IMG/VR virus record: IMGVR_UViG_3300029349_000004
Span: 1-42,046 of that record
Length of the DNA: 42,046 bases
Origin: a virus
Strand: one strand, 5' to 3'
Notes under the pieces: model-generated
The model's database searches: none
Told to the model about the DNA's origin: nothing
What the model saw: only the letters and a program-made list of their open reading frames with translations
Shown: in pieces, positions 1 through 42,046 of the stretch
How the letters are laid out: every line of letters begins with the position of its first letter
Numbering within the stretch: position 1 is the stretch's first letter
Position numbers and translations under genes: made by a program

Positions 1-98
1 TTAAAGCGTCCACCGCGAAGTGTGATGATCTGTGGCCAGAAGGTTATTGTAAAAGTTGTGCCGTATCTGGAAGATGACGCAGAGGAACTGCTTGGTGC
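1..98. repeat. Terminal direct repeat marking circular closure
   Basis: Bases 1-98 are identical to 41948-42045; only the final base of the window (42046, g) differs from its counterpart at 99 (t). A short exact overlap at both ends of a linear contig is the usual sign of a circular or circularly permuted genome written out with one assembly overlap. A reading frame crosses the join without interruption, which supports closure. A genuine short terminal repeat cannot be excluded from sequence alone. Confidence 0.85.
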
Positions 99-282
99 TT
101 TCAATGGTGAGACTAAAACAATCTACATACTCAAAGGCTCCAACTGGAAACAAACTTTATTGCATGAGAGTATTCATGCCTGTTTGTATTTCAGTGGAGC
201 CGGAGAAGGTCTGACTATGAGCAAGGAAGAATCAATTGTGCTTGCTCTTGAGCATGGCTTGTGGCCTCTTCTTTTTGGCTGA
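1..282 (+). CDS. Small HExxH metallopeptidase-like protein (3' part; gene crosses the circle junction)
   Basis: If the circle is closed, the gene starts at ATG 41924 and runs through the join to the TGA at 280-282, giving about 101 residues. An upstream AAAGGCGG ribosome site precedes that ATG. Starts at GTG 22 or ATG 25 lack a clear site. The protein has one HESIH motif at about residues 63-67, the zinc-ligand and catalytic-Glu pattern of gluzincin-type peptidases, followed by Glu residues at about 84-85 that could supply the third ligand. Short proteins of this kind (ImmA/SprT-like) occur in many phages, with unknown substrates. The 5' end overlaps the phosphoesterase gene by 23 bases, so the two are translationally linked. 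The 3' end converges with and overlaps the leftward gene at 232-471 by 51 bases. Confidence 0.7.
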   Translation, partial: LKRPPRSVMICGQKVIVKVVPYLEDDAEELLGAFNGETKTIYILKGSNWKQTLLHESIHACLYFSGAGEGLTMSKEESIVLALEHGLWPLLFG

Positions 283-471
283 TGCTTTTTTCTTTTTGCT
301 ACGACGAAGATGCTCATCAAAGTCATGTCTTAGTTTTTGCAAACCAAGTTCTACAATGGCAAGCCTGGTAAGTACAGCATCAATCTCATGCTGAATTGAT
401 TTAAGATCTGTTGCCTGTTTCTTCGTTTCTTTTTCCACCTTGCGCCGCCATGGTAGTAGTGTCCACTTCAT
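232..471 (-). CDS. Small basic coiled-coil protein, unknown function
   Basis: The 79-residue protein has a predicted amphipathic helix over residues 20-55 and a lysine-rich tail (a run of K/R/A around residues 58-70). The start ATG at 471 has GGAGAAAG upstream. Its first 71 bases lie inside the 3' end of the zinc-finger gene, so it is the last gene of the leftward replication operon. Its own end overlaps the convergent metallopeptidase gene. I recognise no family. The basic tail would suit nucleic-acid contact, but that is inference. Confidence 0.55.
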   Translation of the reverse strand: MKWTLLPWRRKVEKETKKQATDLKSIQHEIDAVLTRLAIVELGLQKLRHDFDEHLRRSKKKKASAKKKRPQAMLKSKHN

Positions 472-766
472 GTTTCTTTCTCCTTGGTTTTTTTAAATGT
501 TCTTTGACTGGAAAGTAACCTTGCTTCTGTAACTCTTTGTAAGTTGCTTTAGTAAAGTCCCAAGGAGTTTCTAGTCCATTCACAAACACTGGGCATGTGT
601 CACAGCGTCTGACTGTGATGTAAGTGGACTTCTCTCCGTAGCGTTTCTGGCAGTGTGGACAAATGTGACTGTACTCTTTTGGATCTTCACAGCGATATGT
701 CCACCAGATTTTTTCCAGTGGATCAAACCACAAACCTTTTAATTCCTGTGAGACAATCTTGCTCAT
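401..766 (-). CDS. Zinc-finger protein of the replication operon
   Basis: The 121-residue protein carries two CxxC pairs, CPHC near residue 36 and CDTC near residue 55, a spacing expected of a zinc ribbon, with aromatic residues before them (LWFDPLEKIWWTYRC). The C-terminal third is very basic and polar. The ATG overlaps the helicase stop codon by four bases (ATGA), so it is co-translated with the helicase. Small zinc ribbons next to phage helicases often bind nucleic acid or replication partners; a specific role cannot be read from the sequence. Confidence 0.65.
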   Translation of the reverse strand: MSKIVSQELKGLWFDPLEKIWWTYRCEDPKEYSHICPHCQKRYGEKSTYITVRRCDTCPVFVNGLETPWDFTKATYKELQKQGYFPVKEHLKKPRRKKHEVDTTTMAAQGGKRNEETGNRS

Positions 767-2028
767 GCCTGTTCTTCGTAAAGGTTAAACTGATGTAAGT
801 GCCTAAGCTTAATATCACCTGTCATGCCGTAACGATTCTTTGCGATCCTGAGAGTAACATCTGGTTCTGAGATGTCCCGCTTATGCAAGATCATAACAAC
901 ATCAGCGTCCTGCTCCAAAGATCCAGAGTCTTTGAGATGGCTAAGACCAGGAATATCTTCCTTGCTGCCCTTCTCAGATTCCCTGTTGATCTGCGCTAAA
1001 CCTACAACAGGAATGTTTAGTTCCCTGCTAAGTTTTTTCATAGCGTCACTAACGTAACTAACTTGTTCATATTTGCTCTTTGATGATTTAACCCTGACTT
1101 GCTGTAGGTAGTCAACAAAAACCATATCGCATTCACCATCCCTGTGCTGCTTGTGCACTCTTGACAAAAGCTCATCGATGTCCCAACCACTCTTCTCATC
1201 GATTGCGATTTTGTATTTAGCTAAGTCGTTTGCTTTGGCTATGAAACGAGAAAGCTCAGAGTCATTCATGTCGCCAGACTGAAACTTCTGTGTGCTAATG
1301 CGGGCTTCTGCTGCGATAAACTTTTCGATGAGATCTTCTTTGTCCATCTCGTTAGAAAAAAACAGTGGCTTGTAGCCTTGCTTCATAGCTTGCAGTGCAA
1401 TGAAACTTGCAAAGCTTGTCTTGCCTACTGATGTCCTTGCTGCCGCGATATAAAATCTTCCGCTAAGAAGTCCAGCAACAAAATAATCTAGCTTTGGTAA
1501 ACCAAACGATGCGCCTCTGGTCTTTCCTTCTTTTCGCAAACCAATTCTTTCCTCGATACGTCCCGCAGTTGATTCAATCATTTCAGGCATTGAAAACATT
1601 TCTTTTCCACCTGTGACGCAACCTTCTGCTAACTCTGCTAATCTTTTAAATTCTAAAATCAATGGATCAAGTCTGTCTGAGTTTGTTGATTGCATGATCT
1701 TGTGACAAATGTTGTTTGCATTAAGCACTATGTTTTTCATTTTGTACCAACCGTTTAGCTGAGACATGAAGAAATGAATGTTTACTTCTCTGACGTAAGA
1801 TTGGCTAAGACGAATCATCATTTCCATTCCAGTGCCAATAGAGTTTGCAATGGTGGCGATGTTTACCATTTGATCTGCGTCACTGAGTTCTTTGATCTTC
1901 GTAGCAATCTTGATTCTTTCAAGATCACCAAACGCTACTGGATCAAAGTCATGCTTTACTTCAGGCCAATATCTTTTGTGCTGTGCAAGTAACATTCCCA
2001 GAACTTGATCTTGGTATTCGTAGTTCAT
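763..2028 (-). CDS. dnaB-like: DnaB-type replicative helicase
   Basis: The 421-residue protein fits the DnaB/DnaC family. The N-terminal domain (about residues 1-110) resembles the DnaB primase-interaction domain. The RecA-like core starts with GLPKLDYFVAGL, followed by a Walker A motif (ARTSVGKTSFA, about 195-207). A Walker B segment (DMVFVDYLQQ, about 300-309) and a downstream QINRESE segment with an arginine follow; the late DSGSLEQDADVV motif is characteristic. It would unwind the replication fork 5'-3'. Its start overlaps the upstream gene by four bases (ATGA) and its end overlaps the zinc-finger gene, so the three are one translational unit. No polymerase or separate primase is encoded nearby, which implies host enzymes. 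Confidence 0.95.
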   Translation of the reverse strand: MNYEYQDQVLGMLLAQHKRYWPEVKHDFDPVAFGDLERIKIATKIKELSDADQMVNIATIANSIGTGMEMMIRLSQSYVREVNIHFFMSQLNGWYKMKNIVLNANNICHKIMQSTNSDRLDPLILEFKRLAELAEGCVTGGKEMFSMPEMIESTAGRIEERIGLRKEGKTRGASFGLPKLDYFVAGLLSGRFYIAAARTSVGKTSFASFIALQAMKQGYKPLFFSNEMDKEDLIEKFIAAEARISTQKFQSGDMNDSELSRFIAKANDLAKYKIAIDEKSGWDIDELLSRVHKQHRDGECDMVFVDYLQQVRVKSSKSKYEQVSYVSDAMKKLSRELNIPVVGLAQINRESEKGSKEDIPGLSHLKDSGSLEQDADVVMILHKRDISEPDVTLRIAKNRYGMTGDIKLRHLHQFNLYEEQA

Positions 2029-2825
2029 TGCTTATCTCCCGTTGGTATCTCTAGCCACCTGCGTTCAGGTTCTTTGTGCAGCTTGCTTTGTGACACAAGG
2101 ATCTTGTTGATCTGCTTTTCAATCATGCCAACTGGGTGGCATTGGTTTGCTATGAACTGGTCTTGGATCTCGAAGTATCCCTCGACGATCTTGATAGCCT
2201 GTTCTTTGCCATGGGCTTTGGTAATCCTCCCAAGTTGTCCAGCCTCAACTCCACCCACAGCCGCCTTGATTCCATACCTCTGCTCAAAAAGTTCACAGTA
2301 CCTAGCAATGACCTCATGGGTTCCAAGTTGGGGCTTTGGTTTTTTTGCCCCCTTGTGCACACTAGGTTCAGTTTGTGTATATGTATTTAGAGTAGGAGTA
2401 AGAGTAAGAGTAAGAGGATTCATTTCACATGAAGGGTCAATGAAGGGTGCATGAAGGGGTGCTTCATGTTTGCTTCGTAGAATTGACGTTTTTCCATACT
2501 TTTTCAGCCTAGCTTCAACACTTCTTTTTCCACCCTTTTTTCCATCTTCTTGCCTCTTTTTTAACCAGCCAAACTGGTCTTCACTACCCTTAATGTAATA
2601 GCCACTGTCCATTTTTTGGGCAAAGAAACATTCAATTAATGGCTCTAAACCAGCCATTAAAAACTCTTGCTCTGGAATATATTTGTGATCCTTCAGCCAG
2701 TGCTTTTGGGCAAGCAACCAAGCGTCAACCATCATACCAATCGCCTCTCTGCGACTGACCTTGTTACAAAGAGCCACAAATCTGGCGTCTGCAAATAATT
2801 TTTCTTCGATATTTATGCGAGCCAT
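2025..2825 (-). CDS. Replication initiator or helicase-loader-like protein
   Basis: The 266-residue protein starts at ATG 2825 with GAGGAAG five bases upstream; the adjacent GTG 2828 is less likely. The N-terminal 110 residues look like a winged-helix region (FADARFVALCNKVSRREAIG) of the kind found in phage replication proteins. A low-complexity linker rich in Thr, Leu and Pro (about 135-160) leads to a helical C-terminal domain. Position directly upstream of, and overlapping, the helicase gene is typical of lambda O/P- or DnaD-type initiators and loaders. No AAA motif is visible, so a DnaC-type ATPase is unlikely. Assignment rests on context and general architecture. Confidence 0.6.
   Translation of the reverse strand: MARINIEEKLFADARFVALCNKVSRREAIGMMVDAWLLAQKHWLKDHKYIPEQEFLMAGLEPLIECFFAQKMDSGYYIKGSEDQFGWLKKRQEDGKKGGKRSVEARLKKYGKTSILRSKHEAPLHAPFIDPSCEMNPLTLTLTPTLNTYTQTEPSVHKGAKKPKPQLGTHEVIARYCELFEQRYGIKAAVGGVEAGQLGRITKAHGKEQAIKIVEGYFEIQDQFIANQCHPVGMIEKQINKILVSQSKLHKEPERRWLEIPTGDKQ
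2398..2415. repeat. Hexanucleotide microsatellite inside the initiator gene
   Basis: Three tandem GTAAGA units, with a fourth degenerate copy just before, lie in the initiator gene and encode alternating Thr-Leu residues in the linker between its two domains. Such a repeat can gain or lose units in frame and so change linker length. Confidence 0.7.
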
Positions 2826-2855
2826 CACACTTCCTCTTGTGTTGGGGACGTGATG

Positions 2856-2871
2856 AGCATAAGATTATGCT
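2856..2871. promoter_or_regulatory. 7-2-7 palindrome, candidate operator of the replication operon
   Basis: AGCATAA-ga-TTATGCT is a perfect inverted repeat with seven-base arms, 30 bases upstream of the initiator start codon. On the minus strand it contains CATAAT, a possible -10 element. No good -35 box was found. A dyad over a -10 position is typical of a repressor site; the repressor is not identifiable. Confidence 0.4.
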
Positions 2872-2903
2872 TAACATCAACGCCATTTCCGTTGATTCAA
2901 ATC

Positions 2904-2940
2904 ACCCTCAGAGCTTCAGCCCCTCTGGGGGTTTATTTTT
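2904..2940 (+). terminator. Rho-independent terminator, rightward orientation
   Basis: Stem ACCCTCAGAG (2904-2913) pairs with CTCTGGGGGT (2923-2932) with a single T-G wobble and a nine-base loop. A T-rich tract follows on the plus strand (2932-2940). The reverse strand lacks a T tract. No rightward gene lies just upstream, so it may stop antisense readthrough coming from the left. Confidence 0.6.
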
Positions 2941-2993
2941 GATTGGCATGAATAAATTTATAGGTAAGATTTATGGACTGCAACTGCAAAATC

Positions 2994-3449
2994 TTATGAA
3001 AGATTTGCTTCTACAATGTTCCACAAGGCTAGCATTCCCTGATCTTTTGCGATCTTTTTAGCCTTAGAAGCGGTTAAACCACCATCAATTTGAAAGTGTG
3101 CCTTCTCAAATTTCAATGGTTTAAAACCATGTCTGATAAATATCTCTGTGATTTTATCGTAGTCTATTGACCAGTCCCAACGCTTATTGCTGTGTCCAAC
3201 AATATCAACAGCCAGTCCATATTGATGAAATGATTCATAAGGTTTTGCATGGGTTATGATTTTTCCATCACGAGTTCTGCCCTGGTCATACAACCATTGT
3301 TGTCTCTCAGCACTTCTATAACTCTCAAAGACAGCAACTTCATAGCCCTTCTCATGACACTCAGCTAATGCTGCGTTTAGTCTAACTACAAGGAATGACG
3401 CAAGGTTTGATGTGTCTCTGCAAATTGTTTGTACTTTTTCATTAGCCAT
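2994..3449 (-). CDS. Endolysin, L-alanyl-D-glutamate peptidase type (peptidase M15)
   Basis: The protein is 151 residues from ATG 3449, chosen because GGAGA lies upstream of it; ATG 3467 would add six residues but has no ribosome site. Motifs of the M15 (VanY/T5 endolysin) family are clear: SYRSAERQQWLYDQGRT, then SFHQYGLAVD holding the zinc-binding His and Asp, and AHFQID holding the final His. It would cleave peptidoglycan stem peptides at lysis. There is no signal peptide, so it needs a holin. It is transcribed alone, leftward, and is back-to-back with the regulator gene at 3487. None of the holin-like genes of this genome lies next to it. Confidence 0.92.
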   Translation of the reverse strand: MANEKVQTICRDTSNLASFLVVRLNAALAECHEKGYEVAVFESYRSAERQQWLYDQGRTRDGKIITHAKPYESFHQYGLAVDIVGHSNKRWDWSIDYDKITEIFIRHGFKPLKFEKAHFQIDGGLTASKAKKIAKDQGMLALWNIVEANLS

Positions 3450-3457
3450 GTTAATAA
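3429..3457 (+). promoter_or_regulatory. Candidate sigma70-type promoter for the rightward early operon
   Basis: TTGTAC (3429-3434) and TAATAA (3452-3457) are 17 bases apart, about 30 bases upstream of the regulator start at 3487. The elements lie inside the first codons of the divergent endolysin gene, the only space available because the two coding regions are under 40 bases apart. Confidence 0.4.
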
Positions 3458-3486
3458 ATTTCTCCATCCAAAAATAAGGAGAGGCT

Positions 3487-3657
3487 ATGCAGCCAACGCA
3501 TTATGAGAGAGTCAATGTCATTATAACACGCCAGTTGAAAAAGGAGTTAGTTAAGCACGCTAAAGAGACTGATAGCAGCCTGACCAGGATCTTGAAAATT
3601 GCGATCAAAGATTATTTGACAAAGACAAAGGAGGCTGGAAATGACCGCAGAAAGTAA
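3487..3657 (+). CDS. Ribbon-helix-helix (Arc/CopG-like) DNA-binding protein
   Basis: The 56-residue frame starts at ATG 3487 behind AAGGAGAGG. The pattern fits a ribbon-helix-helix fold: a short strand (RVNVIITRQ) followed by helix A (LKKELVKHAKET) and helix B (SSLTRILKIAIKDYLTK). Such proteins bind DNA as dimers through the strand and often repress their own operon. It is the first gene of the rightward early operon and overlaps the Gp157-like gene by 17 bases. Its position between divergent transcription units suits a regulator of both. The operator is unknown; family assignment comes from pattern only. Confidence 0.7.
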   Translation: MQPTHYERVNVIITRQLKKELVKHAKETDSSLTRILKIAIKDYLTKTKEAGNDRRK

Positions 3658-4210
3658 ATCCCTGGCAGCACTTATGTCTGCTCTACAAATTTTAGAAAAA
3701 CAAATTGATGACAGCGAAGAAATAACACCGGAGCAATGTGATGCACACTTTAGTAGTATTAAAGAGATTGATGTTAAAGTTGACCGTCTGCTTTCTTTTA
3801 TGGACTTGTGCAAGCAGAACGCAGCAACATACAGCGAAAGAGCTGAATCACTTAAGAGAGCTAGTGAATCATGGGAACGCAAGCATAAGTCTCTGTGTAA
3901 GTACGCGCTGTGGCTAACTGAGCGGTACCCTGAAGTTGAGTGGAGAGGCTCAGACCGCACGTTTGCTAAGAAACTAAATCCAGCATCTCTCAATTGCCAG
4001 TTACAAAAAAAATACAGCACATCAAATTATATCCCTGACGAGTTGGTGTTTTCTATTCCAGAGAAATACAGGGAATGTAAGGTTGTTTGGCTACTTAAAT
4101 CTGACTTGGTGAAAGATGACCTAAAGTCTGGAAAGTCCTTAAATTTTGCTAGGTTAGATAGGAAGGAAGCACTTGCTATTAGCCCTAAACTAAAGGAGGA
4201 TCGTACTTGA
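3641..4210 (+). CDS. Gp157-like phage protein
   Basis: The 189-residue protein matches the general form of the Siphovirus Gp157 family. The N-terminal half is a long helical region with heptad character (about residues 5-90). The C-terminal half has the family-like features of aromatic and basic residues before IPDEL and a lysine-rich end. Family members usually sit next to recT/bet and ssb genes, exactly as here. Its biochemical role is not settled; it was first named from a Streptococcus phage resistance study. A GGAGG site precedes ATG 3641. Confidence 0.75.
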   Translation: MTAESKSLAALMSALQILEKQIDDSEEITPEQCDAHFSSIKEIDVKVDRLLSFMDLCKQNAATYSERAESLKRASESWERKHKSLCKYALWLTERYPEVEWRGSDRTFAKKLNPASLNCQLQKKYSTSNYIPDELVFSIPEKYRECKVVWLLKSDLVKDDLKSGKSLNFARLDRKEALAISPKLKEDRT

Positions 4211-4473
4211 AAAAGACTGATGAGGAATTGAATGAAGAGGCGCACGAGATGATCCTCGAAGATCATTCAGATATTGTCGATGTGCGGGATAAGTATTTGC
4301 AAGTCATGGACGCTTTTAAAAATGAAGACAGCCCCCTCTTGCTTGTTCTTACCCAGAACATCGTACTGGGTTTGGAGTGTGCGTTACTAAACTTGGACAA
4401 CCTAATCAACTGCTATGTAAATCAAAAAGAAGATAAGAAACCCAAAGGAGCAAAAAATGACAGAATTAATTAA
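4207..4473 (+). CDS. Small acidic helical protein, unknown function
   Basis: The 88-residue protein starts at TTG 4207, which overlaps the preceding stop (TTGA). A strong AAAGGAGG site lies at 4192-4199 and there is no nearby ATG that would fit. The sequence is acidic at the N-terminus and entirely helical in character, with a basic tail. It lies between the Gp157-like gene and bet and overlaps bet by 17 bases. No family recognised. Confidence 0.65.
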
Positions 4474-5287
4474 CGTACAAACACAATCACCTGCGCTGCG
4501 CTTTGACACAGAACAAGTGAACTTAATCAAACGTACAATTTGCAAAGGTGCAAGTGATGAAGAGCTTTCAATGTTTTTGCATCAGTGTAAGCGTACTGGT
4601 CTTGATCCTTTTGCTAGGCAGATTTACGCCGTCAAGCGATACGACTCTAGGGAGAAGCGAGAAGTATTGGCAATGCAGACTTCTATCGACGGACTTAGAC
4701 TCGTCGCACAGCGAAGTGGACAATATGCAGGACAAGACGGGCCATTCTGGTGTGGAGATGATGGCGTCTGGAAAGATGTATGGCTCTCTGACAAACCTCC
4801 CATCGCAGCAAAAGTTGGCGTACTGCGTACCGGATTCAGCCAGCCTTGTTACGCTGTGGCAAAGTTTAGTAGCTATGCTGCAAAAACTTCCCAAGGTGCT
4901 TTAACAAAGTTCTGGGCACAAATGCCTGAACTGATGATTGCTAAAGTTGCTGAAGCACTGGCTCTCAGAAAAGCATTTCCACAAGAATTGTCTGGTCTTT
5001 ATACAACAGATGAAATGGAGCAAGCTAATGTTCAGGTTCTTCAAAGCCCTGTGGCTCAGACGACGACTGCGACTGTATCCAACGCTCCCACTATTATTAC
5101 GTTCGATCCAAAGAACGCACAGCACGTCAAATCAGTAGGCACGTTTCTGCACAGCAGAGGTCATGTGAATTTGTTTGATACGTTTGCCAAGCGTCTTGTA
5201 GGCAAACCTTTTACCAAAGATGCTGTTGAGACTGAATGGGCCGCGATCAACCCTGAAGCTCCAGATAAGGATCCAGCAGATGAATAA
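4457..5287 (+). CDS. bet: Single-strand annealing recombinase, Bet/RecT family
   Basis: The 276-residue protein carries the Red-beta signature: [20 protein letters not shown], then [15 protein letters not shown] at about residues 50-65, and [19 protein letters not shown], with the conserved core ending near residue 185. The remaining 90 residues are a variable tail, the region that in lambda contacts SSB. It anneals complementary single strands during replication-linked recombination. It is flanked by Gp157-like and SSB genes, a usual set. A lambda-Exo or RecE-type 5'-3' exonuclease partner is not seen beside it. The start follows AAAGGAG. Confidence 0.95.
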
Positions 5288-5444
5288 AGATATTAACAAT
5301 ATGCTGATGTCACACTTCTTTGGTGAAGATTGGCAGGATGCGTTTGCAGATCCTGTCAGGAAAGCTGCCATCGACAAGAAGCTTGCGGATCAATTAGAAC
5401 TTAAAAGATTACAATGGAAAGCAGAAAGTGAGGAAGAGGAGTGA
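5280..5444 (+). CDS. Small highly charged protein, unknown function
   Basis: The 54-residue frame from ATG 5280 overlaps the end of bet by eight bases. Upstream AAGGATC is a weak ribosome site, so translation is probably coupled to bet. The protein has an aromatic N-terminal half ([14 protein letters not shown]) and a charged helix ending in four glutamates. No family recognised. Confidence 0.55.
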
Positions 5445-5635
5445 ATGGAGAGTTTCAAAAACACAATAGCAGAGTGGACGATAGCATCACTAGCCTACAT
5501 AATTGCGGTGATAGCAATGATAGTGGCGGCTGGAGGCAATCTATTGCAGACTGTATTTGGCCGTATTTTGCGCTTTTTTTAGGTATGTTGATTTTAGCTA
5601 TATTCTTTTTAACAGATGAAAAACTAGGAGAATAA
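5441..5635 (+). CDS. Small membrane protein in the GTG frame (one of two overlapping frames)
   Basis: A 64-residue frame opens at GTG 5441, overlapping the previous stop as GTGA, a junction style repeated elsewhere in this operon. Residues 42-58 (YFALFLGMLILAIFFLT) form one transmembrane segment; the preceding 40 residues are polar and rich in Ser, Asp and Gly. A GAGGA site at 5430-5434 fits this start. A different frame over the same bases encodes another membrane segment (see 5445-5582), so the true product is uncertain. Confidence 0.45.
   Translation: MNGEFQKHNSRVDDSITSLHNCGDSNDSGGWRQSIADCIWPYFALFLGMLILAIFFLTDEKLGE
5445..5582 (+). CDS. Alternative overlapping membrane peptide; may join the GTG frame by -1 frameshift
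   Basis: ATG 5445 opens a 45-residue frame with GAGGA 10 bases upstream. It encodes a strong hydrophobic segment (IASLAYIIAVIAMIVAAGG, about residues 13-31) and ends at TAG 5580-5582 directly after seven consecutive T (5574-5580). A -1 shift on the T run, or one missing/extra T, would join it to the second membrane segment of the 5441 frame and give a two-helix hairpin protein of about 63 residues ending at 5635. Either overlapping genes, a programmed shift or an indel could explain this. Confidence 0.4.
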   Translation: MESFKNTIAEWTIASLAYIIAVIAMIVAAGGNLLQTVFGRILRFF

Positions 5636-5636
5636 G

Positions 5637-6044
5637 ATGCCACACTTAAACGTATGTAGTTTCATGGGCCATGTTGGTCAATCACCAACACAGAAAACCA
5701 GCAAAGATGGTGCGAAGACTTGGAGTGAGTTTAGCCTTGCAGTATCGACTGGCAGTAAAGCAGAGCCTAAGACCATGTGGGTCAAGTGTAGAGTGTTTGG
5801 TAACAGTGCGGGCAGGGTTACAGAGATGTGCAACAAAGGTGACGCTGTGTATGTCTCAGGCAAACTAGACGTAAACGCTTATGCTAGAAAGCAAGACAAT
5901 CAACCTGCGGCAGATGTGAGCCTTATGGTAAACGAGTGGCATTGGCTTAAACCAAGCAGCAAAGCAGACGCGACAGACCTGGCTAATAGTATGCCATCAA
6001 AAGCTCCGGCTATTGGTACTGGTGAATTTGAACTACCGTTCTGA
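5637..6044 (+). CDS. ssb: Single-stranded DNA-binding protein
   Basis: The 135-residue protein has an OB-fold SSB pattern: LNVCSFMGHVGQSP near the start, WSEFSLAVSTG, MWVKCRVFGNSAGRVTEMC and KGDAVYVSGKLDVNAYARK. The C-terminus is acidic-hydrophobic (FELPF), the tip that recruits partners, although it has fewer acidic residues than the E. coli DDIPF type. It protects single strands during replication and annealing with Bet. A TAGGAGA site precedes ATG 5637. Confidence 0.95.
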   Translation: MPHLNVCSFMGHVGQSPTQKTSKDGAKTWSEFSLAVSTGSKAEPKTMWVKCRVFGNSAGRVTEMCNKGDAVYVSGKLDVNAYARKQDNQPAADVSLMVNEWHWLKPSSKADATDLANSMPSKAPAIGTGEFELPF

Positions 6045-6051
6045 GGTGACT

Positions 6052-6339
6052 ATGTATTTTATTAAAGATGGCCAGACTCTCTTCAGGTTTGCTCAATGGG
6101 CAGACTTGGAGGATTATTCTGGGATGAGCAAAGATAGATTTAACGGCTCATTGCCAGCGGCTATTTCCAAAGTATTTCCAAACTCAGAGTTTGCTGCGTT
6201 CTACGGGGCATATTCTAAAGGATGGATTACTAAGGATGGTGAGCCTGTGGATGGTTTTAAAAAAGGAAATTTGTGGGATGGAAAAGAGAGAAGGAACTAT
6301 TGTTTGGCCAATTTTATAAGTGAAGGTGGGAAGTTGTGA
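6052..6339 (+). CDS. Conserved small phage protein, unknown function
   Basis: The 95-residue protein starts at ATG 6052, preceded by GAGGTGA that overlaps the ssb stop; an upstream in-frame GTG at 6013 has no such site. It is rich in aromatic and Gly residues with no clear motif or membrane segment. The 3' end overlaps the next start as GTGA. No family recognised. Confidence 0.6.
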   Translation: MYFIKDGQTLFRFAQWADLEDYSGMSKDRFNGSLPAAISKVFPNSEFAAFYGAYSKGWITKDGEPVDGFKKGNLWDGKERRNYCLANFISEGGKL

Positions 6340-6503
6340 ATAACGAAATTGAAAAAAAATACAAAGATTTATTTAAAAAACATCAGTTTTTAATGAGCAA
6401 AGTTTATGCTTTTTTTATTGATCACGAAAATTGTTTAAATGAAACTTGCAAAAATTGCACACCAGAAAAAACTTGTGGCGAAGAACTTTTTGATCTTGGA
6501 TAA
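6336..6503 (+). CDS. Small cysteine-rich protein, possible zinc binder
   Basis: The 55-residue frame starts at GTG 6336 behind AAGGTGGG and overlaps the previous stop by four bases. The N-terminal half is a charged helix. The C-terminal half has four cysteines (CLNETCKNCTPEKTC), a spacing that could bind one zinc or form disulfides. No family recognised. Confidence 0.55.
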   Translation: MNNEIEKKYKDLFKKHQFLMSKVYAFFIDHENCLNETCKNCTPEKTCGEELFDLG

Positions 6504-6517
6504 AAAAGGAAAATTTA

Positions 6518-6967
6518 ATGAAAACAGATCAAGACTATGTTGATGCCTTTAACAGAAGCAGATTAAGAGTTAATAATTTTGCCAGAATTTATGAGGATAA
6601 AAAAATCAAATTGTTGATGCTGCCACAGCCCCCGGCGGAAGATAAAAACGCTAGAGACAAAGGTGACATGATGCTTGTGGCAAGAGTAGAGCATAAAGTT
6701 CTTAGCCTGCCATTCACATCTCGTGAGGATTTTCCATTTTCCAATATGTTTATAGATGAAAAATACAAAGTAGATAACAAAGATGACAAAGCGTATATGT
6801 ATGTTTTAGAAAACAAAGATGGCACTCATGCTGGTGTGATTTATGGATGGACTCAGCCACTCTGGACTACAAACACTGTGCATGATTCTGTTTGTGATAG
6901 GATGATAACGGTGTACCAGATTGATAAAAAGCACGTTAGGTTTTGTAAGGTTGAAGAGGTGTTTTGA
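6518..6967 (+). CDS. Hypothetical protein, 149 residues
   Basis: ATG 6518 follows AAAAGGAAAA. The protein is a mixed, soluble, charged sequence with several aromatic residues in its C-terminal half (GVIYGWTQPLWTTN). No recognisable motif, signal peptide or membrane segment. It is the middle member of the tightly packed accessory stretch and its stop overlaps the next gene by one base. Confidence 0.6.
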   Translation: MKTDQDYVDAFNRSRLRVNNFARIYEDKKIKLLMLPQPPAEDKNARDKGDMMLVARVEHKVLSLPFTSREDFPFSNMFIDEKYKVDNKDDKAYMYVLENKDGTHAGVIYGWTQPLWTTNTVHDSVCDRMITVYQIDKKHVRFCKVEEVF

Positions 6968-7206
6968 TGACTATTCCAGTTGAACGAACATGGGCGATTC
7001 TAAACACTAGAGAGTTTTTGTTAAATTTACTAGATCCTAAGAAAACCCCAAGGGTGCCCAAAGATATCCGCAGGCAAGCTGGTAGGCTGTTAAAGCATTA
7101 TCCTACGAAATATTCTTTTGAAGAAATGTTTGATAAAAATTCTTACGAAAAAGTGTTTGGAAAACTAGACAAAGAGAGGCGGGGACAAACCAATGGCGAC
7201 CCTTAA
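6967..7206 (+). CDS. BPSL0761-family phage protein
   Basis: The 79-residue protein begins TIPVERTWAILNTREFLLNLL and continues TPRVPKDIRRQAGRLLKHYP, the pattern of the short BPSL0761 family found in many phages and prophages, whose function is unknown. ATG 6967 was preferred to TTG 6964 because of the ATG and the GAGGTG site upstream. It overlaps the next gene by 14 bases. Confidence 0.8.
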   Translation: MTIPVERTWAILNTREFLLNLLDPKKTPRVPKDIRRQAGRLLKHYPTKYSFEEMFDKNSYEKVFGKLDKERRGQTNGDP

Positions 7207-7540
7207 AGAGTTGATGGGTGATTTGAAACGTGGGGATGGAAGACAATTTTTTAATTTAAAAACACGTCAAATTTTTGAACCAATATATTTTTCTTCTCCA
7301 AATTGGTTTGGATTATGCTCTGATGGATATAGTTACTATTTTGATGAAAATCAAATTTATTGGGGTTTTGAAGAAAAACCAACGTTTAAGAAGAAAATAA
7401 AGTTATATAGGTATATTTTAAAAAACAGGCACACAAATTTATATTGTGTTAATCATTGGCAATCAGATAGTCCAGGCAATTATCATTATGATTACCAAGT
7501 TGTGGGGACTGAAGAAATGGAAATTGAGGTAGATGAGTGA
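7193..7540 (+). CDS. Hypothetical protein, 115 residues, aromatic-rich
   Basis: The protein has many Tyr, Phe and Trp residues (for example SSPNWFGLCSDGYSYYFDEN) and ends with an acidic tail. It is soluble with no membrane segment. The gene is distinctly AT-rich in the middle (about 7230-7440) compared with its neighbours. ATG 7193 lies inside the previous gene. The stop overlaps the next start as GTGA. Confidence 0.6.
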   Translation: MATLKELMGDLKRGDGRQFFNLKTRQIFEPIYFSSPNWFGLCSDGYSYYFDENQIYWGFEEKPTFKKKIKLYRYILKNRHTNLYCVNHWQSDSPGNYHYDYQVVGTEEMEIEVDE

Positions 7541-7734
7541 ACAAACAAGAATATGCGGCATTGAAAAAAGTTGCCGGAGTATCTCAGTTGATCGTTTATA
7601 ATTTAGAGGTTTGGTATGTGATGCCTGATGGAAAAGATTATTTAAAAGCACACATGAAAGTTTTGCGAAATTGTTTAAAAGAACTTGAAGATGTTCAACA
7701 AAAAATGATGCTTGAAAAAGAGGTAGATGAATGA
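7537..7734 (+). CDS. Hypothetical helical protein, 65 residues
   Basis: GTG 7537 overlaps the previous stop and follows GAGGTAGA. The sequence is a charged helical protein with no motif; its C-terminal EVDE repeats the tail of the preceding protein and the DNA GAGGTAGATGA before both stops is duplicated, providing the ribosome site of each following gene. Confidence 0.55.
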   Translation: MNKQEYAALKKVAGVSQLIVYNLEVWYVMPDGKDYLKAHMKVLRNCLKELEDVQQKMMLEKEVDE

Positions 7735-7835
7735 GCATTACAGAAATCATAACTATTGGGCTTGGATACGCAATAATGGTCGCAGTTTTTGTGGTGTTGA
7801 TAGAATGGTATATTGAAAGCGGAATAAAAAAATGA
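7731..7835 (+). CDS. Single-pass membrane peptide, 34 residues
   Basis: ATG 7731 overlaps the preceding stop (ATGA) and its own stop overlaps the next ATG (7832) in the same way. The peptide is nearly all one hydrophobic helix (IGLGYAIMVAVFVVLIEW) with a short basic C-terminus. The tight overlap on both sides and the GAGGTAGA site support expression. No function can be inferred. Confidence 0.55.
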   Translation: MSITEIITIGLGYAIMVAVFVVLIEWYIESGIKK

Positions 7836-8377
7836 ACGTCAACACTCCACTTATATACACTCACGTTAGGCTATCTGAGATCACCCAAGATGAGTGGATG
7901 GGTGCGGAGGAGTGTAGGATCTTTGGGGCATGTTCTCTTGGCGGCAGAGCGATATTGTTTCATTGCCAGCTCAATAACGGGGCCGTTTACTACAGGCTAC
8001 CTATATCAGCCTTCAGAGAAGAACGCTTCTCAGAGCCTCAGTTTAAGCTCTCACAACTCCAGCCATGGGACTGCCCTTCAGAGGACATGGAGGTCATTAC
8101 CTATGACTGGCTGTTTAATCAACGTGTCCAGTGCATAAAGTTAGGCGACATGATGGGTAACTATGTGACTACCTTTGATTGGTCTGGTCTTGGCACTACT
8201 GCTGAAATTGCTCATGAGCATAAGTGTGCTCACTTAATAAAGCTTGATAACGGGCAGTTTGCATTACAACCCAATAACTTCCTATTGTGGCATGAAAAGA
8301 GTAATATAGTTATTGATGGAAGTCATAAATTGTTAAGAACTAATAAGGATTACCCAAGTGTGGAGAATGGAGGATGA
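7832..8377 (+). CDS. Hypothetical protein, 181 residues
   Basis: The protein is soluble and mixed alpha/beta in character, with a cluster of His and Cys residues in the middle (EIAHEHKCAHLIKL, about 126-139) that could bind a metal, although no standard motif is met. It overlaps the upstream membrane-peptide gene by four bases. GC content is higher than in the 7200-7700 stretch. No family recognised. Confidence 0.6.
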   Translation: MNVNTPLIYTHVRLSEITQDEWMGAEECRIFGACSLGGRAILFHCQLNNGAVYYRLPISAFREERFSEPQFKLSQLQPWDCPSEDMEVITYDWLFNQRVQCIKLGDMMGNYVTTFDWSGLGTTAEIAHEHKCAHLIKLDNGQFALQPNNFLLWHEKSNIVIDGSHKLLRTNKDYPSVENGG

Positions 8378-8382
8378 AAGTT

Positions 8383-8580
8383 ATGTTTCAGTTCTCATTA
8401 CCGGAAGAGAATGAAGAGTATAAGCTTCATTGTCAGACAGGCGATTTTCATTCAGCTATCTGGGAATATGCCAACTGGTTAAGAGGCATTTGTAAACATG
8501 GCAATCCAGATGAGTTCAATGCTCAAAAGTGCAGAGAAAAACTGCATGAACTATTGGTTGAGCATAACGTAGACTTGTAA
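8383..8580 (+). CDS. Conserved small phage protein (LPEE-type)
   Basis: The 65-residue protein begins MFQFSLPEENEEYKLH and has the pattern LPEE...WEYANWLRG...LREKLHELL of a short conserved protein seen in many unrelated phages, function unknown. ATG 8383 is nine bases after GGAGG; the in-frame ATG at 8374 directly abuts that site and is less likely. It ends the first rightward transcription unit, within a 7-9-7 inverted repeat. Confidence 0.7.
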   Translation: MFQFSLPEENEEYKLHCQTGDFHSAIWEYANWLRGICKHGNPDEFNAQKCREKLHELLVEHNVDL

Positions 8581-8592
8581 ACTATAAGTCTA
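8570..8592. promoter_or_regulatory. 7-9-7 inverted repeat before the second rightward unit
   Basis: TAGACTT (8570-8576) and AAGTCTA (8586-8592) are perfect arms around nine bases. The repeat covers the stop codon of the previous gene and lies where a -35 element would sit for the -10 at 8606, so it is a candidate operator. A weak terminator is the alternative, but the following bases are not a T tract. Confidence 0.4.
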
Positions 8593-8602
8593 TTATCCTT
8601 TG

Positions 8603-8611
8603 TGGTATAAT
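8603..8611 (+). promoter_or_regulatory. Extended -10 promoter for the 8639-9636 pair
   Basis: TGgTATAAT is a perfect extended -10 element. No consensus -35 is found at the right distance, as is usual for extended -10 promoters. It lies 27 bases before the next start codon and 22 after the previous stop, so the membrane protein and exported protein probably have their own transcript. Confidence 0.55.
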
Positions 8612-8638
8612 TAATCATCACCACATGATGAGGTAGTT

Positions 8639-8842
8639 ATGCCTGTATGGTTGACACTTCTTCCCACCATTATTTCCGCATTAGTCCAATTAGCTAAACT
8701 CCTGTTAGATCTAGCAAAAGAGAAAAAACAAGACGAGATCAAGTCTTGCGGCCTTGCTATTGAAGAGGCAAGACGTACTGGCGACACGACTAAACTTACT
8801 CAACTCATTGAGAAAATGAGAAAGGGACAGTCATGCGATTAA
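8639..8842 (+). CDS. Small membrane-active protein, holin candidate
   Basis: The 67-residue protein begins with one hydrophobic stretch (WLTLLPTIISALVQLAKLLLDLA, interrupted by Lys at 19) followed by a charged amphipathic C-terminal half. GATGAGGTAG precedes ATG 8639. The form is that of small holin-like proteins, and it overlaps the gene for an exported protein by ten bases. The hydrophobic part is short and partly amphipathic, so a plain membrane-associated role is also possible. Confidence 0.5.
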   Translation: MPVWLTLLPTIISALVQLAKLLLDLAKEKKQDEIKSCGLAIEEARRTGDTTKLTQLIEKMRKGQSCD

Positions 8843-9636
8843 TCTTGTGCGCTCTTTTGCTCATGCTTACTACGACTGCAAGTGCTGATAATGATGGACT
8901 AAAACCAGAAGATATCCGCCTTGGTGAGCGATATGGCTACACAGCAAAAGATATGAAAGACGCACACAAAGAAGCAAAAAGTAAGATAAATCGACAGAAA
9001 ATTTTACTGGATATTGAACAGACTTTTGAAAAAGATCCTATCAAGTCAGCAGAACTTGTGGACAAGGCAATCAATAATGCTCTCTCTATGGCAGATGTAA
9101 TCTTGCGGGCGGAAGGTCATGATGAGATTGCAGATGACATTGAAGTTGAATATCTCATTGCATACCGCAATTACTATAAACGAGAAATGCTTGGAATACT
9201 TGAGATGGGAGATCATGAGCCAATGTCTGACTGGCTTAGAACTGTGCACAAAAAGATACATGATGCTATTGGTGACTTTCTTTGCCAGCAAGCGCACTTG
9301 CATGATTTGTATATTTTGAATCACTCAATCCCTGTGGTATTCTCTCCAGAATCGTACACATTAAAAGACTACTTAGACCATTTTGCGGGCCACCTAATCT
9401 GGGGTTGGTGGTGGGAGCATCACGGCTTTGCCGGAGTTGTCGCTTACTGGGTTGTAAATGGCACCTGCATAGGAGCCACTTATGGTTTAGGCATCTTGCC
9501 TTTTGTATGCAGCCCAATCGCCGGATTTGCTGAAGAGGTAATGGACAAGCGTATCGCTCCGGACATGGGAGAACGGATCTGGGAGAGAGCGCAAGAGCGT
9601 CAAAAGAGCCTCCTTAGCCCCACAAGCCAAGACTAA
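8833..9636 (+). CDS. Exported protein of unknown function
   Basis: The 267-residue protein has a cleavable signal peptide (MRLILCALLLMLTTTASA, cut before DNDG). Residues 20-165 are charged and helical. Residues 175-240 form a hydrophobic region with aromatic clusters (LIWGWWWEHH) and likely membrane contact, with four cysteines in the second half. The gene overlaps the small membrane protein gene and is probably expressed with it, which would suit an envelope or lysis-timing role, but no lysis family is recognised. Its last 150 bases are shared with the convergent regulator gene at 9487-9834. Confidence 0.6.
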   Translation: MRLILCALLLMLTTTASADNDGLKPEDIRLGERYGYTAKDMKDAHKEAKSKINRQKILLDIEQTFEKDPIKSAELVDKAINNALSMADVILRAEGHDEIADDIEVEYLIAYRNYYKREMLGILEMGDHEPMSDWLRTVHKKIHDAIGDFLCQQAHLHDLYILNHSIPVVFSPESYTLKDYLDHFAGHLIWGWWWEHHGFAGVVAYWVVNGTCIGATYGLGILPFVCSPIAGFAEEVMDKRIAPDMGERIWERAQERQKSLLSPTSQD

Positions 9637-9834
9637 ACCGTTAGCTGTCATGACCATTTTCTTTTTGCCCTTGTAGGCCACACAGACACCTGTGATGTTT
9701 CTAATCTTAGCAAGACGCTGTGAGATGGCTGGCTGTGTAAGGTGCATTTTTTTGCCAATATTAGTGACAGAAATCTCATCAGCCATCATGACCAAAATGA
9801 TCAAATCATCTATGTCCAAACCGCGAAGTTTCAT
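9487..9834 (-). CDS. Stand-alone LysR-type helix-turn-helix regulator
   Basis: The 115-residue protein has the LysR N-terminal DNA-binding domain: LDIDDLIILVMMAD followed by SVTNIGKKMHLTQPAISQRL, the classical winged HTH segment with TQPAIS as recognition-helix start, and a short wing. LysR regulators normally have a further 200-residue effector domain; here only about 45 residues follow and they have no known fold. Loss of the sensing half suggests a constitutive repressor or activator. The coding region converges with the exported-protein gene and overlaps it by 150 bases. An 18-bp palindrome covers its start codon and ribosome site, consistent with autoregulation. Confidence 0.8.
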   Translation of the reverse strand: MKLRGLDIDDLIILVMMADEISVTNIGKKMHLTQPAISQRLAKIRNITGVCVAYKGKKKMVMTANGLVLACGAKEALLTLLRSLPDPFSHVRSDTLVHYLFSKSGDWAAYKRQDA

Positions 9835-9850
9835 GCTAAGATCCTAGCAT
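9833..9850. promoter_or_regulatory. Palindrome over the start codon of the LysR-type gene
   Basis: ATGCTAAGATCCTAGCAT is an inverted repeat with one mismatched pair (A/C beside the centre). It contains the first bases of the start codon of the 9834 gene (CAT on the plus strand) and the AGGATC ribosome site. A protein bound here would block translation start or transcription in the leftward direction; the dyad size fits a LysR-type dimer. Confidence 0.5.
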
Positions 9851-9876
9851 AAAACCTGAAATAGGACTCCGTTTTT

Positions 9877-9905
9877 AAAAGGCTCTGGCTTAAGCTGGGG
9901 CTTTT
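9877..9905 (-). terminator. Terminator at the end of the late operon
   Basis: Left arm AAAAGgCTCTGGC (9877-9889) and right arm GCTGGGGCTTTT (9894-9905) pair with one bulged G and some G-U pairs around a TTAA loop. A T-rich end follows in both directions, so it may act bidirectionally. The stop codon of the last late gene (9890-9892) lies in the loop. Confidence 0.55.
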
Positions 9906-10228
9906 ATTTTAGCCGCCGCTGCTACAAATTCCCTAATCTCATCTTTAGATCTTAAAACTATGGCCATTGCTCCAGACATGTTGAGCTTTGTAATCCACTC
10001 AGTTTGCTCAGGAGAAAGCCTACCTTTGTCAGTCTTAAGCTCTATGGCAAAGAACTTGCCGTTAGGGAATACCCCAGCCAAGTCTGGAAATCCCTTGATG
10101 GGACTGCACTTGCGGATAACCTTGTTACCAATGCTATGCATGACAGGGCCATTAGGAACCCGCCAATAAACAAGCCCTGATTGCTTTAAACAAGTCAGGG
10201 CGAAGCTCAGTAATTCAGACTCTTTCAT
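9890..10228 (-). CDS. VRR-NUC domain nuclease
   Basis: The 112-residue protein starts at ATG 10228, overlapping the previous stop as TAATG; the in-frame TTG 10273 is less likely. The PD-(D/E)XK core of the VRR-NUC family is visible: RVPNG near residue 24, GFPDLAGVF with the catalytic Asp, AIELKT with Glu and Lys, then LSPEQTEWITKL. VRR-NUC proteins are structure-specific or Holliday-junction nucleases; in phages they are stand-alone and usually near replication genes. Here it is the last gene of the late operon, which suggests a role in resolving branched DNA before packaging or in host DNA breakdown. Confidence 0.9.
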   Translation of the reverse strand: MKESELLSFALTCLKQSGLVYWRVPNGPVMHSIGNKVIRKCSPIKGFPDLAGVFPNGKFFAIELKTDKGRLSPEQTEWITKLNMSGAMAIVLRSKDEIREFVAAAAKIKAPA

Positions 10229-10563
10229 TAGCCTTTGATCTTTAGGGCCAGCGAATAAAGCTTCAGACAGCAATCCACAGCCTCTTCACAAATAGCCTCA
10301 AGTTCTTCATCTTCAAAATCAAGCTCTTCTTTAACCATAGCACTAAGCTCATCAAGCTCTTCTTGGCTAAGATCCCTAGCCTCTTCTACAGCCTCAGAAA
10401 GACCGTCTAGTGCGCTTGGAAGTTTATAAAGGACTGGGGCTAATCTGGCAGCATCAGCTAATGTAGCTTTGCCATCAGCCGCCGCATCAGATACAGCAGA
10501 CGCCAAAGCACATATAAACTTGACCGCCTCACCTAGTTCTTTGATACCTTTTGCTTCTGACAT
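10228..10563 (-). CDS. Acidic helical protein, unknown function
   Basis: The 111-residue protein is mostly Ala, Glu, Asp and Leu helices. Residues 66-90 are strikingly acidic (LSQEELDELSAMVKEELDFE). It has two cysteines near the end. It lies between the holin-like and nuclease genes, start five bases past the holin-like stop and 3' end overlapping the nuclease ATG. Acidic helical phage proteins may be DNA mimics or inhibitors; nothing specific can be shown. Confidence 0.6.
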   Translation of the reverse strand: MSEAKGIKELGEAVKFICALASAVSDAAADGKATLADAARLAPVLYKLPSALDGLSEAVEEARDLSQEELDELSAMVKEELDFEDEELEAICEEAVDCCLKLYSLALKIKG

Positions 10564-10565
10564 AG

Positions 10566-10748
10566 CTAGTCCCTCTTTGTTTCTATTTGTCTTAATCTTA
10601 ATTCATGATCTTTAACCTGTTCTATTATTATACCAATCTTTAGGTTAAGATCTCTAATACTTCCAAGCACCTGACTAAGAACCTTCACACCAGCCGTTAT
10701 CGCCATCGCAATGATACCAAGTAACGCTTCACTGATATGAAGATCCAT
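10566..10748 (-). CDS. Holin-like membrane protein with coiled-coil tail
   Basis: The 60-residue protein has an N-terminal hydrophobic helix (ALLGIIAMAITAGVKVLSQVLG, about 8-29) and a charged heptad tail ending in KTKRD-like residues. This is the size and order of several small phage holins and XhlA-like proteins. It has its own extended -10 promoter and a hairpin ahead of its ribosome site. The endolysin is elsewhere (2994-3449), so the pairing is inference. Confidence 0.6.
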   Translation of the reverse strand: MDLHISEALLGIIAMAITAGVKVLSQVLGSIRDLNLKIGIIIEQVKDHELRLRQIETKRD

Positions 10749-10758
10749 AGGTATTCTC

Positions 10759-10790
10759 CTGATATATTAATCTGATTAAAATTATATCAG
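10759..10790. promoter_or_regulatory. Hairpin and extended -10 promoter before the holin-like gene
   Basis: CTGATATA (10759-10766) and TATATCAG (10783-10790) are perfect arms; the loop contains a second dyad (TTAATC-t-GATTAA, 10767-10779). On the minus strand the 3' arm is followed at once by the GGAG ribosome site of the gene starting at 10748. The same bases contain TGATATAAT on the minus strand (10789-10781), a perfect extended -10 element for a leftward promoter. Confidence 0.5.
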
Positions 10791-11194
10791 ACTTCCTCAG
10801 GAACTGAAATGATGCCTTCAAGTACGCTTAAATCAGCCGCTGTGAGCTTGGCAGGTTCTAGCTTGGTAAGGTCTAGCTTTTCCCTGTCAATCTCTACTTT
10901 TTTGCCTAGAAACTCAATAATAGCAGTTTTGGCAGTTTCTTTATCTACCCCGTCCAGATATGCAAAGTCTGTCTTCTCTTCGTTCAGCTTCCATTTAGAG
11001 CCGTCAGAATCGACATATTTAGAGAGCATAGTTACCCACTCTTTTTGGCTATCAAGAGTGTGCTGCTCAAGCACCCTGCTCAGGCGCATAACACTGTAGG
11101 CAGTCTTGGTATCAAGGTTAGGTTCAGTAACAAGCTTAGTGAGAGCCAAACGAAATGGCTCAGAACGCAAGGTTCCAAGTGTCAATGAAATCAT
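10787..11194 (-). CDS. Hypothetical protein, 135 residues
   Basis: The protein is soluble, helical and moderately acidic at its C-terminus, with no motif I recognise. The start ATG 11194 follows AGGAGGAT, which lies inside a perfect hairpin. It follows the spike gene in the late operon and could be a chaperone or assembly factor of the spike by position only. Confidence 0.55.
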   Translation of the reverse strand: MISLTLGTLRSEPFRLALTKLVTEPNLDTKTAYSVMRLSRVLEQHTLDSQKEWVTMLSKYVDSDGSKWKLNEEKTDFAYLDGVDKETAKTAIIEFLGKKVEIDREKLDLTKLEPAKLTAADLSVLEGIISVPEEV

Positions 11195-11197
11195 AAA

Positions 11198-11221
11198 ATC
11201 CTCCTGGGTTAATAGGAGGAT
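11198..11221 (-). promoter_or_regulatory. Hairpin sequestering the ribosome site of the 10787-11194 gene
   Basis: ATCCTCCT (11198-11205) and AGGAGGAT (11214-11221) are perfect eight-base arms around an eight-base loop. On the minus-strand transcript the 3' arm is the Shine-Dalgarno sequence AGGAGGAT itself, three to four bases before ATG, so the folded RNA hides it completely. A TTTT run follows, so attenuation is an alternative. Confidence 0.6.
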
Positions 11222-11252
11222 CTTATGAAGTCTAGATTAAAAAATCAATACT

Positions 11253-13556
11253 TTAGGCTAGGCGCAGATACTGTAGGTAGATGTCATCGCCAGCAGCCAA
11301 AATCGCAGCCAAGTCAGGCTCAAACGTGATTCTTGTTTTGCCACCTACAAGAGACAAAACATAGTCATCGCCAGAACCTTCATTATGGACAACACCACCA
11401 GTCATTACCATCATGGTTTCTGCCATTGCTTCAAAAGCACAGTCAATGTAGCCATTAGTAATGTCCGTAGAAGACAAGACTTTTCGCTCTTTCTTGCCCT
11501 GTGGAATAGCAGGTGCTGGTATTGCTGAAATCTCACCACTAACATAAAGCTTCATTGCGCTTACAGATGCCGCTTGGTCAGTTTCACTACCAGCAGTAGA
11601 ATCAACAACAGCAGCAGATTGCGCGGCAGCATCGCTGAAATACTTATTTGTAGCCCCTTCAGCAACATCGTCAGAATCAAGGCTAACAGATCCTGTTTGG
11701 CCGTTGACAGACAAGACAGCATCCGTTGGCGATAGAAGCTCTTTCCAATCTGCCAATACTGAAGGATCAGTCCCAGCTAAGATGAAAGACTTGCTCAAGT
11801 CTGTCCTGATAGCCACGTCACCTTTTTGTGCAGCCAAGGCAAGCATTGCGACTTCACTTGCAACTACATAGGTTTCAGTGATTGCTAGAGCAGGAAGTTG
11901 TCCTGTGGGAACCTTGCCGCTACCGTCAAGCTCTGCAACTCCACCCGCAGCACCTTTGCTTGCTTGGTCAAGTTTAAGAGCAAGTGCATCGTAAACAGCG
12001 TTTTGCGAAGGAGCTTTATCAGTTACACCATCAGCGATAGCATCACCAACAGCAGCAGCTTTAGCGCGAGCATCAGTGAACCATTTGTTAGTTGGTAGTG
12101 CCGCCTCTGCAATGTCATCTGTTTGTAAAACTACTGCGCCAGTCTTGGTGTTAACAGACTGTACCGCACCAACGCTTGCAGGGATTTGCGACAGTGGAAC
12201 TTTACCGGAACTATCAAGTTCAGCAAGACCACTGTTTGCACCTTTAAGGCTAGTAGACAGTTTAAGCGCCAATGCGTCAAAGACAGCGTTTTGAGAAGGA
12301 GCAACAGTTGTTACACCGTCTGCAATCGCATCACCAACAGCGGCAGTTCTAGCGGAAGATTGGAAGTCACTGATATCTGATGCGGCCAAAGAACCGCTGT
12401 AACGTAGCTGTGTTACGTTAGCTCCTATCTTTGTATTGCGAACAACCAAACCAGGAATATGGCTATAGCTGTTGGCAAACATTCCAAAGAAAGATCCGGC
12501 AACACCAGTCACAACAAAGCTTGCGGCGTTATCAAGAATGTTAAACACACAATGAGTAGCAAAGCAGTTAGCATTTGCTCCAAGCAAATTGATACCGTTA
12601 CCAATTGCAGCATTGTTGGTTATGCTTGATCCTTGCATTAAAACTTGACCGTTTGCAGCGATCTTGATGGTAGAAGCACCCTGACAAGACAAGATACCGT
12701 AAACGATTTGCGCATAACCTTGTCCGGTCATGTCAATAGCGCAAGATCCACCGCTAACGTCTAAACCATACTGAGTGTAAAGTTGACCGCCAGTGGCGAT
12801 TGTAAAGTGAGCTCCGCCGTTACCACTGCTTGCCATGCGGGATTTGACGTTATTTGCATACAATTTACCAAACGAACCAAGACTGATGTTTTTAGCAGTA
12901 GATGCTGTCGCCACATTTTCAACGTAGCAACCAGACATTTGAACTTCAGTATCAGCAAGAGTGCCACTGATTTCAAATGTAGCTGTAGTAGCATGTGCAC
13001 TGGTAAACAAAATGTTAGCAATAGAAACACGGTTGTTTAGACCGTTTAAGCTTGCTCCTGTAATTGTGTGCTGGCCAACAATTTTAACGCAAAGCGAATC
13101 ACTAGGATTTGCCAAGCCTTTTAAATGGACGTTTCCAGGGATTGTCAGGTTCTCAGTATAAGTTCCAGGAGGAATTTCTACGATGTAGTTATTAGTTGCC
13201 GTTGGGCTAGAACAAAGAGCAATACAACCTGCAATAGTGTTTGCATCAAGTCCTACCGTAAAGACTTTTGCTGCTTTTGGAATCGCAGCCCAAGACAAAT
13301 CGCCACGAAGAAACTGTGAGGTTGTACCAGTTCCAAGGCTATTTTGCTTGAGAGCAAGAGCATCAAAAACTGCATTTTGCGAAGGTGCCTTCGCAGTAAC
13401 GCCATTAACGATCTGATCTTCTACTTTTGCATCAGCCGCAGAAGCTGCTTGAGAATCAACATAGCCTTTTCTTGCGAGGTCTTTTAAATCTACTGGATCA
13501 TTGTCTGACTGAATTGGAATTGTCTTATCGACAAACCTACCCTTAACCAGAGCCAT
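11253..13556 (-). CDS. Tail spike with beta-helix domain and hinge repeats
   Basis: The 767-residue protein has three repeats of a hinge segment around the core APSQNAVFDALALK, at about residues 45-70, 405-435 and 505-530. Between the first two lies a right-handed beta-helix, pectate-lyase-like (IPPGTYTENLTIPGNVHLKG and further Gly/Asn-rich turns), about residues 100-390. Two later repeats of a DDxAEG...NK(Y/W)F(S/T)DA module follow, and the C-terminus ends in YLQYLRLA. This is the architecture of receptor-binding spikes, possibly polysaccharide-degrading. Catalytic residues cannot be assigned by eye. It sits late in the operon, away from the other fibre cluster. Confidence 0.8.
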   Translation of the reverse strand: MALVKGRFVDKTIPIQSDNDPVDLKDLARKGYVDSQAASAADAKVEDQIVNGVTAKAPSQNAVFDALALKQNSLGTGTTSQFLRGDLSWAAIPKAAKVFTVGLDANTIAGCIALCSSPTATNNYIVEIPPGTYTENLTIPGNVHLKGLANPSDSLCVKIVGQHTITGASLNGLNNRVSIANILFTSAHATTATFEISGTLADTEVQMSGCYVENVATASTAKNISLGSFGKLYANNVKSRMASSGNGGAHFTIATGGQLYTQYGLDVSGGSCAIDMTGQGYAQIVYGILSCQGASTIKIAANGQVLMQGSSITNNAAIGNGINLLGANANCFATHCVFNILDNAASFVVTGVAGSFFGMFANSYSHIPGLVVRNTKIGANVTQLRYSGSLAASDISDFQSSARTAAVGDAIADGVTTVAPSQNAVFDALALKLSTSLKGANSGLAELDSSGKVPLSQIPASVGAVQSVNTKTGAVVLQTDDIAEAALPTNKWFTDARAKAAAVGDAIADGVTDKAPSQNAVYDALALKLDQASKGAAGGVAELDGSGKVPTGQLPALAITETYVVASEVAMLALAAQKGDVAIRTDLSKSFILAGTDPSVLADWKELLSPTDAVLSVNGQTGSVSLDSDDVAEGATNKYFSDAAAQSAAVVDSTAGSETDQAASVSAMKLYVSGEISAIPAPAIPQGKKERKVLSSTDITNGYIDCAFEAMAETMMVMTGGVVHNEGSGDDYVLSLVGGKTRITFEPDLAAILAAGDDIYLQYLRLA

Positions 13557-13585
13557 AGTCTCTCCTTCATGATGTTAATAAAATT

Positions 13586-14482
13586 TTAACGTGTGTAGGT
13601 AACTCTTAATTTGTCACCCACGTCAAGTATATCATACAGTGGAGTTGACAACCAACTTAGCACGTCTAAAGTCACCATATAGTCTTCTCCATACACTTGT
13701 GCACTTCCTGAAATAACATCAAGAGTTACAGTTGTTGCGTCAGTAGGTGTATGAGATAAAGTTATGGACGATGAAGATATGTTTAAAGAGTCTAAAGTGA
13801 AATATTCCACTGTGTAAATGTTGCTTGGAGGAACAGATATAGTTTGGTTTTTCCAAAGAGATGTAGCACCATCATAAACAAGTGCTTGTCCGTTTGTAAC
13901 TCCGTTGATTGCAACGTTGTGAAGTTCATTAAGCTCAAATCCATTTTGGATCTTTACTTCAATTGTTCCTTGAGTGGGATGTGCGCGAACAACGTAACCA
14001 ACAAACACCATATGATTTGGCGCAGATGGTTTAGTGGTTGTTAATCCACCAGGGACAGTAGGAGACAACCAAAGAAGTTGCCCTTCAGTAAACATTGACG
14101 TGTTGACGTTATTTAGCTGGCCTTCAACAACCACATAGCCAACACCATTATGAAGAATGTCAGACTCTGCAAGGCCAAAAGTCTTAGAGCTTGTTGTTTC
14201 TGAATTTGCTTGAGAATAGTTAATTGTAGGTCTATTGCCGCTTGCACCATTGATGTAAACAGCAGACTTTTTAGGAATAGTTGCGCCAGTGATATTACGA
14301 ACAAGGCACTTTAAAGTAGTAGTATTCGTGACAATGCTTCCGCCAATAAGAGGCTCTGCCACTCCGTCGTCACGCTTTATTTTAAATATTTGTTCGCCTT
14401 CGTCGTACCACATGAACACCCGCGCCGCTGGCGGTGTTTCCGGCTCTGCTATCGACGACCATCTAATTTTGCTGTCTGACAT
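13586..14482 (-). CDS. Tail fibre/structural protein
   Basis: The 298-residue protein contains LVRNITGATIPKKSAVYING and GNRPTI segments known from phage tail-fibre and virion proteins, followed by a NVAINGVTNGQALVYDG hinge repeat and a beta-rich C-terminal domain. The N-terminus (KIRWSSIAEPETPPAARVFMWYDE) resembles attachment segments. Start ATG 14482 is one base after the preceding gene's stop. Confidence 0.7.
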   Translation of the reverse strand: MSDSKIRWSSIAEPETPPAARVFMWYDEGEQIFKIKRDDGVAEPLIGGSIVTNTTTLKCLVRNITGATIPKKSAVYINGASGNRPTINYSQANSETTSSKTFGLAESDILHNGVGYVVVEGQLNNVNTSMFTEGQLLWLSPTVPGGLTTTKPSAPNHMVFVGYVVRAHPTQGTIEVKIQNGFELNELHNVAINGVTNGQALVYDGATSLWKNQTISVPPSNIYTVEYFTLDSLNISSSSITLSHTPTDATTVTLDVISGSAQVYGEDYMVTLDVLSWLSTPLYDILDVGDKLRVTYTR

Positions 14483-14483
14483 A

Positions 14484-14654
14484 TCAAGCCTCTAAAATAA
14501 GTGTGCCCTCAAGTAGCAGTGTGCCTTCTAAATTCAAAGGGCCAAAAGTAACAGAGATCCTATATTCTACCACTCTTACTATAGTTCTCTGAGGTATTGT
14601 AGACCAGCCACAATGCCAATCTGATCCGGCTAAAACTGGTACTACAAAGCTCAT
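14484..14654 (-). CDS. Small virion-associated protein, 56 residues
   Basis: ATG 14654 overlaps the stop of the upstream gene as TAATG. The protein has a hydrophobic start (FVVPVLAG) and a leucine-rich C-terminus with an internal repeat (NLEGTLLLEGTLILEA). The beta-like periodicity suggests a structural piece of the tail. Unrecognised family. Confidence 0.55.
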   Translation of the reverse strand: MSFVVPVLAGSDWHCGWSTIPQRTIVRVVEYRISVTFGPLNLEGTLLLEGTLILEA

Positions 14655-15226
14655 TAGCTAATCTCGTCCACTATGATTACGCTTCCGCCTATACGTGCCT
14701 TGGCAAAAAGTTGAATTGTGTCCTTTATATCGAGTGCCCTTTCACTCTGGTCATTTAGTATAATTCCAGTAAATCCTGGGATTGTGCTGCTGTAGTTTAG
14801 CCTAATCTCATCACCACTATAGTTTTGAATATTTATAGCATTCCTATTGTCAAGCGGACCCCCTGGAGGTAACGCCGTCCACTCAGTCGTGCTAAGTAAA
14901 ACTTCAGTAACCCTTCCAGCAACCCTAAGACCAGATGGGCTAAACGTGCCAGTAACAGCGATATTGCCATCAAGTGGATTATCGTTGTCAGGAATAGCTG
15001 TATCGAAATAAGAAGTGCGGTTATCCCAAACTCCTTTAAACTCTCCCATGAGAGCGTATGTGGATGTGATAATGTCACCATTACGATACTGCCTCAAGAT
15101 CTGCCAAATAGGTTCAGAGGTAAGACCGCGCAAAGAACTAGACCTGCCAATATACCTGATATTAGCAGCGGGTTCGTCTATTTTGATGAGTTTTATCTCA
15201 TCCGTTCTTACCTGCCTGACTTCCAT
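14654..15226 (-). CDS. Virion structural protein, 190 residues
   Basis: The beta-rich protein lies between the ejection proteins and the fibre cluster. It contains many Gly, Asn, Ser and Thr residues, for example FSPSGLRVAGRV, and no membrane segment or enzyme motif. Overlaps both neighbours by one base (TAATG). Proposed as a minor tail or baseplate-like component from position. Confidence 0.5.
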   Translation of the reverse strand: MEVRQVRTDEIKLIKIDEPAANIRYIGRSSSLRGLTSEPIWQILRQYRNGDIITSTYALMGEFKGVWDNRTSYFDTAIPDNDNPLDGNIAVTGTFSPSGLRVAGRVTEVLLSTTEWTALPPGGPLDNRNAINIQNYSGDEIRLNYSSTIPGFTGIILNDQSERALDIKDTIQLFAKARIGGSVIIVDEIS

Positions 15227-15522
15227 TAATCTTCACCTTCTCCGTCCATCTCTTCCATCATCTTGTCGTTATACTTCTTTTTTAGATCTTTAAGAGACTT
15301 TGGAGCAGTAGCCTTATTCTCTTGCTTGAAAAGCTCTTCTACCATTTTGTTTTTGCTCATGGCGTAATCTTTAACCATGGCAAATAGCTTTGGATCTGCT
15401 TCGATCTTCTTAGCTTCCATGTAGCTTTCAAGCATCTCTTCCATCTGCTCTTGATCGTAAATGCCCTCTTCAGTTTTAGGCATTTCTTCGCCTTCAGGTT
15501 TAGCACTCATGTCCATTTTCAT
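15226..15522 (-). CDS. Acidic helical protein, 98 residues
   Basis: The protein is rich in Glu, Lys and Met (YDQEQMEEMLESYMEAKKIE) and predicted to be entirely helical. GGGAGGA precedes ATG 15522; the downstream ATGs at about residues 3 and 5 are alternatives. Its position next to the ejection proteins suggests an assembly or internal protein; not recognised. Confidence 0.5.
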   Translation of the reverse strand: MKMDMSAKPEGEEMPKTEEGIYDQEQMEEMLESYMEAKKIEADPKLFAMVKDYAMSKNKMVEELFKQENKATAPKSLKDLKKKYNDKMMEEMDGEGED

Positions 15523-15523
15523 A

Positions 15524-17503
15524 TTATTGTCCTCCCATTAAGTTCCAAGCAGATTGTGCCGCTGCCTGTCTGTTTAAAGCTGATTGTGTATATTCTGGCA
15601 TTGGTAATTGTTGTCCAAGACGCTGAACATAATCTTGAAGCTGTTGTGCTCTAAATTGATTTGCAGCACCACCAAGTGCTCTTCCAGCAGCAGTCTCAGC
15701 TTGCAAAACACCTTTCATGGCAGCAGGTGTGGATGATAAAGCCCCAAGACCGCCACCCAAAAAAGCTCCAGTTGATGCTGCTCCAGGGATGCCAGTCAAA
15801 AGACCACCTACATATCCTAAAGATGCTCCAACTCCGCCACCTCTAAGAACCTTCACACCGCCACCACCACTAACTGGTTCAGCAGCAGGTCTTCCAAAAT
15901 AACGCCATGTAGATGCTATATCAGTCAAAGAACCAAGATTTGCTTCATATTGTTTGTCAAAGTTTTTAATTACATTTTTAAGATTTGGTCTTCTTAATGT
16001 CTCAGGATTATTTATGGTTTTGAAGGCTGTGTCTTTATCTTTAAACAATGGATAAAGATATTCAGCATATTCCATGTGTTTGCCATATTGCTGCCTTAAT
16101 CCTTCATTGCCAGATTTTTTCAAAACATCATCAAGATAACTAGCCATTTGACGTTCAACTGCCTTTAAAGCAGCCTCTTCAGTGCTAGAGATAGGGCCTT
16201 GTCTTAAAGCAGCAGCAGGTGATTTTGAGTAATCTACCAAATCACTAATTCTGTTTTTTATGTCAAAAATATCGCTTGGCTTAACAACGGTTAATTTATC
16301 TTCAGGGCCTAGATATTTAAGAAATCCACTGATTCTTTCAATGTCAGGCTCATAAACATCTGTCTGATTTTTTTGAGCAGCATCAATTAATTTGTTTTTA
16401 AGATCAATTAAAGGTTGTCCAAAGTATTGTAATGCAACATTTTCATCAGCGTTTTTAAATGTCTCTTTCATCTGATTAGATGTTTCTAATCTTGCTGCTT
16501 TTAGGTTATCAAAAACTTCTTTCTGGGCTTTTTCAGAAATTCTTTCAACACCATCTCTTTCGATGACATCAGCCATTTCAAGATTAGTATATTTCTTATC
16601 TGGCTTAATCATTTTTGATTTAGCAAAATCATCAATGAGAGTTTGTGGAACTTCACTTGTAGCCCTTACAAGCTCATCTTTTGGTATTCCAGACCACTTG
16701 GAGGCAAAGCTTTTAAAGGCACCCTTAAGAATACCTTCTTGACCTTTTTCGATCATCTCTTTGGTAATCTGTACTTTTGTGCTTTGAGCTAAATCTGCTG
16801 GCACAGTCTCCATTACTTTGCCTAGAATCTTTTCAACTACTTTTGGCTTTGATGCGGCTTTAGCTATTAACTCTTTGCTTGCTCCGGCACCAAGAAGACC
16901 AGTAGTTGCTCCGCCAAGTGCTCCAGATATAGCAATGTCTCCACCACTAAATTCTTTTCTTGTTCCTAACGCTTTACCAATTGCTTGCTTTACTGTCTCA
17001 AGACCAGCACTAGCTGCTCCAGCCGTAGCCGCTCCAGTTGCAATACCACCAGCACCTGCGCCAAACAAAGCACCAGGAACCGCACCAGCAGCCCCAGCGA
17101 TAGATGATAAGACACCAGATCCTATGTCTGTTCCAACATCAACAACATCCATAAACGCTTCTTTTGCGCTTGTTACACCGGATGGATCAAGTTTTTTCCA
17201 CTCTTTTTCTTCTGGTTTTTTGGCGACAATCTCGCCTTCCCATTGTCTAATATCAAGCGTAGGATTTCTCTTTTTTAAGAAATCTATTTGATCTTCAATT
17301 TTACCGCCAAAGTTCTTAACAGCAGCTCTATCAAGAGCACCAATGTCTGATTCTTCGTTTAAAACATTAAACTGTTCTTCTTTTGATTTTTTTTCCCCAA
17401 CAACTTCAAACGCCAATGTTGGATCAAACTTTGGTTTTGTTGCGCCAGTTGTAGCTGCTTCAAAAGGAAGATTAGGATCAAACTTTGGCTTCATATCCGC
17501 CAT
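15524..17503 (-). CDS. Large internal virion (DNA ejection) protein
   Basis: The 659-residue protein starts with a duplicated KPKFDPxLxFE segment. Two glycine/alanine-rich hydrophobic regions lie at about residues 135-215 and 560-600 (for example AGGIATGAATAGAASAG), with long charged helices between them. This matches ejection proteins of P22-type and related podoviruses, which leave the head first and form a channel across the cell envelope. Start ATG 17503 overlaps the previous stop. Assignment is by composition and position. Confidence 0.65.
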   Translation of the reverse strand: MADMKPKFDPNLPFEAATTGATKPKFDPTLAFEVVGEKKSKEEQFNVLNEESDIGALDRAAVKNFGGKIEDQIDFLKKRNPTLDIRQWEGEIVAKKPEEKEWKKLDPSGVTSAKEAFMDVVDVGTDIGSGVLSSIAGAAGAVPGALFGAGAGGIATGAATAGAASAGLETVKQAIGKALGTRKEFSGGDIAISGALGGATTGLLGAGASKELIAKAASKPKVVEKILGKVMETVPADLAQSTKVQITKEMIEKGQEGILKGAFKSFASKWSGIPKDELVRATSEVPQTLIDDFAKSKMIKPDKKYTNLEMADVIERDGVERISEKAQKEVFDNLKAARLETSNQMKETFKNADENVALQYFGQPLIDLKNKLIDAAQKNQTDVYEPDIERISGFLKYLGPEDKLTVVKPSDIFDIKNRISDLVDYSKSPAAALRQGPISSTEEAALKAVERQMASYLDDVLKKSGNEGLRQQYGKHMEYAEYLYPLFKDKDTAFKTINNPETLRRPNLKNVIKNFDKQYEANLGSLTDIASTWRYFGRPAAEPVSGGGGVKVLRGGGVGASLGYVGGLLTGIPGAASTGAFLGGGLGALSSTPAAMKGVLQAETAAGRALGGAANQFRAQQLQDYVQRLGQQLPMPEYTQSALNRQAAAQSAWNLMGGQ

Positions 17504-18729
17504 TACTCATACTCCCCAGTCTGAGGATTTAATGTATATGTAATACCATTTTGAACTACAGTTTGTGGTTTTTCTTGAGCCGCTGCTTGTCCGCCAAGTC
17601 CTCTTGATTCATCGTAGAATGAACGTGATTGTTTATAGACATCCATGACTTGATCGCCGTAAACAGATTTAGCTCTTTTGCCTATATTGTCTACAGTTTG
17701 ATCTGTTCCAGTTAAAATTCTGTCTAATACTTTTATGGAACCAGCAGCTCCGCCACCAGCTACGTTTCTTGCTAAGTTGTCAAATGAACTAATGGAAGTA
17801 CCAACAGCTTTTTCAAGCAATTTCAAGTCAGCACCAGCAAGTGCTCCAAGTTTAGCTTTATCTGCGTTATACCTGGTAAGCAAAGATGAAACAGCAGATT
17901 GATAGTCAGTCCACTCAGCATCTCCGTAAATAGGCATCCTGCCTTTACGAGCAATAATGTCTCTGGCTATTTTTGCGTTTTGAGCCATTTCAGCAAGACC
18001 AGTCATGTTATCGCCATATCTTTTATCAAACTTTTCTTTCCACTCAGTTTGTTGTTGCATTCTTTTCATTTCATCTTTTGTTTCTTTAGCGATTCCAAGC
18101 TCTTTTTTTCTAAGACCTATTTCCTGTATTCTTTGCTCTCTTGCTGCTTGAGCCTCTTCAAGTTTTCCAAGATTCATAGCCCGTTGTTCAGCCAATGCCG
18201 CTGCTCCGCCCCTGGCTTTAAGTACAGCCTCTTGAAGTGCTTGAACTGTTTTACCTTGATCTGTTGGTCTTTGGTAAGCTTGCAAAAGATTGCTAGGACG
18301 TTGTGACCAGCTTTGAGACAAAGCGATTAATGGACTTAGATCCATTTGCTGTGGCGTAGATCTTGCCGCAGCTAATTGATCTTCTGCTTGTTTAATTGCC
18401 TGATTTTGAGCTTCCATTTGTTGTGCAGATGCTTGCATTAATTGATCTCTAATAGACATCTGAGCAGGTTCAGGCGGAGGCGGTGGTGGCAACCCGCCAG
18501 ACTCTTGTGCTTGTCTGTTGAGCTGTGGCTGTGTAGGAACTTGTGCAGGAGCAACTTCTGGCATAGGCATAGGCGGTGGTGTCATGCTTTGACCATATTG
18601 AGCAGCTTCAAGTTGAGCAATTAAATTTGCATCTAAACTTTGATTGTTAGCTGGCAATGGCATAACCGGAGGCATAGCTTCTTCTTGTGGCCTATTCATT
18701 GCTAAGAAAGGTAAAAATCCGCCTACCAT
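17503..18729 (-). CDS. Internal virion protein, Gln/Ala-rich
   Basis: The 408-residue protein starts at ATG 18729 behind GGAGATTAAT; the in-frame TTG 18741 has no ribosome site. The first 150 residues are rich in Pro, Gln and Met (for example LPPPPPPEPAQMSIRDQ). A long coiled-coil region follows (about 160-260) and a hydrophilic C-terminal half. Probably a second ejection protein. The 5' end is close to the 125-residue gene and the 3' end overlaps the large ejection protein by one base. Confidence 0.55.
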   Translation of the reverse strand: MVGGFLPFLAMNRPQEEAMPPVMPLPANNQSLDANLIAQLEAAQYGQSMTPPPMPMPEVAPAQVPTQPQLNRQAQESGGLPPPPPPEPAQMSIRDQLMQASAQQMEAQNQAIKQAEDQLAAARSTPQQMDLSPLIALSQSWSQRPSNLLQAYQRPTDQGKTVQALQEAVLKARGGAAALAEQRAMNLGKLEEAQAAREQRIQEIGLRKKELGIAKETKDEMKRMQQQTEWKEKFDKRYGDNMTGLAEMAQNAKIARDIIARKGRMPIYGDAEWTDYQSAVSSLLTRYNADKAKLGALAGADLKLLEKAVGTSISSFDNLARNVAGGGAAGSIKVLDRILTGTDQTVDNIGKRAKSVYGDQVMDVYKQSRSFYDESRGLGGQAAAQEKPQTVVQNGITYTLNPQTGEYE

Positions 18730-18741
18730 ATTAATCTCCAA

Positions 18742-19119
18742 TTACATTCTGGTGCCGTACATAGACCTACGTTGCATCATTGGATCTACACTTTGGTTTT
18801 GTGTTTCCATCATCTGCCAAGGCAATGCTTGAGAAGTTGATCCTGAACCACCAGCAAGATTTGCTTCAGTAAGATCCTTGGTTTTTGCAGCATCAAGCTT
18901 TTGTTGATTCTGAGAAAGCATTGCGCCTGTTAAACCAGCTTCCATCGCAGAACCTAGTGGATCTGCTGTTTGTATTCCACCAGGAGCCATGCCAGTCCAA
19001 GGCGACCATCTAGCGGTAATAGCAGCACGTCTTCTTTGCTCTTCTTCTTTTGGACGATCTATTAGCTCAGACTTTGCCAAGCCAAGACCAGCCATAACGC
19101 CAATAGTAACCGGATCCAT
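18742..19119 (-). CDS. Small internal/structural protein, 125 residues
   Basis: The protein begins with a short hydrophobic segment (PVTIGVMAGLGLAKS) and continues with a Gln, Met and Ala-rich region. AAGGAG precedes ATG 19119. It lies amid ejection-protein genes, and composition is like theirs, so a virion-internal role is likely. Confidence 0.5.
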   Translation of the reverse strand: MDPVTIGVMAGLGLAKSELIDRPKEEEQRRRAAITARWSPWTGMAPGGIQTADPLGSAMEAGLTGAMLSQNQQKLDAAKTKDLTEANLAGGSGSTSQALPWQMMETQNQSVDPMMQRRSMYGTRM

Positions 19120-19120
19120 A

Positions 19121-19282
19121 TTATTCTCCTTCTTTCTTTTCTTCTTTACCCATGTCCATCCATGGGCTTTTCTTTACTTCTGGCAACTCTTTTTCATTCT
19201 TTGTTTCTTTTTCCCAACGTGATGCTATCTTTGGATGCTGAGAATACATAAAACGCATTTGAGCTTTTGATTTAAATGGCAT
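19121..19282 (-). CDS. Conserved 53-residue phage protein (MPFKSKAQMRFMYSQHP)
   Basis: The short basic-start protein beginning MPFKSKAQMRFMYSQHPK belongs to a widespread family found in phages and mobile elements, function unknown. ATG 19282 overlaps the previous stop (TAATG). The N-terminal half is basic and the C-terminal half acidic. Confidence 0.75.
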   Translation of the reverse strand: MPFKSKAQMRFMYSQHPKIASRWEKETKNEKELPEVKKSPWMDMGKEEKKEGE

Positions 19283-20298
19283 TACACCACCTCACCATTT
19301 TCTCTAATGTATTGATGATCTAAACCAAGATAATCAAAAGTCTTTAGCCAGAAATTAACAACTGGCTTAAACAACCATCCAATCTTGCCCTTGCCGTAAT
19401 ACCATTTCCCATAACTTACCATTGGATCTGTCATGAGACTTCTGACAGCAATTTTAACAAATTTAGATTTTCTCATAGCAGGAACAAGAACTTCAGAAAG
19501 TTTGTAGTAACCTCTACGGTTTTTGTCTGTCATTTTTTCATCACGATATTTTCTTACAACTTCATCCATTGTTCCATTGCCATATCTAGCTTCTAAAAAT
19601 ATAAAGCAGCAAATTCCAGAACTACCACTTCCATAACCTTCAGAAGTTTTTTCAGCAGCATATCCTTTCATGCGCTCACCATATTGCTGTAGTTTCCTAT
19701 TCTCTCTAGCAGCAAGATCCATTAATTGAGTCTGAAGGTTTGATTTTTCTGTATCTGCTTGTTGTCCAAGATTGAACTGAGAAAGTCTTGAAGCAAGATC
19801 TGATCCTTGCATACCAAGCTGACCACGTTCTACTGCGCCACCTTGGCGTTGTTGTTGCATCATTTCTGCAAGATTTCCAGCACCAGCAGTCGCCATTCTT
19901 TCAGCAGCACCACCACCAAGACCGCCCTTCATAGCAAGGCTTGATCTAGCACCAGCCATGGCACCAGCTTGTTGCCTAGTAGCTTGATCCATTAACCTTG
20001 CTTGTTCTGATCCTTGCTTTTCAAGAGCCATTTTATACCAAGGAGACTCTTCCATTTGCTTTTGGATGTCTGCTCCGGATAAAGTCCTAGCTGTAAGCTT
20101 TCCACCACCCTCAAGGGAAGATATGCCTTGATAGTCTTCAAGCTGTGGCATCTCTGTTTCTTGAGCAAGCCTTTTTGTTTCAGCGTTATATAAAGCGTCT
20201 TCTCTAAGTTGCTGAGGTGTTTTTTGATTCTTTTGTTCTTTTTGAATTCTCGTCATGTATTGCTGAGTAGACTCACCCGGTCTTTTTTCACTAAACAT
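19282..20298 (-). CDS. Virion internal protein with conserved C-terminal domain
   Basis: The 338-residue protein has two parts. Residues 1-225 are a helical Gln, Ala and Gly-rich region (for example GGLGGGAAERMATAGAG). Residues 225-338 contain a compact domain beginning CCFIFLEARYGNGTMDEVV and continuing YRDEKMTDKNRRGYYKLSEV, which I recognise from internal or tail proteins of other podovirus-like phages. Role in DNA ejection is likely. Overlaps the preceding gene by one base. Confidence 0.65.
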   Translation of the reverse strand: MFSEKRPGESTQQYMTRIQKEQKNQKTPQQLREDALYNAETKRLAQETEMPQLEDYQGISSLEGGGKLTARTLSGADIQKQMEESPWYKMALEKQGSEQARLMDQATRQQAGAMAGARSSLAMKGGLGGGAAERMATAGAGNLAEMMQQQRQGGAVERGQLGMQGSDLASRLSQFNLGQQADTEKSNLQTQLMDLAARENRKLQQYGERMKGYAAEKTSEGYGSGSSGICCFIFLEARYGNGTMDEVVRKYRDEKMTDKNRRGYYKLSEVLVPAMRKSKFVKIAVRSLMTDPMVSYGKWYYGKGKIGWLFKPVVNFWLKTFDYLGLDHQYIRENGEVV

Positions 20299-21002
20299 TA
20301 TACTTCTCCCCCAGTCATTTCTGCATAAAGTCTATAATCTGGTTCAATCGTGTCTTCGTTATCTGCATACATATCAGACAACGTTTTAAGCGTATCTGCC
20401 TTTTGCTGCTCAACATCTTGAATAGCTTTAGGCAGATTTGGATGAAGTTCTTTTTCAAGACACTTCATTTTCATATAAGACATGACGTAATTGACTGCTT
20501 CAGGAATATCACATTTAGAAGCATTGTCTGTCAATTCGTTAGCGTTACGGATATACCAGATATACAAGAAAGATCCGGCCTCAGTAGGCGTGGGGGTTAA
20601 GAGAAGCTTTGGTTTTTCACCTTCAGCAGAGTTTAGAATAAAGAAACCATACTGTTGTGTGCCGTTGTTGATAGTCTTTTCAGTCTCATAGATGGCGATC
20701 TTGTGCCAGTTACGAAGACGTTTAAGTTTCCAAACTTGTGTGCCAGAGCGGTAAATAATCTGACGGATCTTCATGCCGTAGATGTTGTCTGGGATGTTGT
20801 ATTCTTCTTGTCCAGGAACCAAAGTGATCTGGCCTCTAGCTAAGAAATAGTCTTCACAAAGAGTAAGGATTTGACGTTCTACTTCATCAATAGCCTCATT
20901 GGCGTAACCTAGAAGCTCTGCTTCGTTGATGAATGTCTCACCTTCAAGATCAAGGTCACGCAACACTTTTGCTTTGATTTCAGACCAAGTCCAATATCTC
21001 AT
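20298..21002 (-). CDS. Head-tail adaptor, P22 gp4-like
   Basis: The 234-residue protein is mostly helical with the pattern (residues 4-60) of the tail accessory factor gp4 family: WSEIKAKVLRDLDLEGE, FINEAELLGYANEAIDEVER. A beta region follows with LVPGQEEYNIPDNI, a segment seen in many podovirus adaptors. It would bind below the portal and connect to the tail nozzle. It lies immediately after the tail nozzle block and overlaps the 105-residue gene by four bases. Confidence 0.75.
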   Translation of the reverse strand: MRYWTWSEIKAKVLRDLDLEGETFINEAELLGYANEAIDEVERQILTLCEDYFLARGQITLVPGQEEYNIPDNIYGMKIRQIIYRSGTQVWKLKRLRNWHKIAIYETEKTINNGTQQYGFFILNSAEGEKPKLLLTPTPTEAGSFLYIWYIRNANELTDNASKCDIPEAVNYVMSYMKMKCLEKELHPNLPKAIQDVEQQKADTLKTLSDMYADNEDTIEPDYRLYAEMTGGEV

Positions 21003-21316
21003 GTATATCTCCCAACCAAACAGCGAAGCAGTGTTGCGCCAGATGCTGTGATATCCAATTCGTTAGAATCAAACTTAGAATAGTTTAATGTAATTGCCGC
21101 ATTATTACTATTGTGCATAATTATAACATCTAGAGGCAAAAAACCTAAGCCATGTCTGTACTTAAAATTAGTAACAACACCTGGTATTTCAATAGAAAAG
21201 AATTGAAAATTAGACCTGTCTAATGGATTGGCATTGCCATAGTCCATAATCCTTTTAAAGTTCTCTTGGACATACTGATCTTCGATCTCTTGCCTAAGAA
21301 GCCTGGGGAAGGCCAT
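20999..21316 (-). CDS. Small virion protein, 105 residues
   Basis: The protein is beta-rich with a conserved-looking FKYRHGLGFLPLDVIIMH segment, found in proteins beside podovirus tail nozzle genes. It overlaps the adaptor by four bases (ATGA) and the nozzle gene by one. Probably a tail or adaptor component; exact role not known. Confidence 0.6.
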   Translation of the reverse strand: MAFPRLLRQEIEDQYVQENFKRIMDYGNANPLDRSNFQFFSIEIPGVVTNFKYRHGLGFLPLDVIIMHNSNNAAITLNYSKFDSNELDITASGATLLRCLVGRYT

Positions 21317-24066
21317 TATTGCACCTCTCCGCTCGTAGATACTTTGAAGGCTGTCTGACTAGGGCCAGCGACATCGTAGATTACAGACACGTTTAGGAGG
21401 TTTAAAACCTCACCTAGCGGCCTACCTCTGATAACCCACTTCTGTGTGCCACTGCCTACAGCATTAAGCACATCTGAGAAGGTCAGGATGTCTGGACTTC
21501 TACCCGTAATCTCATACTCTCTAATATATCCATCTTCAGCAAACGATATAAAATATCCTATAGATTTGTCAGGCCAATCATAAATTGTATTGCTTAATGT
21601 AGCAGTTTTAAGAGATGGATTAATAATAGCAGTGCCAATTGTATCACTTGATAAAATAGCAACATGAGCATTAGTAAACTTTAATGCTTTATAGTTACAT
21701 CTTAAACTTTTAGCTGGCATTAAACGCTTATCATGAATAAGACCCTGGCGGTTCCATTCAAGAGTTATATCTCCCCAATAAACATCAGGTTCGCCCCAAA
21801 CAATGTTGCCACGATAACGTATTGGCAGAAGGTTTGACACAATCCGGTTGTCATCATTGTTGCTAACAATCTGTAGGGCCAAGTTAGTCGTAGACTCACA
21901 AGTGACGTTGGCCTGTGTCACATACTTTCTGACAGCAGACGTGCCAAAGTTATATGATGAAGTCTCCATTTTGTAGACAATAACTTCATCAAGCCATTTA
22001 GTTACATCTGCCTCAGAGTTGTTGATCTTAGGATCTACAAACAATGTGTCCTTGTGAATTAGGACGTATCCGTTAACATCACATCGAATCATATCTCCGT
22101 TGATAAACTCTATTGCGGCTGGTTTAAAGCTTGGTCCAGAAATGGTTGTAAATGTGGCGTCTGCTCTAATTCCCCAGTTAAGATCTAAAACATAGCATTT
22201 GTTTAAATCACTTGATCCGTCTTCTTGTATGGTCCACCAAACCCTGTTTTTCTTGTTATCGTACTTGCCCTGATATTTGACGTTATTTGAATCATTATCT
22301 GCAAACGTCTTATATGTCTTGTCGTAATCTTGATTAAGCTTCATGACTTTAAAGCCATCTGTAAAATATACAGCGTCTTTACCAAGCCACAAAACACCGT
22401 CTAAAGCTTGGACTGGTGTATTGACACCAATACATCCAGCCGTATCGCTGATACGTTCTACGATCATTCCTCCCCTGCCAAGATCATCAAACACACCGTC
22501 TACACGATATACATTTTCTTTGCACAGAATGATGACGTTATTTTTGGTTGAGCTTATGGCAACGATTTCATCATCGACATCGACGTAGAAAGTCTCTGGC
22601 ACAGAATCAAAGTCACTAATTATTGACTGATACATTCTATATGGCTCAGATATAGTGCCGCCGTAATATGCTATGTCACTTCTTACATGAATGCTTCTAC
22701 ACCTTGGAGGAGGATCATTAGCAACTACGCCTCCATTTGTATAAAGCTGTTCAGCTACATCAAGAGAGTCATTTAGCCATGGTATGTATGCGTAGTTACT
22801 GTTTGTGTCCTGATACCAAATATAATAACGCTCAGTAGAAGCGTCATAATAAAGATTATTAAACTCTCCTTGAGCAGGAAACGCAGCTTTATTGGCATAA
22901 GTTTTAATTGGAAATGTCGTATCTGGAACATAGTCAGAAAACGTGGTAACGCCATTGTTTATTGTGCCAGCAAGAAAATATGATGTTCCGTTATTAAGAG
23001 TTCTGTAAATATCTATTTTTAAATCTATAGATGTAAGCCAATTAGTGTCTGCTGTATTTACAAGTGTTTTAATTGCAGATAAGTCTATCTTGTTTCTTAT
23101 TCTTGAAAATAACTCTTCTTCAGTTGTTAGTTGAACATAACTGCTTGTTGGAGTGTTCCATCTGTAATAAGAGTTTTCCGCCCCAACATAATATGTTTTT
23201 TCCGGATCACCAATAGCAGGTCTTGATCCAAGGCTTGGATATAGCAACAAAGTGTTGTTAACCAATCCAATTTCATATGCTCCCAATACTTCAATAGGAA
23301 GGCTTGGTGTTCCAACATCTAAAAATTGTATTTCTACTGAGCCAGCATAATAATTTCTTTTAAAAACTAATTTATAAAGATAGGCGGTGTCCCATATTCT
23401 TTTGGCTTTTCCCGTACCAGATCCAACACCAGTGGCGGTAAATTGAAGGCCAACACTATTGCTAGATGCGCCAATAAGTGTGAAGTTTGTAGATCCAATT
23501 TCTGTGATTACATACTTCTTTCCAACAATAAAGCTTCCAGCATTTACTATTGTGTCAGAATAAGTTTTTACAACCTTTTCAGAATCTAAATCATTTGAGT
23601 CACTATCATATTTTGGAAGTCCAGCTTGAAATAAAGTTGGAAATCCATCGTACATATAAAATTTCATTGGATAGCCTGGCAAAGTAGAGTTCGCCATTAT
23701 TGTGTGGCCGTTCCAATGGTCATATGTAAACTGATGACTGGCTGTAGATCCTGGAAATGCTTTGTGGCCATCTGGACCCAATATTTCAGTCCATTTATCT
23801 ACACTGTTTTTGTAATAATAAAGACGGTCAGCACTTTGGACGTAAAGCTTTCCCTTGTACTGAAAACAAGTAGAAATCCTATTGGCGACTGGCCTCGCAG
23901 CAGTCTTATCATACAACTCAGACCCTGGCCTAGTGAACACCTTGCCTTGATTCTGATATTGATTGATTAAGAGGTTGTCACACTCTTTCATCTTATTAGG
24001 CGGAGCAGACAAATAGTAGTCTGTAATCCCGCCAGAGAAATCTTCTAATTCTAGCTTTTCTGCCAT
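21316..24066 (-). CDS. Tail nozzle / stabilization protein
   Basis: The 916-residue protein begins LEDFSGGITDYYLSAPPNKM, a segment typical of podovirus tail tubular proteins, and then follows a beta-propeller-like pattern with repeated aromatic strands. It is the size and in the place of P22 gp10/T7 gp12-type nozzle proteins, that is, beside the gp4-like adaptor. It would form the distal tail tube and bear the fibres. Precise fold is inference. Confidence 0.75.
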   Translation of the reverse strand: MAEKLELEDFSGGITDYYLSAPPNKMKECDNLLINQYQNQGKVFTRPGSELYDKTAARPVANRISTCFQYKGKLYVQSADRLYYYKNSVDKWTEILGPDGHKAFPGSTASHQFTYDHWNGHTIMANSTLPGYPMKFYMYDGFPTLFQAGLPKYDSDSNDLDSEKVVKTYSDTIVNAGSFIVGKKYVITEIGSTNFTLIGASSNSVGLQFTATGVGSGTGKAKRIWDTAYLYKLVFKRNYYAGSVEIQFLDVGTPSLPIEVLGAYEIGLVNNTLLLYPSLGSRPAIGDPEKTYYVGAENSYYRWNTPTSSYVQLTTEEELFSRIRNKIDLSAIKTLVNTADTNWLTSIDLKIDIYRTLNNGTSYFLAGTINNGVTTFSDYVPDTTFPIKTYANKAAFPAQGEFNNLYYDASTERYYIWYQDTNSNYAYIPWLNDSLDVAEQLYTNGGVVANDPPPRCRSIHVRSDIAYYGGTISEPYRMYQSIISDFDSVPETFYVDVDDEIVAISSTKNNVIILCKENVYRVDGVFDDLGRGGMIVERISDTAGCIGVNTPVQALDGVLWLGKDAVYFTDGFKVMKLNQDYDKTYKTFADNDSNNVKYQGKYDNKKNRVWWTIQEDGSSDLNKCYVLDLNWGIRADATFTTISGPSFKPAAIEFINGDMIRCDVNGYVLIHKDTLFVDPKINNSEADVTKWLDEVIVYKMETSSYNFGTSAVRKYVTQANVTCESTTNLALQIVSNNDDNRIVSNLLPIRYRGNIVWGEPDVYWGDITLEWNRQGLIHDKRLMPAKSLRCNYKALKFTNAHVAILSSDTIGTAIINPSLKTATLSNTIYDWPDKSIGYFISFAEDGYIREYEITGRSPDILTFSDVLNAVGSGTQKWVIRGRPLGEVLNLLNVSVIYDVAGPSQTAFKVSTSGEVQ

Positions 24067-24067
24067 G

Positions 24068-24457
24068 TCACACCAAGATGTGTGCGGTTGCGCTTAATCC
24101 ACTGTCGTTGCTGTACACTTTAAACTTCTTTGTGTTTCCAGACACTGGCTTGATATCCAGAAACATTTGTTCACCAGCAGCATTCTTAACCATCACAAAT
24201 ACATCTGCGTAGTTTGCATCATTTGGAATTGTGATCTCTTGATAGAATTTGCCAGCACTTTCTACAAGCCACGCAACACCGCTACTAATCGCTACAGTTA
24301 CAGCAGAGATGCTGGTGCTAGGAATCTTTGCGCTGTTGCTACCGTTGTGATTGTGGTCAGCAAGCTTGGTTATGTTTGTCTCAAGTGCTGGGAACCATAC
24401 TGACCCTTTATCGCCAGTATTGGGAAGAATAAAACCGTAGTTAAGTGTGGTCGCCAT
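24068..24457 (-). CDS. Small tail/fibre-associated protein
   Basis: The 129-residue protein begins TLNYGFILPNTGDKGSVWFP and has a short DHNHNGSNSAK loop, both seen in phage tail-associated proteins. The second half is beta-rich. It lies between the nozzle gene and the lipoprotein gene. Likely a fibre attachment or tip protein. Confidence 0.65.
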   Translation of the reverse strand: MATTLNYGFILPNTGDKGSVWFPALETNITKLADHNHNGSNSAKIPSTSISAVTVAISSGVAWLVESAGKFYQEITIPNDANYADVFVMVKNAAGEQMFLDIKPVSGNTKKFKVYSNDSGLSATAHILV

Positions 24458-24465
24458 TTGTCCTC

Positions 24466-25326
24466 CTAAATCTGTCCAGCAACATAAGCCGCAAATAAAT
24501 AGTCTACACCGTCGTGTGTTTTGTCTGAATCACAAGGCTCCCAGTCAGAGCCAGGATTACGTTGCCAGAGATACTCTTCACAGCGATCTTTTGAGGTAGG
24601 TAGCCTGTCAGATGGAAATAGCTTTTCATCTAGTAAAATCGCTATAGCCTCATCTTGGTTGCCGTCTTTATACTTATGGTAAAGAGCTTTCACCAAAGCA
24701 TTGTTAGGGCTTTCATTTTGATAAACTCTGAGAAGCTCATAATCTGCCTCAGATATTCCTCCGCGCATGATGCCACGTGTAAAGATAGCCATTACATCCA
24801 AGTGTTTCTCATATCCGGCCTTGCTTGGAATGGTTGGCTCTACAGTCTCAGAGTACGATCTTAAAATCATTTCCTGTAATACTAAAACAAGAGGAGGAAC
24901 CATGTAGGTGCGTGATAGTGGGCCTCTACCCATTACCCATCCGTTAGCTTGGCCGTAGTCCCAAATTCTGCGAAGTGCTGGCTTGTCGCTTTTTAGATAA
25001 AGATAAGGCCATAGCATGATAAACATATCTTTAGAGATATCAGACTTTGATTGTCCTAGGTCATAGCACTGATGCGATTCATTGCGATACCAGCGTCCAG
25101 GTTCACCTTCAGCTTTGTAGATGTCAACATCTTGACACCCACCAGACATCTTGCAAAGAGATGTAAATCCCAAAGAATCGCAACCGCCTTGATGCGCCCA
25201 GCCTGTATGCAGCTTCTTATATAATTCAGCCTTAGCCACAACAGCTTCATTGACTTGCTGCGGCTTTTTAGGCTCACGCTTTTGGCATGAGGTTAAGGCT
25301 AAAATTATAAAGAGTAGTTTTAGCAT
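24466..25326 (-). CDS. Lipoprotein within the tail-fibre cluster
   Basis: The 286-residue protein starts at ATG 25326 (TAATG overlap). It has a signal peptide with a lipobox (LLFIILALTSC, Cys at about 17), so it should be lipidated and anchored in the outer or inner membrane. The rest is helical with paired cysteines and a WYRNESHQCYDLG segment; no family recognised. Lipoproteins in phage genomes commonly block superinfection or act in lysis, but its location among fibre genes is unusual. The long 29-residue extension in the track before this ATG has no ribosome site and was rejected. Confidence 0.65.
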   Translation of the reverse strand: MLKLLFIILALTSCQKREPKKPQQVNEAVVAKAELYKKLHTGWAHQGGCDSLGFTSLCKMSGGCQDVDIYKAEGEPGRWYRNESHQCYDLGQSKSDISKDMFIMLWPYLYLKSDKPALRRIWDYGQANGWVMGRGPLSRTYMVPPLVLVLQEMILRSYSETVEPTIPSKAGYEKHLDVMAIFTRGIMRGGISEADYELLRVYQNESPNNALVKALYHKYKDGNQDEAIAILLDEKLFPSDRLPTSKDRCEEYLWQRNPGSDWEPCDSDKTHDGVDYLFAAYVAGQI

Positions 25327-25766
25327 TAGGCGATTCTTACTAATGTTATAGATCCAAGAGTTGCAACAATTCCAGATGTAAAAGATAAATTCTGAGTTAC
25401 ACCAACAGACCAAGATGTTGATTTATCTATAATATCTATACAAGCAGGAAAGGATACGCTTGTAGGGCCAACAGTATTTATATGTATAGACGCCGTTCCT
25501 TTTCCTTGTGTTGTCCTTAAAGAACCATCAACCCTTAAAGTTACAACATTATTTGTTGATCCAGTTCCACCGCTGCTTGCTTGCCAAACTGATGACATAA
25601 AAACAAGCCATCTTCCCGCAGATATTGTTTGATCAGATAAAGCCGTTTGATTTGTTCCCGTTGTTGCTTGATTTGCGTTAAAAGGATAATTTAAAACTTC
25701 CCCCACATACCCCGCCGGAACCGCACTCCCATCCCCCGCTGATTGTAATAATGATTTCTGTGTCAT
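25326..25766 (-). CDS. Short fibre tip protein sharing a C-terminal module
   Basis: The 146-residue protein contains AVPAGYVGEVLNYPF near the start and ends LGSITLVRIA. The same VPAGYVGE segment and a similar RIA ending occur in the 626-residue fibre (26342-28222), and the DNA at both 3' ends begins ATTAGGCGATTCTTA. It is therefore a free-standing copy of a fibre C-terminal domain, either a tip protein or a swapping partner. GGAGCA precedes ATG 25766. Confidence 0.65.
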   Translation of the reverse strand: MTQKSLLQSAGDGSAVPAGYVGEVLNYPFNANQATTGTNQTALSDQTISAGRWLVFMSSVWQASSGGTGSTNNVVTLRVDGSLRTTQGKGTASIHINTVGPTSVSFPACIDIIDKSTSWSVGVTQNLSFTSGIVATLGSITLVRIA

Positions 25767-25775
25767 GTTTGCTCC

Positions 25776-26324
25776 TTAAATCTTAATCAGCTTGTTGCAT
25801 GAAAGGTTGATAGGGCGGGTTTCTGCGTCGCCAGTGATTGTCTGAGCACTAGCTGTACCGGATATAATATTGGTATTTATTCTTTGGTTTGGAGAATATT
25901 CAATAGCACCCGCAGCTCCGGATGCAAATGTTGTGGCCGTTGAAGCTCCAACAAGACGAATGGCTCCTGTATCTACTGATGCTGAAGATGATGAGTTTGT
26001 AAGACCATTTTTAGCTGTTGCCTGAGTTTGAGCTGCGCCAAGCACCCTGCCGGTATCCCTACTCGCAGCACCTTGAGCTGTTCCCATATTGTCCATGTAA
26101 CGGGCAAATCTTCCACGGAAGTCTGGAATGTTAAAGTTTGCTCCAGATCCTCCGTAAGAATAACCAATGGCAGCAAAAAGTGTTGGGTTAGATGCTGTTG
26201 TTAGTTGCCGTCCGTCACAAAGCATCCATCCGCTTGGTTCTACTGTTCCAGCGTAATCAATTAAAGTCCCGGCAGGTAATGTTAGCAGTGCGATTGATTG
26301 ACTGCCTAGTGCGCTATTTGACAT
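25776..26324 (-). CDS. Tail collar-domain fibre protein
   Basis: The 182-residue protein contains the phage tail collar pattern: LPAGTLIDYAGTVEPSGWML, CDGRQLT, NPTLFAAIGYSYGGSGANF, then NIPDFRGRFARYMDNMG. Such domains form receptor-binding tips. The C-terminal third is Ser/Thr-rich and ends PINLSCNKLIKI. It is placed between the long fibre and the short C-terminal module gene. Confidence 0.85.
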   Translation of the reverse strand: MSNSALGSQSIALLTLPAGTLIDYAGTVEPSGWMLCDGRQLTTASNPTLFAAIGYSYGGSGANFNIPDFRGRFARYMDNMGTAQGAASRDTGRVLGAAQTQATAKNGLTNSSSSASVDTGAIRLVGASTATTFASGAAGAIEYSPNQRINTNIISGTASAQTITGDAETRPINLSCNKLIKI

Positions 26325-26341
26325 GTCAAACTCCTTTAATA

Positions 26342-28222
26342 TTAGGCGATTCTTATTGCATAAAATTCAGAAAATGCAGTTGTAGTATTCAATACATTTC
26401 CTGTATTTGCGCCAGTTAAGTCAGCTCTTAAAACTCTTATTTTGTATGATGTATTCGAAGAAATTGTAACAACTCCAGACGATGCCAAAACACTTGAAAC
26501 AAAATTAAGTGCCCCTCTAGTTGCTATTTGTTTATTTAAATTTTGAATTAAATTATTACTTGAATCAGTTACTTTAAATTCACTTCTGCCAAATGATCCG
26601 GCGGTTGCCCCACAGTCGTAACTAATTTGTATATTTGCAAATATTTGCCAAGTTCCTGCCGTTAAATTTATTACTGCATTAGTCCAATCAGTTTCTGTTA
26701 ATGTCAATGCCTGTGTTGATGGCGCAACTGCCCATGTTATTCTTTCCCCAACATACCCAGCCGGAACCGCAGTACCGCTAGTGTCACCAACAACATTTCT
26801 GGCTGAAACAGTCAGCGGGAAGCTGGTTCCAATTGCCGGAGCGTTTAAAGCAAAGTTAATGCTTGCAGATGCAAAGCCAGTTACGCTTGGCAATGTGATT
26901 TGCAGCAAACCTCCCGCTGTTGCTGTTACTACAAAACCTGTAGGCGGTGTGTCGCCAGAGGCCTGATAACTGACATTGTAATTATTTGCTGCGCCGTTTT
27001 TACTAAACTGTGCTGCTACATAGAAACGAAGCGGTGTAGTTGCTGTAATAGATACCCAACCCGTCAATTCACCTGCATCATATGCTGCGATGTTTTGAAC
27101 TGTTGTTGTAGCGTTATTTGATAGAGCAATCTGAGTTCTAACGTTTGAAGATCCTACAACAGATCCACGCTTAGGAGCTACATACAAGCTTGTTGTGCTA
27201 GAAGCCACTCCAACCGGAACGCTAACTTGACCAACTACTGTTGGCTCATCTAAAGTCAAAAGACCAGCAGTTGCAGCAGACAAGAAGTAAACTTCTCCGG
27301 CAGTTAAACCGGATAGACCAGAAACTTCTCCAGATAATGTCAACTGAAACTGACTTGATGTTATTACGCTACTAACAACACCTACAACTTCCGCAGCAGC
27401 TGCTGATGTAGCTATGGCTTTTGTATATGTAGCACCATTTAAATAAAGAACGTCACCAACTACAAATCCGTGACTTGCTTGAGTGACGGTATCAATGGTC
27501 CCACCGCCACCGCCTCCAATAGCACCCCAAGCAGATCCATTGTACCCCTCAAATGTGGCATCTGTGGTGTTATAACGAACCATTCCCTGCGTAGAAAGAC
27601 CTGCCCTGTCTCCTGTAGAACCAACTGGCAATGTCAAAGCACCTGTCATTGCCGCTGTACTGCTAACTACTTTACTTAGAAGTGTTGCGGGAATATCAGC
27701 AGAAACAAGATCTGCTCCAGCAGTCACAAGACCTTTATCATCGTATGTGATCTTGGTTTTTGTTGCGGCTGTGATTCCAGCGTTAGCAGAAACCTTTGCA
27801 GAAAGATCTGTTGTTAAGTTTTCAACCTTTGCTTGAGGAATATCTCCGTCTGCTAGATCTAGCTTTGAATACAAAACAGTCAAATCAGGAATGTCAGTAC
27901 TATTGATCTGTCCTGCGCTTACTCCTCCTGGTGAGCTTATCCTTACAAGACCAGTAATTGTTGTTGCATCAAGACCAAGTCCACCTTTTTCAAGAGATAC
28001 GATTGGCAAAGACCCGGCATCTACATTACAGCTCGAATCAAGAGTTTTTCCAGCAAGACTTTGCGTAGAATCAAGATCTACAGCGGTTTTCCAACCAGAT
28101 CCTGTATGCCACTTTAGGCCCGTAGAAGAATTGAAGTATACAAGGCCGGTAGCTGTAGGCGTTAAATCTGAAGCTGATACCTGCAACTGCGCCCTGATGA
28201 GTTCACCGTAAATCTGTGCCAT
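26342..28222 (-). CDS. Tail fibre with repeated shaft and C-terminal module
   Basis: The 626-residue protein carries shaft segments typical of tail fibres: TATGLVYFNSSTGLKWHTGSG, ITAATKTKITYDDKGLVTAG and PVGSTGDRAGLSTQGMVRYN. A beta-rich head follows. From about residue 500, TAVPAGYVGERITW begins a C-terminal module shared with the 146-residue protein, ending in AIRIA. It is a receptor-binding candidate. Overlaps neither neighbour; RBS GGAGTATAAA. Confidence 0.75.
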   Translation of the reverse strand: MAQIYGELIRAQLQVSASDLTPTATGLVYFNSSTGLKWHTGSGWKTAVDLDSTQSLAGKTLDSSCNVDAGSLPIVSLEKGGLGLDATTITGLVRISSPGGVSAGQINSTDIPDLTVLYSKLDLADGDIPQAKVENLTTDLSAKVSANAGITAATKTKITYDDKGLVTAGADLVSADIPATLLSKVVSSTAAMTGALTLPVGSTGDRAGLSTQGMVRYNTTDATFEGYNGSAWGAIGGGGGGTIDTVTQASHGFVVGDVLYLNGATYTKAIATSAAAAEVVGVVSSVITSSQFQLTLSGEVSGLSGLTAGEVYFLSAATAGLLTLDEPTVVGQVSVPVGVASSTTSLYVAPKRGSVVGSSNVRTQIALSNNATTTVQNIAAYDAGELTGWVSITATTPLRFYVAAQFSKNGAANNYNVSYQASGDTPPTGFVVTATAGGLLQITLPSVTGFASASINFALNAPAIGTSFPLTVSARNVVGDTSGTAVPAGYVGERITWAVAPSTQALTLTETDWTNAVINLTAGTWQIFANIQISYDCGATAGSFGRSEFKVTDSSNNLIQNLNKQIATRGALNFVSSVLASSGVVTISSNTSYKIRVLRADLTGANTGNVLNTTTAFSEFYAIRIA

Positions 28223-28223
28223 T

Positions 28224-30350
28224 TTATACTCCTACAAGCCTGTAAGTTCCCGCTGGCAGCGGAGATCCAACTGTTATTCTCACATTCGTGGATGAAGTAG
28301 CCTTAATGCTAACATACATCTTTTCAAAGTCATTAGTATTATCTTTAAGATCCCATATTGCAAATCTTGCGTCTACACCAGAAACTGTAACATCTTTAGT
28401 CGTCTCAACACCATTCCAAGACGTGTCATAGTATACCCTAGAACCACCTACTTGCTTAACAGTTGTGCCAATATCTACATAAAGATTTTGGTCAGTAGTC
28501 AGGTAGTACAGACGGCCAATCTTTTGGCTTGAAGGTGATGGCAGAGTATCTACGTTCTCAATCCTCGCGCCTTTGATCTCTCCGGCAAGGTGAACGTCTT
28601 TCCACCGCTTAGTAGATCCGCCTAGATCAGTGCCAGCCCAGACACCAGAATAGGATGCGTCTGTAAACGGCCTAAAATCGCTTTTAACCTGCACAAATCC
28701 TTTGGTGGCATTAGTTGTGCTCTCAAGATCAAGGCTCTCTCCAGAGGCTGTTCCGCCTATCAGAGACTGTCCTCCGGCACGTCCTGCTAAGAGAGCAAAC
28801 TGTGTGTGGCCAGCATCTCCTGTTGTAAGACCGCTAATTGAACTATGAGAAATCTCAGTATCCGGAGAAGAGGCAAGCCATTGTGTGCCGTCCCAGAAAA
28901 GACTGTCTCCAACCTGCGCCCCTACACTTCGATCTGGGACTCGATAGCTAGAATCTTTAAGCTTCATTAGGTCAGAGATTGGGAAAGTATTTGTGTTATC
29001 TTTAATTGATTGGCTTATAAACAAATCACGCCAACGGGCCACTCCTGCTCCAAGATCTCTTGTCGCATCTCCGGTTGGATAAAGATGGCTAGAAACGCTT
29101 ACATTGCCGCCGTTTGGTTGCAGAACAATATTAGAACTAACCGCAACAGAACTAAGCACAACGCCTTGCATTTTAAGGCCGCCAGCTTGCAAATATGACG
29201 TAGCACCAGACACAATAAGCGGAGCATCAACTACACTTATTTGATATCCAGTTAATAAAGTGCTTCCAAGAACAATAGAACCTGTACCATTTGCAGATAT
29301 ATTAAGGCTACTATTAGTAACGCTTGTTTGTATGTTGTTGTCATACAAATATAGATTGTTCATTAAATACAAATCACCGGCATAAATTGCGCCAGTGGTT
29401 GTAAAGTTAAGATCATTTAAACCAACATTAGTTGTATCACAATCTATATTTCCATTAGTAAACGTAAAATCTGCAACCTTAGATCCAGACGGCAAGTTTA
29501 GTCCGCTAGTCAAGATAAGGCTGTCAGCGTAGATATCGCCTAATGTACGAAGATCTGCGGTATCAAAATCAATCTCACCAGTGCTGTCAAGAATTTGACC
29601 CACGCCCGTGATGGATGTGGTTCCGGCAGCAATAGAACCTTGTGTATTAAGGTTTGTCATTCCCATGCTGATATCGCCGGATGAATCTGTAAGAGATCCT
29701 CCAGACAATGACATGGTGCCAACATTAACTTCGTGTGCCCATACAGACATCCATCTTTCGTCTGTGGTTCCAAGTGATATTTCGTTGTCTGTAGCTGGCC
29801 TAAAATGGTCTGTAACCTGCACAAATCCTGTCTGTGGGCCAGCACCATCACCGCTATTGGCAGACAGTGTAAGGTTTGTATTAGCGGATGCGCCGCCATA
29901 TACACGCTGTCCGGCATATAAACCAGTAATTGGTGTGCCAGTCTCATCAGCATCATCATGACCAATCTTCTGGACATAAAAGCCAAGTGTTTGACCTTGC
30001 CAAGCAGTCAAGATTGAATCCATTGACCAATCTACATCATAGATCTTATGCCAGCTAGGAGTTGCTTCACCTTCGCGTTGTTCCCAACGATATCCTGCGG
30101 ACTTTCCATCACCGTCGTCATTTACGACGCGGTAATCAGCAATAGTGTTACCTACAAGTGGTAAATCACCTGGCGTAGCTACAGCAGCTTTTGCATTGGG
30201 ATAAATAACAGCGACTAGATAATCTAGTGCGCCTTGCATATTTGTAACGTCTGGAAGATTTGGATTTGCATACCCAAAGTCAGACATACTGTGAACGAAT
30301 GGATGCTGATTCTGGTTCCAGATTTGGAACCTATGATGGTTAAAGATCAT
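28224..30350 (-). CDS. Long tail fibre protein
   Basis: The 708-residue protein has an N-terminal attachment segment, then Gly/Asn/Thr-rich beta repeats (about residues 170-430) and repeated shaft motifs: DFRPxTDxEISLGTTDERW, DTxWNGVxxT and TGDAGHTQFALLAGR. The same HFRPATDN / DFRPFTDA segment occurs twice with similar flanks (about 175 and 540), an internal duplication. It lies next to the collar-domain gene. AGGAG precedes ATG 30350. Confidence 0.7.
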   Translation of the reverse strand: MIFNHHRFQIWNQNQHPFVHSMSDFGYANPNLPDVTNMQGALDYLVAVIYPNAKAAVATPGDLPLVGNTIADYRVVNDDGDGKSAGYRWEQREGEATPSWHKIYDVDWSMDSILTAWQGQTLGFYVQKIGHDDADETGTPITGLYAGQRVYGGASANTNLTLSANSGDGAGPQTGFVQVTDHFRPATDNEISLGTTDERWMSVWAHEVNVGTMSLSGGSLTDSSGDISMGMTNLNTQGSIAAGTTSITGVGQILDSTGEIDFDTADLRTLGDIYADSLILTSGLNLPSGSKVADFTFTNGNIDCDTTNVGLNDLNFTTTGAIYAGDLYLMNNLYLYDNNIQTSVTNSSLNISANGTGSIVLGSTLLTGYQISVVDAPLIVSGATSYLQAGGLKMQGVVLSSVAVSSNIVLQPNGGNVSVSSHLYPTGDATRDLGAGVARWRDLFISQSIKDNTNTFPISDLMKLKDSSYRVPDRSVGAQVGDSLFWDGTQWLASSPDTEISHSSISGLTTGDAGHTQFALLAGRAGGQSLIGGTASGESLDLESTTNATKGFVQVKSDFRPFTDASYSGVWAGTDLGGSTKRWKDVHLAGEIKGARIENVDTLPSPSSQKIGRLYYLTTDQNLYVDIGTTVKQVGGSRVYYDTSWNGVETTKDVTVSGVDARFAIWDLKDNTNDFEKMYVSIKATSSTNVRITVGSPLPAGTYRLVGV

Positions 30351-30367
30351 CCTGATCTCCTACGATC

Positions 30368-30592
30368 TTAAAATAGTTCCCAAGCAGCATCCCAGACAGC
30401 AGTATCTTCTTTCATATACAAAACTCTGCTGGATAATCCATCGTATGCGTATCTTACCACACTACATGGTGTGCCGTCTTCAGCATCAGCCCTGACAGTA
30501 TAAACATATTCCATACGACCTGAGCCGTCATACTCGCAGTGCTGTTTAATTAGTTCATTTGCTTGGGTTTTTAAGTGGCCTGTATCTGCCAT
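30368..30592 (-). CDS. Conserved small protein, 74 residues
   Basis: The protein has a mixed fold with no membrane segment or motif. It starts after an intercistronic hairpin, behind AAGGAG, and is the first gene of the fibre block. Similar-sized proteins occur in this place in other podoviruses. No function known. Confidence 0.5.
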   Translation of the reverse strand: MADTGHLKTQANELIKQHCEYDGSGRMEYVYTVRADAEDGTPCSVVRYAYDGLSSRVLYMKEDTAVWDAAWELF

Positions 30593-30609
30593 GAATAACT
30601 CCTTAATAA

Positions 30610-30645
30610 ATGGGGCTATAAACCATCCTAGTTTATAAACCCCAT
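30610..30645 (-). terminator. Intercistronic terminator-like hairpin after the head genes
   Basis: Arms ATGGGG-CTATAAAC (30610-30623) and GTTTATAAACCCCAT (30631-30645) pair with one bulge. On the minus strand TTTATTAA follows the stem. It separates head-protein genes from the fibre genes and would reduce expression of the fibre genes relative to the coat. Confidence 0.5.
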
Positions 30646-30657
30646 AAAATTAACTTT

Positions 30658-31128
30658 TCAGTAAACATAGAACAGATAAACATCCAATTCACCAGCAGTA
30701 GCAGCAGCGGCGTTGATTGAAATCGAAGGTTTTTTCTCAGATGTCAATACAACAGAATCAGCAAGCGTTCCAAAATCAGGAATGCCCTGAATCTTTGCGC
30801 CAGTTGTTAGACCAGCCAAAGCTTGAGCGGCCAAACCATCATTTGCAGCCTGAAGATTAAGATCAAGCGTTAAAGATCCACCAGATGTCAATGCGCTTTT
30901 AACTAGAACAACAGCAGACAGAACCAATGCACCTGCTGGCAAAGCAACATCTTCAGCACCATCAAGACCTTTAAGAACATAATCTCCAACAGCACCACCA
31001 TCTCGTGATTGTTTCCAACTTCCTTTAACACAGTTAAAAGCTTTTGAAAGCTCATCACCAAGCTTGTTTTTTGCAGATACCCAATCATTTGATTTGTTAA
31101 ATGCAGATTGCTTTTCAAGAGTAAGCAT
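30658..31128 (-). CDS. Head decoration or minor head protein
   Basis: The 156-residue protein directly follows the coat gene. After a helical N-terminus (residues 1-45) it is a beta-rich, Gly/Ala/Leu/Val-rich domain (LVLSAVVLVKSALTSGGSL). This is the form and position of decoration proteins in podovirus heads. Not proven. Confidence 0.6.
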   Translation of the reverse strand: MLTLEKQSAFNKSNDWVSAKNKLGDELSKAFNCVKGSWKQSRDGGAVGDYVLKGLDGAEDVALPAGALVLSAVVLVKSALTSGGSLTLDLNLQAANDGLAAQALAGLTTGAKIQGIPDFGTLADSVVLTSEKKPSISINAAAATAGELDVYLFYVY

Positions 31129-31153
31129 TTTTGTTCTCCATAGTTAAGACAGA

Positions 31154-31190
31154 GGGGAGAAGTCTAGCCGTCCTAGCCAGACCGCTCCCC
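31154..31190 (-). terminator. Hairpin after the coat gene
   Basis: GGGGAG (31154-31159) pairs with CTCCCC (31185-31190) and an inner GTCT/AGAC pair extends the stem. The minus-strand continuation is TCTGTCTTAAC, not a T tract, so it may act as an RNA-stabilising or partial-termination structure for the coat mRNA. Confidence 0.4.
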
Positions 31191-31203
31191 AGTTTGTTAG
31201 TTA

Positions 31204-32457
31204 TTAGTAGCTGATGCTGTGCATGATGGCGTTGTGGCCTGGGGCATTAACCTCAAGCTGCCCAAAAAGGCACATGTCGACTACGTATTTAAACCCATCG
31301 ACCCCTCTAATTTCGTGATATTCTCTGCCTTCTGGGGACTTACGCTTACGGAAGCCACCACGGGTGCGGAATACCATCGATTTTAGGTCGAGATACATGA
31401 TTACATCGTCATCCATCTCTACGATGCCAACCAGTTTCAAAGTACCTTTAACGGTAGTTACTTCAATCTCAGTCCAACCGTAGATCGAAGCAGAAGGTTG
31501 CTTAGTAACAGCAAAGGGACCTTTTTGAGTCTCAAGAAGCTTCATGACAGAGCCAAGATGCTTAAAGCTCATAAGAACCGTATTAGCGTTACCTTTAGCT
31601 TTACGACGAACAGTTGTGTAACCGTCAAAAATCTTATCCAAAATATTTGAAGCGGTAACAGAAGCTCCGTCGATATTCGTTGCCTGGAGTACAGGCCAGA
31701 GCAATTTACTTACACCATGGACAGAAGCAGATCCGCCGTTAGCAACGGATAGCAACACTTCTTTGATAGAAGTAAACGAACCAGCAAGTGCACCTGGGTG
31801 GTAACACTTAGCAGATTGAGCAACTGTGTATGCGCTAACATCAGCAGCAGCACCGCCACGAGTTAAAGATACTGTTACAGTACCAGTTCCAGCAGTAGCA
31901 GCGTTGACGTTGATTGCGATAACATAAACAGTCAATGGTGAGCTGTTTGCATCATCAAGAACAAGTTTTTGACCAATTTGCAAACGGTCAATGTGGTCAA
32001 CTTCAAATGTACCACCAGCTTGGCCGTCTGTTGCCAGTTGAGCAAAGTGGCTACCGGAACCCAAAGAAGTCGATACAACTTGCTTGAAGTAATCAACCAT
32101 CGAATCAACTTCGCCTGGAAGAATTTTCAAGAATGTTGCTTCAGGAATCTTGCCTTCAGCATCCAAAAGATCACGATGGTTGAATACCAAAGATCCCCAA
32201 GCTTCAACGTATGTGTCAATAGATCCACGAACGTATTGGCTTTGAGAGATATCAGCGACATCTGCCAATTGACCAAACTCAACAGAAGATGCACCAGCTC
32301 CTTTGAAAGGAACGATGATCTTCGAGCCTTGCCAGCCATTATCGATTTCTAGGTTAGACAAGAACCAGTCACGCTTGATTAGCTCTTCAGAAACCATTCT
32401 ATTTGGTAGGTATTCATTCAGCATCGATTGAAACGAGCTATTTACTACTGTTGCCAT
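31204..32457 (-). CDS. Major capsid (coat) protein
   Basis: The 417-residue protein starts VNSSFQSMLNEYLPNRMVSE and follows the order N-arm, E-loop (about 55-85) and P/A domains expected of an HK97-fold coat protein of P22-like phages. It lies directly downstream of the scaffold gene (strand-wise) and has a strong start region. Later segments (WTEIEVTTVKGTLKLVGIVE, FRTRGGFRKRKSPEGREYHE) are conserved in podovirus coats. It should be the most abundant virion protein. Confidence 0.85.
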   Translation of the reverse strand: MATVVNSSFQSMLNEYLPNRMVSEELIKRDWFLSNLEIDNGWQGSKIIVPFKGAGASSVEFGQLADVADISQSQYVRGSIDTYVEAWGSLVFNHRDLLDAEGKIPEATFLKILPGEVDSMVDYFKQVVSTSLGSGSHFAQLATDGQAGGTFEVDHIDRLQIGQKLVLDDANSSPLTVYVIAINVNAATAGTGTVTVSLTRGGAAADVSAYTVAQSAKCYHPGALAGSFTSIKEVLLSVANGGSASVHGVSKLLWPVLQATNIDGASVTASNILDKIFDGYTTVRRKAKGNANTVLMSFKHLGSVMKLLETQKGPFAVTKQPSASIYGWTEIEVTTVKGTLKLVGIVEMDDDVIMYLDLKSMVFRTRGGFRKRKSPEGREYHEIRGVDGFKYVVDMCLFGQLEVNAPGHNAIMHSISY

Positions 32458-32485
32458 TTCTCACTCCTTGAGAATTATGTTTTTG

Positions 32486-33499
32486 TTAATATTGTTCTGT
32501 AAGTTCTTTCGCTCTGCGCTTTAAATCTTCCAGCGATTTCACTGCTGTCTTTACTGCACTCGTTCCCCGTCCTTGAATGTTAGGGATGACTGGCTTTTGT
32601 GAGGCTTGCACTATCTGTGCTCCACCAGCAACCACCGCGGCACCCAGGCTTGGGTTAATCGCTTTGAGATGCTTAATGGCCTCACCTACGGCTTGCGATG
32701 CAGGGATGTCTTGTCCTCTTGCAGCATATGCCTGACCAATCTGAATACAGTAATCTTTAAATGCGCCTGGGCTTCCCATTCCAGCGTTGTATGCTTCTGC
32801 GATTACCTTGGCTTCAGGTACTCCCAGAGCCATATCTAGCTCGAAGGTTCGTTGTTGAACGGCAAATTGCTGCTGGCTTTGCTGCAAACGTGCGTTCTCA
32901 ACTTCGTAATAGCGGGCAGCCTCTTTAGCTTGCTTGCTGTTTTCCCACTGAGCTTTCTGCTCTGGGGACATCTGCTCACGTCTTACTAATTCTAAAGCAT
33001 ACTCTAAAATTTTATTCTTGGGAATATTAAGACCTTCAAAAAAGCTATCAAAATCATTCTCAGAAACATACTTACCAAGAATATCTAAGGCTTTATCAGT
33101 TTCTTGTACTTTTGCCTTAGTTTGTTCTAATTCATCTTTAATTGCTTGATGCTTTGGCTTAATACTTTCTAAACCATATGCTTTTTCATAAAGTTCTTTA
33201 ACTTTCTTTTCCATTTCTTGATTTTTAATGACTGGTCTTAGCCATTCATCAATTTCATGCTCTTTATCCATTACTTTAAACTTATAGTTTGGACTATAGG
33301 CTGGAGGTGCATCAGTTTTTTCACCTTCAACAAGTAATTTGCCCTTGCCACCAGTTGCTTTGATAGCATCTAAGCCTTTAGGCTCTGTCAGGGTCTTGGC
33401 TTCTACCGTTTCTGTGGTAGTTGCCGTTGTTTCTGGTGCGGTAGCTGTAGTTTCTACCGCCGCTGTTGTTGTTTCCACACTTGTCGCTTCCGTTGTCAT
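32486..33499 (-). CDS. Scaffolding protein
   Basis: The 337-residue protein starts at ATG 33499, overlapping the portal stop (TGATG); GTG 33502 is an alternative. The first 45 residues are Thr/Glu-rich and disordered. The centre is a coiled coil (about 85-235) and the C-terminus is Lys/Arg-rich (KRRAKELTEQY). Size, position between portal and coat, and composition are those of phage scaffolds, whose basic C-terminus binds the coat. Confidence 0.8.
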   Translation of the reverse strand: MTTEATSVETTTAAVETTATAPETTATTTETVEAKTLTEPKGLDAIKATGGKGKLLVEGEKTDAPPAYSPNYKFKVMDKEHEIDEWLRPVIKNQEMEKKVKELYEKAYGLESIKPKHQAIKDELEQTKAKVQETDKALDILGKYVSENDFDSFFEGLNIPKNKILEYALELVRREQMSPEQKAQWENSKQAKEAARYYEVENARLQQSQQQFAVQQRTFELDMALGVPEAKVIAEAYNAGMGSPGAFKDYCIQIGQAYAARGQDIPASQAVGEAIKHLKAINPSLGAAVVAGGAQIVQASQKPVIPNIQGRGTSAVKTAVKSLEDLKRRAKELTEQY

Positions 33500-35592
33500 C
33501 ACATTACTCCCATGGGACTGGCCTGTCCCTGTTGTTGCCCAACTTCGCTCATTAGCAACTTTGCCACTTCAGCTTGTTGAGCACTGTTCATTTGCTGCAT
33601 CGCATCCTGAGTCATACCTTGTTGCTGGAGCTGTTTTAGCAGCCAATCTAGTGCCTCATATGGAATCCTGACACGCTTAGGAGCTTTGTTAGGATCACTA
33701 TCAGGAACATACATATCCGCCGCTACCATTGCACCACCCGTAGGAATAAACTCAGCTTCAGCAGCCTTTAGAGCAGACGCTTCTTGCGCCTGTTTGTCTA
33801 AATGATACTGCTCATACTGCGTATACAGCTCTTGAACTTGTGGAGCAAGCAAACCAAAGTCACGTTCTTTCTTACGTTTGGCTACTTGCTTCAACACATA
33901 ACCTGAATCATCACTTGGAGAGATCTGTGGCATCTCACCACGCTCAATTGCAAGGAAATCATTCTTTGCATTGCGCTCATTAATCGTAAAGTCACCAAAT
34001 GCCTCTTGCCAGTTAGCAAACGGAAACTGTGTGATGAGTTTACCAATGTCGTCACGTTCCAAGTTGGTGCCAACATACTGCATGATATGATTAAGTACCA
34101 ACGTCTTACCTAACTTTGTCTCAATCGTTTCTATTTGATCTTCTACTTGAATTAAATGTGACAGTGGTGTGGTTGTTTTGAACTCTGCGATGTTAATCAC
34201 CTCAGATCTGCCAATGGCAGCAATCAACTCGTCACCTTCTAGGTAGAATTTAGCTAGTTCAAGGAACTTTTCACACATATCTACCAAGAACTCACCAAAC
34301 TTTTCAGCATAAAAGCTGAACTTTTGCGTCTGGTTCATGCTGCGAAACAGCATTGCCATAGGGTCTAAATTGGTCTGTTTTTCCTGATCTACAAGATCAA
34401 TCATGAGTGCACGAGACATTTCTTGCTCATTCATGGCTATGTATTCGTAGAATTGCTCTCCGTTACGACCAGGAAGAATAGTGGGCGGCTGGCCTTGATA
34501 TGTAATTCCGCGAACACCAGGAAGAAGACTACCTTGTGAGACCTTTGTACCGGCTTGATAAAGAATCTTATCTTCCGCAATCGTGATACCATGTAAGGCA
34601 ACCTGCGACGACGCACGGTTTATTTCCGCTTGCCACGGCCTAGCGACCTTAACAATGCTAGTGGCCCTTGCTTTAGTAGGATGTTCATCAAAACCTTTCC
34701 AAGCAATTGGGAAGATGCCAGCAGGTAATGGTCCTTCTTCAAGGATGCCCGCTTTCGTCGCGATGTAAAAATATCCCTCAGGATACTCCGGAGAAGGCTT
34801 ATAGTAGTATTCAAGGAGTAAAGTTTGATCTTTTTCACGTCCATATCCATTCTTCATGGAGTCAAACACTACAAAGTCTTCACTTGATTCAGTAATGTAC
34901 TTTAATTTCTCTTCTTGATCTTTATATCGCTCTTTAAGCACTTTACTTGATTCAAGCTTCTCAACGCCTATCCAACGTGCATCTTTCATCTGCATACATG
35001 ATGGATCTCTAAATACATTTTGCCCAAAAAGTCTCTCAAACACAAATTCGCCTGTAAAGACTGGCTTAGAATCATCCATTACAGGCATACCCATCTCATC
35101 GACTTCAGGCATGCCCATTTCATCTAGCTTTGGCTCATAGCCTTTTAGTTTTCCTTTTGTGGGATCAAAGAAAACCTTTACCGCACACTCACCAATCCCA
35201 CAGAAATCACCACAAAGATCTCTAATCAGTGCGTTGATCTTGTAACGATGCTTGGCGTCTTCCCAGACTGCTTTGTTTAGTTCAGCAGACTTTTGATCTT
35301 GCAGTTCTGTTTGATTTCTTGGAGAAATAGTTACGCCAGGAGCTTGAGACATAATAGCGTTGACGTATATACGGTGTGCTCTGTGTAGCCAGTTCTTGGT
35401 AATACGCAACTGATATGGATCTTGCGTCATACCGTTGACACGATTACGTTGCCAGATGTCGTTTAGACGTTTGGAATAATGCTCACCAGAGATAAGCAAA
35501 ATATTGCTACGCATCTCAGACAAGATCTCTTTATCTACAGACTTGGCATCATCGTGAAGTTTATTCAGCTCATCAATTTTCATGGGCTTCAT
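33499..35592 (-). CDS. Portal protein, P22-like
   Basis: The protein is 697 residues from ATG 35592, preceded by GGAG; the in-frame ATG 35616 lies upstream of that site. It has the length and helix/strand order of P22-type portals (about 700), with QDPYQLRITKNWLHRAHRIY, SQAPGVTISPRN and AVKVFFDPTKG segments typical of the family, and a Gln-rich C-terminal barrel region (from about 640). It forms the twelve-fold ring for packaging and tail attachment. Confidence 0.9.
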   Translation of the reverse strand: MKPMKIDELNKLHDDAKSVDKEILSEMRSNILLISGEHYSKRLNDIWQRNRVNGMTQDPYQLRITKNWLHRAHRIYVNAIMSQAPGVTISPRNQTELQDQKSAELNKAVWEDAKHRYKINALIRDLCGDFCGIGECAVKVFFDPTKGKLKGYEPKLDEMGMPEVDEMGMPVMDDSKPVFTGEFVFERLFGQNVFRDPSCMQMKDARWIGVEKLESSKVLKERYKDQEEKLKYITESSEDFVVFDSMKNGYGREKDQTLLLEYYYKPSPEYPEGYFYIATKAGILEEGPLPAGIFPIAWKGFDEHPTKARATSIVKVARPWQAEINRASSQVALHGITIAEDKILYQAGTKVSQGSLLPGVRGITYQGQPPTILPGRNGEQFYEYIAMNEQEMSRALMIDLVDQEKQTNLDPMAMLFRSMNQTQKFSFYAEKFGEFLVDMCEKFLELAKFYLEGDELIAAIGRSEVINIAEFKTTTPLSHLIQVEDQIETIETKLGKTLVLNHIMQYVGTNLERDDIGKLITQFPFANWQEAFGDFTINERNAKNDFLAIERGEMPQISPSDDSGYVLKQVAKRKKERDFGLLAPQVQELYTQYEQYHLDKQAQEASALKAAEAEFIPTGGAMVAADMYVPDSDPNKAPKRVRIPYEALDWLLKQLQQQGMTQDAMQQMNSAQQAEVAKLLMSEVGQQQGQASPMGVM

Positions 35593-35890
35593 GGAAAGCT
35601 CTCCTTTGCTCTGCATTTAAAACTTCACGTTCAAAACCAAATGGATCATCAATCATAAGCTGTGACATACGAACATCATCCATCAACTCTTTGTCGATAG
35701 ATGTTGGCTTTTTAATTTCATTTGCATCTGTGAAATCACCAACTTCTTGTGAACGCTCCAAAAAGAATTCTACCTCAAACTCAGATGTCTTAATCTTACT
35801 GACTCCAAGTTTTCGACATTCATTGATAATACCAAGAAGTTTGTATCTCTTACTAGTTTCCGTATGCTTCGTTCCAAGCTTCGACTTCAT
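35573..35890 (-). CDS. Small protein between terminase and portal
   Basis: The 105-residue protein starts at ATG 35890 inside the terminase end (38-base overlap); a longer start at 35929 has no ribosome site. It contains SEFEVEF after a helical region. Small genes with that kind of segment are common between terminase and portal genes. It overlaps the portal start by 20 bases. Function unknown. Confidence 0.55.
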   Translation of the reverse strand: MKSKLGTKHTETSKRYKLLGIINECRKLGVSKIKTSEFEVEFFLERSQEVGDFTDANEIKKPTSIDKELMDDVRMSQLMIDDPFGFEREVLNAEQRRAFHEAHEN

Positions 35891-37496
35891 CTCTGAAGGC
35901 TTTCCACTCGTCTTTGTTCTCGAACTCATCCGTCATCTCTCCCCTGCGCTGTTTTAATTCCCACTGAAAATACTGATCTTTAGTCCAATCAGTATGTGGC
36001 ACATCGTCCCTATCATCATCGTCTATTTTTAAATTTGGAGCAATTTTAACAAAATCCCAAGGAATTAGCTTCAAAACATAGCGAAGAGCATCAGTTAAAT
36101 CGTCTTGGTACTTTCTGTTCTTCTCTCCAGCAGGTACAGACATCAATTCTGTCACTAACTTACGGTTATCATACACATCTCCGTCAATGGTCAAAGCACC
36201 ACTTTGAAAGAGTGTGTTGGTTATTTGTTCACCAGAGTTTCTTTGTTTGTCTGCTGGCAGGAATGGTTCTCCAGACCTGGAGGCAATAAGACCAAACTCC
36301 CTAGACTGATAATCATAGCAAGCTTGGGTAATGCTTATTCCCTGTCTAAGCTCTTTATACTTTTCGAGGATATCTTTTGCCGTAGTTTCTTCGAAATCTC
36401 CTCTCCAAGTCCTAACCACTCGTCCACGATCAAGATCAGGAGAAACAGCGACAATAACAACTGCACCAGCAGAGCGACCACGACCACCACTACCCACGTC
36501 AACACCTGCATAATACCTCCAGCTTGCGGGGATCTTCTCAGAAGCATCCATTACAGATTTATCAGGATCAAAGGTCAGATACCTTCTGCCTTCGTCTTTT
36601 ACAAACCTTCCATCAATACGTTTTAAAATCTCAGTCTGCGAAGTACAAAAGTTTTCAGCCTCTCTAATCCTTTCAGGAGTCCATGGACTAGGAGTGCCAT
36701 CGTCATAATACATACACTCCCGCATCGAGACAGAACGCTTCCAAGCATCCTTAAACATCTCTTCAGCTGTGCCAATACATTCCATAGCCCTGTACCAGAT
36801 CTGTAACCCTCTGGTGGCAGTGAATACTTGATTGAAGTAACCCCTGGTAGCTCTAAGCCTGGCCAAACACTCATTGATAATCTCCTCAGGAGCCTCCTCA
36901 TCGAAGGTCATCATTGCGACGGAGCTTGTCTGCAAGTTTACAGTCTTTTGACCATAGGATTTAAAAAATATACTGCACCCACTGCGAAAGTGTATGGCGT
37001 GGACATCACCACTCTTATATTCAATGTCCCAACCATAGTTCTCATGGTCTTTCATTGCACCACGCGGCAAAAACTCAGGCACCCACTTTTTTTCTACTTC
37101 AATCGTCGAAACACTGTCTGACGGATAAAAATACCAAAATTGCTTAGGAGGAGTCTCCCACAACTCTTTCCAAAGATTCTTATTGCATGCCCACTCAATG
37201 TTCTTACGAATTGCAGCACTGCTCTTACCAATCTGGTTAGCAGCACAAAGAAGATTCATTCTGTTGCGGGAATCAAAGAACTCTCTAGCCCATGGATAAA
37301 ATTTCCACCCGTATAGGTGCGGTAAATCTTCTCGAAGCTCTTTGATCCTTGCTTTGATAATACTCTGCTGGAAAGTTAATGGATCAAGGTTTTTCATGCG
37401 CGTCATCTCACGCGTCATCTCCTTGACCTGTCTTTCCTTAGACTTCTCTACGAAATCATCAATGCGTGCTTCGCGGCTCTGCTTCTTCTTGGCCAT
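35853..37496 (-). CDS. terL: Terminase large subunit
   Basis: The 547-residue protein starts at ATG 37496 (GAAGAGGT upstream), not TTG 37511. The ATPase has a Walker A segment (CAANQIGKSSAA, about 88-99) and Walker B (MTFDEEAPE, about 209-217). The nuclease domain has acidic residues in GVDVGSGG (about 330), ACYDYQSREF and DDLTDALRY (about 475-484). It cuts and translocates DNA into the prohead. It overlaps the small-subunit gene by 38 bases. Confidence 0.95.
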   Translation of the reverse strand: MAKKKQSREARIDDFVEKSKERQVKEMTREMTRMKNLDPLTFQQSIIKARIKELREDLPHLYGWKFYPWAREFFDSRNRMNLLCAANQIGKSSAAIRKNIEWACNKNLWKELWETPPKQFWYFYPSDSVSTIEVEKKWVPEFLPRGAMKDHENYGWDIEYKSGDVHAIHFRSGCSIFFKSYGQKTVNLQTSSVAMMTFDEEAPEEIINECLARLRATRGYFNQVFTATRGLQIWYRAMECIGTAEEMFKDAWKRSVSMRECMYYDDGTPSPWTPERIREAENFCTSQTEILKRIDGRFVKDEGRRYLTFDPDKSVMDASEKIPASWRYYAGVDVGSGGRGRSAGAVVIVAVSPDLDRGRVVRTWRGDFEETTAKDILEKYKELRQGISITQACYDYQSREFGLIASRSGEPFLPADKQRNSGEQITNTLFQSGALTIDGDVYDNRKLVTELMSVPAGEKNRKYQDDLTDALRYVLKLIPWDFVKIAPNLKIDDDDRDDVPHTDWTKDQYFQWELKQRRGEMTDEFENKDEWKAFRDEVEAWNEAYGN

Positions 37497-38346
37497 CCGT
37501 GACCTCTTCAAACTTTAGTTCAATATCAGGTAACTCTGGAATGTCTGGCATCATCATCCGCTGACCATGCCTTGTGACAGTCTCCACATCGTCCAAAATC
37601 TCTTGATTACCACTCTTGATCAAAGACTTAATGTCCCCGTCATAGTGCTTCAAATACCTATGCTGATCTCTCTTAGCCTTCTCAATCCTACGCTCTAACG
37701 TCTCAAGATCCTCTAACTGTAAACTACTAACCTGCTCCCTAAGCTGATCTACAGGTTGCTCAGAGTTGAAGTTTACATTCACAGACTTCTGCTCAACTTG
37801 CATACGCTGAACAATACCACCCTTTATACGCATATCAGCTAACTGCCATGCCTTCAAAATAAGGGTCGCTACCTTCGTATCAACCTTGCCGTCTTCACCC
37901 AACATAGGCAGATTCATAATCTCTAAAAGACGCTCAGTTCCCTTATGCAAGATATGTCTCATCTGGATCGCATAACTGACCGGAGGGGTAAATATCCAAA
38001 GCATACGCTTATTGTTAGGCTCATAGCCAGATACCCACATCTCCCAACTTACAGCACCACAAATGATCGACTGTAAAGCCATCTTCTTACCACTAGCAGT
38101 CGCAGCATTATACTCATCCCAGAACGATAACCTGACACGCTCATCCCTCTCATCAGGCTGGCACTGATTTCTAATTTCCCTCTCAGTCAACATCAATGTC
38201 CTAGGCAATTTATTACGAACACGCTCTAAGATAGGCACCAATCTAGGTGGCAATCTGTTCAATAAAGCATCTGGATTATGGGGATCATAAAGGGCTGAAA
38301 TAGCCTCATCAGGCACTACCTTTGGCCTACCTGGCTGTCTGGCCAT
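37459..38346 (-). CDS. terS: Terminase small subunit (candidate)
   Basis: The 295-residue protein precedes and overlaps the large subunit, the normal position. It has a helical N-terminal region (DERVRLSFWDEYNAATAS), a central block with WIFTPPVSYAIQMRHILHKG, and a charged C-terminal coil ending in acidic residues. This is longer than most small subunits (150-200), so the family link rests on gene order. GAGGT precedes ATG 38346. It would recognise the packaging site, perhaps the adjacent iterons. Confidence 0.65.
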   Translation of the reverse strand: MARQPGRPKVVPDEAISALYDPHNPDALLNRLPPRLVPILERVRNKLPRTLMLTEREIRNQCQPDERDERVRLSFWDEYNAATASGKKMALQSIICGAVSWEMWVSGYEPNNKRMLWIFTPPVSYAIQMRHILHKGTERLLEIMNLPMLGEDGKVDTKVATLILKAWQLADMRIKGGIVQRMQVEQKSVNVNFNSEQPVDQLREQVSSLQLEDLETLERRIEKAKRDQHRYLKHYDGDIKSLIKSGNQEILDDVETVTRHGQRMMMPDIPELPDIELKFEEVTDGQEEAEPRSTH

Positions 38347-38439
38347 AAAAATACCTCGTTAACATGGTTTTATGAAGATTCTAATATAGCCTTAGTAGGG
38401 GAATAAGAATAGTGCAAGGATTGTTTGCGAATTTTTTGA

Positions 38440-38484
38440 GGGGGGGCAATGCAAATATAATTGCAAGCAGACCCCCACCCCCCC
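38440..38484. repeat. Nested G/C hairpin
   Basis: Seven G (38440-38446) can pair with C5-A-C7 (3872-84 of the same block, 38472-38484). Inside, TGCAA (38450-38454) pairs with TTGCA (38461-38465) around ATATAA. The result is a tall two-part stem next to a T6 tract. It could be an origin structure, a strong transcription block or the packaging mark. Confidence 0.55.
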
Positions 38485-38540
38485 TGTCAGTTTTCTGACA
38501 CCTGTCAGGAATCTATACAAAGTGTCCAAACTTTTGACAC
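38485..38540. repeat. TGTCAG/CTGACA and GTGTC/GACAC dyads
   Basis: TGTCAG-tttt-CTGACA-cc-TGTCAG lies at 38485-38508, giving two overlapping dyads. GTGTC (38522-38526) and GACAC (38536-38540) lie nine bases apart. TTGACA (38534-38539) is followed after 17 bases by TATCGT, a possible rightward promoter. Related motifs lie near 38919 and 40857. Confidence 0.55.
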
Positions 38541-38592
38541 CTGATCTAAGTGGCTGATATCGTTTACCTTTGCTTCAACCTCCTGATATCGC

Positions 38593-38690
38593 TAGTGATT
38601 GCTAGTGATTGCAACCTCAACCATATGATTGCAAACGGTATGCCAAAGCGCGATTGCGATTGCAACCCAATGATATGATTGCCAAACGCT
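38593..38690. repeat. GATTGC iteron array
   Basis: Six copies of GATTGC lie at 38597, 38607, 38627, 38652, 38658 and 38677. The first two form a tandem TAGTGATTGC repeat. The block GATTGCAACC...ATATGATTGC(C)AAACG occurs twice about 50 bases apart, an imperfect duplication. Iteron clusters of this kind mark replication origins and packaging sites. Confidence 0.75.
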
Positions 38691-38918
38691 ATTAGTGGTG
38701 GTGTGCACAAAAAGATACGTTTTCATTTAACATATGTTTATTGAACGCTGGCGGGTGACTGGCACAAAACACATATCGTTTTAAAGGGCAAAAACCTCAA
38801 ATCTGAGAGCCTAGAGATCTTTGTGGGTGTCTGAGGTGGGCGGATATCTTTTGATCGCTTAAAAGCACACTTTTGCGTGTCTTGCGCGGTGACTCCATAC
38901 CTTTACCACCACACCCAA

Positions 38919-38946
38919 AGTGTCAAACCTTTGTACAGTGTCCACC
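38919..38946. repeat. GTGTCAAA motif pair
   Basis: CAAAGTGTCAAACCTTTG (38919-38935) is an imperfect dyad and GTGTCC follows at 38938. On the minus strand this gives TTTGACACTTTG, matching copies at 38513-38530 and 40868-40885. Confidence 0.5.
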
Positions 38947-38954
38947 TTTTATAC

Positions 38955-38977
38955 ACAAAAGCCGCCCATTGGGCGGC
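38955..38977 (-). terminator. Rho-independent terminator of the leftward small-gene operon
   Basis: GCCGCCC-att-GGGCGGC (38961-38977) is a perfect seven-base stem with a three-base loop, followed on the minus strand by TTTTGTGTATAAAA. It lies 28 bases after the last gene of the operon (39005). Confidence 0.85.
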
Positions 38978-39004
38978 CTCAGTGTCCTTGATGTTTATCT
39001 TTTC

Positions 39005-39229
39005 TCAGTACTCGTACCACGCCATTATTCTAACACACGCTCCTTTAAGATCGATAGCTCTCATATCTCCGCTCTCACAGGTCACCCTGTGCTTCACCTT
39101 GATCCCTTGATCTCTTTTGAACCTCCTGAGAGCTTGTTTAAGATCTTTGGACTGTGTGTCCTCAGCTTTTACCACCCATGAGTAGTTGCTCTCACCGCCA
39201 AATGTGTCCGTCATCTCAACCTTGATCAT
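39005..39229 (-). CDS. Small protein 6 of the leftward operon
   Basis: The 74-residue protein starts at ATG 39229 behind AGGAGGTTTGAT; a longer start at 39271 lacks a site. The protein is charged, with a QALRRFKRDQG helix and a single cysteine pair. Last gene before the terminator. Not recognised. Confidence 0.6.
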   Translation of the reverse strand: MIKVEMTDTFGGESNYSWVVKAEDTQSKDLKQALRRFKRDQGIKVKHRVTCESGDMRAIDLKGACVRIMAWYEY

Positions 39230-39230
39230 A

Positions 39231-39416
39231 TCAAACCTCCTTTGAGATCGCGGAGTGAAGATATCTCTCATGAATTGAAGTTTCTTTTCCGTTTATCTCT
39301 ATTAAATAAACTGAACCATCAATGTGGGTCTCTCCTAAAAACTCAATGACACTACCAAAAAATTTTTTCCTTTTGTCTCCATAAACAAAAATTTTTTCTC
39401 CAGCTTCAAATTTCAT
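39231..39416 (-). CDS. Small protein 5 of the leftward operon
   Basis: The 61-residue protein has beta-strand character (KIFVYGDKRKKFFGSVIEFL) resembling a small SH3/Tudor-like barrel. Same ribosome site AGGAGGTTTGATATG as its neighbours. Unrecognised. Confidence 0.55.
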   Translation of the reverse strand: MKFEAGEKIFVYGDKRKKFFGSVIEFLGETHIDGSVYLIEINGKETSIHERYLHSAISKEV

Positions 39417-39426
39417 ATCAAACCTC

Positions 39427-39735
39427 CTAATTTTTTACTAAACACTCTCTCAACACTCTCATCTCATCATCCCATGATTGCCCACACACATACTCAATGG
39501 ATCGATCGCCTATCATCAAGCGATCATAGATACCGTGGTTTTTAAGCAGTGCCAACGGTAGCGCCAAACGTCTTTTAAGCCGCTTTTTAGTGTCTTGACG
39601 GCAACGATAACCAATCATCGAAATGATCATATCAATCTGCTGATGTGAGAGCATATGTGTCATGATCTCATCAATGTACTGTGTGTGTGGTTGATCCTTT
39701 TTTGCGTCCCATATGCGATCGCTTAAAGATCTCAT
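39427..39735 (-). CDS. Small protein 4 of the leftward operon
   Basis: The 102-residue protein is helical with a basic centre (CRQDTKKRLKRRLALPLALL). The start follows GAGGAGGTTTTTAT and overlaps the upstream gene by four bases. No family recognised. Confidence 0.6.
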   Translation of the reverse strand: MRSLSDRIWDAKKDQPHTQYIDEIMTHMLSHQQIDMIISMIGYRCRQDTKKRLKRRLALPLALLKNHGIYDRLMIGDRSIEYVCGQSWDDEMRVLRECLVKN

Positions 39736-39983
39736 ATAAAAACCTCCTCAGCGATCCCTGATGGCAAAAGTGTCCTCATAGTCAAACCTTCAACTGAATC
39801 ATCCACAAGATATGGTATGATCCGCACAGATAAAACCTCTCTCAATTTGTATTTTTCGATAAAAGCTTTTGCTTCAACGACCGGGTCGCCACCCACAAAC
39901 TTCACTTCAAACCTCTCCATTTTCCTCTTCCTAGGTGCTTTTGCTCTAAACACCAAGTACTTTTGCTCTTTCATATCTCTCAT
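39732..39983 (-). CDS. Small protein 3 of the leftward operon
   Basis: The 83-residue protein has a basic N-terminus (FRAKAPRKRKMERFEVKFVGG) and a small alpha/beta C-terminal half. AGGAGGTTTGAT precedes ATG 39983, in turn preceded by CTGATATC. Overlaps the neighbour gene by four bases. Unrecognised. Confidence 0.6.
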   Translation of the reverse strand: MRDMKEQKYLVFRAKAPRKRKMERFEVKFVGGDPVVEAKAFIEKYKLREVLSVRIIPYLVDDSVEGLTMRTLLPSGIAEEVFI

Positions 39984-40579
39984 ATCAAACCTCCTGATAT
40001 CAGTTGTAGTTTTGTTTTTTCCGGTACTGGTGGTGTTTTTTTCACTTGGTCACTGAGAAGATCATGGTCAATGCACAGATACCAACGGCCATATCCCATA
40101 TCCACGGTCATATATGATGATAAAGAGCCATCTGAGTTAGTGTCTAAGTGTGCAAACCTCCTCACTTGATCAATCACATATTTGATTTCCTCAGCGGTGA
40201 GATCGCTCAAACCTTCAATGTGATCAATACAAACCTCTTGCTCTCTTACTTGCACTGAGCAAACTTCATATGAGATCGCTCTATATGAGTCCTCAAAGCT
40301 GAGTGTGCAGATCTCTCTGATCTTTTGTGCAGCGGTCTTTTTATCAAGCTTGATGATAGCTTTTAGGTATGCCATCTCTTCATCTGATATGTCGCGCTCA
40401 AGCTCACGGCTATTTCTGATGCAATCTTCAACCATATGCATCATCTCACCTCCATATCCAATGGAGTCCACATACTCAGCAATAGGGTTGCTCTCATCTT
40501 TAGTGTAATAGCTCTCAGTCCAATCTGCCTCAGCTCTCAATTGCTCCACGATTGCGTCAAGTTTTTCCTCATTTATCAT
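39980..40579 (-). CDS. Largest protein of the leftward operon, 199 residues
   Basis: The acidic protein has helical first two-thirds and a short Cys-containing C-terminus (DMGYGRWYLCIDHDLLSD). It contains no signal peptide or recognised motif. TAGGAGGTGGCC precedes ATG 40579 and it overlaps both neighbours by four bases. Probably a regulatory or anti-host early protein by context. Confidence 0.6.
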   Translation of the reverse strand: MINEEKLDAIVEQLRAEADWTESYYTKDESNPIAEYVDSIGYGGEMMHMVEDCIRNSRELERDISDEEMAYLKAIIKLDKKTAAQKIREICTLSFEDSYRAISYEVCSVQVREQEVCIDHIEGLSDLTAEEIKYVIDQVRRFAHLDTNSDGSLSSYMTVDMGYGRWYLCIDHDLLSDQVKKTPPVPEKTKLQLISGGLI

Positions 40580-40773
40580 TGGCCACCTCCTAAAAGTGTT
40601 TTTTCTGTGCCGCGCACCTTTATCGTCATATGCAAAGCTTTTGCCACCCTCCAGGCCGTGCCGTTGAGCGTCTTAACACCCAAAGCTTCACACAGTGCTT
40701 TTGAAGCTTCACAGTCCGGATAAAGCATATCGTTGCCATAAACACATTTTTCGATCACATAAACGGTCGTCAT
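40576..40773 (-). CDS. Small protein 1 of the leftward operon
   Basis: The 65-residue protein is small, mixed fold with three cysteines and an ASKALCEALG helix. It is the first gene after the non-coding region. CAGGAGGTGTCAT precedes ATG 40773. Unrecognised. Confidence 0.6.
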   Translation of the reverse strand: MTTVYVIEKCVYGNDMLYPDCEASKALCEALGVKTLNGTAWRVAKALHMTIKVRGTEKTLLGGGQ

Positions 40774-40856
40774 ATGACACCTCCTGATTAAAATGTGTGC
40801 ATATGCCGTGCCATATCATAAAAATCAATGGGTTATGTTTATTACCAGTGGGCCAG

Positions 40857-40913
40857 GTGTCAGCTTTTTTGACACTTTGTATAATATTTTTACAGTGTTA
40901 GGTTTTTTGACAC
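40857..40913. repeat. Two matching GTGTYA/TGACAC dyads
   Basis: GTGTCA-gcttttt-TGACAC (40857-40875) and GTGTTA-ggttttt-TGACAC (40895-40913) have the same seven-base T-rich spacer. Start points are 38 bases apart with TATAAT between. The pair looks like operator sites for one dimeric protein, matching copies in the 38485-38540 region. Confidence 0.6.
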
Positions 40914-40951
40914 CCATATATAGGCGTCTGGAAAAAACCCCCTATAGGGCT

Positions 40952-41003
40952 ATTTGGAAATTTGAAATTTGGTTTTTGAAAATCCAAAATCCAATTTGGA
41001 AAT
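40952..41003. repeat. Phased A/T tracts with repeated ATTTGGAAAT
   Basis: ATTTGGAAAT occurs at 40952-40961 and 40994-41003, and A3-A5 or T3-T5 tracts between them recur at about ten-base intervals. Such phasing usually gives curved DNA. A TCCAATTTGGA palindrome lies at 40990-41000. Confidence 0.5.
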
Positions 41004-41208
41004 CTATCTGAGACAAAGACACCCAATTTAAAAGCCCTCAGACTGGCCTAGAATCTCACAGAATATCTTTCTAATACCTAGACTCCAAAAACATTTAAAA
41101 CGCGCCAGAATTGATTTAAACGATTGCAAAATATTGCCCCATAAGAAGTGCCTATGTTTACAGCGATCTGTGCTAACATTGGGCAACCAACACAAGGAGG
41201 CCGCCATA

Positions 41209-41946
41209 GTGAAGACCTACCTGATTGTTAGCGACATCCACGTCCCGTTTCATTGTCGAAAGTACATCAAGCTTGTGACCAAGATCATCAAGCACATAAA
41301 CCCTGATGGACTTGTGCAGTTGGGCGATGCCCTCGACGCCTTCCAGATTTCCACCTACAGCAAATGCCCATCAAGAAGAAATCTCCTGGCTGAAGACATC
41401 GACGACTACAAACTAATACTCAACGAATGGTCAAGAGAGTTAAAACAAAATGCAGCGATTCACTTACTGGAAGGAAACCACGAGAGCAGACTTAGCCGCT
41501 ACATCGCTGGCCATTGTCGTGACCTTCATGGCCTCGTACCAGATTGGCAAACCTTGTTGGGAATACAAATCAGAAATCAAGTTGGTAAACATCGCTGGCA
41601 CTTCCATCCTTACCACAAGTGGAATAGTTGCAAGATTGGTGATTGTATTTTGATGCATGGTTTTTATTTCAACCAGCACGTTGCTATGACCTGCCTACAA
41701 AAATACAGACACAATATTATTTTTGGACACACACACAGAATGCAGTATGTCAGTGATGGTGTTCACTGGGCTTGCTCACTTGGGCATGGCAGTGATGAAC
41801 AAGACACCGCACATCAACCAACACCAACAGGTTGGCAACAAGCATTAGGTTTGCTTCATGTTGATCATCAGGGAAAAACAAAACTGGATGTCGTTTTAGT
41901 CAACGATGGAAAGGCGGTCATCTATGGCAAACAAATCTCCGCTTAG
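41209..41946 (+). CDS. Calcineurin-like metallophosphoesterase
   Basis: The 245-residue protein starts at GTG 41209, eight bases after AAGGAGG; an upstream ATG at 41134 has no site. All metal-binding motifs of the family appear in order: SDIHVPFH (D-x-H), QLGDALD (GD), LEGNHESR (GNHE), LMHG (H) and FGHTH (GHTH). The substrate may be nucleic-acid ends or a cyclic or dinucleotide; it cannot be fixed from sequence. It overlaps the downstream metallopeptidase gene by 23 bases and is transcribed away from the leftward operon. Confidence 0.92.
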   Translation: MKTYLIVSDIHVPFHCRKYIKLVTKIIKHINPDGLVQLGDALDAFQISTYSKCPSRRNLLAEDIDDYKLILNEWSRELKQNAAIHLLEGNHESRLSRYIAGHCRDLHGLVPDWQTLLGIQIRNQVGKHRWHFHPYHKWNSCKIGDCILMHGFYFNQHVAMTCLQKYRHNIIFGHTHRMQYVSDGVHWACSLGHGSDEQDTAHQPTPTGWQQALGLLHVDHQGKTKLDVVLVNDGKAVIYGKQISA

Positions 41947-42046
41947 TTTAAAGCGTCCACCGCGAAGTGTGATGATCTGTGGCCAGAAGGTTATTGTAAA
42001 AGTTGTGCCGTATCTGGAAGATGACGCAGAGGAACTGCTTGGTGCG
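41924..42046 (+). CDS. 5' part of the HExxH metallopeptidase gene (continues at 1-282)
   Basis: ATG 41924 has AAAGGCGG seven to eight bases upstream and reads MANKSPLSLKRPPRSVMICG, joining in frame the frame open at bases 1-282. The first 23 bases are shared with the end of the phosphoesterase gene. The start is visible only when the two ends of the window are joined. Confidence 0.75.
   Translation, partial: MANKSPLSLKRPPRSVMICGQKVIVKVVPYLEDDAEELLGA

Follow-up and report, generated by a model that had tools for sequence, protein, structure and literature searches.

A lineage-private GATTGC repeat block within a conserved, candidate packaging and late-control locus upstream of the terminase genes of an uncultured phage

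What does a dense cluster of short direct repeats do when it lies next to the terminase genes of a phage? The DNA that raised this question (the window, 42,046 nucleotides) is a phage record from IMG/VR and assembles into a circle, with a 98-bp exact end repeat and a unit of 41,947 bp. A first-pass annotation had reported six GATTGC copies in 86 bases, a 10-bp tandem repeat and a duplicated 50-base unit, all 250 bases upstream of a small terminase gene and adjoining a hairpin, and had proposed that the site was either a packaging signal or a replication origin. Judged by comparison with relatives, the GATTGC repeat is real, yet private to one phage lineage. The region around it appears to matter more than the repeat, and what is conserved in it is not GATTGC but a G-tract, a palindrome and dyad sites. 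The repeat block and the two genes downstream of it are located as follows.

38593–38694, plus strand: GATTGC block, two diverged units of ∼47 to 52 bp (38593–38644 and 38648–38694) with three GATTGC copies apiece.
37459–38346, minus strand: ORF of 295 aa at the head of the late operon, the putative small terminase by its position.
35853–37511, minus strand: terminase large subunit (TerL), PHROG 2.

All six copies read on the plus strand within 38597–38682 (at 38597, 38607, 38627, 38652, 38658, and 38677) and form the densest same-strand hexamer cluster of the genome; no genome simulated under a Markov-1 model (100 + 400 runs) had more than four. Over the whole window the hexamer occurs 32 times versus 29.4 expected, which is about chance level. 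The 10-bp tandem was found as GCTAGTGATT ×2.2 at 38591–38612. The duplication of a ∼50-bp unit was confirmed by alignment, with three gaps (TAGT, T, and C) and a score of 46.5 compared to a maximum of 32 among 3,000 simulated pairs. The adjoining hairpin is a G/C hairpin at 38440–38484 (z = −2.7). The distance to the gene also held, the first GATTGC copy being 251 bases from where the ORF at 37459–38346 starts; the identity of that gene as a small terminase (TerS) is putative and by position only. This ORF overlaps TerL by 53 bases, and its product had no significant family, PDB, or fold match. A first structure model was poor, and a second of moderate quality (pLDDT 69, from 45 sequences) matched no PDB or BFVD entry significantly. 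TerS relatives were taken from viral contigs. Among cultured phages there was no close relative; the one similarity was a TerL stretch of 24% identity in Arthrobacter phages, and a scan of bacterial genomes with TerL returned no match.

Do phages with nearly the same terminase keep the repeat? Three relatives (L001 to L003) have a 99% identical putative TerS, differing by substitutions at 3 of 295 residues (L003 aligned), and no plus-strand-sense GATTGC upstream of it. More distant TerS relatives likewise have no copy of that sense in the upstream non-coding region. The hairpin loops of L004, L005, and L007 each have a single reverse-strand GCAATC, which L006 also has once, and the duplicated unit had no match in the other viral contigs searched (IMG/VR). 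Absence of the repeats from close relatives, which the first-pass annotation had itself named as grounds for abandoning its proposal, is thus what we observed, and GATTGC was rejected as a conserved iteron. The annotation had also cited a copy at 41122, in the other non-coding region, in support of protein binding. The sequence GATTGCAAA is present there but is not conserved; three relatives have GATTCCAA or GTTCCAA in its place, though the surrounding stretch is conserved overall. A second candidate iteron, TGATATCRYTK, occurs four times, at corresponding positions, in the closest relatives and is weaker or absent farther out; we do not claim it.

An alignment of seven lineages placed only two of the six GATTGC copies within conserved elements.

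38624–38645, plus strand: conserved element TATnATTGCA-N8-TGCCA, holding copy 3 (38627).
38671–38684, plus strand: conserved element TGATATnATTGnCA, holding copy 6 (38677).

At both elements the relatives mostly have CATTG rather than GATTGC, and the remaining four copies are private to the window, as insertions or replacements. The motifs ATTGCA/TTGCAA are enriched in this region in eight of eight clade genomes, these being homologous sequences and not independent. By alignment, the block arose from ancestral ATTGC-bearing elements through duplication of a ∼50-bp unit and extension by short tandem copies. On our preferred reading it is a lineage-private elaboration of spacer DNA; the non-coding locus that contains it is conserved and lies ahead of the terS-terL-portal operon.

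Could the block simply be neutral? Slippage during replication, together with duplication, in non-coding DNA free of constraint would produce 10-bp and 6-bp tandem units such as those seen here, in one phage only, and different short repeats lie in or beside the same region in relatives (CGCAAAC in L005, AGAATGG in G002, and GGGAATAG in G009). Two points speak against this explanation: the presence of two copies within conserved elements, and the finding that the differences between the duplicated units all fall outside the six GATTGC, which is suggestive only, the motif having been chosen post hoc. On balance we put neutrality somewhat below an even chance. It bears on the block only and could hold under either view of the locus given below, so that our confidences in the several readings are not mutually exclusive. 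The GATTGC copies themselves probably constitute no specific signal; at most, they may affect bending or supply weak extra copies of the conserved TTGCA element.

Which parts of the locus, then, have been kept? The sequences below recur in relatives or link the locus to the early control region.

38471–38484, minus strand: G-tract, reading GGGGGGGTGGGGGT on the coding strand of terS; no other piece of the locus is conserved as deeply.
38440–38484, minus strand: hairpin of G-tract, TTGCAA, and C-tract (coding strand GGGGGGGTGGGGGT...TTGC...CCCCCCC).
38485–38500, no strand assigned: perfect dyad TGTCAGTTTTCTGACA next to the G-tract, with conservation in the close clade.
38522–38540, no strand assigned: perfect dyad GTGTC-N9-GACAC, with one-mismatch copies at 38877 and 38938.
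38720–38747, no strand assigned: 28-bp palindrome, consensus CGTTCAnnnnACAnnnGTnnnTTGAACG.
40857–40875, no strand assigned: perfect dyad GTGTC-N9-GACAC in the early control region, with a one-mismatch copy at 40895.

The G-tract takes the form GGGGGG(T)GGGGG in relatives (L014 to L125) and is kept down to ∼40% TerL identity. It was present on the coding strand at 26 of 39 loci of TerL relatives, 600 to 1,500 bp ahead of TerL; the expectation from the rest of the same loci is ∼0.015 per locus, or ∼0.6 over all 39, a comparison whose significance is overstated by the relatedness of the sequences. On the opposite strand, a tract at the corresponding distance was found at only 2 of the 39, and at least 10 of these loci have no G-tract. 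The tract precedes TerS and not TerL: in L030, where TerS lies 2.5 kb from TerL, it stays upstream of TerS. In three further loci (L108, L078, and L088) it lies 0.5 to 1.3 kb upstream of TerS with another ORF in between. A literature search with the G-tract string found no phage packaging paper.

A scan for the exact palindrome across 2.9 million viral contigs returned seven matches, six of them upstream of TerS-TerL relatives, and TerS relatives bearing the palindrome reach down to 30% TerS identity. In nearly every clade genome, TerS is preceded by a single G-tract and a single palindrome. The seventh contig (L052/G019, 46.9 kb) has no recognizable TerL of this family, and its palindrome lies near a GTGGTCCA repeat array at the contig end (coordinates position 367 and 46730–46904). 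Beside the palindrome in the window (38685–38706) is an element, CACCACTAATAGCG, which we compared at the equivalent position in L001 to L006 and L008; in the window and L008 it is inverted relative to L001 to L004 and L006.

The dyad GTGTC-N9-GACAC occurs five times in the window, always within its two control regions, compared to 0.86 copies expected genome-wide, and it is present in both control regions of four relatives as well (G001, G007, G008, and G009). By this distribution, the two non-coding regions are connected by the dyad and not by GATTGC; the dyad is likely the operator of a phage regulator.

The DNA between the two control regions has features of its own. The stretch 38602–40928 is a private early module whose ORFs are small and leftward. 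By blastn it resembled none of the clade relatives compared; it is a swapped cassette whose edge lies at the GATTGC block. Beyond it, at 40928–41003, an A/T-rich inverted-repeat stretch of the early control region retains ∼79% identity even in G003, where the neighboring DNA is not alignable. A 199-aa early protein had no homologues among the sequences searched, and Rfam and tRNA scans gave no match.

Could the locus serve late-operon control only, with packaging starting elsewhere? It would then comprise a promoter, repressor or activator sites, and a 5′ leader hairpin, and the GATTGC copies would be operator sites for a regulator from the private early module. The position also suits a pure late-promoter/operator region, lying between a terminator-like hairpin of the early operon (38953–38985) and the first late gene. 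The dyads shared with the early control region fit such a role, and the dissimilarity of the adjoining module from relatives would explain private sites. On the other hand, promoter-like matches were at chance level, no DNA-binding family was recognized among the module proteins, and a coding-strand G-tract so deeply conserved is unlike promoter or operator sequences. We regard control alone as less likely than not.

Our preferred reading, to which we give about an even chance, is that the locus combines a pac-like packaging-initiation site with the late-operon control region in a clade of uncultured phages, and that GATTGC is a lineage-private elaboration of it. The packaging function is one that we infer from comparison. 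The terminase would assemble on the locus, with the G-tract as the likeliest cut or recognition determinant and the palindrome and TTGCA elements as accessory sites; the GTGTC-N9-GACAC/TGTCA dyads would bind a regulator common to the early control region. Circular assemblies were obtained for the window and G003; some long contigs run through the locus and others end elsewhere, a pattern that headful packaging would permit. One contig (L006) ends within the palindrome. Contig ends were dropped as evidence for a terminus; several contig starts cluster 217 to 314 bp upstream of the G-tract but share no sequence.

How does this arrangement compare with known packaging sites? In the Bacillus phage SPP1, pac spans promoters and the start of the small terminase gene (PMC4737164). 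The boxA repeats of SPP1 are missing from the pac of SF6, which has a different repeat pair, and the two terminases are exchangeable, their DNA-binding domain having little sequence preference (PMC4737164). Private repeats are thus compatible with a packaging role for the region. The locus resembles these pac sites in layout, with a non-coding region at the start of the putative small terminase gene and sets of direct repeats that vary among relatives, but its conserved pieces are the G-tract and the 28-bp palindrome, and we claim no sequence similarity. The overhang of lambda cosN, a cut site directly upstream of terS, is G-rich on the coding strand, as is the G-tract here. The cut site of HK97 cos has that same position relative to terS (PMC11331095). 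Unlike those systems, the locus is read through by contigs and lies in two circular assemblies, with no fixed end seen, and no cosB-like repeats were identified at it.

The earlier suggestion of a packaging signal stands in part. A special non-coding region does precede the terminase genes; GATTGC as the carrier of the signal does not survive. The six copies, 250 bp ahead of the gene, together with the known existence of repeat-bearing pac sites (SPP1, PMC4737164), would favor GATTGC as the sequence-specific recognition sites (pac/cosB) of the small terminase. However, a TerS with 3 of 295 residues substituted serves phages without any GATTGC there, and a specific terminase target is, on this comparison, strongly disfavored and very improbable.

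Is the block instead an origin of replication? In lambda-type origins, the iterons lie in the O gene. The GATTGC block resembles these in having tandem iterons of similar size, but in this phage the lambda-type layout is found elsewhere.

2428–2458, minus strand: alternative origin candidate, 11-bp iterons of the ATGAAGGGTGC type, inside the O-like gene 2025–2828.

The gene at 2025–2828 is just upstream of dnaB and O-like by position. It carries tandem 11-bp repeats in its middle, as does the equivalent gene of two other lineages (ATGAAGGG ×3 in the window, AACCATCGGAG ×3 in G001, and GACCACAATCA ×4 to 5 in G003). The sequence of these iterons (window 2389–2458) is lineage-specific. They are likely lambda-type replication origins in all three lineages, by analogy of layout, and the array in the O-like gene is a better origin candidate than the GATTGC block. 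Cumulative GC skew, which had been suggested as a check, has no minimum at 38.6 kb; its minima at 41.4 to 41.6 kb coincide with the switch of transcription strand, so that gene orientation confounds them and skew cannot decide the origin. Direct repeats in non-coding DNA notwithstanding, GATTGC as initiator-binding iterons is the least probable of the readings considered, given the array in the O-like gene, the lack of a skew minimum at the block, and the failure of GATTGC to be conserved with or near an initiator gene.

More tentatively, and with less confidence than in the pac-plus-control reading itself, we propose that the G-tract GGGGGG(T)GGGGG and the 28-bp palindrome make up, upstream of terS, a previously undescribed packaging-initiation signal common to uncultured tailed phages of one large clade, and that private repeat arrays evolve fast between or beside these two parts. 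The case repeats, by sequence comparison, the lesson of SPP1 and SF6 that eye-catching repeats on the terS side are not conserved along with the terminase. It is rare for a packaging signal to be located in an uncultured phage, and a short clade-wide signature would make it possible to deduce packaging strategy from metagenomic contigs.
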